Source of the DNA: Methylobacter sp.
GTDB taxonomy: Bacteria; Pseudomonadota; Gammaproteobacteria; Methylococcales; Methylomonadaceae
Length of the DNA: 64,000 bases
NCBI GenBank assembly: GCA_030684815.1
Contig: JAUXXQ010000233.1
Span: 1 to 64,000, forward strand
Direction: 5' to 3'
This document shows positions 1 to 64,000 of the stretch, piece by piece. The notes beneath the pieces were generated by a model, which was not told where the DNA came from, ran no database searches, and worked only from the letters and a program-made list of their open reading frames with translations. Position 1 is the first letter of the stretch; the number at the start of each line of letters is the position of its first letter. A program made the position numbers and the translations under genes.

Positions 1-102
1 TACGACTGCCATGGATGGCGGAAGTGCTGGAGCCGTCGGGAGCGGCTCCAGTACGACTGCCATGGATGGCGGAAGTGCTGGAGCCGTCGGGAGCGGCTCC
101 AG
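1..102. repeat. Two perfect tandem copies of a 51-bp unit, followed by an AACCTGGAAGGTCT palindrome arm
   Basis: tacgactgccatggatggcggaagtgctggagccgtcgggagcggctccag at 1-51 and 52-102; reverse complement at 61448-61498. Confidence 0.95.
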
Positions 103-233
103 TAAAAACCTGGAAGGTCTACTTCGGCATGCTTGTCCCGCTTTAAATGGGAAGCCATTTTTAGCAGTCGCTAAGCCGTTACAAAAGCACAGCTTCTGAT
201 CTGAAGCCTATTCGTTAAACAAAGGGGGCGGTC

Positions 234-644
234 ATGTTCAAAATCAATTTATCAACAGTCTTGCTGGTCACTGGCCTGTTTGCCCAACCCGTTTATGCCG
301 ATGAGGCGATGGATTCGGCATTGCAGCAAACGCAAGACTGCCTTAGACAGCAAAATTGCGCATCAGCGCAGACCGATGCAGGCAAAGCAGCGGCACAACA
401 AGCCTTGGAAGCCGTGGGTGGGAACGCTGATCAGATGCAGGGGCTCTATAATATTTCTGCCGACATTATGCCCCTATTGCTGCAACAAGCGGACGGCGAC
501 CCGGCAAAAATGCAGGCCATTCTTCAAAAAGCCCAAACCGACCCTGAAGGTTTTTTAAATTCCTTAGCGCCGGACATACAAACGAAAATCAAACAGGCGG
601 CGGCCACGCTAGAAAAAAACCGTGAATCTGGACAAAAACCTTAA
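234..644 (+). CDS. Small secreted hypothetical protein
   Basis: 136 aa ORF with Sec-type signal peptide (MFKINLSTVLLVTGLFAQPVYADEA). Confidence 0.7.
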   Translation: MFKINLSTVLLVTGLFAQPVYADEAMDSALQQTQDCLRQQNCASAQTDAGKAAAQQALEAVGGNADQMQGLYNISADIMPLLLQQADGDPAKMQAILQKAQTDPEGFLNSLAPDIQTKIKQAAATLEKNRESGQKP

Positions 645-948
645 TTCCTCGTTGCTACGCCCCCTGTCTATTCCACGCCATTTCCGTATCGGCGGGCGAT
701 ACCCCGTGTAGCGCTGATAATTGTCACCACGAAGGACACGAAAAATGAAACCCCGGGCTCTTCGCGCTCTTCGTGGTAAACAAATGCTTTCAATTGAGAA
801 GTTACCGCTACCAGCGCTGACAAATCGTAACGTCTAAATCATTACGAACCCCTTATTGGGTGTTAGAATACGGCCAGAAACGTGCATGTTACCGGCCGCC
901 CATCATCTAAAATGCACCCCAACGCAACATTTTTATTAAGAGGACTCT

Positions 949-3609
949 ATGCGGAACCTAAAGCCTTTAACCGCGCTAATTGGTGCGACGCTTGTCATCG
1001 TTATCCTTATATACGTCGCCTTCTACTTCATATTCCTTGAACTGTTTGTCGATTTATGGTGGTACAAATCCATACAACTTGAAGCCTATTTCTGGCTGCG
1101 CCTGCTGTACAAATTTTTCCTGTCCGGCGCCGTCACGATGGGTTTTTTCGGCATTTTCTTTTTTCATTTTTGGATTGCATCAAGCTATTTGGGTTTAAAC
1201 CCGCCCGATGAAGTCCTCAACAATGCCGATAAACGCCGACGTTTCCAGCGTTTTGCCGATACTTTCATGAGCGGGTCGGCAAAAATATACACACCGGTTT
1301 CTTTAATCTTGGCCTTTTTTATTGCCATCCCTTTTTACCATCAGTGGGAAACTGCACTGCTGTATTTTTTCGGCGGCGCATCAGGCGTGGCCGAACCGGT
1401 CTACGGCCAGGACGTCGGCTTTTATCTGTTGTCCTACCCAATTTACATGCTGATTCAACAAGAATTGCTGACCACAGCTGTCATGGTCTTCTGTATGGTT
1501 GCAGTGCTGTATTGGATTGAGCATATTTTTGTCCCTAACCAAAACAAAGAATTTCCGCTGGGCGCCAAAATCCATCTGACCATTCTAATGGGCTTTGTGG
1601 TTTTGTTCGTGGTCTGGGGCTTTATGCTGCAACGCTTTTCACTGCTGTATGTCGACAGCCACGAGCCGATATTTTACGGCCCCGGTTTCACTGAACTGCG
1701 TTATCAATTGCCGCTGATCTGGCTTGGCATCCTTGCTTTTCTGGCGGTGGCCATTTCCGTCGGGCTGTTCATTTTTTCAGAAAAGCACCGTACCAAAGGG
1801 CCAATTTTAATATCGTTAGCGGTTTTTCTGGTCGCAACAGGCCTGCCCAAAGTCCAGTTTATCCCTAATTTAATCCAAACATATATTGTCAACCCCAACC
1901 CGGTCAACACCGAAAAGCCGTTCATGCAGCACAATATTACTGCCACCATGGACGCCTACGATTTAAAAAATATCAAAATTATTGACCTTCCAATCAAGCT
2001 GAACGCCATTGACGATATTGAAGCTTGGAGCACACAAAAGCATTTTGAAAACATACCGGTTTGGGACAGGGAAATCCTAATCAACACCTATAACCAGCTG
2101 CAATCGATCAGGCCTTACTACACATTTTTGTCTGTCGATGAAGACCGTTATTTTCTTCGCGACCATGTCAGACAGGTTAACCTTTCCGCACGGGAGATGA
2201 ATATATCGAAATTGCCACCGGAAGCGCAGAACTGGGAAAACACCCATTTGCGTTATACCCACGGTTTTGGCGCGGTGGTCACGCCCGCCGCACAAGATGC
2301 AGCCAGGCCGTTACTTTGGTATTTGCGCGACTTAAACTTGAGTTCAAGCATCGGTCTAAGCGTTAAGCACCCTGACATTTATTATGGCCAAGAAGAATAT
2401 AAATACGCCATTGTGCCTAACAGGCTGGACGTTGTCGGCCTTTCAAGCAGCCAGGACGACCCGGGTATGCAAGGTTCTTATCAAGGCAAAAGCGGTATCC
2501 CCATCCCCTCGCTGTTCAGAAAAGCGTTATTTGCCTTTTATTTCCAAGATCCGAAAATATTCTTTTCGACCAACATCTCGAAAGAGAGCCGGGTGTTAAT
2601 TCGCCGTAATATTGCCGAACGCATCAGCACCATAACACCGTTTTTGCACTTGGACAGCGACCCTTATCTGGTCTTGACCAATGACCGTTTTTATTGGATA
2701 CAGGATGCCTATACGCTGTCTAACCGCTACCCCGTTTCCAAACCGGCCAGCGACAATTTCCAGGATGGGAAAGCGGAATTCAACTATATCCGGAATTCGG
2801 TTAAGGTCGTGGTCGATGCTTTTGAAGGCGACGTCCAATATTTTATTTCCGACCCATCAGATGTCATCATTCGGGCTTACAATATCGCCTATCCTAGCCT
2901 GTTTAAAGGTATAGATGAAATGCCGGCCGGTTTGAAAGCGCATTTGCGTTATCCGCGCGATTTGTATTATTTACAGATGAAGGTGTATGCCAAATACCAT
3001 CAACAAGACCCCGAATTGTTTTACCAACAAGCGGAAACATGGGAATTTGCCAAAGTCCGGGGGCAGCAGGTAAGGCCTTATTATCAAACCATCGATTTTG
3101 GCAACTGTAATAACACAGAAGAGTTTGTCATGCTGAACCCCATGACGCCAATCAACAGCAACAACCTGAGCATAATCGGTGTGGCCGGCATTTCGGATAC
3201 CCAAACCTGTAGCACCGACTATAAACCGGGTATTACCCTGTATAAATTCCTTAAAGACGTACAGGTTAACGGTCCTGCGCAGGTTGAGTCGCTGATTGAG
3301 CAAAATCCGGACATTTCCGCACAATTTACGCTCTGGGATCAGGGCGGCTCCAAGATTCAGCTGGGCCGTATGATTATTATGCCGATGGGCAACAGCGTAC
3401 TGTACGTGCAACCGGTTTATATCGCCTCCAACGTAAACGGCATCCCCGAATTGATCCGGGTGATCGTTTCAATTGGCAATGAAGTGGTCATGGACACCAA
3501 CTTCTGGTCGGCATTTAACCGCTTGAAGCAGATTTATATTAAAAACGCTGCGGAAAGTGACGGCACAGGGACATCTAGTGCCCCTGCTATCGAGCCGATC
3601 AAAAACTAA
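949..3609 (+). CDS. UPF0182 family membrane protein
   Basis: 886 aa, multiple N-terminal TM segments and FVDLWWYKS motif typical of UPF0182/COG1615. Confidence 0.85.
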   Translation: MRNLKPLTALIGATLVIVILIYVAFYFIFLELFVDLWWYKSIQLEAYFWLRLLYKFFLSGAVTMGFFGIFFFHFWIASSYLGLNPPDEVLNNADKRRRFQRFADTFMSGSAKIYTPVSLILAFFIAIPFYHQWETALLYFFGGASGVAEPVYGQDVGFYLLSYPIYMLIQQELLTTAVMVFCMVAVLYWIEHIFVPNQNKEFPLGAKIHLTILMGFVVLFVVWGFMLQRFSLLYVDSHEPIFYGPGFTELRYQLPLIWLGILAFLAVAISVGLFIFSEKHRTKGPILISLAVFLVATGLPKVQFIPNLIQTYIVNPNPVNTEKPFMQHNITATMDAYDLKNIKIIDLPIKLNAIDDIEAWSTQKHFENIPVWDREILINTYNQLQSIRPYYTFLSVDEDRYFLRDHVRQVNLSAREMNISKLPPEAQNWENTHLRYTHGFGAVVTPAAQDAARPLLWYLRDLNLSSSIGLSVKHPDIYYGQEEYKYAIVPNRLDVVGLSSSQDDPGMQGSYQGKSGIPIPSLFRKALFAFYFQDPKIFFSTNISKESRVLIRRNIAERISTITPFLHLDSDPYLVLTNDRFYWIQDAYTLSNRYPVSKPASDNFQDGKAEFNYIRNSVKVVVDAFEGDVQYFISDPSDVIIRAYNIAYPSLFKGIDEMPAGLKAHLRYPRDLYYLQMKVYAKYHQQDPELFYQQAETWEFAKVRGQQVRPYYQTIDFGNCNNTEEFVMLNPMTPINSNNLSIIGVAGISDTQTCSTDYKPGITLYKFLKDVQVNGPAQVESLIEQNPDISAQFTLWDQGGSKIQLGRMIIMPMGNSVLYVQPVYIASNVNGIPELIRVIVSIGNEVVMDTNFWSAFNRLKQIYIKNAAESDGTGTSSAPAIEPIKN

Positions 3610-3641
3610 GACTGAGAAATACGAAACTGAGCCGCTTACAT

Positions 3642-3661
3642 CCCCGCCCTGAACGGCGGGG
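3642..3661. other. GC-rich hairpin resembling an IS200/IS605-type right-end hairpin or terminator
   Basis: CCCCGCC-ctgaac-GGCGGGG followed by gtttgacgc. Confidence 0.45.
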
Positions 3662-3687
3662 GTTTGACGCTACTTGGTGATAAACTT

Positions 3688-3741
3688 AAGCCGTTCATGC
3701 GCAACTAGGCTCGGGAAAGCTTAGTTGAATATGAACGGCTT
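3688..3741. repeat. Long interrupted inverted repeat (54 bp)
   Basis: AAGCCGTTCAT gcg CAACTAGGCT cgggaa AGCTTAGTTG aat ATGAACGGCTT. Confidence 0.9.
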
Positions 3742-3785
3742 TAACTTGCCCCGTAGCGAGCACACCTAAATTAGACAGATTAACA

Positions 3786-4334
3786 ATGGACTATACGACA
3801 CTCCTTCAAGAACTAAATAAAGCGTCATTATTCGATTTGCATCGATTACAGTCAGCCATTTACCAAGAGCTGCAAAACCCAGCCCGCATCGATCAAATTA
3901 AAGCACAATTAAAAATTGGCCAATCAATCAGCTATTTTGACCCGGAATCTAATAAGCTGATTGACGCAGTCATTTTAAAAATCAAGCGCACTCGCTGTTT
4001 GGTAAAACATGTCCATGACCAAAAAAACTGGAACCTACCGTTTTATTATCTTAATTTGGACAATAGTGACACCGATATTCAACCGCCAAAGAATGCCGTT
4101 GGCATCCCTAAAAGCAGCCTAAAAGTCGGCGCCAAAGTGGGCTATAAAAGTAAATATAACGAAGATGTTTTCGGTGAAGTGCTGCGCCTGAATCAAAAAA
4201 CTGCGACCGTTAAAGTTAGTGAACGCACCACTTGGCGCGTACCTTACACTTTGCTGTTTCAGATAATTGATGGCGAGCTTGGGGATTTGTCAGAACCGAC
4301 TTATCTTTCGCACGAACCCTCAGTTGAAGATTAA
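3786..4334 (+). CDS. Conserved hypothetical protein
   Basis: 182 aa intact ORF in gene-sized gap; no family recognised. Confidence 0.6.
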   Translation: MDYTTLLQELNKASLFDLHRLQSAIYQELQNPARIDQIKAQLKIGQSISYFDPESNKLIDAVILKIKRTRCLVKHVHDQKNWNLPFYYLNLDNSDTDIQPPKNAVGIPKSSLKVGAKVGYKSKYNEDVFGEVLRLNQKTATVKVSERTTWRVPYTLLFQIIDGELGDLSEPTYLSHEPSVED

Positions 4335-4392
4335 ATTACAGCGACGCCGGCGTTACAAAAGTACATTCGATTTCAGTTAGACGGTTTTTTTA

Positions 4393-4908
4393 ATGAACAT
4401 ACCTGCCGAAGCAAACCATGATGATTCATCTGCCGTAGAGCATGACCATAAAAAATGTGTCAGCCAGGCTTTAAGCACCGCCGCAGAGTTGTGCCTCGTG
4501 CGCGGCGTGCAATTGACGCCGATACGCCAGCAAGTGCTGGAACTGATCTGGGAAAACCATAAAGCGGTCAAAGCCTACGAACTGCTCGATAGAATCAAAC
4601 CGCAAATGGATGCGGCAAAACCGGCGACGATTTACCGCGCATTGGATTTTTTGATCGAACAGGGCTTGGTTCATCGCGTAGAGAGCCTCAACGCCTTTGT
4701 CGGTTGCCGTTGTTCCGCCCATCAACATGAGCAGTTGTTATTGATCTGCAATAACTGTCAGGACGTGGAAGAGCGTTCAGCGCCTGAAGTGATGGCGGCG
4801 CTGTCACGGGAAATCAAACAGGCCGGTTTCATTGTCCACAGCAAAGCCATGGAAATTCACGGGCTATGCGCAAAATGCGCGCATAGTTTGAGTGCAGGAC
4901 CTGCATAA
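4393..4908 (+). CDS. zur: Fur-family regulator, Zur-like
   Basis: Fur fold (LTPIRQQVLELIWENHKAVKAYELLDRI...PATIYRALDFL), CxxC pairs. Confidence 0.8.
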   Translation: MNIPAEANHDDSSAVEHDHKKCVSQALSTAAELCLVRGVQLTPIRQQVLELIWENHKAVKAYELLDRIKPQMDAAKPATIYRALDFLIEQGLVHRVESLNAFVGCRCSAHQHEQLLLICNNCQDVEERSAPEVMAALSREIKQAGFIVHSKAMEIHGLCAKCAHSLSAGPA

Positions 4909-5105
4909 CCGCAAGCTATTGGGAACGGGTTTAGGGATAGCATTGACTGATTTACGCCTTCATTTCGGCGCATCAAAATCCCCAACAGCGCAGCCACGCC
5001 AAATAGACTAATGCCCCTACTTTTTGGTATAATCCACAAGTTTTCGGAAGCCTTATGGGTTATCCGTTTTTGTACGTTTTCATTTCATCAATCTGGAGAA
5101 TAGTT

Positions 5106-6119
5106 ATGCCAATTAAAGTTGCAATCAATGGTTATGGTCGTATTGGGCGTAATATCGTCCGCGCATTGTACGAATCGGGCCGTACCAATGAAATTCAAGT
5201 TGTTGCAATCAACGACTTAGGTGATGCCAAAACCAATGCCCACCTGACCCAATACGATTCAGTGCATGGCAAATTCCCCTTCGATGTGAGTGTTGATGGC
5301 GATTATATCGTTATCAATGGCGACAAAATCAGGGTATTCTCAGAAAGGGACCCGTCAAAACTGCCATGGGCTGAGCTGGGTGTTGACGCTGTCCACGAAT
5401 GTACCGGTTTTTTTGCCAGCAAAGCTAAGGCCTCTGCGCATATCGCGGCTGGCGCCAAAAAAGTGATTATTTCTGCACCCGGCGGCGCTGATGTTGATGC
5501 GACCATCGTTTACGGTGTCAACCATGATGTGTTGAAAGCGTCTGATACTGTTATTTCTAATGCCTCATGCACCACTAACTGCTTGGCACCTTTAGTTAAG
5601 CCGTTACTGGACACCATCGGCATTACTCACGGTTTAATGACCACCATCCATTCTTACACCAACGACCAGGTTTTGACTGACGTTTATCACAGCGATTTGC
5701 ATCGTGCGCGTTCAGCGACACAATCAATGATCCCTACCAAAACCGGCGCGGCTGCAGCGGTAGGTTTGGTATTGCCTGAATTGGTCGGCAAAATGGACGG
5801 TTTCGCGATGCGCGTACCGACTATCAATGTGTCTGTGGTTGATTTGACCTTCCAAGCGGCGAGAAACACCACTAAAGAAGAAATCGACCAAATCTTAAAA
5901 GCAGCGTCTGAAGGCCCATTAAAAGGCATTCTGGAATTTAACAGCTTGCCATTAGTTTCAATCGACTTTAACCATAACCCGGCATCGTCCATTTATGACT
6001 CCGCCTTGACCAAAGTCATGAACGGCAACATGGTTAAGGTTTTATCGTGGTACGACAACGAATGGGGCTTCTCAAACCGTATGTTGGACACCACCATTGC
6101 TTTAGTTAACGCAAAATAA
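5106..6119 (+). CDS. gap: Glyceraldehyde-3-phosphate dehydrogenase
   Basis: [10 protein letters not shown] and [10 protein letters not shown]; internal ATG after SD-like GGAGAA preferred over ORF start at 5055. Confidence 0.97.
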
Positions 6120-6134
6120 CGGATTTTCAACCTA

Positions 6135-7556
6135 ATGTTAAGAAGAACCAAAATTTTAGCCACCTTAGGCCCGGCCACTGATAAACCCGGCGTACTTGAA
6201 GGTATGTTTGCGGCCGGTCTTGACTTTGTCCGGATGAACTTTTCACACGGTTCGGCTGAAGACCATATTAACAGGGCTAATGCGGTGCGTGAGCTTAGCC
6301 TGAAAACCGGCAGATTGGTCGGTATTTTGGCTGATTTACAAGGCCCGAAAATCCGTATCGCCCGTTTTAAAGATACCAAGGTATTTTTGAACGAAGGCCA
6401 GGATTTTGCTTTGGACATCAATCTTGACCCAACTGCTGGTGATCATACGCAGGTCGGCATCACTTACGAACCGTTAGCCTTGGAAGTCAAACCGGGCAGC
6501 CGTTTATTGCTGGATGATGGCCGTATCGTGTTGGATGTAGTCAATGTTGAAAACATGCGCGTTAACTGCAAGGTTATCGTCGGCGGCGACCTGTCTAACA
6601 ACAAAGGCATCAATCTGTTGGGTGGCGGCCTTTCGGCGGCGGCATTAACCGACAAAGACAAAGAAGATATTAAAACCATTGCGCTGATGAAATGCGATTA
6701 TGTCGCCATTTCTTTCCCGCGCACGGCTGAGGATCTTCATGAAGCGCGTCGCCTGCTGCTTGCAGCAGGCTGCCACGCGGGTATTGTCGCCAAAGTTGAA
6801 CGCGCTGAAGCCTTGGATGTGATCGACGAAATCATCTTGGCGTCTGATGCGGTGATGGTTGCGCGTGGTGATTTGGGCGTTGAAATTGGTGATGCCAATC
6901 TGCCTGCCGTGCAAAAAATGCTGATTGACCGTACCCGTTCGCTGAACCGCGTGGCGATTACTGCAACACAAATGATGGAATCAATGATTGAAAACCCGAT
7001 TCCTACACGGGCTGAAGTTTTTGATGTGGCCAACGCGGTTTATGACGGCACCGACGTGATCATGCTGTCGGCGGAAACGGCATCGGGCAAATATCCGATT
7101 AAAGCCATTGAAGCCATGAATCGGGTGTGTATTGAGGCGGAAAAACAGCCTAAAGTCCGCGTATCAAGGCATCGTGTGGAACTTCAGTTTGAGCGCGTCG
7201 ATGAAGCCATTGCCATGTCGGCGATGTATTTGGCCAACCATAGCCAAGTACATGGCATTGCCGCATTAACTGAATCAGGCTCAACGCCGTTATGGATGTC
7301 CAGAATCAGTTCAGGCATCCCCATTTTTGCGTTCAGCCCTCATCAGGAAACGCTGGGGCGAGTCACCTTATATCGCGGTGTTTTTCCGGTGCTGTTTATT
7401 CATGACCTGAGTGACCATGCCGAAGTGAACCGGGCTATTGTTGCGGAATTGAAAAGACGCCATGTAGCTCATGATGGCGATACCTTCATCATCACGCAAG
7501 GTGACTTGGAAGGCATAGCGGGCGGCACTAACGCATTAAAAGTAGTTTCTGTTTGA
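6135..7556 (+). CDS. pyk: Pyruvate kinase
   Basis: [14 protein letters not shown]..., [22 protein letters not shown]. Confidence 0.97.
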
Positions 7557-7576
7557 TAAGAAACCGTGTGGACTTG

Positions 7577-7648
7577 CCGCCAGAAAATTAAACTTTCTGG
7601 CGGAGGCTTTATCTAAATGGCCTGGAATTTTTCCAGGCCATTTTTTTT
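7577..7648 (+). terminator. Two hairpins downstream of pyk, the second with a T-tract
   Basis: CCGCCAGAAA-attaaac-TTTCTGGCGG and AATGGCCTGGAA-ttt-TTCCAGGCCATTTTTTTT. Confidence 0.85.
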
Positions 7649-7737
7649 GCCGGTAGCAAATGGCAGGTTGAAGAGATTATCAACACAAAGACACAAAGGC
7701 AATTGCCTTGCTCCGTGTTTTTCGTGCAAAAAATGCC

Positions 7738-8262
7738 TTATTCCGGCAAATTATTATCGGCGGCCAAGGTAAAGCTATGCTCGTTTCCGTGGATAAAAAC
7801 CCGGTATGTCCCAGCCGCCAAGCCATAAACATCAAGGGGTACGGTGTAACTAAAAGGAATTAAGGCTTGCGTGCAAAAGGCAACAGTTTGCAATTGCACC
7901 TGAGTGACCACCACTTCAAAAAAATCAACGCCACGTCGGCGCACATTGATTGAACCTAAGTTGTAGCAGCCGCTTGGAAAATAGCCTGAGATTTTTGCAA
8001 ACACCTGCACCGGCTTACTGTCGACCACTAAAATTTCACTGCTTTCAACGGTAGCTGGCTGGGCTTCGGTTATTGCCTGCAAATCCCAGCGCCCATCTTC
8101 AGCCAGCCTGAAGTGAGCGTTCTGATAGCGCCCGGCTTGGTCTTCGGTATCGACGCGAGGAATCGTCAACACCTGATTTTGAAATCGTGGCGCGTCCTCG
8201 GCAAAAGCCGCCGTTGCCAGCATAAAAACAGCAATACCCAATACGCTTTGAGATATTTTCAT
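7738..8262 (-). CDS. Secreted hypothetical protein
   Basis: Signal peptide MKISQSVLGIAVFMLATAAFAED; start set to internal ATG. Confidence 0.7.
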   Translation of the reverse strand: MKISQSVLGIAVFMLATAAFAEDAPRFQNQVLTIPRVDTEDQAGRYQNAHFRLAEDGRWDLQAITEAQPATVESSEILVVDSKPVQVFAKISGYFPSGCYNLGSINVRRRGVDFFEVVVTQVQLQTVAFCTQALIPFSYTVPLDVYGLAAGTYRVFIHGNEHSFTLAADNNLPE

Positions 8263-8278
8263 TACACCCTCCCGAAAA

Positions 8279-8722
8279 TCAGTCAACTTGTTCGACATCA
8301 AACACGGTGCCGCGCACCGCAATCACTTTTACTTTTGCGCTAATATCGCAATCTTCGCCGTGGACTTTCCAAATCGAATCATCGACTTTTATTTTACCTT
8401 CGCCATTTTCTATCGGCTTATACAGGCTAAAAGTCCGGCCGATGTATTGTTGCCCACGCTTGTTTAATAACGGGTGGTCTGTTATTACCGGATGTTTTTT
8501 GCCATAAAGCCGCCATAAGGTGATGGCGACAACAGACAGCACAGAAAAGAACAACACCTGCACTTCGACGCTCATCGACGGCATCAGCAACAACAGGCAT
8601 CCGGTGACAAAGCTTGATGCAGCCAGCCACATAAAGAAAAAACCGGGGGCCAACAGTTCTACCACCAGGAGCAAAATAGCCAACTCCCACCAGTTCCAAA
8701 AGAAAATCTCCAGCTCAGCCAT
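8279..8722 (-). CDS. NfeD-like membrane protein
   Basis: Two TM segments plus C-terminal OB-like domain; adjacent to SPFH gene. Confidence 0.8.
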   Translation of the reverse strand: MAELEIFFWNWWELAILLLVVELLAPGFFFMWLAASSFVTGCLLLLMPSMSVEVQVLFFSVLSVVAITLWRLYGKKHPVITDHPLLNKRGQQYIGRTFSLYKPIENGEGKIKVDDSIWKVHGEDCDISAKVKVIAVRGTVFDVEQVD

Positions 8723-8733
8723 ATCAGCCTTTC

Positions 8734-9654
8734 CTAGTGCCCCGTGCGGGTATTAGTCAGGGCTTCTTTGGCCAGTTCGCCAATGCCGCCGATAGCGCCA
8801 ATCACGCTGGAGGAATCCAACGGCATAAAAACCAGCTTGCTGTTGCTGGACGCGCCAATATCTTTCAGCGCCTCGATGTATTTTTGCGCGACAAAATAGT
8901 TGATGGCCTGGACATCGCCTTTGCCGATCGCTTCCGACACCATCAACGTCGCTCTGGCTTCTGCCTGCGCCAAGCGTTCGCGAGCATCGGCATCGCGGTA
9001 AGAGGCTTCTTTGCGGCCTTCCGCTTCCAAAATCGCCGCCTGCTGCGCGCCTTCCGCACGTAAAATTTCAGACTGCCTCAAACCTTCGGCCTCAAGAATA
9101 GACGCCCGTTTCAGCCGCTCGGCTTTCATTTGCCGACCCATGGCTTCGACCAAATCCTTGGGCGGGGCGATGTCTTTTATTTCGATACGGGTGACTTTAA
9201 TGCCCCAGGGTGTGGTGGCGTCATCGACAACCGACAGCAGCCGCGCATTGATGTCGTCCCGGCGCGACAGCAGTTCGTCCAAATCCATCGAGCCCATCAC
9301 GGTACGGATGTTGGTCATCACCAGATTCAATATCGCCCAACCCAGCTGGCTGACTTCATAGGCAGCCTTGGCCGCATCCATGACCTGATAAAACACCACG
9401 CCATCGACGGTCACCATCGCATTATCTTTGGTGATCACTTCCTGCGACGGCACGTCCATCACTTGTTCCATCATGATCATCTTGCTGCCGATACGGTCGA
9501 TAATCGGCACGATAATATTTAAACCCGGGGTCAGTGTATTGGTATATTTGCCAAACCGCTCAACCGTGTATTCCATCCCTTGAGGCACCGACTTGACACT
9601 CATGAACACCATCAAGACCGCGAAAACCAACAATGCTAAAACAAAACCACCCAT
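8734..9654 (-). CDS. SPFH/Band 7 (paraslipin/QmcA-like) protein
   Basis: [24 protein letters not shown]..., [29 protein letters not shown]. Confidence 0.9.
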
Positions 9655-9849
9655 ACAACCCCCTGATTTTTTTTGGCACGGAATGCGCCAGATTTTAATT
9701 GCTTTGGATACTGCACGGTTAAATTGCGGCAAAACAATACAGGCTACAATACCGTAAAACCGTTAAAATAACCTCACGGCATATTGCAAACTGCCGTGCA
9801 ACTAATAATAATATAAATCTATTTAAATGTAAGTTAACGAGTAATTATA

Positions 9850-10158
9850 ATGCTGATAAACGCCGCTTTTCATACTGGAGTTTGGACTTTACTTTTTTTT
9901 ATTGTCGGGATGGTCAACCCTAAATGGCCTTTGTTTTTTTTAAAAAAACCAAGCAGGTTTTTGATTCTGATCATAGCGACTGTGTTGTTTATGATTTCCG
10001 CCACACTTTACGGCGAAGGTAACCGGCAAAGGGCCGCCGAAGAGCAAGCAGCTAAAGATGCCGTATCCAAAATCCTAAAACCGTCCCCCGCTCCCGTTCC
10101 CGTTCCCGTTCCAGTGCCCGAAATCCCTGCGGGCACCCCAGGCTCAGCAAAGAATTAA
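9850..10158 (+). CDS. Small membrane protein with C-terminal PVPVPVPVPE tract
   Basis: 102 aa, two TM segments, low-complexity tail. Confidence 0.55.
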   Translation: MLINAAFHTGVWTLLFFIVGMVNPKWPLFFLKKPSRFLILIIATVLFMISATLYGEGNRQRAAEEQAAKDAVSKILKPSPAPVPVPVPVPEIPAGTPGSAKN

Positions 10159-10169
10159 GTCCCGACGCC

Positions 10170-10221
10170 AATCGCGATGTAGGCGTCGCTCCCACGCGGG
10201 GGCGACGCCTACATCGCGATT
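10170..10221. repeat. Perfect 20-bp stem palindromic element (REP-like)
   Basis: AATCGCGATGTAGGCGTCGC-tcccacgcgggg-GCGACGCCTACATCGCGATT. Confidence 0.9.
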
Positions 10222-10259
10222 CTATTCATAACACATTGATTCATATTACCCTAAAGGTT

Positions 10260-10997
10260 TCAGGCCTTCAAATACGCCCACCAAAACCAATTTCTTACAT
10301 GCAGATAATTGCGAATCGGCGTCTTGACCAGCAACAGTAACAATCCGATTGAATACAAACACCAGACCGCCGCCCACTCGTTAGGGTCTGATGTGGTCAA
10401 CCAAGCCAGCAACGGCCCGGTAACAATGTGATACCCCGTCATTTTCCAGGATCCGTAGAGAATAGGCATAATGAATGCGGCAACCACATACATATTGAAC
10501 AATATCAAATTAGCCGTTGCAGGGATTTCCCAGGCGATATGCCAATCGCCGGAAATAGAACAAATTCGCCTGCCGCAAAACGGTACATTGAACGATTCGG
10601 CATACAAGACGAAGCGCGTTTTGACCTCATAACAAAACGGCGCCCATTCAAACGGATATAAACGGACTAACAGGCAGACCGTGGTCACCAGACAGATAAA
10701 ATAGACCGATGCGGAAATCTTTTCCCGGACTTTATCGGGGATAAAATGCATCGACACCGCATTGACAAAAAACGGCTGGAACGCGATATGGATATAGCCC
10801 AACAACGTCGCCACCTGATTGCCGGGGTTGGCGCAGTCGTCAATTACCGTGTAGGTATAGGCTTGCAAGGCTTCCATTAAGGAAAAAAAGCCTAACGCAT
10901 AGCACAATGATGCGGGCTCTTTTTTATAAAAAAAATAAGCCGTACTCGACAACCCGATGGTTGCCAGTACAGTTGACGCTTCCCCACTCCAGCACAT
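10260..10997 (-). CDS. Multi-TM membrane protein, DUF5765-like
   Basis: 245 aa, MCWSGEAS N-terminus, several TM helices. Confidence 0.6.
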   Translation of the reverse strand: MCWSGEASTVLATIGLSSTAYFFYKKEPASLCYALGFFSLMEALQAYTYTVIDDCANPGNQVATLLGYIHIAFQPFFVNAVSMHFIPDKVREKISASVYFICLVTTVCLLVRLYPFEWAPFCYEVKTRFVLYAESFNVPFCGRRICSISGDWHIAWEIPATANLILFNMYVVAAFIMPILYGSWKMTGYHIVTGPLLAWLTTSDPNEWAAVWCLYSIGLLLLLVKTPIRNYLHVRNWFWWAYLKA

Positions 10998-11146
10998 GGT
11001 TTTTCCCTTCGTTTATTCGTATTAAATTTTACGCGCCAGCAGATACGAAAAATAAATCAATGAATCACACCGCCAGTCGCGGCTAAAAATCGGTTTCAGT
11101 AATTGATCACAGCCCTTATGGTCGCATGGCCTGCCTTTCTCAGGAA

Positions 11147-12019
11147 TTACCTGATTTGCTCGATAATCCCATCCAGCTCTTCCAGACTGGAATAGGCAAT
11201 GACCAGTTTCCCGCTGCCGTTTTCTTTATGGTCGATCACGACTTTTGCGCCCAGTTTTGTTGTCAAATCGTCCTGTAGGCGCAAGGTGTCGTTGTCTATT
11301 TCTCTAATTTTTGGCGTTTTAGGCTCGGCTTGGCTGTCTTTAACCAGGCGTTCTGCGGCTCTGACCGTTAAGCCTTCTTTGACAATTTTGTTGGCTATCG
11401 CCACCTGTTTAACCCCATCTAAAGACAACAGCGCTCTGGCATGACCCATCTCCAGCTGCTTATTGATTAATAGTTTTTTCACCTCCGGGTGCAAATCGAT
11501 TAAGCGCAATAAATTGGTCACTGTAGTACGCGATTTGCCCACGGCATCGGCGACTTGCTGATGAGTCATGTCAAATTCATCCAGCAAACGCCTGAGTGCG
11601 TCGGCTTCTTCCAGCGGGTTCAGGTCTTCCCGTTGTATGTTTTCAATCAACGCGATGGCCATGGCCGTGCGGTCGTCGATGTCTTTAATGACCACCGGCA
11701 CTTGCTGCAATCCGGCCAGTTGCGCGGCACGCCAGCGTCGTTCACCGGCCACAATTTCGTAGCTGTCCTGCGCAATTTTACGCACCACCACCGGCTGAAT
11801 AATGCCTTGCGCCTTGATCGAATCGGCCAGTTCTTGCAGCCGTTCGGGGTTCATGTCTTTTCTGGGCTGGTATTTGCCCCGCTGCATGTATTCGATAGGC
11901 AGGCTTTGCAGCGGATGCCCTTCTGCCGCTTCTGTTGTTTCGCCATGATGGGCGATGCCGGGAACATTGCCCAATAATGCATCCAACCCCCGATTTAATC
12001 CCCGTTTTTTTACCGCCAT
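11147..12019 (-). CDS. parB: Chromosome partitioning protein ParB
   Basis: KKRGLNRGLDALLG, GERRWRAAQLAG, HTH TVTNLLRLIDLHPEVKKLL. Confidence 0.95.
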   Translation of the reverse strand: MAVKKRGLNRGLDALLGNVPGIAHHGETTEAAEGHPLQSLPIEYMQRGKYQPRKDMNPERLQELADSIKAQGIIQPVVVRKIAQDSYEIVAGERRWRAAQLAGLQQVPVVIKDIDDRTAMAIALIENIQREDLNPLEEADALRRLLDEFDMTHQQVADAVGKSRTTVTNLLRLIDLHPEVKKLLINKQLEMGHARALLSLDGVKQVAIANKIVKEGLTVRAAERLVKDSQAEPKTPKIREIDNDTLRLQDDLTTKLGAKVVIDHKENGSGKLVIAYSSLEELDGIIEQIR

Positions 12020-12040
12020 AATGTTCAACTTTTCTCTTTT

Positions 12041-12352
12041 TTAATCATTTAAGCCGCCCGCTGATTGAGACAGATCGGCGCGGATCAGGGCTTCAAACTC
12101 TTCAATCAATCCTCTTAGCACTTCCGCCTCTTCCCGCAACAGCAGATTTTCCCGCTGGATACTTTTAAATAAGGCAACCACCATATCGGCACGGTCATCG
12201 ACGTCTTCGACCATGACCGGCGCTAGCTGAACGCCTGCCGGCGCCGGTTCATTTACCGGTAGAATTTGCACTTGCTGCGATTCCTCTTTAACCGGTTCAT
12301 CGGCTAACAAGGCTTCAAGCCCCCGACCTAAGCCACGTTTTTTTAAAGTCAT
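12041..12352 (-). CDS. Miniature ParB paralogue lacking ParB/Srx core and HTH
   Basis: MTLKKRGLGRGLEALL plus VEDVDDRADMVVALFKSIQRENLLLREEAEVLRGLIEEFE, alignable to two separate ParB segments. Confidence 0.8.
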   Translation of the reverse strand: MTLKKRGLGRGLEALLADEPVKEESQQVQILPVNEPAPAGVQLAPVMVEDVDDRADMVVALFKSIQRENLLLREEAEVLRGLIEEFEALIRADLSQSAGGLND

Positions 12353-13125
12353 GCGCTGTCGTGTTTTTCTTTTCTGATCATTTCACCGGCCAGCGCAATG
12401 TAAGCCACAGACCCCCGCGATGATTTATCGTAGCTCAGCACCGGCAAACCATGACTTGGCGCTTCCGCCAGACGGATATTCCTGGGGATGCAGGTGCGAA
12501 ATACTTTATCGCCAAAATAGCGTATCAGCTGTTCCGACACATCTTTGGTCAGGCGGTTCCGGTCGTCGTACATGGTGCGCAGGATGCCTTCCAAATGCAG
12601 CGCCGGATTGACCGAATCCTGGATATTTTTCAACGTGCTCATTAATGCGGACAAGCCTTCCAGCGCATAATATTCGCACTGCATCGGTATCAGCAGGCTG
12701 TCGGCGGCGACCATCGCATTCAAGGTCAACATGTTCAGCGACGGCGGGCAATCAATCAAAATAAAGTCATAGTCGGCTTTTATCGGGATGAGAGCATCGG
12801 CCAGGCGCCGCTCCTTATGGTCGGCATGCATCAGTTCCACTTCCGCCGCAGTCAAGTCGGAATTGCCGGGAATCACTGAAAAACCGATGTCCGGGATGGC
12901 AATGACCGTTTCTGATGCGGGCACGTGTTCCATCAATAAATCATAACTGGAATGTTTGACCTCCTGCTTGTCGACGCCGCAACCCATTGCCGCATTGCCT
13001 TGCGGGTCAAGATCGACCAGCAGCACGCGCCGGTTAGCCGCCGCCAGCGAAGCTGCCAGATTGACGCTGGTCGTGGTTTTGCCCACGCCGCCTTTTTGGT
13101 TGGTTATTGCTATGACTTTTCCCAC
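12349..13125 (-). CDS. parA: Chromosome partitioning ATPase ParA (Soj)
   Basis: ITNQKGGVGKTTTSVNLAASLA, VLLVDLDPQGNA. Confidence 0.97.
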   Translation of the reverse strand: MGKVIAITNQKGGVGKTTTSVNLAASLAAANRRVLLVDLDPQGNAAMGCGVDKQEVKHSSYDLLMEHVPASETVIAIPDIGFSVIPGNSDLTAAEVELMHADHKERRLADALIPIKADYDFILIDCPPSLNMLTLNAMVAADSLLIPMQCEYYALEGLSALMSTLKNIQDSVNPALHLEGILRTMYDDRNRLTKDVSEQLIRYFGDKVFRTCIPRNIRLAEAPSHGLPVLSYDKSSRGSVAYIALAGEMIRKEKHDSA

Positions 13126-13761
13126 TTATTTTACCTCGGCCTGTTCAGGCGACTCTATTCGTACCAGACATCGTTCAACATCGCTTCCCGGCACACTCAC
13201 CGATATAACTGATTTTTTTGCGGCTATTTGCGCCAGTTCCGCTTCTGGGATTTGTCCTTTCATGGCTAATAACACGCCCTCTTTGGTCAGCAAATGCGCG
13301 GTTAATTTGACTATCTCGGGCAGGCTGGAAAAGGCACGGGTCAGCACCGCATCATAGCCCTGTTCAGGCTGATGGTTTTCTACCCGGCTATGGATGACGG
13401 CTACGTTTTTCAGCTTTAATTCCAAGGCCACCTGCTGCACAAAGCGGGTTTTTTTGGCGTTGCTATCGAGCAAGGTAAAGTGGATGTCAGGCAGACAAAT
13501 TGCCAACGGAATACCCGGCAAACCGGCGCCGGTGCCAATATCGATAATCCGTTGGCCGTGGATATGGGGCACAATCGCCAAGCTGTCTAAGATATGCAGT
13601 TGCGCCATTTCTTCCGGGGTCCGTATCGCGGTCAGATTATAGGCTTTATTCCATTTCTCAATCAGCTTTATAAAGGCCAGCAACTGCTCTATTTGAGCGT
13701 CAGTGACGGTTAAATTTAACGCAGTTATCCCGGATTCCAGGATGTTTCGACAGGCTTCCAT
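13126..13761 (-). CDS. rsmG: 16S rRNA m7G527 methyltransferase
   Basis: IIDIGTGAGLPGIPLAI; adjacent to mnmG. Confidence 0.95.
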   Translation of the reverse strand: MEACRNILESGITALNLTVTDAQIEQLLAFIKLIEKWNKAYNLTAIRTPEEMAQLHILDSLAIVPHIHGQRIIDIGTGAGLPGIPLAICLPDIHFTLLDSNAKKTRFVQQVALELKLKNVAVIHSRVENHQPEQGYDAVLTRAFSSLPEIVKLTAHLLTKEGVLLAMKGQIPEAELAQIAAKKSVISVSVPGSDVERCLVRIESPEQAEVK

Positions 13762-15632
13762 CAGGCACTTTTCTTCTTTAAATAAACCAGTAACAGGGAA
13801 ATGGCGGCGGGCGTAATGCCAGGAATTCGCGAAGCTTGGCCTAAGGTTTCCGGCCGCTGTTTTTTAAGTTTTTCGCTGACTTCATTGGACAGGCCGGGCA
13901 CGCCGTTATAATCGAGGATTTCAGGCAAACGCAGATGGTCGTAACGCAAGGCCTTGTCGATCTCGGTTTGCTGCCGGTCGATATAACCGGCATATTTGGC
14001 CTGAATCTCGACCTGTTCGGCGACCTGCGGGTCCATGCCGTCAACATCAATCATAAACGACAGCAATTGCTGCACATCGACTTCCGGGCGGCGCAACAAA
14101 TCCATCAAATTGGCTTCGCGCAGCATCGGCTTGCCCCAATACTGCTCGACTTGCGCGGATTCTTCGGTGTCCGTTCTGACCCATTTCTTTTTCAGGCCAT
14201 CCTGCAATTGCGAAATGGCGGCGCGTTTGGTCTCGAACGCCTGCCAGCGTTCATCGTCCACCAAGCCCAATTCGCGGCCCTTTTCGGTCAGGCGCAAATC
14301 GGCGTTGTCTTCCCGCAATAGCAAGCGGTATTCGGCGCGGCTGGTGAACATCCGGTACGGCTCTTGCGTGCCCTGGGTAATCAGGTCGTCAATCATCACG
14401 CCGATATAAGCCTCGTCGCGCCCCGGACACCAGCTGTCCAGACCCTGAACCAAACGCGCTGCGTTCAATCCGGCAATCAAGCCTTGCGCCGCCGCTTCTT
14501 CGTAGCCGGTGGTGCCGTTGACTTGTCCGGCAAAAAACAACGCCTCCAGATGCTTGGTTTCCAACGATGATTTCAAATCCCGTGGGTCGAAAAAATCATA
14601 TTCAATCGCATAACCGGGACGCACGATTTCGGCATTTTCAAAGCCCAGCATTGAGCGCACAAATTCATATTGCACATCAAAAGGCAGGCTGGTTGATATG
14701 CCGTTGGGATAAATCTCATGCGTGTTCAAACCTTCCGGCTCGACAAAAATCTGGTGCGAATCGCGGTCGGCAAAGCGCACGATTTTGTCTTCAATCGACG
14801 GACAATAACGCGGCCCGATGCCTTCGATAATCCCCGAATACAGCGGCGACCTGTCCAGGCCGGAACGGATAATATCGTGGGTTTTGCTGTTGGTGCGGGT
14901 GATATGGCAGGGAATCTGCCGGGGATGATGCGCCGGTTTGCCGATAAACGAGAACACCGGCACCGGATCGTCGCCATGCTGTTCTTCCAGTTTGCTAAAA
15001 TCAATGGTGCGGCCATCGATACGCGGCGGTGTGCCGGTTTTTAAGCGGTCAATCCGAAACGGCAATTCGCGTAATCGGTCGGCCAAGGCAATCGAAGCCG
15101 AATCGCCCGCACGGCCACCGCTGTAGTTTTCCAGACCGATATGGATTTTACCGCCCAAGAACGTGCCGGTGGTTAAAACCACCGCTCTGGCGCTAAAGCT
15201 CAAGCCCATAAGCGTTTTGACGCCGGTAACCCGGCCGCCTTCGACAATCAAATCGGACACGGTTTGCTGGAATAGCGCCAGATTGGGCTGGTTTTCCAAT
15301 GCGGTTCTTACTGCCTGCTTATACAGTTGACGGTCAGCCTGGGCGCGGGTTGCCCTCACCGCAGGCCCTTTGCTGGCATTCAGGGTGCGAAACTGGATGC
15401 CGCCATGATCGATAGCCCGCGCCATGATGCCGCCCAAGGCATCGACTTCCTTAACCAGATGGCCTTTGCCGATGCCGCCAATGGCCGGATTACAGCTCAT
15501 CTGCCCCAGCGTGTCGATATTTTGCGTCAGTAACAGCGTGTTGACGCCGCTCCGGGCCGCCGCCAACGCGGCTTCGGTACCGGCATGACCGCCGCCCACT
15601 ACGATCACATCAAAGTCTTTTTTAAATTTCAC
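13761..15632 (-). CDS. mnmG: tRNA uridine 5-carboxymethylaminomethyl modification enzyme MnmG
   Basis: [40 protein letters not shown]-like. Confidence 0.97.
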
Positions 15633-15700
15633 TAGCGCTATGGTCTCTTAAAAAATGCTATATTATTGCCGTGTGGATTCACACAAACTTGCCATATTAG

Positions 15701-15767
15701 TTTCAATCCACATTCGACCTCATCTGCCCAATGACGTGTCTTACGACAATCCATCGACAGATAGAGG
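15701..15767. repeat. Structured 67-bp dispersed repeat, copy A
   Basis: 62/67 identical to 47595-47661; contains CCTCATCTG...TGTCttacGACA...CAGATAGAGG. Confidence 0.85.
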
Positions 15768-15889
15768 CTGATGAATTACCTCGCCGTAAACGACGAGGTT
15801 ACCTGAAAGGATAACGATGCTAAAGCAGCGTTGTCAACGTTGAACGAATCTTCCTGAAGGGAGAGCTCCCAAACCAACAAGGAAATTTG

Positions 15890-16126
15890 ATGAAAAAACG
15901 TAAAAATCAAAAAACGGCGGAAACCGTTCCTAATCAAAACCCGGTCGCAAAGTACGCGCACCTGTTTAACAAGGCGCAAATCTTTTCCGACAAAAGCAAA
16001 TACAGCCGCAAAGCAAAACATACTAGGCAGGAGGCTAGTCCAACCGTTCTGGATAGAATTGTTGGACTAGCCGCTTGTTTAAACTTAACCTCAAATCGAA
16101 ACAGGCTTACTTTAGTTTGTCTTTAA
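15890..16126 (+). CDS. Small basic protein; conserved-looking core then divergent tail over a hairpin
   Basis: [44 protein letters not shown]...; upstream SD-like aaggaaa. Confidence 0.6.
16033..16072. terminator. 12-bp perfect stem hairpin overlapping the 3' end of the small ORF, between convergent genes
   Basis: GGCTAGTCCAAC-cgttctggatagaatt-GTTGGACTAGCC. Confidence 0.7.
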
Positions 16127-17543
16127 GCATCTTGTTGACTTCGCCGGGGTTGGCTTTGCCCTGCATTTCTTTCATCACTTGGCCGACAAAAAAGCCGAAA
16201 ACCTTGTCCTTGCCGCTGCGGTATTGTTCAACCTGACCGGGGTTATCGGCAATGATTTTGTCGATGATGGCTTCAATGGCACCGGTATCGGTGATTTGTT
16301 TCAGGCCTTTCGCTTCAATGATTTCATCGGCTGTCGCGGTGCCTTGCCACAATTCCTCAAACACCTGTTTGCCGATTTTGCCGGAAATGGTGTCGTCGCT
16401 GATGCGTTTTAATAAACCGGCCAAACGCTCGTGACTGACCGGCGAGCCGCTAATGTCAAGATCGGCTTTGTTCAGTGCGGCTAAAAGATCGCCGGTTATC
16501 CAGTTGGCGCAAATTCTGGCTTCACTGCCCGATTCTTTGACCACGGTTTCAAAATAATCCGCCAATTGGCGTGACGAGGTCAGGATGGTTGCGCTTTCGT
16601 CATCCAGGTTGTAATCGGCCTTGAAACGCTGTTTTTTCGCTTGCGGCAATTCCGGCAACTGGGCTTTTATCTGCGCTTTAAAAACTTCGTCAATCAGCAC
16701 CGGCAACAAGTCAGGATCGGGAAAATAGCGGTAATCGTTGGCTTCTTCCTTGCTGCGCATGGAGCGGGTTTCGTCTTTGTCGGCATCGTACAAACGGGTT
16801 TCCTGAACTACCGTGCCGCCGCTTTCTATCAATTCTATTTGCCGTTCGATTTCGTGGTTGATGGCTTTTTCGACGAATTTGAACGAGTTGATGTTTTTGA
16901 TTTCGGCGCGGATGCCGAATTCTTTTTGCCCTTTCGGACGCACCGAAACATTGGCGTCGCAACGGAACGAGCCTTCCTGCATGTTGCCGTCGCAAATGCC
17001 CAAATAGCGTACCAGTTCGTGCAGCTTGCGCATGTAGGCCACGGCTTCTTTGGCCGAGCGCATGTCCGGCTCGGACACGATTTCCAATAGCGGTGTGCCG
17101 GCGCGGTTTAAATCGATGCCGGTCAAGCCGTGAAAATTGGCATGTAATGATTTTCCGGCGTCTTCTTCCAGATGGGCGCGGGTGATGCCGATGCGTTTAG
17201 TTACACCGTCAACATCAATATCTAAGTGGCCGACGCCGACGATAGGCAGTTCCATCTGGCTGATTTGATAGCCTTTAGGCAAATCCGGGTAGAAATAATT
17301 TTTTCGGGCAAACACCGAATACGGCGCGATATGCGCTTCGATAGCCATGCCGAAAATAACCGCCATATGCACGGCTTCTTCGTTCAACACCGGCAATACG
17401 CCGGGCAGACCTAAATCAACCGCGCAGGCTTGAGTGTTAGGTTCGGCACCGTAAGCGGTGGACGCGCCGGAAAAGATTTTTGATTGGGTAGCAAGTTGGG
17501 CGTGGATTTCCAGGCCGATGACGGTTTCCCATTGTGAATTCAT
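16107..17543 (-). CDS. gatB: Asp-tRNA(Asn)/Glu-tRNA(Gln) amidotransferase subunit B
   Basis: [31 protein letters not shown]. Confidence 0.97.
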
Positions 17544-17560
17544 GTTGTTAAGTTCCTAGT

Positions 17561-18166
17561 TTATTCGGCAAAAACGTCGGCTAGATCGATTTCCAGTTCA
17601 GGAAAAAGTGCCGGTTTTGCAATGTCGTCGCCCGCATACATGGCGTGCAGTTGATATTTTTCAGTGTCCTGGTTCAGTACAAATTGATAAACCGCTTGTT
17701 CGTAAGGATAAACCAGCCAATATTCGGTGACGCCGTTTTCTTGATAGAGGTCGTATTTCAGGCGCATTTCTTTTTTGCTGTTACCGGGCGAGAGCACTTC
17801 GATAATCCAGTCCGGCGCGCCGCTACAGCCTTGTGTTGTCAATTTTTCAGGATCGCAAATCACGCATAAGTCGGGCTGCACGACACTATAGGCATCCTGA
17901 TCAGCCAGTTTTGATTTTTTGCTGTCGTAGAGTTTGACATCAAATGGAGCCACAAAAACTTCACAGCGTTTGTTGCGTAAATAGCTATCGATAGGCCGTA
18001 ATATGTTTCTGGAGATCCGCTGATGCTTAAGGTTCGGCGCGGGCGACATCGCCATAATCTTGCCTTTAATCAATTCAACCGTTTCGTCCAGCCGCCAGGT
18101 CATATAATCGGCATAACTATAGGTGCCGTTTAAATCCAGCTGCGAAAGCTGCGTAATAGTAGCCAT
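17561..18166 (-). CDS. Uma2 family (DUF820) putative endonuclease
   Basis: VVQPDLCVICDPEKL...GAPDWIIEVLSPGNSKKEMRLKYDLYQENGVTEYWLV. Confidence 0.9.
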   Translation of the reverse strand: MATITQLSQLDLNGTYSYADYMTWRLDETVELIKGKIMAMSPAPNLKHQRISRNILRPIDSYLRNKRCEVFVAPFDVKLYDSKKSKLADQDAYSVVQPDLCVICDPEKLTTQGCSGAPDWIIEVLSPGNSKKEMRLKYDLYQENGVTEYWLVYPYEQAVYQFVLNQDTEKYQLHAMYAGDDIAKPALFPELEIDLADVFAE

Positions 18167-18181
18167 GACAGTGCTCCTTAA

Positions 18182-19630
18182 TTAAAAACCTGCTGGCGCT
18201 TGCTGATGCCAATCGGTGACTTGCTGATATTGGTGGGCAATATTTAACAAGCGGTCTTCGGCAAAATAATTGCCTATAATTTGCAAGCCGACCGGCAAGC
18301 CTTGGGCAAATCCTGCCGGAATCGACATCGCCGGGACGCCCGCCAGATTAATGGCAATGGTGTAGATGTCGGACAAATACATTTCTATCGGGTTGCCGAT
18401 TTTCTCGCCGATACCGAACGCGGTCGATGGCGTCACCGGCCCCATGATCACATCGACTTCAGACAAGGCTTTTTTGAAATCCTCGCTGATCAAGCGGCGG
18501 ATTTTTTGCGCCTTTATATAATAAGCGTCGTAATAGCCCGCCGACAGCGCATAAGTGCCCATCAAAATACGGCGTTTGACTTCCTTGCCGAAACCTTCGC
18601 CACGCGAGCGGGTGTAAAGGTCGCTTAAATCAGCCGGATTTTCACAGCGATAACCAAAACGCACACCGTCGAAACGCGACAGGTTGGCGGAACATTCAGC
18701 CGGAGCGATGACGTAATAAGCGGGAATGGCCAATTTTAGCGTCGGCATGGAAATTTCCGTGACCGTAGCGCCCAATTTCCGGTATTCGTCGATGGCCGTT
18801 TCCAGTGTTGCCGCCACTTCGCTGTTCAAGCCTTCACCGAAAAATTCTTTCGGTAGGCCGATTTTTAAGCCGTCAAGGCGGTTATTTAAACCGGCGCTGT
18901 AATCAGGAACCGGCGTGTCGACGCTGGTGGAATCTTTGTCATCAAAACCGGCCATCGTTTGCAACATAATGGCCGCATCTTCGGCGCTACGGGTCATCGG
19001 CCCGCCTTGATCCAGGCTGGAGGCGTAGGCAATCATGCCGTAACGGGATACCCGGCCGTAAGTCGGCTTTAAGCCGGTAATGCCGCACAGCGCCGCCGGT
19101 TGGCGTATCGAGCCGCCGGTGTCGGTGCCGGTTGCACAAACGGCAAGCCTTGCAGCAACGGCTGCGGCCGTGCCGCCTGAAGAGCCGCCGGGTACGGTAT
19201 TGGTATTCCAGGGATTTTTGACCGCGCCGTAATAGCTGGTTTCGTTGGAGGAGCCCATTGCAAACTCGTCCATGTTCAGTTTGCCCAACATCACCGCGCC
19301 GGCATGATTAAATTTTTCGACGACGGTCGCATTGTAGGGCGCGATAAAATTATCCAGCATAAGCGAACCGCAGGTGGTTTTAACGCCTTCGGTACAAAAA
19401 ATGTCTTTTTGCGCTATTGGGATGCCGGTTAATAATTCCGCGTCGCCGTTGGCTAATCGGGCATCGGCGGCTTTAGCTTGCTGCAAAGCCAAGTCTTCAG
19501 TCACGCTAATGTAGGCATTTAAACCGCTGTGTTGCTTAATTCTATCCAAAAAAGCCGCCGTCAATTCGACGCTGGAAAATTCGCCGGAACGCAGGCCTTG
19601 GGCTAATTCTGTAATTGTTTTGTTATACAT
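18182..19630 (-). CDS. gatA: Asp-tRNA(Asn)/Glu-tRNA(Gln) amidotransferase subunit A
   Basis: Amidase signature [29 protein letters not shown]. Confidence 0.97.
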
Positions 19631-19647
19631 GGTGCTTAGGTTTCCTT

Positions 19648-19935
19648 TTACTCAATCACTTTGGGCACTAGATAAAGTCCCGCTTCGACTTGCGGCGCAA
19701 TCGCCTGGAATTTTTCGCGCTTATCCTGTTCAGTGACCACGTCGCTGCGTAAGCGTTGCACCTGATCCATCGGATGCGCCATAGGCTCGATGCCGCCGGT
19801 GTCAACATCATTCATCTGCACCATCAAATCCAGCATCCTCGACAAGTCTGCTGCATAAGCGGCAACATCGTGTTGCTCAATTCCCAGACGCGCTAAATGC
19901 GCGATTTTCTTCACATCATCTGCCGTTAAAGACAC
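19648..19935 (-). CDS. gatC: Asp-tRNA(Asn)/Glu-tRNA(Gln) amidotransferase subunit C
   Basis: (V)[21 protein letters not shown] start inferred. Confidence 0.93.
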
Positions 19936-20025
19936 GTTTAACTCCCAGTAAAAAATTTCAGAGGTTCTATTATTATTGCGTTTATAATACTTTATATCTT
20001 GCCCAAATACTCGCTTGATTGATAG

Positions 20026-21108
<1,083 letters not shown>

Positions 21109-21409
21109 AAAATAAGGCAACTTCTCAGCGAAAAACTAATAGAACACGGATGCCACTGATTAAACGGATAATGACTGATTAAAAGCCTATTTAAAAATCT
21201 GTCTTATCTGTGTAATCGGTCGACTACAGGGATGCAGGAGGTAGAGCAATGCAGGAGCAATTGCCGAGTTCCATTTAATTATTTTTAGCCGGGGCTGAGT
21301 TGTTACAAAATAAGTTTATTTTGGCTGTAACCAAAATCATAGGCTGGGCGGCATCCATCCAGCCTATGCGACGCTATTATTTTTCAACTGGATAAAGAGG
21401 CATCCTGCT

Positions 21410-22345
21410 ATAAAACTTTTATTTGCTACCGGTCCGTCCATCAACACCCGTCTGCTCGTGGCAATCATTGCTTCAGTTACGCTATTGATAACCGAACACA
21501 GAAACCATCAGCTAGACCCACTTCGAGCCACCTTATCCGTTGCTGTCGACCCGTTAAAATATCTGGTTAATCTACCGACCGTATTCATCGAGCAGGCGGC
21601 CTATTCGGTCAGCACCTATTCGAGCTTAAAAAAAGAAAACACCCGACTGCGCGAAGAGCAATTCATCGACAAAACCCGCTTGCTCAAATTCGATTCGCTG
21701 GAAAAAGAAAATATCCGCCTGCGTGCGTTATTGGAAAACTCCTTTAAACTGGGCGAACAAATGCTGATTGCTGAATTATTGTCGATCAATACTGCGCCCT
21801 ACGAAAACATCGTGGTGGTCAACAAAGGCACCCGTTTTGGCGTCCATCCGCAACAACCGGTACTGGATGCCAATGGCGTGGTCGGACAAGTTTTTCGCGC
21901 GCTGCCGTTCAGTTCCGAAATCATGCTGATCACCGACCCGAACCATGCCATCCCGGTACAGGTCAACCGCAACGGACTGCTGGCCATTGCGGTCGGCAGC
22001 GGCCAACTGAACCGGCTAAACCTGCCTTTTCTGCCCAATAATGCGGATATCCGCCCCGGCGACCTGCTGATAACATCAGGTTTAGGCGGAACCTTCCCAT
22101 CCGGTTATCCAGTCGCAGTGGTCGATGACTTCACCCCAATGAGCAACAAACCTTTTGTCAACATTACCGCCACGCCTAAAGCCATGTTAGACCGAAACCG
22201 AGAACTGCTGATTGTCTGGAGCGACTCATCCCCGGTTTCGCTCAGCACCGCGCAGCTGCCGAAAAAGCCATCAGAATCCCCCTCCGACGCCCTCCCTGCG
22301 GACAGCGAATTAAACGCGGCAACGCCGGGCAGGAAAACACCGTGA
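21410..22345 (+). CDS. mreC: Rod-shape determining protein MreC (start proposed at AUA)
   Basis: Conserved-type N-terminus KLLFATGPSINTRLLVAI is in frame upstream of the called GTG; AAAGAGG precedes ATA at 21410. Confidence 0.85.
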   Translation: MKLLFATGPSINTRLLVAIIASVTLLITEHRNHQLDPLRATLSVAVDPLKYLVNLPTVFIEQAAYSVSTYSSLKKENTRLREEQFIDKTRLLKFDSLEKENIRLRALLENSFKLGEQMLIAELLSINTAPYENIVVVNKGTRFGVHPQQPVLDANGVVGQVFRALPFSSEIMLITDPNHAIPVQVNRNGLLAIAVGSGQLNRLNLPFLPNNADIRPGDLLITSGLGGTFPSGYPVAVVDDFTPMSNKPFVNITATPKAMLDRNRELLIVWSDSSPVSLSTAQLPKKPSESPSDALPADSELNAATPGRKTP

Positions 22346-22827
22346 TCAATAACCATTTCGGTTTTGGCCGCATTATCGTGACGATTATCATGGCGATGTG
22401 TTTACGAATCACACCTTGGCCGGGATTTTTGGCCGACATAAACCCAGACTGGGTGTTGTTGGTGCTGATCTATTGGACGATTGCCGTACCTGAGCGTGTC
22501 GGCATCTTTCATGCCTGGACTATCGGCCTGCTGACTGACGTACTGACCGGACGGATATTCGGGCAACATGCCCTGGCCTATTCGCTGGTCATCTATGCCT
22601 GCCTGACACTGCACAAACGATTGCGCCAATTTCCACTGCCCCAGCAATGCCTGTTCATTTTCTGTTGCCTGCTGTTAACGCAAATACTGCTGTTTTGGCT
22701 AAAAAACATCCAGCACCCGGCCCAACTGACCACCTCTTTCTTATGGCCTATTTTTGCCGGCACATTCTGCTGGCCTTTGGTTTATATAGTCCTGCGCCGA
22801 GTTCGTTTATCGCGGCGCACCCGATAA
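22342..22827 (+). CDS. mreD: Rod-shape determining protein MreD
   Basis: 161 aa, multi-TM, between mreC and mrdA. Confidence 0.9.
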   Translation: MINNHFGFGRIIVTIIMAMCLRITPWPGFLADINPDWVLLVLIYWTIAVPERVGIFHAWTIGLLTDVLTGRIFGQHALAYSLVIYACLTLHKRLRQFPLPQQCLFIFCCLLLTQILLFWLKNIQHPAQLTTSFLWPIFAGTFCWPLVYIVLRRVRLSRRTR

Positions 22828-22843
22828 ACACGCCGCTGCTGTT

Positions 22844-24688
22844 ATGTCCCAAATTTATACCCTAAAAGATAAGCAAGTAGAGAACCGCTTATTCATCAAC
22901 CGTATTATTGCCGCACTCATCATCATACTGTTATTAACCTCGGGCTTGATTGTGCGCCTGGTTTACCTGCAAATCGTCGGGCACAGCCATTACGCGACGC
23001 TGGCAAAAGACAACAGCATCAAAATCGAACCGTTGGTGCCGACCCGGGGCATGGTTTATGACAGAAAAGGCAGGGTCTTAGCGGAAAACACGCAGTCCTT
23101 CAGCCTTGAGCTGATTCCCGAGCAAATCAAAGACCTTGACGACACCTTGTCACGCTTACAAAAACTGCTCAATATCTCTGATGAAAAAATCGAGCAATAC
23201 CAGAAACAACGCAAGCGCCAAAAACGCTTCGCCAGCACCCCCTTATTAATGGGCATGAGCGACGAGGAAATCGCCAAATTTGCCGTGGTCAGGCCTTTTT
23301 TCCCGGGCGTTGACATTCAGGCCAGCTTAGTCCGGCACTACCCCTACGCCGACCTGGCCGCCCACGTTGTCGGCTACGTCGGCCGCATCAACGAAGCCGA
23401 AATGAAAACCTTGCCCATCGCGGAATACCGGGGCTCCAGCCACGTCGGCAAAATAGGCATAGAAAACACCTATGAAAACGAACTGCATGGCAAGACCGGC
23501 TACGCGGAAATTGAAACCAATGTCCAAGGGCGCGCCATCAACACGGTGAATTCAGTCCCCCCGGTGCAGGGTGAAAACCTCTATCTGACGCTGGACATGG
23601 ACTTGCAAAAAACCGCCTACGACGCGCTGGGCGATTTCAATGGCGCTGTCGTCGCCATCGAAGTCAAGACCGGCGGCGTGCTGGTGTTCGCCAGTCGGCC
23701 CGGCTTTGACCCCAATCCTTTTGTGATCGGCATCGCCAATGATGCCTACCAAGCCCTGCAAAAATCAGAAAACCAGCCGCTGTATAATCGTGCGCTACGC
23801 GGCCTGTATCCGCCCGGTTCGACAATGAAGCCGTTTATTGCTTTGGCCGGACTCGAATACAATGCCATCAGTGCCGAACACAAAATTTTCTGCCCCGGCT
23901 ATTACCAGCTGCCGAACGTTAGCCACCGCTACCGGGATTGGAAAAAAGGCGGTCACGGCTCGGTTAATATGAGCGATGCCATCACCCAATCCTGCGACGT
24001 GTATTTTTACAGCCTGGCGTCAACCTTGGGCATAGACCGGATGCACAACTTTTTACAGCGCTTTGGTTTCGGTGAAAAATCCGGCATTGACCTGACCGGC
24101 GAAAAAGCAGGCTTAATGCCTTCCCGCGAGTGGAAACGTAAACAACGCAATCAGGCCTGGTATCCGGGGGAAACGCTGATTACCGGCATAGGCCAAGGCT
24201 TCCTACAAGTGACCCCGCTGCAACTGGCCAGGGCCACCGCCACGCTGGCGAATAAAGGCAAGGTTGTCACGCCGTTTCTGGTGAGAAACGCGGCCAACCC
24301 CGATTCCCTAGAGCCTGAACAGGAAACACCCCAAGAAGACTTGGCGCTCAAGCCTGAAAACATCAACAAAATCATAGCCGGGATGGTCAATGTGATCCAT
24401 GACGCACACGGCACCGCGAAAAGCATAGGCAAAGACATTAACTATCAAATTGCCGGAAAAACCGGTACTGCGCAGGTATTCACCATTAAACAGGATGCCA
24501 AATACAACGAAAACGATATTGATTTTAAATTACGCGACCACGCCTTGTTTATTTCCTTCGCCCCGGCTGACGACCCCAAAATTGCAGTTGCGGTGGTCAT
24601 GGAAAACGGCGGCCACGGCGGTTCGGTCGCAGCGCCTATCGCAGGGCAAGTTATCAAACAATTTTTAGGCGACAACAATGAAAACTGA
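22844..24688 (+). CDS. mrdA: Penicillin-binding protein 2
   Basis: PPGSTMKPFIALAGLE, AGKTGTAQV. Confidence 0.97.
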   Translation: MSQIYTLKDKQVENRLFINRIIAALIIILLLTSGLIVRLVYLQIVGHSHYATLAKDNSIKIEPLVPTRGMVYDRKGRVLAENTQSFSLELIPEQIKDLDDTLSRLQKLLNISDEKIEQYQKQRKRQKRFASTPLLMGMSDEEIAKFAVVRPFFPGVDIQASLVRHYPYADLAAHVVGYVGRINEAEMKTLPIAEYRGSSHVGKIGIENTYENELHGKTGYAEIETNVQGRAINTVNSVPPVQGENLYLTLDMDLQKTAYDALGDFNGAVVAIEVKTGGVLVFASRPGFDPNPFVIGIANDAYQALQKSENQPLYNRALRGLYPPGSTMKPFIALAGLEYNAISAEHKIFCPGYYQLPNVSHRYRDWKKGGHGSVNMSDAITQSCDVYFYSLASTLGIDRMHNFLQRFGFGEKSGIDLTGEKAGLMPSREWKRKQRNQAWYPGETLITGIGQGFLQVTPLQLARATATLANKGKVVTPFLVRNAANPDSLEPEQETPQEDLALKPENINKIIAGMVNVIHDAHGTAKSIGKDINYQIAGKTGTAQVFTIKQDAKYNENDIDFKLRDHALFISFAPADDPKIAVAVVMENGGHGGSVAAPIAGQVIKQFLGDNNEN

Positions 24689-25811
24689 AACCCGTAGCGA
24701 ACAATTTGACCCACCGTCACTGCTCGGCAATATCCTCAGAAAATTGCATATCGACATCCCTTTGTTTGTCGGCTTGTCGCTGATCGCTTTGTTGAGCTTT
24801 GTCATCCTGTACAGTGCGGGCAGCCAGGACATGGACGTGTTGATACGCCAGGCAGCACGGGTCGCCCTGGCTTTTGTTTTAATGACCGCGCTGGCCCATG
24901 TTAACCCTTACCAATTCAAGCGCTACTCGGCTTTATTGTTTGGCCTGGGGTTGTTGTTGTTGCTTGCGGTGCTGATTATGGGGCAATTCGGTAAAGGCGC
25001 ACAACGCTGGTTAGACCTAGGTTTTTTTCGTTTTCAGCCGTCGGAAATGATTAAAATCACCACGCCAATGATGGTCGCCTGGTATTTGGCGGAACATGCC
25101 TTGCCGCCGAAACCCAAACAACTGCTGATAGCGGGTCTGTTGATTATTGTCCCGACCTTATTGATTGCCAAACAGCCTGATTTGGGCACTTCGCTGCTGG
25201 TTGCCAGTTCCGGTGCAGGAGTACTGTTTTTTGCCGGCCTGTCCTGGCGCTTCATACTGGCCATTTGCACCATCCTGACCGGGCTGACACCGATACTTTG
25301 GCATGTTATGCGCCCCTACCAGCGCGACCGGGTGCTGACCTTCTTAAACCCGGAAGCCGACCCTTTAGGCCGCGGCTACCATATCATCCAATCGAAAATA
25401 GCCATCGGCTCCGGCGGCATCTACGGCAAAGGCTGGCTGGGCAGCACCCAGTCGGAACTGGACTTTTTGCCGGAAAGTTCCACTGATTTTATTTTTGCCG
25501 TATTTGCCGAAGAATTCGGCCTGTTCGGCTGCGTCAGCCTATTAGCCTTGTATTTGCTGGTCATCAGCCGCTGCCTGTACATTGCCACACAAGCCCAAGA
25601 CACTTACAGCCGCCTGCTCGCCAGCAGCCTGGCCTTTACCTTTTTCGTCTATGTTTTCGTCAACATCGGCATGGTCATCGGCGTACTCCCCGTAGTCGGC
25701 GTGCCCTTGCCCCTGATCAGTTACGGCGGCACATCCGTGGTCACCTTACTGGCCGGTTTCGGCATTTTGATGTCAATCCATACCCATAAAAAATTTATAC
25801 CCCATTCATAA
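24678..25811 (+). CDS. rodA: Rod-shape glycosyltransferase RodA
   Basis: SEDS family; FAVFAEEFGLFG, GVPLPLISYGGTS. Confidence 0.97.
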   Translation: MKTETRSEQFDPPSLLGNILRKLHIDIPLFVGLSLIALLSFVILYSAGSQDMDVLIRQAARVALAFVLMTALAHVNPYQFKRYSALLFGLGLLLLLAVLIMGQFGKGAQRWLDLGFFRFQPSEMIKITTPMMVAWYLAEHALPPKPKQLLIAGLLIIVPTLLIAKQPDLGTSLLVASSGAGVLFFAGLSWRFILAICTILTGLTPILWHVMRPYQRDRVLTFLNPEADPLGRGYHIIQSKIAIGSGGIYGKGWLGSTQSELDFLPESSTDFIFAVFAEEFGLFGCVSLLALYLLVISRCLYIATQAQDTYSRLLASSLAFTFFVYVFVNIGMVIGVLPVVGVPLPLISYGGTSVVTLLAGFGILMSIHTHKKFIPHS

Positions 25812-25821
25812 CAGCAAACCT

Positions 25822-26907
25822 ATGAAACTAAAACCGACGTTAAACCAAATTATTATGAGTTGCGCTTGTTTAGCTGTGCTTTCCTGCACCACTGAAATAA
25901 AAGAGCCCACTCCCGAACGCACCTACGCCCTACGCCCTGCGGACACCCTTCCCGTTCCTGAACCCGCGCCGTTAGTGCTACGTCCTGCCGCCGAAGAAGC
26001 GGCGATGATTGATGACTTTATTGCGCACATAGCGGCAAAACACCAATTCAACAAAGCCGAACTCGATGCGGTATTTGCCAGCGTTGAGATTAAGCCAGAC
26101 ATACTCAAACGTATCGCCTCGCCGTCGGAAGCGATGCCTTGGCATAAATACCGCAACATATTCATGACCGATGCGCGTATTGATGCCGGTGTGCAATTTT
26201 GGCGCGACAATGCCGATGCATTAGCTGCCGCCGAACAGCAATACGGCGTCCCGCCTGAAATTATTGTCGCCATTATCGGCGTTGAAACCCTGTTCGGAAA
26301 AAACACCGGCAAGCACCGCGTCATCGACGCGCTGTCAACGCTGGCTTTTGCCTATCCGCCACGCAGCAAATTTTTTCTCGGCGAGCTTGAAAGCTTCCTG
26401 CTGTTGTGCCGCGACGAAAATATTAATCCCGTAGAACCGCTAGGCTCTTATGCTGGCGCCATGGGGTTGCCGCAATTTATGCCTAGCAGTTTCAGGGCTT
26501 ACGCAGTCGATTTCGACAACGACAATCGCCGGGACATCTGGCACAACAAGCGTGATGTCATTGGCAGTGTCGGCAATTATCTGGCCAAACATCACTGGCA
26601 AGCAGGACAGCTGATTGCCGTTCCGGTGACAGCCCAAGGCGATCGCCACAAGTCGGCGCTCAATAAAGACCTTAAGCCGAATTTAAGTGTCACCGAGTTA
26701 GAATCGCTCAACTTAACAACATCGAGGCAATTACCTTTAGACAGTAAAGTGAAACTGTTGAGCTTTGAACAACAACAAGGCGAAGAACTCTGGGCGGCGT
26801 TGGACAATTTTTATGTCATCACCCGCTACAACCACAGTCCTTTATATGCCATGGCCGTTTATCAGCTCAGCCTATCTATTTTAAATAAAAAAGGTCCATT
26901 TCCATGA
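25822..26907 (+). CDS. mltB: Lytic murein transglycosylase B
   Basis: VEPLGSYAGAMGLPQFMPSSFRAYAVDFD. Confidence 0.95.
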   Translation: MKLKPTLNQIIMSCACLAVLSCTTEIKEPTPERTYALRPADTLPVPEPAPLVLRPAAEEAAMIDDFIAHIAAKHQFNKAELDAVFASVEIKPDILKRIASPSEAMPWHKYRNIFMTDARIDAGVQFWRDNADALAAAEQQYGVPPEIIVAIIGVETLFGKNTGKHRVIDALSTLAFAYPPRSKFFLGELESFLLLCRDENINPVEPLGSYAGAMGLPQFMPSSFRAYAVDFDNDNRRDIWHNKRDVIGSVGNYLAKHHWQAGQLIAVPVTAQGDRHKSALNKDLKPNLSVTELESLNLTTSRQLPLDSKVKLLSFEQQQGEELWAALDNFYVITRYNHSPLYAMAVYQLSLSILNKKGPFP

Positions 26908-27695
26908 CTAAGCTAATCCCGCTACTTTTAATTTTTGTGTTAAGCGGTTGTACCTCAGAGCAAATAAAGACCACCGACCTTGCAAGCCGAACGCCGGATA
27001 CAACCGCTAATCACCGCCCATCAATATTGCCCGCTGGCGAGCTTGATAAACACATCACCGCCCAGCAAGAAAAATTATTACCCCGCATTAGCCGTTACCT
27101 AAAACAAGGCATCGCCTCATGGTACGGCCCTAAGTTTCACGGCAAGCAAACCGCATCCGGCGAAATATACGACATGTATGCCATGACTGCCGCCCACAAA
27201 ACACTGCCGCTCTCATCTTACGCCCGCGTCACCAACCTGAAGAACCAGCGCAGCGTCATTGTCCGTATCAATGACCGGGGGCCGTTTCATGGCAATCGGG
27301 TGATGGACTTGTCTTACGCGGCCGCACAAAAACTGGAGATTGATGAAGCGGGATCGGGCAAAGTAGAAATCAAAGCCATTGCCCCGGAACAAGCCTTAGC
27401 CCAGCTGCAAAGCACCGCCAAAGCACAACATAAAAGCGTTTATTTACGCGTAGGCACTTTCAGCAACAAAAAGAAAGCACAAAAATTACAAAACAAAATT
27501 GCCGCCCATCATTTGCCCCAGCCTAAAATACTCCCCTCAACACACAAAGGCTCAACCCTGTATAGAGTTCAACTAGGCCCGGTCAAATCACCGGAAAACG
27601 CCCGTAAGCTCAATGTACAGCTGGCAAAATTAGGCCTGACCACCACCCAATTTGTGACTGAAGGCAATCAAAATCAAATCACCATGATACAATAG
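26904..27695 (+). CDS. rlpA: Septal ring lytic transglycosylase RlpA
   Basis: ASWYGPKFHGKQTASGEIYD, C-terminal SPOR domain, lipobox LSGC. Confidence 0.95.
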   Translation: MTKLIPLLLIFVLSGCTSEQIKTTDLASRTPDTTANHRPSILPAGELDKHITAQQEKLLPRISRYLKQGIASWYGPKFHGKQTASGEIYDMYAMTAAHKTLPLSSYARVTNLKNQRSVIVRINDRGPFHGNRVMDLSYAAAQKLEIDEAGSGKVEIKAIAPEQALAQLQSTAKAQHKSVYLRVGTFSNKKKAQKLQNKIAAHHLPQPKILPSTHKGSTLYRVQLGPVKSPENARKLNVQLAKLGLTTTQFVTEGNQNQITMIQ

Positions 27696-27728
27696 GCTCA
27701 CGTTTGACTGAGCCCACCGTTAGAGAAC

Positions 27729-28898
27729 ATGACACTTTTTAGAATCTCCCCCGTTTTTTTATTTTTTAGTTTAATTTTTACCGCAGCCCTGGCCAAAGCG
27801 GAAGACGCCCTCATCGCGACACCGGCAGCGCCCACCATTGCGGCCAGCAGCCATATATTGCTCGACCACAATACCGGCAAAGTGCTGGCAGAAAACAATG
27901 CCGACGTAAAACTCGCCCCCGCCAGCCTGACCAAAATCATGTCCGTTTATGTAGTCTTTCAGGAACTCAGCAACGGCCACCTGCATTTGGACGACCTCGT
28001 CACCATCAGCAAAAAAGCCTGGGAAACGCCCGGCTCGCGCATGTTTGTCGAGGTCGGCAAACAAGTCAGGATTGAAGACCTGCTGTTAGGCGTGATCATC
28101 CAATCCGGCAACGACGCCAGCGTCGCGTTAGCCGAACATATCGCCGGAGATGAATCGACCTTTGCCGACATGATGAACCAACATGCCAAAAGGCTCGGCA
28201 TGAACAACAGCCATTTTGAGGACAGCAACGGCCTGCCCATCGATAACCATTACACCACCGCCCGCGACCTGGCCACACTAACCCGCGCATTGATCAAAGA
28301 ATTTCCCGACTATTACCGCTGGTTTTCACAAAAAGAGTTCACCTTCAACAACATCGTCCAGCATAACCGCAATAAACTGCTGTCGCGTGATGCCTCTGTA
28401 GATGGCGTCAAAACCGGCTTTACCGATGCCGCCGGTTACTGCTTGGTCGCCTCGGGATTGCGCGACAACATGCGCCTGATTGCTGTGGTCATGGGCGCGA
28501 GCAGCGCCAATGCCAGGGCCAGCCAAAACCAGAACCTGCTCAACTACGGCTTCCGTTTTTTTGAATCGCACAAACTGTATCAAGGCAAAACACCCTTGTC
28601 TGAAGCCCGTATTTGGAAAGGCGACAGTAAAAACATCGCGGTTGGCCTGGCCGAAGACCTTTATGTCACCATCCCGCGCCGTCATTACGATGACCTTAAA
28701 GCCGTCATCACCATCGACAAAAAAATTACCGCGCCCGTTAAAGAAGGCAGCAAACTGGGCAGCGTCAACGTGACCTTGAAAGGTGACGTCGTCGCCAATC
28801 AGGATTTGATCGCACTCAAATCGGTAGAGCAAGGCAATATTTTTCAGCGCATTTACGACAGCGGAATGATGCTGCTGGAGAAATCGGATGGACAATAA
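27729..28898 (+). CDS. D-alanyl-D-alanine carboxypeptidase (PBP5/6 type)
   Basis: LAPASLTKIMSVYV, SGNDASVALAEHIAG, VDGVKTGFTDAAGYCLV. Confidence 0.95.
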   Translation: MTLFRISPVFLFFSLIFTAALAKAEDALIATPAAPTIAASSHILLDHNTGKVLAENNADVKLAPASLTKIMSVYVVFQELSNGHLHLDDLVTISKKAWETPGSRMFVEVGKQVRIEDLLLGVIIQSGNDASVALAEHIAGDESTFADMMNQHAKRLGMNNSHFEDSNGLPIDNHYTTARDLATLTRALIKEFPDYYRWFSQKEFTFNNIVQHNRNKLLSRDASVDGVKTGFTDAAGYCLVASGLRDNMRLIAVVMGASSANARASQNQNLLNYGFRFFESHKLYQGKTPLSEARIWKGDSKNIAVGLAEDLYVTIPRRHYDDLKAVITIDKKITAPVKEGSKLGSVNVTLKGDVVANQDLIALKSVEQGNIFQRIYDSGMMLLEKSDGQ

Positions 28899-29787
28899 AG
28901 CTGAGTTGAGCAGCTTGTCTGCTCAAACGAAACTTATGCCCTTTGGGCATAAAACCGTCTATCTGAACGGCCAATACCTGCCGCTGACCGAGGCCAAAAT
29001 ATCGGTTATGGATCGCGGCTTTTTATTCGGCGACGGCATTTACGAAGTCATCCCTTCCTATTCGGGCACATTATTCCGCTTCGACGAACACATGGAACGC
29101 CTGGACAACAGCCTGTCCTCTATCCGTCTTGCCAACCCCCACGACTCGGCACAATGGCGGGACATATTGACGCCATTATTGGACGCCAATCTCGACCAGT
29201 CCATTTACCTGCAAATTACCCGTGGCGTGGCCGACAAACGGGATCACGCTTTTCCAGAGACTGTCACGCCCACAGTATTTGCAATGAGCTCAACCATCGT
29301 GCCTTTTACCGACCTGGACAGCGGCGCCAAAGCCATCAGCATCGATGACACACGCTGGGCGCTGTGCAACATCAAAGCCACCACCTTGCTGGCCAATATT
29401 TTGCTCCGGCAACAGGCTGTAGACAACGGCTGCGCCGAAGCCATTTTACTCAAAGACGGCTATGTCACCGAAGGCGCCGCCAGCAACATCTTTGCCGTTA
29501 TTGACGGCATCTTGATCACGCCGCCCAAAGGCGGCGAAATACTGGCAGGCATCACCCGCGACGTCATTCTGGAACTTGCCGAACAAAACAACATCGCCTA
29601 CAGCGAGGACATTATTTCGCTGGATGCCCTGAAAACAGCCAGCGAAATCTGGTTAACCAGCACCACCCGCGAAATCGTACCGGTGGTTCAGCTCGACAAT
29701 GAAACCATTGGGGGCGGCAAACCCGGCCCGCTCTGGCAAACCATGAACCGATTATTCCAAGCTTACAAACGTGCCAGCCATGAGTGA
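28888..29787 (+). CDS. D-amino acid aminotransferase (class IV PLP)
   Basis: VMDRGFLFGDGIYEVIP, EGAASNIFAVIDG. Confidence 0.9.
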   Translation: MDNKAELSSLSAQTKLMPFGHKTVYLNGQYLPLTEAKISVMDRGFLFGDGIYEVIPSYSGTLFRFDEHMERLDNSLSSIRLANPHDSAQWRDILTPLLDANLDQSIYLQITRGVADKRDHAFPETVTPTVFAMSSTIVPFTDLDSGAKAISIDDTRWALCNIKATTLLANILLRQQAVDNGCAEAILLKDGYVTEGAASNIFAVIDGILITPPKGGEILAGITRDVILELAEQNNIAYSEDIISLDALKTASEIWLTSTTREIVPVVQLDNETIGGGKPGPLWQTMNRLFQAYKRASHE

Positions 29788-30043
29788 AGAAACGCTATTA
29801 GAATTCCCCTGCCAGTTTCCGGTAAAAGCCATGGGCCGAGCCGAACTGGAACTCGACTTATTAGTGGTCGACATCATCCGCCGCCATGTGGCCGACATTA
29901 ACGAAGGCGCAGTGACTAGCCGTCCGAGCAAAGACGGCAATTACCTCGCCGTCACCGTCATTGTCGAAGCCTCCAGCAAACAACAATTGGACGCGATTTA
30001 TCAGGATTTAAGCGATCATCCGCATGTTTTGATGGCCTTATAG
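29780..30043 (+). CDS. ybeD: YbeD-like (DUF493/UPF0250) protein
   Basis: PCQFPVKAMGR...SRPSKDGNYLAVTVIVEASSKQQLDAIYQDL. Confidence 0.93.
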   Translation: MSEETLLEFPCQFPVKAMGRAELELDLLVVDIIRRHVADINEGAVTSRPSKDGNYLAVTVIVEASSKQQLDAIYQDLSDHPHVLMAL

Positions 30044-30052
30044 TTAAAAAGT

Positions 30053-30141
30053 GGAACGCGGATCAGACTGATTTATACGGATTTCCTGTCATTACTCATT
30101 TTATCCGTGTTTATCTGTCTAATCCGTGCCATCCGCGTTCC
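30053..30141. repeat. MITE-like element, 11-bp perfect terminal inverted repeats
   Basis: GGAACGCGGAT ... ATCCGCGTTCC; related sequence at 21142-21215 and 61569-61664. Confidence 0.75.
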
Positions 30142-30167
30142 ATTACTTTTCCTAAAATCAATCACTA

Positions 30168-30773
30168 ATGCCAGTAATACGTAACTTAGGATTGCAAGAC
30201 TATAAATCCACTTGGCAAGACATGCAGCGTTTTACCGAACAGCGCACTGCCGAAACCGTTGATGAAATCTGGATCACCGAACACCCGCCGGTTTATACGC
30301 TGGGTTTAAACGGCAAGCGCGAACATCTGTTCGCTACCGGCGACATTCCCGTCATCAACTCCGACCGGGGCGGCCAAGTCACCTATCACGGCCCCGGCCA
30401 GCTAATCATTTACACCTTAATCGATATTAAGCGGCTAAATTTAGGCATCCGTCCGCTGGTCACCCTCCTGGAGCAAGCCATGATTTTTGCCCTCGCGCAC
30501 TACGGCATTAAAGCTGTCGCCCGAATCGACGCCCCCGGCGTTTATGTCGACAACAAAAAAATCGGCTCCATCGGCCTGCGCATCAAAAAAAATTGCAGCT
30601 ATCACGGCCTGAGCATCAACAACCAGATGGATTTAGCGCCTTTCGACCATATCAACACCTGCGGCTATCCGGGACTTGAAGTGACCCGACTGACCGACCT
30701 GGGCGTGAACGTCAGCAATGCCGAACTCGCCATTTCTGTGACCCAAGCACTCATCACGGCATTAACAAAATGA
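30168..30773 (+). CDS. lipB: Octanoyltransferase
   Basis: [25 protein letters not shown]. Confidence 0.97.
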
Positions 30774-31732
30774 CTTATCAAGCGCCCTCCCGTTCCACGC
30801 CCGATTCCCACCAGCGCAACAGCGAAAAACTGGCCAGAATTCCCATCAAGGTAGAGCCCGCCGAAACCACGCTGCGCAAGCCCGACTGGATACGGGTAAA
30901 AATATCGGCCAGCGATGAAGTTACGCGTATCAAGCAACTGCTGCGCGAAAACAACCTGCACAGCGTTTGCGAAGAAGCCGCCTGCCCCAATATGGGCGAA
31001 TGTTTCCAGCACGGCACCGCCACCTTCATGATCATGGGCGATTTATGCACCCGCCGCTGCCCATTTTGCGATGTCGCCCACGGCAAACCGCTGCCGCTGG
31101 ATAAAGACGAACCCCAGCACCTGGCCGATGCAATACAAGCGATGGCTTTAAAATACGTGGTCATCACCTCTGTGGATCGTGATGATTTAAGGGATGGCGG
31201 CGCCGGACATTTTGCCGACTGCATAGCCAAAATCCGCCTGCAAACGCCGACTACAAAAATAGAAATCCTGGTGCCCGACTTTCGCGGCCGCATCGAGAAA
31301 GCCGTGGCGATATTAGCGGAACAACCCTGCGACGTATTCAACCACAATCTGGAAACCGTCCCCCGGCTATACAAACAAGTCCGCCCCGGTTCCGACTACC
31401 AAGGCTCACTGAATTTACTGCAACAATTCCACCAAGCCCAACCGCAAGTGCCGACCAAATCCGGTCTGATGCTCGGCGTCGGCGAACAGCCGGAAGAAGT
31501 CCATCAAGTCATGAAAGACTTATTGGCTCACGGCTGCTCAATGCTGACCATAGGCCAATACCTGCAACCCAGCAAAGACCATTTGCCGGTGCAAAACTAC
31601 ATCACCCCCGCACAATTCGATGAATATGGCGCAGTCGCCAAAGCTTTGGGATTCAAACAAGTCGCCAGCGCCCCGATGGTTCGGTCTTCGTACCATGCTG
31701 ATCTTCAGGCTAAAGGGATAATGTCAAGCTGA
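30770..31732 (+). CDS. lipA: Lipoyl synthase
   Basis: [23 protein letters not shown]. Confidence 0.98.
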
Positions 31733-31938
31733 CGCACTTCGCTTTCGCGACTGATAAAAAAACCGTCATGTCGGCTGGATTGCCGGAATCCAGGCCTCTG
31801 GAAGGCGATAGTAGGGCAGTTCTGGAAACAGATTTTCGCTACCCCACATTATAGATCCATAGTTTAAACTCGTTCAGCAACATCACCTACCTAAACCTTG
31901 TAATGGTATTTTGTCACCCCCCATCTCTACTTACCTCT

Positions 31939-34650
31939 TTAGAACGGCAATTTGACCGAGTTACGTCGCATAAGTGCCAATACTCTTGGACGACCACCAG
32001 CACCGCTCAATGTAAAGCCAAGTCCAGTACGGTAACTTTCGGGCAGATAGAAGCGTTTTTCTTCATTGTTTTTGTCACGATCCTCAAATATGACCCCCAA
32101 TTCTTGCAATGCTTTCGACGATTCTGGATCTAATCCCATTTCTTGAGCATCGAAAGGTACAGATTTATCGGTGATATCTCTAAGTTTTTCACTCCAAACT
32201 TTGAGCTGATTAATTTCGCTAATGGCTTCTTCTACTTTTTCCCTACTACAATCGCCAACAGCGCGACGAATAGCTTCAGGTAACAAAACTCTATCTTCCC
32301 ATTTATTAGTCCGCCCAGATTGACTTTTTTTAGCGGCATGAAACAAAAAGCGCACTAAGTCACGCGCTTGTAAGCGTCCATTTAAATCACATAACGCGGT
32401 AAATACCCAGCGAGCAGTACGCGCCTCTTTGGAATTGGTTGAACCAAGTGTCTGTCCCCACAGTTGATACAATTCCCCTAATAGTTCGTCGCTTGATAAT
32501 ATTTCAGGGTCTTTTTTACATGCCCATTTTAACTGCGATTCAAAACATATCCAGTAAGCTAGGCGCAAAAACGATTCGGCAGTCCATTCCAGAGCAAAAG
32601 CTTTATACCGTGTTTCAAATTGTCCTAAATTTTGTTGAATGACGGTGCGTACATAATCAGATCGTATAAATTCGATGATACCTAAATGACCTTCACGTAT
32701 TTCCTCTATACGGTTTGGAAGCTCTAGTAGGGCTTTTAGTGCCGTTTTTTGTTCGGGTTTTGCTGCAAGTGTAGGGAATTGATCTTCCAAGCCATCGATG
32801 AGTATAACTAAGTGAACATTCTTTAATGTTAAAAGATGATTTAAGTCTTTTAGCTGATCGCCCTGAACCTTAAATGCGCCAAGTAATTCATGTGTCCAGA
32901 ATCCCACCCAATCAGTGTCATCGTTTAATACAGCAAGATCAATGCGGTGCTTTAGGTCACTTTCAGAAAAATCAGAATTTAGCCCAAGTTTTTGAAAACA
33001 ATTTTCACGACAGGTGACAACAATTTTCTTAGCTGTATCCTTTAGATTTGTTGAAGAGAGAAAAGGAAAAATAAGAGTTTCTTTTTTATCTATTGCCTCA
33101 ACGCCAAGCTTAGTAAGAAAACCTTCCCATGTCTTTACTCGACAAAGTTGTAAAAAATTAAATGTTTTACCCGCTCCCTTGGCACCGATCGAAACAGCGA
33201 TAGGAATGGTATTTTTGTAATGTTTGGCCAAGTTTCTGAGTGGTTCCGTAACAAGCAGGTTTTCACCTTCGCCATTCTCAGCATAAATGTATTTTTCACA
33301 TACCAATTCAAGTTTTTTGGCTTCATTGGCTTGCTCTGAACTTTGGACAGCTGACGCAGTAGTTGAGTGAGTAGATAAAAATATTGATGCCCAGTTCTTA
33401 ATTTGGCTAGAAAGCGGGCTATTTCTTGCAAGATCAATTGCTTGCTTAAAATCTTGAATACACATGAGGTTTGAATCAAATAACGCGTCAACAAATTCAA
33501 TGCCAGAACTGATACTGTCCTCGGCTTGAGGATTAGGAAAAGCGGTATTTAGGCGTTGTATTGCCAAGTCATAATCTGGTGATTCGCGTAATTGTGGGGT
33601 TAGCAAGCTCAGAATAACCGTTGGAACAGCAGCGGGGCTATTTGTATCGTCAATTAATGAGCGTAGAAGCGCCATTTTTTCCAAAACAAGTGCAGCTCCA
33701 TTAACGGATTGTTTAGCGACCGTGGAGACAATAAATCGTTCGATGCGGGGATCAAACAGCAGAGGACTCGCGAGCTCACTAAATCCTGCACGTAAATCAA
33801 TCAGTACTAACTCAACATTAAGTTCCGTAGCCAGTTGTTGAATGGCATCACCTACAATCCAAGGGTTTTTGGTATTACGAGCGAGATGTTCAGGTAAAAC
33901 GGGCGTATCAAGTAATTCAGTGGGTTGCTCTGGATTAACACACGCGGGTAAAACAAAAATCTCATGTCCGTCTAACAGAATGGATGATTTACGTAATTCT
34001 GCGGCGCAATAATGAACAGATGCTTCTACTGAGGAAGGTGGGTAATGTATAGCTTCGAGAAAGCGCACAAAAGAAATACTTGGACGGTTTGCACTATCCA
34101 GCCAATAAGTAATGCCTGGGGCTTCTAAATCAGCATCAACCAACAGTACCTTAGTTTTACGCCCCCTGGTTTGCTCCAAATAAGCAACTAAATGGGTTAT
34201 CAAAGCAGTGGTGCGCCCAACGCCACCCTTGAAAGAGTGGAATGCAGAGATACGTAAAGTTTCAGGAAAAGATGTAGGCGAAATAAATTCATTTTTCGTA
34301 GTTGTAGCGGAATAAGCCAAGTCGTGCCAAAGTGGGTAACAAGTGGGCAGTTTTGGTTTTATACCGGACTGGATATTGACATCAACCTGGTATGGAATAT
34401 CATCAATGCGCAAGGTCAGAATATTTGTATTTTCATCTAACGAATTGCCAAAAGCATCGGCAAGCCAAGGATGTAATTTTGTTTCAGATTCATTGTCGAT
34501 TAAAGTGATTTCTGCTCCATCCGAGTAACAATCAATAGCAGTGATAAAATCAGGAAAATTAGAGAAGCCACATGTCATTTCACGAAAACGACGTTCAATA
34601 TCCAACCACGTTATTAAAGGCGCTTTTTTATTAATTTCAAAATCTGTCAT
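31939..34650 (-). CDS. Large dual-NTPase: N-terminal ParA/MinD-like domain plus second P-loop NTPase
   Basis: SFKGGVGRTTALITHL, VLLVDADLEAPG; second SIGAKGAGKTFNF, LVILIDGLEDQF. Confidence 0.85.
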   Translation of the reverse strand: MTDFEINKKAPLITWLDIERRFREMTCGFSNFPDFITAIDCYSDGAEITLIDNESETKLHPWLADAFGNSLDENTNILTLRIDDIPYQVDVNIQSGIKPKLPTCYPLWHDLAYSATTTKNEFISPTSFPETLRISAFHSFKGGVGRTTALITHLVAYLEQTRGRKTKVLLVDADLEAPGITYWLDSANRPSISFVRFLEAIHYPPSSVEASVHYCAAELRKSSILLDGHEIFVLPACVNPEQPTELLDTPVLPEHLARNTKNPWIVGDAIQQLATELNVELVLIDLRAGFSELASPLLFDPRIERFIVSTVAKQSVNGAALVLEKMALLRSLIDDTNSPAAVPTVILSLLTPQLRESPDYDLAIQRLNTAFPNPQAEDSISSGIEFVDALFDSNLMCIQDFKQAIDLARNSPLSSQIKNWASIFLSTHSTTASAVQSSEQANEAKKLELVCEKYIYAENGEGENLLVTEPLRNLAKHYKNTIPIAVSIGAKGAGKTFNFLQLCRVKTWEGFLTKLGVEAIDKKETLIFPFLSSTNLKDTAKKIVVTCRENCFQKLGLNSDFSESDLKHRIDLAVLNDDTDWVGFWTHELLGAFKVQGDQLKDLNHLLTLKNVHLVILIDGLEDQFPTLAAKPEQKTALKALLELPNRIEEIREGHLGIIEFIRSDYVRTVIQQNLGQFETRYKAFALEWTAESFLRLAYWICFESQLKWACKKDPEILSSDELLGELYQLWGQTLGSTNSKEARTARWVFTALCDLNGRLQARDLVRFLFHAAKKSQSGRTNKWEDRVLLPEAIRRAVGDCSREKVEEAISEINQLKVWSEKLRDITDKSVPFDAQEMGLDPESSKALQELGVIFEDRDKNNEEKRFYLPESYRTGLGFTLSGAGGRPRVLALMRRNSVKLPF

Positions 34651-35102
34651 TTTAATTCTCCACAAATCCATTCCTGAATGGCTAATAACTGCGTTTCAAG
34701 CGTCTCATCATTAGGTGTTTTTGCTTTTGCACCGTAACGCCAAATCTGATTTAACTCTCCGCAACATGCAGTACGTTGTCTTTGCGGTATAGGTACTCTT
34801 AGAACATCTAAATTGATGCTGTTATCCAGACGCAGCGATGCGCCGACTTTTAAATGATCCATCAGATTATTTAAATCATGCCCAGATTTTTTCTTACCAT
34901 CAGAATCTTTAAAGAAATTTTCCAAATCCTCTGAATCTTGTTTAGCTCGGCGTTGGAGTAAAACTGCTTTTAAACCAGCTTCCACTGCATAAAACAATAA
35001 TAAACGATGTGCGTTCGTTTTGGTTTTGGTATCAGCTGTTTCAAAGACTGCGGCTGCTTGTCGCCAAGCGCATTTAAGTTCTCGAAGAGTAAAGACAATC
35101 AT
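34647..35102 (-). CDS. HEPN-like protein paired with the dual-NTPase
   Basis: 151 aa helical; HRLLLFYAVEAGLKAVLL and SGHDLNNLMDHL; ATGA overlap with downstream gene. Confidence 0.6.
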   Translation of the reverse strand: MIVFTLRELKCAWRQAAAVFETADTKTKTNAHRLLLFYAVEAGLKAVLLQRRAKQDSEDLENFFKDSDGKKKSGHDLNNLMDHLKVGASLRLDNSINLDVLRVPIPQRQRTACCGELNQIWRYGAKAKTPNDETLETQLLAIQEWICGELK

Positions 35103-35431
35103 TATGGATTATTTCCGTTGTTATGCTTGATGAATTAGTTGTTTCTAGCGGCGGGCATTATTATGATATAAAAATATTTACAGACAGTTTTTATTATGGT
35201 CAAGAAACTGTAGGATTATGTCTATTTAAGGTATTGTTTCATTGAAACATATATAATTACTTTTATAGTCAAAAGCCCACCTCACCCATTTATGAAAGTC
35301 CTGTAGGTTAGGCATGCTTTTTATGCCCAACATTACGATGTTTCGATATGGCGACGGGTTTCTATTTTCCATTACCAAATGCTAAAGCGTTTGGCAACGA
35401 AAAGCTGTTGCGAAACCTACTCCTGTAGATA

Positions 35432-35716
35432 TTAAAATCTCTCCGGCCACTTTCTAGCTGAATGAAAAACAGCCAAGATTTGAATCCATTGTTCTTTAAC
35501 GCGATACGGTAGGATATACTGAGTTCCGGTAAGCACTAACTCGCGTGAACCATCCACTCGACCAAGGCGCCCCAATTCCGGATTATTTTCAAGAGAGCCT
35601 GCCCGTTTTCTAATTTCAGCAAGCAATGCGCGAGCAGCATTAGGATTTTCTTCGGCGATATATTCGAATATCTCTCGCAAATCCTGACGCGCGGGTTCAG
35701 TCCATACTATTTTCAC
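35432..35716 (-). CDS. ParE/RelE family toxin
   Basis: WTEPARQDLREIFEYIAEENPNAA...NNPELGRLGRVDGSRELVL. Confidence 0.93.
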   Translation of the reverse strand: MKIVWTEPARQDLREIFEYIAEENPNAARALLAEIRKRAGSLENNPELGRLGRVDGSRELVLTGTQYILPYRVKEQWIQILAVFHSARKWPERF

Positions 35717-35970
35717 GCCTTGCCTTTGGCTTTACGTTCAATTAAATCTTCCATTTCGCTCATGACATCGTCATGGTCGATTAATTCGCCGAGATCCGCG
35801 GCGGCTATGCCTTGGGTAATTTTTTCGATCTGCCAGACATGCTGTTCCAGATACTCTTTGAGCGCCTGGTTGACGACATCGTTACGCGATCTAGCCAGCG
35901 AATCGGCCAAATGATCCAGTTGATGTACGAGTTCTGCTTCGGCGTTGACGGTAAATGCTTCGGTTGTCAT
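35713..35970 (-). CDS. Ribbon-helix-helix antitoxin
   Basis: FTVNAEAELVHQLDHLADSLARSRNDVVNQALKEYLE. Confidence 0.85.
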   Translation of the reverse strand: MTTEAFTVNAEAELVHQLDHLADSLARSRNDVVNQALKEYLEQHVWQIEKITQGIAAADLGELIDHDDVMSEMEDLIERKAKGKA

Positions 35971-36074
35971 GAACAATGCCCCGGTTCGTGATAGTTCGTT
36001 TGCAATCATAACGCATACTTTAACATATTCGCCAAGCTTACTCGGCACCGCCAGTTATTATGTCGTCTTGATTC

Positions 36075-36284
36075 CTAAAGCCCCAGCTCATCCAACAATT
36101 GCTCCGCCCGCTTGGGGTTACCACGCAATTGGGCGGCCAAGAAACGCTGCTTCGCTTCTTCTTCCGCCAAGGCTTGTGTGGATAATTCAAACATCAACTT
36201 GTTCAGGCTGATGTCGCGTACTTTGGCGATGTTCTTGAGCCTTTCGGCCATATCGTCGGGTAATCGGATGGATAAAGTTGTCAT
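36075..36284 (-). CDS. Ribbon-helix-helix/Arc-type antitoxin
   Basis: MTTLSIRLPDDMAERLKNIAKVRDISLNKLMFE. Confidence 0.75.
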   Translation of the reverse strand: MTTLSIRLPDDMAERLKNIAKVRDISLNKLMFELSTQALAEEEAKQRFLAAQLRGNPKRAEQLLDELGL

Positions 36285-36565
36285 GATCTTAGTAACCTCA
36301 ATATCTGTTCCGTGGTAATAACTTCATAACCCAAGCGCTTAAGTTCCGCATGAGCAAAGTCAGACACGTTGTTGGTAATAATATAGGCGGCACGAGCTGC
36401 AATTGCCAGTTCCACCAAATGATTATCTGCTTCGTCTTTCAAATTGGGACGCCACAGATAGCGCGCATCAATAGCTGTGCAGACCGCTGCGAAACCATCC
36501 AGAAACTCCATCAGGGATACGGAAGTTTGTTTGCAGAGAGCCTGTATATTCTCCCGGCTCAACAA
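36281..36565 (-). pseudogene. PIN-family toxin, apparently 5'-truncated
   Basis: LKDEADNHLVELAIAARAAYIITNNVSDFAHAELKRLGYEVITTEQIL; N-terminal PIN acidic motif absent; only a TTG start. Confidence 0.7.
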
Positions 36566-36570
36566 GTCCT

Positions 36571-36636
36571 GATATTCAAGGGTGGTAATAATTTTTTCAA
36601 AATGGCTGCTTTACGTTCGTCTGAATAGTGTGTCAT
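36571..36636 (-). mobile_element. Transposase N-terminal fragment
   Basis: MTHYSDERKAAILKKLLPPL, resembles transposase HTH N-termini; terminates at the PIN junction. Confidence 0.5.
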
Positions 36637-36853
36637 TTTTAAGCTCCTCGCCCTCGGTTTTTTGATAAATCACCCTTTCAGGTGGGCGACAACTAGTCTG
36701 ACACAGAGGGGTACTCGTACATCGCATTAATCAGCTGAAACAGGTGCTGATGTATTGTAATCATCCGCCCTGTCTGGGGATTGTAGGCTTCAAATTCAAC
36801 AGGGTCTAACGTGTCTCTGCTAGCTCCCCGGAATCCAGTAAGAGCCTTGCGAG

Positions 36854-37309
36854 TTACAAATTAAACGGCTCCACATCACCCGGTTTACGCAGCATCTTAT
36901 TCACCTCATCAAGATGCAGCTCCTCCCCGACAATCATCTCCCGCGCATACTCCTCCAGCAACACAGAAACGCCTTCCGAAGCTTTCAGCAATTCAACATA
37001 AGCGGCTATCGCTGTTTTCTCATGCTCCAGACTTTCCCTTAAAATATCGCCAATATCATGCTTGGCCGTTTCCAATAAAGGCCCAATTTTAAGCGAAGGA
37101 TGCCCGCCCAATAAGGTCACCAGCTCACCCGCCTTATGCGCGTGCATCAGGCTCTCGTTGGCATTATCCTTAAGCCAGGAAACAATAGGGATACGGTTAT
37201 AACCGTAAACCATCAGCGAGTAATGCGTGTAACGGACAACGCCCGCCAGCTCAAGCTCCATGATTTTATTAAGGATGCCGACAGCCCTTTGTTTTTCTTG
37301 ATCGTTCAT
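36854..37309 (-). CDS. Ferritin-like/bacterioferritin-family protein
   Basis: LNKIMELELAGVVRYTHYSLMVYG...NESLMHAHKAGEL. Confidence 0.9.
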   Translation of the reverse strand: MNDQEKQRAVGILNKIMELELAGVVRYTHYSLMVYGYNRIPIVSWLKDNANESLMHAHKAGELVTLLGGHPSLKIGPLLETAKHDIGDILRESLEHEKTAIAAYVELLKASEGVSVLLEEYAREMIVGEELHLDEVNKMLRKPGDVEPFNL

Positions 37310-37643
37310 AGTGGTACTCCTGTTGGTTAAAAAAAATAAGCCAGTCCGCAATCAGCATAACATAGTCATTTGCTTAGACTAAAACCCAGTATTATTGGAA
37401 CGGCAATTTCACCTTTGCGGCGTATGATAATGCGGCCTGTTTTTATCCCCCCAACGAGAGCACACCCAATGAATTACGGCGAGAATTGCCAATACGCCGA
37501 TTCATCAAACAGATCAAGCCCGCATCAGGCTAAACAGAACCCGAGCCAGCTATCCTTGATGGCGGCATTCGCCTTATAATTCACCAAAACACTGCACAGA
37601 ACAAATGAATTAAGTGCCCGACTATGATAGAATCGCCTTCTTT

Positions 37644-37720
37644 GCCCCGATAGCTCAGCAGGATAGAGCGGTCCCCTCCTAAGGGACAGGCCGGTGGTTC
37701 GAATCCGCCTCGGGGCACCA
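37644..37720 (+). tRNA. tRNA-Arg (anticodon CCU)
   Basis: gccccgatagctcagcaggatagagcggtcccctcctaagggacaggccggtggttcgaatccgcctcggggcacca; cloverleaf arms pair, CCA encoded. Confidence 0.95.
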
Positions 37721-37729
37721 CCAGACAAT

Positions 37730-37766
37730 AAAAAACCCGCAAGTCATAAGGTTTAGCGGGTTTTTT
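37730..37766 (+). terminator. Terminator after tRNA-Arg
   Basis: AAAAAACCCGC-aagtcataaggttta-GCGGGTTTTTT. Confidence 0.85.
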
Positions 37767-37928
37767 ATTGCCCAACGCGGCATTGATGAGTTGGTATGCG
37801 GTGTACCCGGCATTGGACTGGTAAGGGCTGAAATTAACCTGGATGGCAAATTTCATTTGGTTTTATGGCTAAAACTTGATTAGTCTGTTTGGGTTTCGAA
37901 AAGAAGCGGCCTAATCGGCCACGTCTTT

Positions 37929-38153
37929 CTACCAAGCTAAAAACTCGGTAACGGAAATACCCGCTTGCTTCAAAATAGCACGCAAAGTGCCTTCCGGCAT
38001 ATCGCCCGGATGATTGGGTATCGTTGTATAACGGCGGGTGCTTGAGTTATACCAAATCTCGTGGCTGCCTGCGGCCTGCCTGTCGAATTGAAACCCTAAC
38101 TGCTTTAATCGTTTGACGATTTCACGATAACAAAAACCGCCCAGCTGCCCCAT
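37929..38153 (-). CDS. hicA: HicA-family toxin
   Basis: REIVKRLKQLGFQFDRQAAGSHEIWYN...TTIPNHPGDMPEGTLRAILKQAGIS. Confidence 0.9.
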   Translation of the reverse strand: MGQLGGFCYREIVKRLKQLGFQFDRQAAGSHEIWYNSSTRRYTTIPNHPGDMPEGTLRAILKQAGISVTEFLAW

Positions 38154-38383
38154 TTAACTGCCCAGAACCAGCGGATAATCGAATGAACCCTCCGTTTGCT
38201 TGAGATTGGAAGGTTAATGGTGTCGGCTTGCGCTTCCAGGAGCTTCCTGGCTACGTCACGCGCAATTTCCAAGGTTTCGGTTATTGTCCGTCCTTGGGCG
38301 ATTAGGCCGGAAATATCATCCGAGGTAGCTAAATAAACACCTTCGGGTAGTCTTTCAATATGAAGATTAATAATTTGTTCCAT
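38105..38383 (-). CDS. hicB: HicB-family antitoxin
   Basis: NLHIERLPEGVYLATSDDISGLIAQGRTITETLEIARDVARKLLE. Confidence 0.85.
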   Translation of the reverse strand: MEQIINLHIERLPEGVYLATSDDISGLIAQGRTITETLEIARDVARKLLEAQADTINLPISSKRRVHSIIRWFWAVKWGSWAVFVIVKSSND

Positions 38384-38419
38384 GAGGAAAGATCCGGTAA
38401 TTAACAATATAATCGTTAG

Positions 38420-38643
38420 TCATGTAAGGGTACGCTTGGGCATCACAAAAACGCTAGGAGCGGGGTTGCAAACCCCGCTCCGCCTGAAGGCCATTTCAAG
38501 GCTAACACCCGTTTTGCCGTTGACCAAAGCAGAAACGGTTCTTCGGGTGACATTCAGCTTTTGGGCTGTGTGGGTAATGGTCAAATTTAGGGGTTGCAGC
38601 CAGAGCTCATAAAGTGTTTTACCCGGATGCGGGGATTGTACAT
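38420..38643 (-). pseudogene. HigA-type XRE antitoxin remnant
   Basis: HPGKTLYELWLQPLNLTITHTAQKLNVTRRTVSALVNGKTGVSLEMAFR; frameshift after ATGTACAATCCCC and palindrome in the 3' part. Confidence 0.75.
38457..38481. repeat. REP-like palindrome
   Basis: GGAGCGGGGTT-gca-AACCCCGCTCC. Confidence 0.85.
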
Positions 38644-38712
38644 TCGCATTAATATGTCTCGTTAATGGTAGTCCGGATAATCGACAACATATTAACCTTG
38701 ACCCTGTTCAAC

Positions 38713-39432
38713 TCAATCCCGCTTAATCTCATGTAAATACAAGGTCGCGCCAATGACCGCAGCCGGGGCGATGATGATATTCAGCACTGGAATGGTTAAT
38801 CCCAGCACCGCGAGGCCACCAAAACTTAATGCACCTAATCTGACGCTTTTGACCAGCTCTTTTTGTTCGGCAAACAACACGCCCTCATTTTCTAGTGGGT
38901 AGGCCAGATATTCCAGCGCCATGCCCCAGGCGCCGAATAAGGCCCACAGCAGCGGCGCAATGACGTTGATGCCGGGGATGAGCGATATAATCAACAAGGG
39001 CAAGGCTCTCGTTGCCAGATAGCCCATGCGTTTTAATTCCGCCCATAGGACTTTAGCCAAGGGTGGCTCGGCCAAGATTACGGGTTCATCGCTGATAATA
39101 GCCAGCGTTTTAGCGGATAAGTGCCCGTAAAACGGCGAGGCCAGCAGGTTCGCCAGGACGGTGAAAGTGAAAAACCCACCGATAAAAAAGCTGATGAAGA
39201 ACAACGGCCATAATACCCAGCTCAACCAAAGCAGCCAGCCGGGGATGAATCGGTCAATCAGGTCGGCAATATAAAAATAACTCAAGGCCAAGGCGATGCT
39301 GTACAACACGATGTTAATCAACACCGGGATGATGATGAATTTGCGCAATTCGGGGCGGTTTACTAATTTCAGGCCTTTAAATAAAAAACCGATGGCCAGA
39401 GCCGGATTGTTGCCTGTTTTATCAAAGTGCAT
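38713..39432 (-). CDS. cysZ: CysZ/EI24-family membrane protein
   Basis: NNPALAIGFLFKGLKLVNRPELRKFIIIPVLINI. Confidence 0.85.
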   Translation of the reverse strand: MHFDKTGNNPALAIGFLFKGLKLVNRPELRKFIIIPVLINIVLYSIALALSYFYIADLIDRFIPGWLLWLSWVLWPLFFISFFIGGFFTFTVLANLLASPFYGHLSAKTLAIISDEPVILAEPPLAKVLWAELKRMGYLATRALPLLIISLIPGINVIAPLLWALFGAWGMALEYLAYPLENEGVLFAEQKELVKSVRLGALSFGGLAVLGLTIPVLNIIIAPAAVIGATLYLHEIKRD

Positions 39433-40462
39433 TTTTTAAGCCTCTCACGCCATGTTCGGCAGGGTTCATGACCACGCCGCGCTCGGTGACAATGGCGCTA
39501 ATCAATTCTGCCGGGGTCACGTCAAAAACCGGGTTCCAGGCGCTGACCAGAGAACCTTCGTAGTTATAACAGGCGGGCAATAATTCATTGGGGTTGCGTT
39601 GTTCAATCGCTATCTGCGCGCCGTCGTCGATACCCCAGTCGATGGTGGTGGTCGGCGCCGCCACCATTAATTTGACGCCATGCTGTCTGGCCAATACGGC
39701 CAGCGAATAGGTGCCGATTTTGTTGGCGGCATCGCCATTGGCGGCAATGCGGTCGGCACCAACTACGATCCAGTCGATAGCGCCGGATTTCATCAGCCAA
39801 GCCGCCGCCGAATCGGCAATCAAGGTTGACGGAATGCCGTCCTGCGCCAATTCCCAGACGGTCAGTCTTGCACCTTGCAGCCAAGGCCGGGTTTCGCCTG
39901 CGAAGACCTTGATCGGCTGGCGTTGGTAGGCACTGCGGATAACCCCCAGCGCGGTGCCGTGGCCGCCAGTTGCCAATGCACCGGCGTTACAATGCGTCAT
40001 CACGCCAGTGGCACCGGCCAGAATATCCGCGCCCAGTTCGCCCATTTTGAGGTTGGCGGCAAGATCATCGGCATGGATTTTTTCCGCGCAGGCCAGCACC
40101 GCCTCAATCGGATTGTCGAGCTGCTTGGCCAGTATGGTTTTCATTTGATCCAGCGCCCAAAACAAATTGACCGCCGTGGGTCTGGACGTTGCCAGCAGCT
40201 CAATATCGGCCGCCACTTTTTGCCGCCAATGGTCGGCCTGGGTGCAATGCTGGCGAGCTGATAGCGCCACGCCGTAAGCAGCGGCGATACCGATGGCCGG
40301 TGCGCCGCGAACGCGCATACTGGCAATGGCTTCGGTGACGCCAGCCACATCGGTGTATTCGTCGTAAACAATTTTTTCCGGCAATTGGCGCTGATCCAGC
40401 ACTTTTAAACTGGCGCCTGTCCATTGCAAGGCTGATACGGTCAATTTGTTTTGCATAGTCAT
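39422..40462 (-). CDS. mtnA: Methylthioribose-1-phosphate isomerase
   Basis: MRVRGAPAIGIAAAYG, TGVMTHCNAGALATGGHGTALG. Confidence 0.95.
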   Translation of the reverse strand: MTMQNKLTVSALQWTGASLKVLDQRQLPEKIVYDEYTDVAGVTEAIASMRVRGAPAIGIAAAYGVALSARQHCTQADHWRQKVAADIELLATSRPTAVNLFWALDQMKTILAKQLDNPIEAVLACAEKIHADDLAANLKMGELGADILAGATGVMTHCNAGALATGGHGTALGVIRSAYQRQPIKVFAGETRPWLQGARLTVWELAQDGIPSTLIADSAAAWLMKSGAIDWIVVGADRIAANGDAANKIGTYSLAVLARQHGVKLMVAAPTTTIDWGIDDGAQIAIEQRNPNELLPACYNYEGSLVSAWNPVFDVTPAELISAIVTERGVVMNPAEHGVRGLKNAL

Positions 40463-40524
40463 TTTTATCAAAAGAATCAATGGTAAGAAGTTATAATTCG
40501 GCAAACTCACAGAGGAATAGCTTT

Positions 40525-41838
40525 ATGCAAGTTGTCGACACCCTTATTCACGCCCGCTGGATTATACCCGTTGAACCCGAATCCGTAACCTTGGAACACC
40601 ATGCGCTGGTGATTGACGGCGGGCGGATTATCGACCTGCTGCCAAGCGAATTGGCCAGCCAAACATATCAAGGTACGAGCACTGAGAACCTGAACACTCA
40701 CGCGCTGCTGCCCGGTTTGATCAACAGCCACACCCATGCCGCGATGACTTTGATGCGCGGCATTGCCGACGATTTGCCGCTGATGGACTGGCTTGGCAAC
40801 CATATCTGGCCGCTGGAACAACAATGGATGAGCGAGGCTTTTGTTAAAGACGGCACCGATCTGGCCATTGCCGAGATGATTTTGGGCGGCACCACCTGTT
40901 TCAACGATATGTATTTCTTCCCGGAAATCACCGCTGCGCAGGCGATACAGCACGGCATCCGCGCCAGCGTTGGTCTGATTGTGATCGACTTTCCGACAGT
41001 CTGGGCCGAACACAGCGACGCTTACATTGAAAAAGGTCTGGCGCTGCATGAGCAACTGCGTCATCACCCGCTGATTTCGACGCCGTTTGCGCCGCACGCG
41101 CCGTACACGGTATCGGACGAACCGCTGCAAAAAATCAAGACCTTTACCGATGAACTGGAGTTGCCGATTCATATCCATGTCCACGAAACGCTGCACGAAG
41201 TCGAGCAGGAACAAGAAAAAACCGGCCTGCGCCCGCTGCAACGCTTGCTCAATCTTGGCCTGATTGACCCGTCATTTATTGCGGTACACATGACGCAATT
41301 AACCGATGACGAAATCGCACAGTTTGCAAAAACCGGCGCGCATATCGTGCATTGCCCCGAATCCAATTTAAAACTCGCCAGCGGTTTTTGCCCTGTCGCC
41401 AAATGTATCGCCGCAGGCATTAATGTCGCCTTGGGCACTGACGGCGCGGCCAGCAATAATGATTTGGATATGTTCGGCGAAATGCGCAGCGCCGCCTTGC
41501 TCGGCAAAGCGGTTGCCGGTGATGCCCGCGCCATTCCGGCAATGACCGCGTTGCGTATGGCGACTATCAACGGCGCGAAAGCCTTGGGGTTGGATCATGA
41601 AATCGGCTCGCTCACTGTCGGCAAAGCCGCCGATGTCATTGCGGTGGATTTATCGGCGCTGGAAACCCAGCCGCTGTATTGCCCTGTGTCGCAGATTGTG
41701 TATGCCGCCAGCCGCCAGCAAGTCACCGATGTTTGGGTGGCGGGCAAGCGGCTGTTAAAGCAGCGTCATCTGACCACGGTTAATATTGAGGAATTGCGGC
41801 TGAAAATTGCCGAATGGCAGGTGAAGTTGATCGGCTAG
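40525..41838 (+). CDS. TRZ/ATZ amidohydrolase (MTA/SAH deaminase type)
   Basis: LPGLINSHTHAAMTLMRGIADDLPLMDWL, ALGTDGAASNNDLDMFGEMR. Confidence 0.92.
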   Translation: MQVVDTLIHARWIIPVEPESVTLEHHALVIDGGRIIDLLPSELASQTYQGTSTENLNTHALLPGLINSHTHAAMTLMRGIADDLPLMDWLGNHIWPLEQQWMSEAFVKDGTDLAIAEMILGGTTCFNDMYFFPEITAAQAIQHGIRASVGLIVIDFPTVWAEHSDAYIEKGLALHEQLRHHPLISTPFAPHAPYTVSDEPLQKIKTFTDELELPIHIHVHETLHEVEQEQEKTGLRPLQRLLNLGLIDPSFIAVHMTQLTDDEIAQFAKTGAHIVHCPESNLKLASGFCPVAKCIAAGINVALGTDGAASNNDLDMFGEMRSAALLGKAVAGDARAIPAMTALRMATINGAKALGLDHEIGSLTVGKAADVIAVDLSALETQPLYCPVSQIVYAASRQQVTDVWVAGKRLLKQRHLTTVNIEELRLKIAEWQVKLIG

Positions 41839-41900
41839 TTTTTGGCTTATACTAAGGCTCATCGTAGGCGTTGCCCTATATGGATTTTGGAGAATCGATT

Positions 41901-42506
41901 ATGAATACTGCAGAACAATTACAACATAAATACACCTACGCCGACCTTGCCCAATGGCCGGAAGATGAACGCTGGGAACTGATAGAAGGCATACCGTATG
42001 CGATGACCGCGCCGCAACGCTTGCATCAGGATATTGTGTTTGAACTAGGCCGACAAATTGGTAACTACCTGCAAGGTAAACCGTGTAAAGGCTATACCGC
42101 CCCTTTCGATGTGCGCCTGCCTTACCGGGATGAAGCCGACAACGACGTGGAAACCGTGGTGCAACCTGATTTAAGCGTGATTTGCGACCCGTCCAAGCTG
42201 GACAAAAAAGGCTGCCGTGGCGCGCCGGACTGGATTATTGAAGTGCTGTCGCCTTCGACCGCGCTCAAAGACATGAACGCCAAACGCAGCCTTTACCAGC
42301 AGCATGGCGTACAGGAATATTGGATTATCCATCCTGAAGATCGCTGGATTATAGTCTACACACTCGATGAACAAAGCCGTTACGGCCAGCCCGGCGTGTT
42401 CGGCATGGATGATGCAACTCGGGTGCAACGCTTTTCGGATTTGAGCATAGATTGGTCATTTATGCCCGCCGTAGAAATTCCAAAACCCTCCCCTAACATT
42501 GTCTAA
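41901..42506 (+). CDS. Uma2 family (DUF820) putative endonuclease
   Basis: VVQPDLSVICDPSKLDKKGCRGAPDWIIEVLSPSTALKDM. Confidence 0.9.
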   Translation: MNTAEQLQHKYTYADLAQWPEDERWELIEGIPYAMTAPQRLHQDIVFELGRQIGNYLQGKPCKGYTAPFDVRLPYRDEADNDVETVVQPDLSVICDPSKLDKKGCRGAPDWIIEVLSPSTALKDMNAKRSLYQQHGVQEYWIIHPEDRWIIVYTLDEQSRYGQPGVFGMDDATRVQRFSDLSIDWSFMPAVEIPKPSPNIV

Positions 42507-42532
42507 CTATTCATTAACAAGGATTGCCTTTC

Positions 42533-43297
42533 ATGTCCATTTCCCTGATCACCTTAGAAAACGTCATTCGCGAAGCCGGAGAAATCGCCCTGACGCATTT
42601 CAAAAACCTGAAACATCTGGAAATCACCAAAAAAAGCCCGCGTGATTTGGTCACCGAAGCCGATGTCGCCGTCGAGGCTTTTTTACAACAAGCACTGGCC
42701 GAACATTATCCGCAATACGGTTTTTGGGGCGAAGAAAGCGGCCACAGCGCCAGCCAAACCCAGCGCTGGATTGTCGACCCGATTGACGGCACCCATTCGT
42801 TTACCCGAGGCCAGTATTTTTGGGGCATTAGCGTCGCGCTGGAAATCGACGGCGAACTGATTTTCGGCGCCGTCTACGCGCCAGCATTAAACGATTATTA
42901 CTCGGCGAAAAAAGGCGAGGGCGCCTGGAAAAACGGCGAACCGATTAAGGTATCCAATGAAAGCAATCTTGGCGATGCCATGATTTCCACCGGCTTCGCC
43001 TGTTTGCGCTCCTACCTGAAAGACAACAACCTGCAACGCTTTTGCCGCATTGCCGAAGTCACTACCGGACAACGCCGTTTTGGTTCGGCAGCCGTTGACT
43101 TATGTTTGGTTGCCGATGGCCAGGTCGATGCGTTTTGGGAACAGGAATTAAACTTGTATGACGTTGCCGCCGGGGCTTTGATTGCCAAAGAAGCAGGCGC
43201 TACCGTGACCGATTTTCAAGGTAATGAAGGCGTGTTCCCCAAACAGATACTGGTCACCAACGGCAAGATTTTTAGCCAGATATTGGCGCTGATGTAG
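42533..43297 (+). CDS. Inositol monophosphatase family phosphatase (histidinol-phosphatase-like)
   Basis: DLVTEADVAVE, WGEESGH, WIVDPIDGTHSFTRG. Confidence 0.93.
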   Translation: MSISLITLENVIREAGEIALTHFKNLKHLEITKKSPRDLVTEADVAVEAFLQQALAEHYPQYGFWGEESGHSASQTQRWIVDPIDGTHSFTRGQYFWGISVALEIDGELIFGAVYAPALNDYYSAKKGEGAWKNGEPIKVSNESNLGDAMISTGFACLRSYLKDNNLQRFCRIAEVTTGQRRFGSAAVDLCLVADGQVDAFWEQELNLYDVAAGALIAKEAGATVTDFQGNEGVFPKQILVTNGKIFSQILALM

Positions 43298-43556
43298 GAT
43301 AAGGTTTCCGGGAACGAGCAACCGCCAAAAAAGCGATGCAGCTTTGCGTGTTGTTCGTGGCGTAACGCTTTAGCTTGATGGGGCGTGAGCCGTTACGCCC
43401 TAAGATGGGGTTAAAAATTTTGGCTATCTGCTGCGTTTCATCCCTGATCCCAAGCTCCTAAAATTATCAACCGGCGTATGATAAAAACACTTATGAATAA
43501 CGATGAGAGCCCAGCACCACTCAGTAAACCGGTCGATGCTAGGCCCGATTTCCCGC

Positions 43557-44684
43557 TTAGAAGTGATAATGCGCGCCTAAACCGATATATTCCACCTTGT
43601 CTTTATAAAACTGGCCGCTTGGCGAGTAGCCGTTATAGTATTCGGCAAGAATCTGAAGTTTCCGACCTAATACCTGTAAGTTTTCAAACTCGACGCCAGC
43701 CCTAGCGGATACATCCGTGCTCCATTTATTTTCATCATAGTTCTTGATGTCCGCTGCAATGATAGGCCGCATGGCTGCAAAATCGATGCGCCAAGGGCTT
43801 CTAAACTCAAGTCCATATTGAGCCGACCATATCTTAAGCTCCGAAGGTTCCCTATGGAACAGCCCGCCGCCACCGCCGTATAAGCGTACACCGTAGGGAA
43901 GCTCATAAGAAAGCTTCAAATCCACGCCTTCGTAACTGAGATTTACGCGCTCGAATTTAGTGTTGACTTTGCGCAGTAAAAACTCGTCGCCAAGATGCGA
44001 ACTCTGATGATAAAGACGGCCAAATGCTGAAAATTGGCCGACACGCACACTTGAATAAATCGAGGCAATAAAATCGGTGTTGACCAAGTCGGACGAGTCG
44101 GCTCCCAGATTAAAGTCGCTAAAAACACCGGCTTGCAAGCCTGTCTCCCATTGCGCCGAGGATCCGCCGAAGTTACTGCGATAGAACGGTATGGTTTCGC
44201 CAAAACTGACAGCGCCTATATCCGTGCCATCAAAATTGTTGTTTTGGTGGTTACGGTAAGCGGCCGAAAAATGAGCCCAACGCGTATCAGCTAATAACGG
44301 TTTGAACAGGTGCCCACTGGGCAAGAGTCCAGACGGCAATCGGGTTGATGAGGGTGGTGCCTCATACATTGAGAAATGGCCGCCGTCTGACGTGGAATTT
44401 ATAGGCTGCGCTGCTGACGTTTCTATGGTATTGACCGCATGAACACCAGGGATTTCAGCTAACAAGTGCAACGCCTGCTCGCGATCTGAGGCCTGCATAT
44501 CCGTGACCGGCAAGGTGATGACACCGCCCTCGACTTTTAATGCGGGCATATCCAGTTGAAAATTCTGTTTTAACAGGCCGGCCGCATAACCGGCAATGTA
44601 AGCGTCATCCTGGGCTGCGGCATAAGCAAAAGAAACGGGTATTAGCGTGATGGCCAAGACTGCTATTAATCGATAAGATGCCAT
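43557..44684 (-). CDS. DUF1207-like outer membrane protein with N-terminal BON-like segment
   Basis: HLFKPLLADTRWAHFSAAYRNH; beta-rich C-terminus ending in F; ALHLLAEIPGVHAVNTIE. Confidence 0.75.
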   Translation of the reverse strand: MASYRLIAVLAITLIPVSFAYAAAQDDAYIAGYAAGLLKQNFQLDMPALKVEGGVITLPVTDMQASDREQALHLLAEIPGVHAVNTIETSAAQPINSTSDGGHFSMYEAPPSSTRLPSGLLPSGHLFKPLLADTRWAHFSAAYRNHQNNNFDGTDIGAVSFGETIPFYRSNFGGSSAQWETGLQAGVFSDFNLGADSSDLVNTDFIASIYSSVRVGQFSAFGRLYHQSSHLGDEFLLRKVNTKFERVNLSYEGVDLKLSYELPYGVRLYGGGGGLFHREPSELKIWSAQYGLEFRSPWRIDFAAMRPIIAADIKNYDENKWSTDVSARAGVEFENLQVLGRKLQILAEYYNGYSPSGQFYKDKVEYIGLGAHYHF

Positions 44685-44686
44685 TA

Positions 44687-45304
44687 TTAGTTGCTCGGTG
44701 TCGGCGCATTGACAATCAGGTTGCTTTGCACGGATTCTACGTTCTTCTGGCTATTGGCCAGTTCCAGTGCCCTACCGATGCTTGCCTCCGAATCAACCGT
44801 GCCGCTTAATGTCACCACACCTTTAACGGTGCTCACTTCGATATGCGATGCGTTAAGCATGGGGTCATTTAAAATGGCCGCCTTGACTTGTGTGGTAATC
44901 ACCGAATCGTCAATATATTCGCCAGCTGTTTCGGCTTTGTCGATGACCAATTCTTTAGCGCCTTCAATTTTTTCTGCTGCCTTTTCCGTGGCTTGGTCAA
45001 GTTTTTTTCCGGCCTGTTCTAACGTGCCTTTAGACGCGTCAACCGAGCCATCGATATATTCGCCAGCTGTTTCCGCCTTCTGATCTAACGACTCCTTCGC
45101 CGCTTCAATTTTTTGCTCTGCTTTGGTTGTTGCGCGGTCTATTTTCCGCTCTGCTTTTTCTGCCGCACGATCGATTTTTTGCCCCGCTTTTTCTGCACTG
45201 CCTTCTTGTTGGCAACCGGCTAGCCCGAGAGCAACCGACAAGCAACTAATGACAAGAAGCTTATCGGTTGAAATATGTTGTTTATATTCATGAGTCGTTT
45301 TCAT
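44687..45304 (-). CDS. BON-domain lipoprotein with repetitive coiled-coil linker
   Basis: Lipobox LGLAGC; repeated KAETAGEYID.SV; C-terminal BON. Confidence 0.85.
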   Translation of the reverse strand: MKTTHEYKQHISTDKLLVISCLSVALGLAGCQQEGSAEKAGQKIDRAAEKAERKIDRATTKAEQKIEAAKESLDQKAETAGEYIDGSVDASKGTLEQAGKKLDQATEKAAEKIEGAKELVIDKAETAGEYIDDSVITTQVKAAILNDPMLNASHIEVSTVKGVVTLSGTVDSEASIGRALELANSQKNVESVQSNLIVNAPTPSN

Positions 45305-45763
45305 AGCATGTCCTTGAAAGGTTAAATTTTTAAAAATACGCAAGTGAAGAGTGAATCCCTAACGAGAAAAAACATCGGGTAAAAATCCTTTCTATAGAGC
45401 TCAAGCGCAACGAGCTGAAAACTCATAATGCATCTTAATAATAAGCCCAGGCACTGTCTGTACGGCATCACACATAAACCCAACGTTGGCAGCAAAGCCG
45501 GTCTGCAGACTAAAAAACGTTTCTATCGAGGGAAATGTATGTGTGCCAGCGAACTGACTGCGGCTGGGTTTGCAACTATAGTGCCGTTAAGGTTTTTGGC
45601 GGGCATTCGGCGCTAAGCGTGTGACCGGTAACGGGAACAGCACCTGACCATTGGTCGAATTTAATCGGCTTATTGTTGTAATCAAAACCTACTTCTAATG
45701 GAACTGAAGCGACCACTGGCCCGTTCGGTCAACAGAGATAGGTGCTTAATTGGAGATTTACCC

Positions 45764-46078
45764 ATGAAACATTTTATTAGATTTTTTTCCGCATTTTTTA
45801 TCGTGTTGACGCTGCTGACAGCGGCAGGTTGTGCATCGACAAAAACGCAAGCAGGAACCGGTCAATATTTTGACGACAGCGTCATTACCACCAAAGTCAA
45901 AGCGGCCATTTTGAATGAGCCTTCGTTAAGCGCCGCTGAGGTCAATGTAGAAACCTTTAAGGGTGTCGTGCAGTTGAGCGGTTTCGTAAGCACAAGAGAC
46001 GGTATTGATCGAGCCATTGCGATAGCGCGCGGCATCGGTGGCGTCAAATCGGTCAAAAATGACATGCGCCTTAAATAA
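45764..46078 (+). CDS. BON-domain lipoprotein
   Basis: Lipobox LTAAGC; DDSVITTKVKAAILNEPSLSAAEVNVETFKGVVQLSGFV. Confidence 0.9.
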   Translation: MKHFIRFFSAFFIVLTLLTAAGCASTKTQAGTGQYFDDSVITTKVKAAILNEPSLSAAEVNVETFKGVVQLSGFVSTRDGIDRAIAIARGIGGVKSVKNDMRLK

Positions 46079-46111
46079 CCATCCACCATTAAAATCACCC
46101 AGGAATTAAAC

Positions 46112-46342
46112 ATGGAAACCTTAGATAAAGTATCAAATTCAGCACATGAAGCCTACGACAAAATCGCCGGTGCAGGCTGTCACGCACTGGATGTGCTTGG
46201 TGAAAAAGGCGATCAACTGAAACATGCAGAGCAGCAATTGGTCAAAGACTGCCGTGGGTATATCAGTAAAAACCCGATAACGTCCGTCGGTATCGCCACA
46301 GCCGTCGGCTTTTTGCTGGGCCGGCTGTTAAACCAACGTTAA
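46112..46342 (+). CDS. DUF883/ElaB/YqjD-like small membrane-anchored protein
   Basis: DCRGYISKNPITSVGIATAVGFLLGRLL. Confidence 0.9.
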   Translation: METLDKVSNSAHEAYDKIAGAGCHALDVLGEKGDQLKHAEQQLVKDCRGYISKNPITSVGIATAVGFLLGRLLNQR

Positions 46343-46416
46343 AACGTCAATCATCATGAGTCCGGGGAGCTTTCATAAGTAGGTAAGCCTATTTCTTTTA
46401 ACATTTACATTGGAGT

Positions 46417-46462
46417 CCAATAGCTTTAGCTATTGGCGGTAAAACAGCTAAAGCTGTTTTAC
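46417..46462. repeat. Two adjacent perfect palindromes
   Basis: CCAATAGCTTTAGCTATTGG cg GTAAAACAGCTAAAGCTGTTTTAC. Confidence 0.95.
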
Positions 46463-46527
46463 TCCCAACTTGTTTGTTAAGAAACTTTTGAATGACTACT
46501 TAGCGCTCCCGGAAAGAGGAAATTAAC

Positions 46528-46758
46528 ATGGAAACAATAGAAAAAGCCGCCCATTCCGCACATCAAACTGTCGATATGATTGCCGATGTAACCACCCAGG
46601 CGGTAGAAGCGCTGGGTGAAAAAGGCCAACAACTCAAAAATGGCGAGCAGCAATTGCTTGAAGATTGCCGCAACTATGTCCACGACAATCCCATCACCTC
46701 GCTAGGTATCGCGGCGGCGGCCGGGTTTTTGCTGAGCCGTCTGTTGAGCGCCCGATAG
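46528..46758 (+). CDS. DUF883/ElaB/YqjD-like paralogue
   Basis: DCRNYVHDNPITSLGIAAAAGFLLSRLL. Confidence 0.9.
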   Translation: METIEKAAHSAHQTVDMIADVTTQAVEALGEKGQQLKNGEQQLLEDCRNYVHDNPITSLGIAAAAGFLLSRLLSAR

Positions 46759-46770
46759 GGTACACGCACT

Positions 46771-47172
46771 ATGAATCCGGATGCTGAAAAAGACGGTTCC
46801 GGCGTATTGGAAGACGCCCGGCTGTTATGGCATGACCTGCTTGGATTAGGTGCCGACCGTATCCGTCTGGCGGCGCTGGAAACCCGGCGGGCAGGCGACA
46901 GTTTGGTGTCGATGGTCATTTCGGCAATCATGATTGCGGTTTTGCTGATGGGCGCATGGCTGGGGCTCCAGGCAGTCGCCTTATTAGTGCTCATCGAACA
47001 GGGCTTTGCCGCGAGCAGCGTCATATTAATTGCGGTCGCCGCTAACTTGTTGCTGACATTGTTCCTGTTCGGCCTGATCCGCCGCAACAGCCGTTTTTTA
47101 CAGTTCCCCTCGACGTTCCGCAGCCTTCAGCCGTTAACACCGGAACGCCTGGACGCAGGGAAGCCATCATGA
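46771..47172 (+). CDS. YqjE/phage-holin-superfamily-III-like membrane protein
   Basis: Two TM segments; position after yqjD-like genes. Confidence 0.8.
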   Translation: MNPDAEKDGSGVLEDARLLWHDLLGLGADRIRLAALETRRAGDSLVSMVISAIMIAVLLMGAWLGLQAVALLVLIEQGFAASSVILIAVAANLLLTLFLFGLIRRNSRFLQFPSTFRSLQPLTPERLDAGKPS

Positions 47173-47579
47173 AAGGGCGTTTATTAACCCGGCCGCAATC
47201 CCTGACGGTTCAAATCAGGGCTATGGAACAGCAGATATTACAGCGTCGACAAGCCATCCCCCTTCGCAGCGATAGCTTGACGCGGAAGATCCGCCAACGC
47301 ATGGCCGCACCGGCCACGCTACTGCTGGCGGGCGGCATTGGTTTTTTGTTGGGCGAACTTAGCAAACACCGCCCTGCCACATCATCAGGCGTCACCGATA
47401 AGCCAACGGCGGCCAAAACCTCACCGTTGACAACCGCGCTAAAACTGATGACCACCGCCCGCACTTTATATATGGCATTGCCGATGGCCTGGATATTGAA
47501 GCCCGCCAAGCAACCGCAGCAATCGTCTGAATGGCAAAAACACCGGATGCCGTCCGTAAGGCATCAACGGTCAATATAG
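47169..47579 (+). CDS. YqjK-like small protein
   Basis: ATGA overlap with yqjE-like gene; TM segment ATLLLAGGIGFLLGEL. Confidence 0.6.
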   Translation: MKGRLLTRPQSLTVQIRAMEQQILQRRQAIPLRSDSLTRKIRQRMAAPATLLLAGGIGFLLGELSKHRPATSSGVTDKPTAAKTSPLTTALKLMTTARTLYMALPMAWILKPAKQPQQSSEWQKHRMPSVRHQRSI

Positions 47580-47594
47580 TTCACTTCTCATGTT

Positions 47595-47661
47595 TTCAAT
47601 CCACATTCGGCCTCATCTGCCAAATGACTTGTCTTACGACAATTCATCGACAGATGGAGGT
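47595..47661. repeat. Structured 67-bp dispersed repeat, copy B
   Basis: 62/67 identical to 15701-15767. Confidence 0.85.
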
Positions 47662-47719
47662 GGTTAACGCCGCCACCGAGTAGCTGGTTGGTCGCGCGCC
47701 GCGAGGAAACGGTACAGGC

Positions 47720-49402
47720 TCACAAAACATCTAATCGACAACAAAACCTTATCATCCCCGCCTCCCGGCGTATCAAGCCCCTTAAACCCAACGCCGAAAA
47801 TCCAGGCTCTTTATGCAAGCCTTTTTTGTAAGTGTCTTCGATTTTGATGCCGTCTTCATTGCCTGACGAAAACGGCCGCCCGGATAATTGCTGTAACTTA
47901 TGCGCAAATTCCAATGTCAATTTAAACGTTTCCGTTTTAACTGAAGTCGTGCCCAATGCTGTCGCAAGCGCATTTCTTTCAATACTCACCGGGATTTTTG
48001 TTTGGATGCCGTCCAAGTCGGTTTTGTGCACCGAATAACTAAACAGCGCTTCATCAAAATAAAGCACAGCAGGATTGACCGATAAGCGAAACAACACATC
48101 ATGGCTGTTTTCAATAATTAAACCCGTGCCTTTGAGCCATTCAGCCAACTGCTTTAATTCGGCTTGCAGTAGCGGGTTATTTTTAACATCAATCCAACCA
48201 TAAGGATGGAAGACAATATTTTCTTCGACCGTTGCAAAGTCAAAACCGCGCGCATGTGCCGCCAAGCCCGATAAAACAGCCAATTGCCTCGGCGTTAAAG
48301 CCACATCCAACGGTTTTTCCTTGCCCAAAACACCGGCCAACAGCGGCTTTTCGCTATCAATAGGCAAAGTCAAACCGTATTTTTGTGGGTCAAACAAATA
48401 ACCCGCCGCAAAACTATCCGGCAGCGCCTGTAATTCTGTTGTTAGCGCCAAACAGTCACCCCCAAAATCATCAAACAAGGCTTTGATATAGGCTATTTTG
48501 CCGTCCGCCGTTTCGCCTTTTACCGTGTCATCAAGCGCAAACCAAACCAGACGTTCATCACGCTGGGTTTGTTGTTGCAGAAATAAATAGCCTTCCAGCG
48601 TCAATACCACCTGAAATATGTCCAGATAATATTCAGTCAAGGCATGATTAGGCGCCGAACCTTGAACTTGCCGATAAGGCTTTAAGCTACGCCAAGGCTT
48701 GAATTGATAATGCTGTTCAAAAATAAGCCCCGCTTCTTCGTGCAGTTCCCGCTTTAAGGTATCCGGCAAGGATTGTTTCATTAAAGCCGAATTTGCCGAT
48801 TGCAACTCAGCCAATAAAACAGGCATTTCCCTATCGCCCGGCACATCGCGTTGATTCAACCGCCCACCGATCAAGCCATAATCCCCGGCCTTTTTATCAA
48901 AGCGCTTTTGGGTATCTTCGCGTTGATAAAACAACAGAGCGCCGTCCAGTTTAATCACGCCCCACGCCGCATAAATATAACGGATAACTTTAGCGTTAGC
49001 GCTGGCGTGATGTTCAACGCGCCTGTTTTCAACAACACTCAACACCTCGCGCTGCTCATTTTTCTTAGCATCGGCGATGCCTTGCGTGTTCCAAAAATTG
49101 TCGGCAAAAAAGCGCGATTCATTGTCACCCAGCGCCGTTAATACCGATGTCGCCAATAATTGCGCCGGGAATGACACAAAACACCATTCGCCCTTTTGCA
49201 GATAAATCGTATTTAACACCGCCAAGGTATCGAGCAGCGTTTCTATTAACGCAATCGTATTTTCAGCAATGCCGCGATCAAGTGAATGCTGATGACAAAG
49301 CGCGTTAATCAACACTTCACGCGGAACACTGTAAAAATCGCCTTCTTCTTCGGCGTAACGGGGAAGGTGGGGAATTAAAGACTGGATTAATTGTGCTGAC
49401 AT
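47720..49402 (-). CDS. Large Nudix-box-containing protein
   Basis: GGRLNQRD...LPDTLKRELHEEAGLIFE (REUxEExGU box) within a 560 aa protein. Confidence 0.65.
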   Translation of the reverse strand: MSAQLIQSLIPHLPRYAEEEGDFYSVPREVLINALCHQHSLDRGIAENTIALIETLLDTLAVLNTIYLQKGEWCFVSFPAQLLATSVLTALGDNESRFFADNFWNTQGIADAKKNEQREVLSVVENRRVEHHASANAKVIRYIYAAWGVIKLDGALLFYQREDTQKRFDKKAGDYGLIGGRLNQRDVPGDREMPVLLAELQSANSALMKQSLPDTLKRELHEEAGLIFEQHYQFKPWRSLKPYRQVQGSAPNHALTEYYLDIFQVVLTLEGYLFLQQQTQRDERLVWFALDDTVKGETADGKIAYIKALFDDFGGDCLALTTELQALPDSFAAGYLFDPQKYGLTLPIDSEKPLLAGVLGKEKPLDVALTPRQLAVLSGLAAHARGFDFATVEENIVFHPYGWIDVKNNPLLQAELKQLAEWLKGTGLIIENSHDVLFRLSVNPAVLYFDEALFSYSVHKTDLDGIQTKIPVSIERNALATALGTTSVKTETFKLTLEFAHKLQQLSGRPFSSGNEDGIKIEDTYKKGLHKEPGFSALGLRGLIRREAGMIRFCCRLDVL

Positions 49403-49446
49403 GTGTTTTTCAATAAGCTAAAGGGATAACAAATAAGCATGTCAAG

Positions 49447-49920
49447 CTAACACTGAAATTTTTCAGGAACATCGGGAAAAAATGTAGAGTTCGGCATTAT
49501 GCCGGTAGTGTCATAAATCGTTACCTTGCCATCTTGACTGCAAATCCAAACTTCTTTGGCGCCTTGTTGCAGATAGAGACTGATTTTTTCAGCCATTTCC
49601 TGCATTGAATTAGATGGCGACAGAATCTCAACACATAACTCAGGTGCAGCTTGATAAGGTGTAACTAAGCCATTTTTTAAGAAAAACTCATCCGTACCCC
49701 AGGCCACATCAGCGACCTTTACCCCTTTGGGCGTATCAATTGAGCATTCGGTGATGACCTTGCCGGTTTTGTTAGCGCGTAAAAAGAAAGCGATTTCAAC
49801 TTGTAAAAATCCGTGTTGATTGGAAGCGGGAGACATCACAATTTGTCCGTATTCATTGAGTTCAATTTTGTAAGGCAAATTGCTTAAGCTTTTATCGGTT
49901 AAGACTTCTGACCATTGCAT
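49447..49920 (-). CDS. Uma2 family (DUF820) putative endonuclease
   Basis: ELCVEILSPSNSMQEMAEKISLYLQQGAKEVWIC. Confidence 0.9.
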   Translation of the reverse strand: MQWSEVLTDKSLSNLPYKIELNEYGQIVMSPASNQHGFLQVEIAFFLRANKTGKVITECSIDTPKGVKVADVAWGTDEFFLKNGLVTPYQAAPELCVEILSPSNSMQEMAEKISLYLQQGAKEVWICSQDGKVTIYDTTGIMPNSTFFPDVPEKFQC

Positions 49921-49923
49921 TTT

Positions 49924-50118
49924 TTATACCTCAGTAGTGTTTTTTACTTTGCTAATCACTTCTGCCAATAAAGTAGCGCTATGTTGTTCAATTTCACACC
50001 ACATGGCATCAGGAACAAGCACTTGTTCAAAATCAGCCAAAATATTCAGGCTGTTAAGCTCATCTAAATGAATAATTGGCCCGGCGTCGGCAATGATGAT
50101 TTGTTTAATCGATGCCAT
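49924..50118 (-). pseudogene. DUF3368/PIN-like toxin, 3'-truncated
   Basis: IIIADAGPIIHLDELNSLNILADFEQVLVPDAMWCEIE, then stop; downstream Uma2 begins 4 nt later. Confidence 0.6.
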
Positions 50119-50302
50119 GCAAGCCCCAGTCTATATCTTCCTTAATGAACTGCTCGCTGATTTGTTGTTGATGGGATTCAATATAACGGCGGATAGCCTC
50201 AGCAAGCAATGCATCCACATTGCTCATCCAGCCTTGTTCTATCATGCTTTAAGCTTGTTGCCAAAGTTGGTCAGGGATTTGGGTTTTGACGAGTGTGGTC
50301 AT
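50105..50302 (-). pseudogene. Antitoxin-like ORF interrupted by an in-frame TAA
   Basis: MTTLVKTQIPDQLWQQA*SMIEQGWMSNVDALLAEAIRRYIESHQQQISEQFIKEDIDWGLHGID. Confidence 0.7.
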
Positions 50303-50304
50303 AA

Positions 50305-51714
50305 TTATCTCTCCACTGAAAAACTGCGGTTATAAATATGCCGTGCTAATTCAAAAATATAATCGGTATTTTGATATTTAAAATGTTTGAATTGATACTG
50401 TAAAGCAGGGAAGTTTTTTATTTCATCTTCATTTTGTGGAATATAAACTCCACCGCTGGAAGTTAAAAACCAAAAAATTTGATAAAGCCCTTTAATAAGA
50501 TACTCACTTTCAATTGTCTTATTTTTATTTTTTTGTAAATTATTTAAAGCATCATGGAAGTTAATTGCTTGCCAAGTATTGCCAGTTTTTTTTAGCAATG
50601 CTGCGTAATTTTCAACTAATGGAATATCTCTCCCGGCAGGATTTTTATAATCTCGTTTCTTAGGGTTGTCGCCAATACTATTTAGCATTTTTTCTACTGA
50701 AACTACATCGGTGAACAAACTTAATAGATTTTTTTCATACGTTAATAAATCATTGCCTAAATCAAACATAGCTCGCATATTAACGATAAATAAATAAGCT
50801 ACATCTTGCGCGGCTAATTGTTCAAATACTTTGCCATGAGCTAACCAATTTCGGCTCATTTTCATTATCCATGAAAAAGCAAACAATTCATTTTGTTTAT
50901 TTAAGTTTTTGGGGTCGGCTGCTTCCCATTCATGCGCTAAAGTTCTAACAAACAACTTATAAAATCGCTCTTTATTTTTAGGTTCTTGCAAGGGTAAAAA
51001 ATTTTCTAATACGCCGATATAACTAACTAAATCCTCAAGACTAATCTTTTTTTCATCTTCTTTGATAAAATCATTAAAACGCAAAGTATTTGTGGTTAGA
51101 GTTTTTAAATAATTACAACCTTCAACAATTCCTCTACGCAACCGCGAATAAGGATTGTCATAGCAGGCTTTTACCCATTCTTGTACTTCGTGTGCCGATT
51201 TTTCGTAAATAGTCGGTAAAGCTATTTTTGCAGATTCAAATGCTTCTTTGATACTTTTAACTTCTTCCCCATGATTAGAACAAAACAGAATATGATCTTT
51301 TGGAAAGCCCAATTCAACCACTAATTCAGTGTAAAGATAAAAGCCCGCTATTTCTCTTAATTCTTTACATTTTTCTGTTAATAACTGTTCATCCTCTTTT
51401 TCATCCGCTTGTTTTTGATAGGCTTGAAAATCAGTTAATTTTTTTAAAACCGCATCATTAATTGTGTCACCTTCTGAAATAGCGGGTAAATTTATATCGA
51501 GAATCACATAATCAATTTTATATAAATGTTGGCAAATAAAACTTAATCCGTCTTGAAAACTTAATTCAATAAAAACACCGTGTTGTTTTAAATTTTTTCG
51601 TAATTGCCGTTTATCTTCTGAAAAATAACTATCATCAAATAGGCTTCCTAATACATTGTTAGCAGTGGCTTTGGGTGAATTGTCAAAATCTTCAATCCAT
51701 AAGAAATGGCTCAT
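50305..51714 (-). CDS. Receiver-like protein with C-terminal HEPN-type motif
   Basis: FLWIEDFDNS, IDYVILDINLP (receiver-like); SWIMKMSRNWLAHG (Rx4H, codons 50836-50853). Confidence 0.65.
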   Translation of the reverse strand: MSHFLWIEDFDNSPKATANNVLGSLFDDSYFSEDKRQLRKNLKQHGVFIELSFQDGLSFICQHLYKIDYVILDINLPAISEGDTINDAVLKKLTDFQAYQKQADEKEDEQLLTEKCKELREIAGFYLYTELVVELGFPKDHILFCSNHGEEVKSIKEAFESAKIALPTIYEKSAHEVQEWVKACYDNPYSRLRRGIVEGCNYLKTLTTNTLRFNDFIKEDEKKISLEDLVSYIGVLENFLPLQEPKNKERFYKLFVRTLAHEWEAADPKNLNKQNELFAFSWIMKMSRNWLAHGKVFEQLAAQDVAYLFIVNMRAMFDLGNDLLTYEKNLLSLFTDVVSVEKMLNSIGDNPKKRDYKNPAGRDIPLVENYAALLKKTGNTWQAINFHDALNNLQKNKNKTIESEYLIKGLYQIFWFLTSSGGVYIPQNEDEIKNFPALQYQFKHFKYQNTDYIFELARHIYNRSFSVER

Positions 51715-53114
51715 TTTTCAGTTCCTAAGTTGGATAATAAAAGTTGATTTGGTATGGCGAACTCTAACAGAAAATCATCCTGTGGTTTCGGTTTTGTGAA
51801 TTTGCAGCCTGTTTTACGCGCTAACGCCGATAAAAAAGTATGACCTTTGCCGCTGCCTTTGTGCTGGTCGCGTTCACGGCGAATACTAGGATTACGACAG
51901 CTTAAAATTTGGTCATTTTCTGTGGATGTCCATTCTAAAACAACGGGTTGTTTATTTTCAGAAGCATAATATTTAAAGGCATTGACCAGTATTTCATTCA
52001 TTAAAATAAACAAAAATGATTCTGTGGTTTCATATTCTTTAAATTGAATCGACTCTATTTCAAATCCGATAATATCTAATTTGAAAAAATAGTGTTCTAA
52101 CCACTGTAAGCGTTCTGCTAATGAAGCGGACTGGTTTAATAATGCCGAAAATTCTTGTTCCCATTGTTTTTGTAATTCGCCTTCCATTTCAAAATAATCA
52201 TCACACCATTCCTTATAACTAACAGCATCGGTTATTTTCCCTTGCGCTTTAGCATAGTTCATATAATGTTGATGTATTTTGCTCATGCCTGAAGCCGATA
52301 ATAGATGCAGCAAAATCATATTCAGGTTTTTGTTTAATATGCTCATTAATGTAGCATTGCCTTTATTATCATTTTTTATTTTATCGGTGAGAATCTTGTC
52401 ATCAGCGGATATAATGCTGAATATATCGAGTAAGCCACGCATTGTATTAGCAGATTCGGTATAGAGTTTTACTTGATTTTCGTGGGTGGTATTGTAAATA
52501 ATTGCATCAAGTGGGCTCCGGAATTTATGGGCAAACATGGACATCATGTCTTCTATTTCCAATTCTTTTTCTTGCAGTAGTCGGTTTTTTTCTTCGATAT
52601 TTTTATTAGAATCTTCGGTTGTTTTAATAATTTTTAAATAAGCATCCTTATATTGTTGTTCTTTATCAGAAATACATAAAAAAGAATATTTAATAAATTC
52701 TCTAGCCTTGTCATATTTTTTTATATTAAGAGCTAGATTACTTGCAAAAAAGAATGCACGTTTTATTTCGTCATCATCTTTATAAGTATCCGGAGATTTT
52801 TCTAATAGCATTTCTTCATAATCCTCTAAAGCAAGATCAGGTTTGCCTAAGAAAACATGAGCAATAGCACGATTGAAATAAGCATCTGAATTTTTATCTA
52901 GTTCGATTGCTTTGTCGTAATCAGCAATAGCAGATTTATAGTTTTTTAAAAAAAAATAAGCATTCCCTCGGCAAAAATAAGCTTCAGAATCTAAAGGACA
53001 TAACTGAATAGCTTGTGTGCATTCGTTTATAGATAAATCAAAATTACCTTCTGCGCAATATTGAATGCCTAAGTTATAACATTCATCTGCTGATTTATCT
53101 TTTAAAATCGTCAT
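51711..53114 (-). CDS. TPR-fused histidine-kinase-like protein
   Basis: TPRs; H-box-like MFAHKFRSPLDAI; N-box-like MNEILVNAFKYY; GSGKGHTFLSALARKTGC. Confidence 0.75.
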   Translation of the reverse strand: MTILKDKSADECYNLGIQYCAEGNFDLSINECTQAIQLCPLDSEAYFCRGNAYFFLKNYKSAIADYDKAIELDKNSDAYFNRAIAHVFLGKPDLALEDYEEMLLEKSPDTYKDDDEIKRAFFFASNLALNIKKYDKAREFIKYSFLCISDKEQQYKDAYLKIIKTTEDSNKNIEEKNRLLQEKELEIEDMMSMFAHKFRSPLDAIIYNTTHENQVKLYTESANTMRGLLDIFSIISADDKILTDKIKNDNKGNATLMSILNKNLNMILLHLLSASGMSKIHQHYMNYAKAQGKITDAVSYKEWCDDYFEMEGELQKQWEQEFSALLNQSASLAERLQWLEHYFFKLDIIGFEIESIQFKEYETTESFLFILMNEILVNAFKYYASENKQPVVLEWTSTENDQILSCRNPSIRRERDQHKGSGKGHTFLSALARKTGCKFTKPKPQDDFLLEFAIPNQLLLSNLGTEK

Positions 53115-53167
53115 GCCTTTACCACTATTTTATAAAAACGCTAAAAACATTATAACACTGCATAATA

Positions 53168-53626
53168 TTAGAACCTATGCCATCCAGAACCACCGCATTT
53201 GCGGCAATCAACTTCAAAATCTCCGTTGCCGTCACATTTACTGCATGGCACAGTAAATGTTCCTTCACCACTGCATCTTCTGCATTCAAATTTTTTGGTG
53301 TAATTTCCTGTCCCATTGCAACGATTACACGATTTTGAGTTGCGGATTCCAGTACCCTGACAGGATAAACAAGGCTTTGCTGGTAATTTGAAGATACCAG
53401 TCCCCTCACAATTTCGACACGTTCCAGTGAAAGTACCCGTACCATCGCATTTGCAGCAATCAAACGTCTTTTTTCCAGAACCATCGCAGCTAAAACACGT
53501 TCCATAGCTGTTAATTGGACTAATGAAGTTTTTGAACGAAGTGTCAATACGATTTTGGTCACGTCTAGCGCGACTGCTGTAATCATTGCTTCCGAATAAG
53601 GCACCAAGTAAAGTAAAAAGTCCCAT
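53168..53626 (-). CDS. Stand-alone DnaJ-type zinc-knuckle protein (8 x CxxCxGxG)
   Basis: CFSCDGSG, CCKCDGTG, CRNCEGTG, CLSCQGTG, CNRCNGTG, CRRCSGEG, CSKCDGNG, CRKCGGSG; no J domain. Confidence 0.85.
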   Translation of the reverse strand: MGLFTLLGALFGSNDYSSRARRDQNRIDTSFKNFISPINSYGTCFSCDGSGKKTFDCCKCDGTGTFTGTCRNCEGTGIFKLPAKPCLSCQGTGIRNSKSCNRCNGTGNYTKKFECRRCSGEGTFTVPCSKCDGNGDFEVDCRKCGGSGWHRF

Positions 53627-53674
53627 AATTTAGATAGTCTCCGAAAATTTAGTTGCGTTAAATGACACGACTGC

Positions 53675-54214
53675 TCAAGTCGTAAGTGATTTGGCGATTT
53701 CTTCCAGCACCGTTGTCGCTGAAATTTTGTTGACATGAGTGGTTATAAACCAGCCATCACAACGTCTTTGTGACTGATAGCCGTTTACCTGCGTTCTCGC
53801 CATCAGCGGAATCGAAGTCACCACTTTATTCAGTTTGGCTACGCGCTCCAGGCCAAAGGCTTTTAAGGTCTTCACAAAGGTTTCTGCAATGGTTGGCTCT
53901 TCGATTATTTTATCGGCCATATTTACGACTAAACGAATGCGAGGAGTCCGAGTACGATTTCGATCTTGCTTGTTAAATCTTGTTTTCTCCACTGACCGCA
54001 CTTTATAACCTGAGCTAAAATTGCTCAAGGTGGATTTTATCTCCGCCTCTAACGCTTGTAACTTGCGGCACGAATCATTGATGTCTGTCACCCGTGAAAA
54101 ATCGCCCGTTAAACAAGCTTCAGCGCCTGCCATTTTGAGATCATCCGCCGCATTATTTAGCACAACGAACAATTCGATGAATTTGTTGCTTACGATTTCT
54201 GGCATTTTGTGCAT
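53675..54214 (-). CDS. Hypothetical protein, helical N-terminus and compact alpha/beta C-terminus
   Basis: 179 aa ORF, same strand and tightly spaced with the next three genes. Confidence 0.6.
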   Translation of the reverse strand: MHKMPEIVSNKFIELFVVLNNAADDLKMAGAEACLTGDFSRVTDINDSCRKLQALEAEIKSTLSNFSSGYKVRSVEKTRFNKQDRNRTRTPRIRLVVNMADKIIEEPTIAETFVKTLKAFGLERVAKLNKVVTSIPLMARTQVNGYQSQRRCDGWFITTHVNKISATTVLEEIAKSLTT

Positions 54215-54536
54215 GTCTGTTTCCCCGGTTTTGGTCGTTGGATTTGTTGGGTTAGCTGGCCGATGCCAATGTAACCTTTATTTAATTTCAAATTTTACAG
54301 CGGGTTGTTGTTATAAATCCGCCCTCTCAACATGCTGGATAGTATCTGGGAAATCTGCGCCGATGTAATGGGAGAACTGTGGGAGTTTTTATATAGGTTG
54401 CTTGAGCTTTAGAAATTATCATAAAAATCAACTATAAACCTACACATAATGCGCTTAGCAGCTTAGTTAATTGCCCTTTCAAAATTTTAATCCTATAGTT
54501 TGTGTCTACAGAGTATCTACTTCAGGAGGCAATAGG

Positions 54537-54788
54537 GTTGTTAACACTAAAATTCAGAAATCGGGCAATGGCTTGGCGCTTAGGGTTTCCGGAGTATTGC
54601 GCGATATACCTCATTTTGAATCGGGTGATGAAGTGCAAATCGAGGTTAATGAAGAGGGGTTTGTGGTCAAGAAGGTTAAGCCATTAAGAAAAACAATGCC
54701 CTTTACTGAGGAATAAATCATTAAGGGATTGAATCCAGATCATGTTGATTTGGTGGTTACAAACTTGTTAGACGCTGAATATGATTGA
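54537..54788 (+). pseudogene. mazE: MazE/AbrB-type antitoxin with no canonical start and an in-frame TAA
   Basis: VVNTKIQKSGNGLALRVSGVLRD...MPFTEE*IIKGLNPDHVDLVVTNLLDAEYD*; frame overlaps mazF start. Confidence 0.7.
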
Positions 54789-55128
54789 ACAACCGCACTA
54801 TATTCCTGACAGAAGCGACATTGTTTGGTTGGATTTTGAGCCTCAGAAAGATAAGGAGGTAGGAAAATATCGCCCCGCACTGATTTTGTCATCTAAAGCC
54901 TACGCTCAACAAACCGGGTTGGTTATCTGTTGTCCAATCAGTTCCAGCATTAGAGGCGCTCTTTCTGAAGTCCCTGTTTCCGGGCTGGATAAACCTTCTG
55001 TGGTGGCATCATCGATTGTGCAAACGCTGTCATGGCGCGAGCATAAGGTTAAATTTATTTTGACCGCCGATAAAGCGTGTTTTTCTGCTGTTTTGCAAAG
55101 GTTATTGCCCTTTGCTTGGGTTCAATGA
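54781..55128 (+). CDS. mazF: MazF/PemK-family toxin
   Basis: IPDRSDIVWLDFEPQKDKEVGKYRPALILSSKAY. Confidence 0.9.
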   Translation: MIEQPHYIPDRSDIVWLDFEPQKDKEVGKYRPALILSSKAYAQQTGLVICCPISSSIRGALSEVPVSGLDKPSVVASSIVQTLSWREHKVKFILTADKACFSAVLQRLLPFAWVQ

Positions 55129-55229
55129 TTTTGCTTAAATCAGTCCTAAGCCGGATGAATTCGTTATAAGCAAGCTGCAAGCACGTTTCGGAAGGCGGGG
55201 CAGAATTCTTCCCGCCCCGGTCACGTCAT

Positions 55230-57737
55230 TTAAAGGTATTGCACCGGCACCGGTTCCAACTTCCAGATGTCGCGGTTGTAGTCGTTGATCGTCCTGTCGG
55301 TGGAAAATTTGCCGCTGTTGGCGCAATTTAATATGCTCATCCGCGCCCAGTGCTCTTTGTCCTGATACGCCGCTTCCACGCGCTTTTGCGCGTCGATATA
55401 GCTTCTGAAATCGGCCACTGTCATCCACGGGTCATATTTGCTTTTAACCGAGGCGATCAGTTCGTCGAAAATGCCCGGCTCAAACTGGTTGAAATGGCCG
55501 CATTCGAGCAGGTTCATTACCCGCTGCAAATCCTCATCCTGGTCGATGATGGCGACGGGCTCGTAATGCTCCCGCCGCGCTTCGATCTGCTCTTCGGTCA
55601 GGCCGAACAGGAAAAAGTTTTCATCGCCGACTTCTTCCCTGATTTCAATATTAGCGCCATCCAGCGTGCCGATGGTCAAGGCGCCGTTCATCATCAGTTT
55701 CATGTTGCCGGTGCCGGATGCCTCTTTGCCGGCGGTGGAAATCTGTTCGGACAGGTCGGCGGCCGGGCAGATTATTTCCATGCCGGAGACTCGGTAGTCG
55801 GGCAGGAACAGCAGCGTCAGTTGGTCACCGACGTCGGGGTCGGAATTAATGACCTGGGCGACGTTGTTAATTAGTTTGATGGTTCTTTTGGCCATCGCAT
55901 AACCCGGCGCGGCTTTACCGCCGATCAACACGCAACGCGGCACCCAATTGCTGGTGTCGCCGCGTTTGATGCGGTCGTAAAGATGGATCACATGCAACAC
56001 ATTCAAAATCTGCCGCTTGTATTCGTGTATGCGTTTGACTTGTATATCAAATAGGGCGTCAGGGTTTAAATGGATGTTCAGATATTGTTTTTTGTGTTCA
56101 ATCAGCCGCAGTTTGGCATGTTGTTTTATCGTGCGCCAGCGCTGGCGGAATTCGGCATTTTCGGCAAACGGCGCGAGTTTTTTCAGTTCGTCCAGATGCG
56201 TGACCCAGCCGTCGCCGATGGTTTCGGTGATCAGCGCGGCCAATTCGGGGTTACACGAGGCCAGCCAGCGGCGCGGGGTGACGCCGTTGGTTTTGTTGTT
56301 GAATTTTTGCGGCCATAGTTCGTAAAAGTCGCGGAACAGGCCTTGTTGCAGCAGCTGGGAATGCAATTGGGCGACGCCGTTGACCGAAAAGCTGCCGACG
56401 ATGGCAAGATAGGCCATGCGCACTTGCTGTTCTGCGCCTTCTTCGATGATCGACATGCGGCCTAAGCGGGCCCTGTCGCCGGGCCAGTGCGCGGCGACTT
56501 CGGACATAAAATGGGCATTGATCTCAAAGATAATTTCCATCAGGCGCGGCAGCAATTTTTGCATCAGCCTGACCGGCCATTTTTCCAGCGCTTCCGGCAA
56601 CAGCGTGTGGTTGGTGTAGGCCATGGTTTTGCGGGTAATCGCCCAGGCGTCGGCCCATGACAAGCCATACACGTCCATCAGCAGGCGCATCAGTTCGGCA
56701 ATAGCGATGCTCGGATGGGTGTCGTTTAATTGAAAACAGCTTTTCTCGGCAAAATTGGAAAAATCAGCGCCGTGTTTTCGGATCCAGTGGGCAATGACGT
56801 CCTGCAGGCTGGCGGACGCGAGAAAATACTGTTGGCGCAGCCTTAATTCCTTGCCGTTTTCGTTGGCATCATTGGGGTACAACACCATGGTGATATGTTC
56901 GGCGGTGACTTTTGACGCCACCGATTCGGCATAATCGCCCGCGTTAAATTCATCCAGGTTGAATTCTTCGGTCGCCACCGCTTTCCATAAGCGCAGATTG
57001 TTGACGGTGTTGTTTTGATAACCGGGCACCGGGGTGTCGAAAGGCACTGCCAGTACATCATGGGTGCTGATCCAGCAGACCCGCTGCCTGCCCTGTTCAT
57101 CGGTCTGTATTTCGGTATGGCCGCCAAATTTGACGCGTAACGAATATTCCAGCCGCTCAATTTCCCAGACGTTGCCGTAACGCAGCCAGTGATCGGGTTT
57201 TTCGACCTGTTCGCCATTGACGAGAGTTTGGGTAAACATGCCGTATTCGTAGCGCAGGCCGTAGCCCAAAACCGGCAATTGCAGTGTGGCGCAGCTGTCG
57301 ATGAAACACGCGGCCAGCCTCCCTAAGCCGCCATTGCCCAGTCCGGCATCGAGTTCGCGGTCAACCAGCTCTTCGATTTCAATGCCCAAATCGTGCATCG
57401 CCTGGGTGGCTTCATCGACGACGCCGAGGTTCAGCATGGCGTTGCTTAAGGTACGGCCCATCAAAAATTCCATGGACAAGTAAAACACCTGTCTGCTGTC
57501 CATTTTGGTATAGGCTTTTTCAGTGGCTTTGCGCCGCTCCATCAGGCGGTCGCGAATCGACAGCGACAGCGCTTCGCAGGCATAGAATGGCGAGGATCGG
57601 GAGCTGTCGTCGCGGCCCAGCACATGCACATAATAGCGCTTAAAATCATGGACAAAATCGGCTTTGCTGACGCCCAATTTAGGCACATCGGTGATTGATG
57701 ATTTAGGTTTGCTGCTGATAAATCGTTTATTAGGCAT
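55230..57737 (-). CDS. glgP: Glycogen phosphorylase
   Basis: EASGTGNMKLMMNGALTIGTLDGANIE; start MPNKRF. Confidence 0.97.
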   Translation of the reverse strand: MPNKRFISSKPKSSITDVPKLGVSKADFVHDFKRYYVHVLGRDDSSRSSPFYACEALSLSIRDRLMERRKATEKAYTKMDSRQVFYLSMEFLMGRTLSNAMLNLGVVDEATQAMHDLGIEIEELVDRELDAGLGNGGLGRLAACFIDSCATLQLPVLGYGLRYEYGMFTQTLVNGEQVEKPDHWLRYGNVWEIERLEYSLRVKFGGHTEIQTDEQGRQRVCWISTHDVLAVPFDTPVPGYQNNTVNNLRLWKAVATEEFNLDEFNAGDYAESVASKVTAEHITMVLYPNDANENGKELRLRQQYFLASASLQDVIAHWIRKHGADFSNFAEKSCFQLNDTHPSIAIAELMRLLMDVYGLSWADAWAITRKTMAYTNHTLLPEALEKWPVRLMQKLLPRLMEIIFEINAHFMSEVAAHWPGDRARLGRMSIIEEGAEQQVRMAYLAIVGSFSVNGVAQLHSQLLQQGLFRDFYELWPQKFNNKTNGVTPRRWLASCNPELAALITETIGDGWVTHLDELKKLAPFAENAEFRQRWRTIKQHAKLRLIEHKKQYLNIHLNPDALFDIQVKRIHEYKRQILNVLHVIHLYDRIKRGDTSNWVPRCVLIGGKAAPGYAMAKRTIKLINNVAQVINSDPDVGDQLTLLFLPDYRVSGMEIICPAADLSEQISTAGKEASGTGNMKLMMNGALTIGTLDGANIEIREEVGDENFFLFGLTEEQIEARREHYEPVAIIDQDEDLQRVMNLLECGHFNQFEPGIFDELIASVKSKYDPWMTVADFRSYIDAQKRVEAAYQDKEHWARMSILNCANSGKFSTDRTINDYNRDIWKLEPVPVQYL

Positions 57738-57865
57738 GGTTTGCTCCAGGAGATTAACGCATAAAAGATTTTCGTTGCTGGGAACGCCAAGTCCCTGCTT
57801 GGCGGGTATCCACAATGACCCACAGTACCGGGCTGGGGGGCTCCCATTTATCCAGTAGCCCAGTG

Positions 57866-58345
57866 TCATTCACTCTTCGCTACAGCGGATTCTTCTGTAG
57901 CCGTCCAAATCCGATAATGCACCTCAAAATTATTGGGCACATAAACCACAACAGGCAGTTTGCTATTGTAAGCTAACAAGCCTTGCGCCGACTGCAGTTT
58001 TACCAATGAATCTTGCGGCTTTTGATCCGGCGGGCAGGCCATACGTGTCGAAGCCGGGCCGGTGACTTGGCCCAGTTTAAAATAAGTAAAACCCCAGCCT
58101 TGGGCAATTTCTTCAGATAACTGGCCGAGAAACCAGTGTTTGTTGCAATCGACTTTCATGGTTTTACCGATCATCAGCTCAACTTTATGATTAGCTTCAT
58201 TGTCCAGCGGCTGAAGGCGGATAACCATGCGTTTGTAACCTTGTTCCGCCGGAGGGTAAGGCTTCATGTCGTCAGGGGCGGCAAAAACAGCCGCACTCAG
58301 TAGAAAAAGAATGTTCGCAATAAGTAATTTGGCGGGATATGGCAT
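57866..58345 (-). CDS. eco: Ecotin serine protease inhibitor
   Basis: YPPAEQGYKRMVIRLQP, STRMACP, YNSKLPVVVYVPNNFEVHYRIW. Confidence 0.92.
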   Translation of the reverse strand: MPYPAKLLIANILFLLSAAVFAAPDDMKPYPPAEQGYKRMVIRLQPLDNEANHKVELMIGKTMKVDCNKHWFLGQLSEEIAQGWGFTYFKLGQVTGPASTRMACPPDQKPQDSLVKLQSAQGLLAYNSKLPVVVYVPNNFEVHYRIWTATEESAVAKSE

Positions 58346-58502
58346 TTTTGAATCCTCAGAATAGGGTGTCGGTGGATTGGTTAAATAGCACTCGGCAATT
58401 GCTCCTGCATCCCTGCAGTCGACGGATTACACAGATAGGGCGGATTTACACGGATATATTTTGAATGGCCGCTATCTTACGACAAGAAATAGGCGGAACT
58501 AC

Positions 58503-58535
58503 AGACCTTCCAGGTTTTAAAAACCTGGAAGGTCT
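58503..58535. repeat. Perfect 16-1-16 palindrome (empty form of the 61.4-kb element)
   Basis: AGACCTTCCAGGTTTT-A-AAAACCTGGAAGGTCT. Confidence 0.95.
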
Positions 58536-58598
58536 AACTCGTAACGTTTAGAAAGCGCCTGCTGTTGGCATCCGAGTTTACTGAACCGTTATCGTTTT

Positions 58599-60637
<2,039 letters not shown>

Positions 60638-60695
60638 TGTGTCACTCTTTAAAAAATAAAGGTAAAGGGGATGTTATTGCCACGGATTAATCGGC

Positions 60696-60765
60696 TGTAG
60701 GGTACGCTGCGCGTACCGTAATTTTGCAATTTGGCGTCGATAAGGTGCGCACAGCGTACCCTACA
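60696..60765. repeat. MITE-like inverted repeat, 14-bp perfect termini
   Basis: TGTAGGGTACGCTG ... CAGCGTACCCTACA. Confidence 0.9.
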
Positions 60766-60783
60766 CTATCGATCAAATGGCGG

Positions 60784-60987
60784 TTAAACAACTGATAGAT
60801 GATGTTCTTCGGCAAACTTACGTAAAGCTCGATTGACTGATTCAGAATCAGGAAAGATTTTGTGTAGATCAGGTTCAAGCAAAACGATATTTGTGCCTTC
60901 CTGATAGCTTTTGGCATATTTTCCACGCACACCTGATTTAATTAAATCGGCGGAATATTCAGGTCTAAGTGTATCTTCATTGTTCAT
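60784..60987 (-). CDS. Putative antitoxin partnered with BrnT-like toxin
   Basis: EGTNIVLLEPDLHKIFPDSESVNRALRKFAEEH; overlaps upstream BrnT-like gene. Confidence 0.7.
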   Translation of the reverse strand: MNNEDTLRPEYSADLIKSGVRGKYAKSYQEGTNIVLLEPDLHKIFPDSESVNRALRKFAEEHHLSVV

Positions 60988-61246
60988 AAGCGTTACGCTC
61001 CTCACGGGTCATTTGCCGCGCCGAAATAATTCTAATGGTCTCTAATATCTCAGTAAACGACACTACAAGATAATTCCCTTTAAGAGATACGCCAAAAAGC
61101 AAGTATCTTGCTTCCTTATACGAATGGTCGGGGTCAGGAACACACGAGGAATATTCATCAGAAAACACCTCGGTTGCTTCAAGAAAAGAAATCTTATGTT
61201 TTCGTTGATTAGACTTTGCTTTTATTTCATCCCATTCAAAATTCAT
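60977..61246 (-). CDS. brnT: BrnT-family toxin
   Basis: FEWDEIKAKSNQRKHKISFLEATEVF...IISARQMTREERNAYE. Confidence 0.92.
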   Translation of the reverse strand: MNFEWDEIKAKSNQRKHKISFLEATEVFSDEYSSCVPDPDHSYKEARYLLFGVSLKGNYLVVSFTEILETIRIISARQMTREERNAYEQ

Positions 61247-61429
61247 TATAAAACCACTTCAAAATCTAACTTGAAATACCCCCCCGCTCAGGTATCAAAG
61301 CTCGGCATCTGTTGCTAGCATATTTCCCCAATCATTTGCTTGCCACAAACCGTCCGGCGTGTCTGCCAATAATTCCGATAATTTTTGGCGCTGCCGACTG
61401 GGCAGCACTTTGTCAAAACGTTGCAAGCT

Positions 61430-61513
61430 AGACCTTCCAGGTTTTTACTGGAGCCGCTCCCGACGGCTCCAGCACTTCCGCCATCCATGGCAGTCGTAAA
61501 ACCTGGAAGGTCT
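61430..61513. repeat. Palindrome interrupted by one 51-bp cassette
   Basis: AGACCTTCCAGGTTTTTA + 51-bp unit (61448-61498) + AAACCTGGAAGGTCT. Confidence 0.95.
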
Positions 61514-61568
61514 ACTTCGGCATGTTTGTCCCGCTTTAAATGGGGAGCCCTAAAAACGTAAGCAACAA

Positions 61569-61664
61569 AACACGGATGACACAAATAGGACGGATTTACA
61601 CGGTTTTTTTAAAATATGTCGCGCTTTTAATCAGCGATTCCGTTTCATCAGTGTCATCCGTGTT
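61569..61664. repeat. MITE-like element with 14-bp perfect inverted termini
   Basis: AACACGGATGACAC ... GTGTCATCCGTGTT. Confidence 0.8.
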
Positions 61665-61684
61665 CCATTCTCTACAGGTTAAAC

Positions 61685-63169
<1,485 letters not shown>

Positions 63170-64000
63170 TCAGTAAAAATAACCGCGCATTATACGGCGA
63201 GTTGGCCTGTTTTTTGTAGCATTAAAATGCTAGCTTGGAACATAAGCCGTTGGCCGCTTGGAAACAGGCAGCTATTGAGGCAATGAAATTGCCCTCAATT
63301 CCTGCCTTGCGTGGGCTTAACTTAATCGCGCTAGGCGCTGGCATAAGTACGTTTTCGAACAAAGTCCGCCTGGAGTGTGCCGGATTTCGGACAGTGCGGC
63401 AAGTATCAGCCAAGCCTTACTTTTTTTTAGCTAATCTAACACGCTGGCAATATGCCAAACCGCTGAACTGCCTTTGTGAATAGGTAACTTCACATTAATG
63501 GGAGGATAAAGAGATTATCACCCCGAAGACCACAGAGGGCACGAAGAATGAAACTTCTTGATCTCTCCGGCAGATAAAATAAGTTTCAGTATCAAAACGT
63601 GAAAAATGGGGGGGTGCTTACCTACTGTATTTCACATAGGGCCGGTTTTCAGCAAAGCTTGCAAAATTTTAAAATTCCCCGTTCAATATACTCTCATGAA
63701 CAGCCAACTGCCCCGCCATGAAAAAAAGACAAGCCCTGCTTAAAATGAAGAGGGGGTTGTCGGCGGCAGGCTCTGGGTGGCTAAAGGTACACAACGCTTT
63801 ACCTCTTTCGGGGTTATATGTCCGCCACCCAAAAGAATGCCGTCAATGTTTCCGACGCCATAAAAATACCTTTTCCGGCAACATTTTTATTCCCCAGCGC
63901 TAACATGGGCTGTCGCTAAGTTAGGCCGAACAGTTACAATCTTTTAACTTCTCCCCATTTCATTTGATTTAGTGATCCATCATATTACGCGGGCAATGCG

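Follow-up and report, generated by a model that had tools for sequence, protein, structure and literature searches.

Tiny palindromic mobile repeats, among them the RPEs, the SDRs and the CGTC-type REPs, have been described for years with no enzyme known to move them. The cyanobacterial SDRs, attributed to Elhai and co-workers in 2008, are reportedly very small mobile repeats of ~20 bp with no known transposase. The RPEs of Rickettsia are small palindromic elements that occur in frame in unrelated protein genes (PMC10969869) and also in intergenic regions, again with no known transposase, and two of their families, RPE-4 and RPE-6, are REPs of the CGTC type (PMC3733652). REPs are also found within palindromes, as is the case for GTAG-23 of T. 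roseum, the GTAG-15 dimers of A. variabilis and the CGTC-1 dimers of H. neapolitanus, and empty target palindromes exist as well in T. roseum (PMC3733652).

The 51-bp element described here shares with the RPEs a small palindromic form, in-frame and intergenic locations and the lack of a known transposase. The RPEs, however, are ~150 bp long with a conserved peptide, whereas the 51-bp element is composed of two hairpins, is read in several frames and on both strands and belongs to a different bacterial class. It is set apart from the RPE families by their description and by its consensus, which lacks the CGTC tag, rather than by sequence comparison. With the REPs that reside in palindromes it has in common the placement of a small hairpin repeat within a palindromic repeat, and the presence of empty palindromes as in T. 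roseum; it differs in its 1–4 head-to-tail units, in the nesting of the whole within a MITE, and in its ends, which read CGAC... and ...GCGAC or ...CCAGTA and are neither GTAG nor CGTC. As in REPs and REPINs, no target duplication accompanies the element at the empty sites of hisC and an ATPase gene. Unlike REPs and REPINs, which flank a RAYT gene, it was not found within 1.5 kb of any of the 10 Y1_Tnp matches of this genome. Because the tags are missing, the 51-bp family is not considered a member of the REPs or RPEs despite the behaviour it shares with them. The SDRs are likewise reportedly tiny mobile repeats without a known transposase, and at ~20 bp they differ from a 51-bp element with covarying stems.

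The window, which is the entire 64,000-nucleotide stretch of the Methylobacter contig that was analysed, contains an empty, a filled and a tandem state of one palindrome (Table 1), exactly where the preliminary description had placed them. Five palindrome arms are observed in the window against 0.02 expected from dinucleotide shuffles. The empty copy reads AGACCTTCCAGGTTTT-A-AAAACCTGGAAGGTCT with no insert and lies outside any MITE. In the filled copy (61430–61513), arms identical to those of the empty palindrome enclose 52 nt, corresponding to one centre base plus 51. The tandem state was described as two perfect units abutting the same arm, and two identical units are present within positions 1–104; the first base of the window is also the start of the contig, therefore the array is cut and holds at least two units. 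The tandem copy and one half of the filled copy belong to a larger MITE that was absent from the preliminary description, and the opposite end of the MITE beside the tandem array falls beyond the contig. The filled copy is interpreted as a junction of two repeat contexts, since it has half a MITE on one side and an unrelated flank (AACGTTGCAAGCT) on the other. The cassette-bearing palindrome 3' of guaB is absent in 22 congeners and unique to this genome, as seen in a 23-species alignment of the region downstream of guaB that is uninformative at the base level.

Table 1. Coordinates of palindromes, cassettes, MITE ends and neighbouring genes in the window
Feature	Position	Strand
Bases forming a TA junction or the end of a further 51-bp unit	1–2	
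51-bp unit 1 (CGACTG...CCAGTA) of the tandem array, which the contig start truncates	3–53	+
51-bp unit 2, identical to unit 1	54–104	+
Palindrome arm AAAACCTGGAAGGTCT adjoining the tandem array	105–120	+
Carrier-MITE end ACTTCGGCATGCTTGTCCCGCTTTAAATGGGAAGCC, with terminal repeat GGCTTCCCATTTAAAGCGGGAC on the reverse complement	121–156	-
Ecotin-like gene, flanking the empty palindrome	57866–58345	-
Empty 33-bp palindrome between tadA and the ecotin-like gene	58503–58535	.
tadA, flanking the empty palindrome	58599–59060	-
Filled palindrome, left arm	61430–61445	-
51-bp cassette, sense on the same strand as guaB	61446–61496	-
Palindrome centre base of the filled copy	61497	
Filled palindrome, right arm	61498–61513	+
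Half carrier MITE ACTTCGGCATGTTTGTCCCGCTTTAAATGGGGAGCC beside the filled palindrome	61514–61549	-
guaB 3' end (strand common to the cassette sense)	61685	-

A genome-wide search for the arm and the 51-mer with a tally of states, as the preliminary description had recommended, found the states recurring throughout the genome. The 16-bp arm is present in 326 copies (166 + 160, ≤1 mismatch) in the 4.29-Mb Methylobacter genome, with no copies of a reversed-pattern control, and there are 90 empty 33-bp palindromes (≤1 mismatch) and 69 sites of the 51-mer core. Sixty-six distinct palindrome copies were read from end to end: 37 of them are empty, 28 contain 1–4 units of 51 bp and one contains a 105-bp insert. 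These counts of empty and filled copies rest on draft assemblies, which break at these repeats. Cassettes at palindrome centres occur in either orientation, and their copy number varies, as had been suspected, with palindromes of 1, 2, 3 and 4 units found. Several other contigs end in or beside cassette arrays, and copy numbers at such contig ends are unreliable. Decay is seen at two loci with a 27-bp internal deletion where a sister species retains the full cassette. An assembly artefact was ruled out as the source of the states, which recur across many contigs and in other assemblies. The 105-bp insert (L180:13231-13367) is unrelated to the cassette and represents a second kind of element at a palindrome centre, with inverted ends AGGTAACGYGCAAAA and an apparent TA duplication.

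Most filled palindromes of this genome sit within a MITE in which the position of the palindrome is fixed. This carrier is non-coding, terminates in GGCTTCCCATTTAAAGCGGGAC and GGCTATCAACTTAACGCGGGAC, which form ~22-bp imperfect terminal inverted repeats, and is flanked by 8-bp target site duplications (TSDs), resembling other MITEs with 8-bp duplications; the 51-bp element itself, in contrast, has neither terminal inverted repeats nor a TSD. With one base of end slack permitted, the TSDs of the 41 MITE copies read are perfect in 20 and have no more than one mismatch in 25. The MITE bodies measure 47 (empty), 98, 149 and 251 bp, thus increasing in steps of 51 bp, and the copies hold cassettes in both orientations as well as empty palindromes. 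Carriage by this MITE explains much of the cassette copy number here. Palindromes outside the MITE are found in other recurring flanks, and in unique flanks in the congener G011. At L054:2223, L047, L096 and L098 there is a related MITE that has GGCTACCCACTTAAGCCGGGAC as its terminal repeats but differs in its interior, and that may offer a lead to the parent IS of the carrier.

The proposal that the 51-mer is a small insertion cassette is borne out by relatives free of palindromes and by exact empty sites elsewhere, which identify it as a real mobile unit. CGACTGCCATGGATGGCGGAAGTGTCGCAATCGGTAGGGAACCGATGCGAC and close variants of it were found genus-wide without the palindrome, either single or in head-to-tail arrays (61 genomes searched). 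The 51-bp family is present in 33 of 201 Methylococcales genomes, or 15 of the 48 genera sampled, and a class-wide gammaproteobacterial sample of 271 genera contains its core motif in 16, with 0 for the reversed control. The cassette represents one subtype of this wider family of two-hairpin, 51-bp mobile elements of gammaproteobacteria. Searching phages with the cassette and palindrome, or plasmids with the tandem generic element, provided no match, and a literature search with sequence strings of the element returned papers on unrelated subjects. Two viral-labelled metagenome contigs from IMG/VR (L385, L386) share a copy of a related element.

Two genes show that the 51-bp family has been mobile in the past. 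Fixed anchors in hisC are separated by 10 nt in 11 species but by 61 nt in 2; in a P-type ATPase gene the corresponding distance is 10 nt at eleven loci, with a single species at 61 nt. Both gains are exactly +51, blunt and in frame, with nothing duplicated or lost; there is no TSD at either site, and the ends of the element are not inverted repeats. In nine host proteins, HisC and the ATPase included, the element is read through and Pfam matches to conserved families are obtained. Its in-frame presence in unrelated protein genes, as in the RPEs, extends even to essential genes. Open frames of ≥250 codons contain 42 of the 83 free copies with enough flank versus 222 of 332 control stretches, which indicates that genes tolerate the element and are not targeted by it; 22 of these 42 copies are sense and 20 antisense. 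The element is also in frame in a MurF-like ligase, a penicillin-binding protein and a CcmH/CycH-like protein, and in proteins carrying domains of SbcC and SbcD (L091, L336). SbcC/SbcD is a nuclease that cuts hairpins.

The history of the cassette was probably one in which a member of the 51-bp family made one or a few palindrome insertions and then spread with its hosts, undergoing tandem duplication, inversion and decay. Family members integrate bluntly and duplicate no target sequence, as the empty and filled orthologues show; their sites are unrelated and frequently lie in frame within genes. In an ancestor of part of Methylobacter, one or very few of them would have entered a dispersed 33-bp palindrome at its centre (T4-A/A4). 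The filled palindrome would have spread as a passenger of the MITE, as seen in this genome, and presumably also by whatever disperses the palindrome itself. Empty palindromes would mostly be copies that were never filled. Tandem growth within palindromes, to 1–4 copies with an exact 51-bp period, may have proceeded by slippage or unequal exchange. Exchange between the inverted arms, or template switching from one to the other, may have turned the cassette round, and deletions between short repeats may have eroded it.

The filled 84-bp palindrome could conversely be an original small MITE with the arms as its terminal repeats and the empty palindromes as its internal deletions, and partial cassette deletions do exist. 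The congeners G007 and G020 have 84 and 17 empty palindromes respectively, with no full cassette among the matches listed, and the palindrome centre in G011 is G or C in 8 of 13 sampled empties. The empties are not deletion products, because loss of a cassette cannot yield a G/C centre and because congeners have many empties and almost no cassettes. Genuine losses take other forms, namely the 27-bp internal deletion at two loci and a hairpin-only insert in G007. Together with the cassette relatives that are free of palindromes, this makes an original MITE highly improbable. The preliminary description had named an always-present 51-mer, with the copy at 58503 as a deletion product, as the finding that would overturn it; the empty palindrome is instead a genuine separate state. 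The suggestion of the preliminary description that the cassette targets palindrome centres is, as a repeated event, not supported. The junction, T4-A/51/A4 in the cassette orientation, is found at 133 of 137 left and 133 of 135 right junctions (counts in which loci overlap), and filled palindromes contain one subtype although other subtypes share the same genomes. This single phase and single subtype point to one or a few founding palindrome insertions. Repeated entry of a site-specific cassette into the centre is suggested by the MITE context common to filled and empty palindromes, by the unique flanks that filled palindromes have in several species and by the 105-bp insert of L180 at another centre, and a uniform junction could also come from strong target-phase specificity. 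Such entry is unlikely given the one phase and one subtype, the share of copies accounted for by MITE carriage and the lack of inverted-repeat preference at non-palindrome insertions (4.07 versus 4.03); conserved target bases were likewise not detected next to the left end of the element. A search with flanks from the congener G005 for orthologous empty and filled palindromes provided three useful pairs and no clean pair, with most loci replaced or rearranged between species. In the best pair, filled in G005 (L198) and empty in G000 (L220), the left flank alone is shared.

No mobilising enzyme for the 51-bp element was found, which counts against the history of few insertions followed by passenger spread. 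Hairpins, the lack of target duplication and a high copy number would all fit an element of the REP/REPIN type whose mover is a Y1 transposase (RAYT or IS200/IS605-like), and Y1 genes are present in this genome. The search for such a transposase that the preliminary description had advised was carried out and found no link to the element: no 51-mer core lies within 1.5 kb of any of the 10 Y1_Tnp matches in this genome. As the end tag GTAG or CGTC is absent and the left end has no conserved adjoining bases, movement by a Y1 enzyme appears doubtful. The best guess for the mover is that it may be a host-supplied route that processes single strands and hairpins.

The first hairpin of the element is CYGCCA-NGGA-TGGYGG and the second has a stem of 11 bp, whose loop ends in GGA in most copies. 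Across 34 distinct copies, chosen by the GGA in loop 2 and not by their stems, this structure pairs 91.9% of cells versus 77.5% when shuffled, and covariation is 0.428 compared to 0.169 ± 0.014 for shuffled copies and ≤0.106 for slid structures, with both-side changes at 9 of the 11 pairs of stem 2. In the filled palindrome, the arms are predicted to fold as a 16-bp outer stem. Loop 1 is CA-NGGA-TG, where N is variable and GGA constant; loop 2 mostly retains its GGA, a column that had served as a filter in one analysis, while its stem covaries. CsrA recognizes the consensus RUACARGGAUGU, and the spacing of its dual sites ranges from 10 to 63 nt (PMC7652899). Loop 1 matches this consensus, and the 24 nt that separate the two GGAs fall inside the range for dual sites. 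The element presents GGA in the loops of stable hairpins at a bridging distance, as do CsrA/RsmA-binding RNAs of the CsrB/RsmZ type, and csrA is present in 58 of 61 relatives, this genome included. The element might then be a portable CsrA/RsmA binding module, and the palindrome with tandem units a CsrA sponge. The element, however, is dispersed DNA without strand bias in genes and with both orientations in the MITE, whereas the GGAs lie on one strand alone; four loci had no match at E ≤ 5 to Rfam covariance models (CsrB, RsmX/Y/Z and others), and the GGA may instead serve mobility. A CsrA module is accordingly quite improbable and is put forward only as a hypothesis, because the absent strand bias argues against a general RNA role. 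If the CsrA-like hairpins were functional, they would provide a way of spreading post-transcriptional control sites.

A broader reading, held tentatively as possible, is that of an undescribed gammaproteobacteria-wide mobile element with blunt, coding-compatible integration by an unknown route, which forms composites upon landing in repeats. The route could, for example, involve an RNA or single-strand DNA intermediate recognized through the GGA hairpins, possibly with a link to CsrA. The locus illustrates how nested repeats build composite elements. The 51-bp family combines a fixed length, exact empty sites and in-frame insertions in essential genes with culturable methanotroph hosts, and the coexistence of empty, single-copy and multi-copy palindromes within a single genome amounts to a built-in assay site, so that the mechanism is directly testable.

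Further arrangements were observed at individual loci. A palindrome in the congener G013 (L068) holds a compound array with cassette ends on the outside and pieces of generic-type and inverted elements inside. In G007, a palindrome (L069:196-256) contains no part of the cassette except its second hairpin and forms a near-perfect long inverted repeat, which looks like quasi-palindrome correction. Within the window, an imperfect inverted repeat at 60698–60766 (GTAGGGTACGCTGCGCGTACC ... GGTGCGCACAGCGTACCCTAC) upstream of guaA is a candidate dispersed repeat. Similar stretches at 58428–58462 (ACACAGATAGGGCGGATTTACACGG) and 61577–61602 (ACACAAATAGGACGGATTTACACGG) lie one near each palindrome, and comparable sequence recurs beside other palindromes of this Methylobacter genome.
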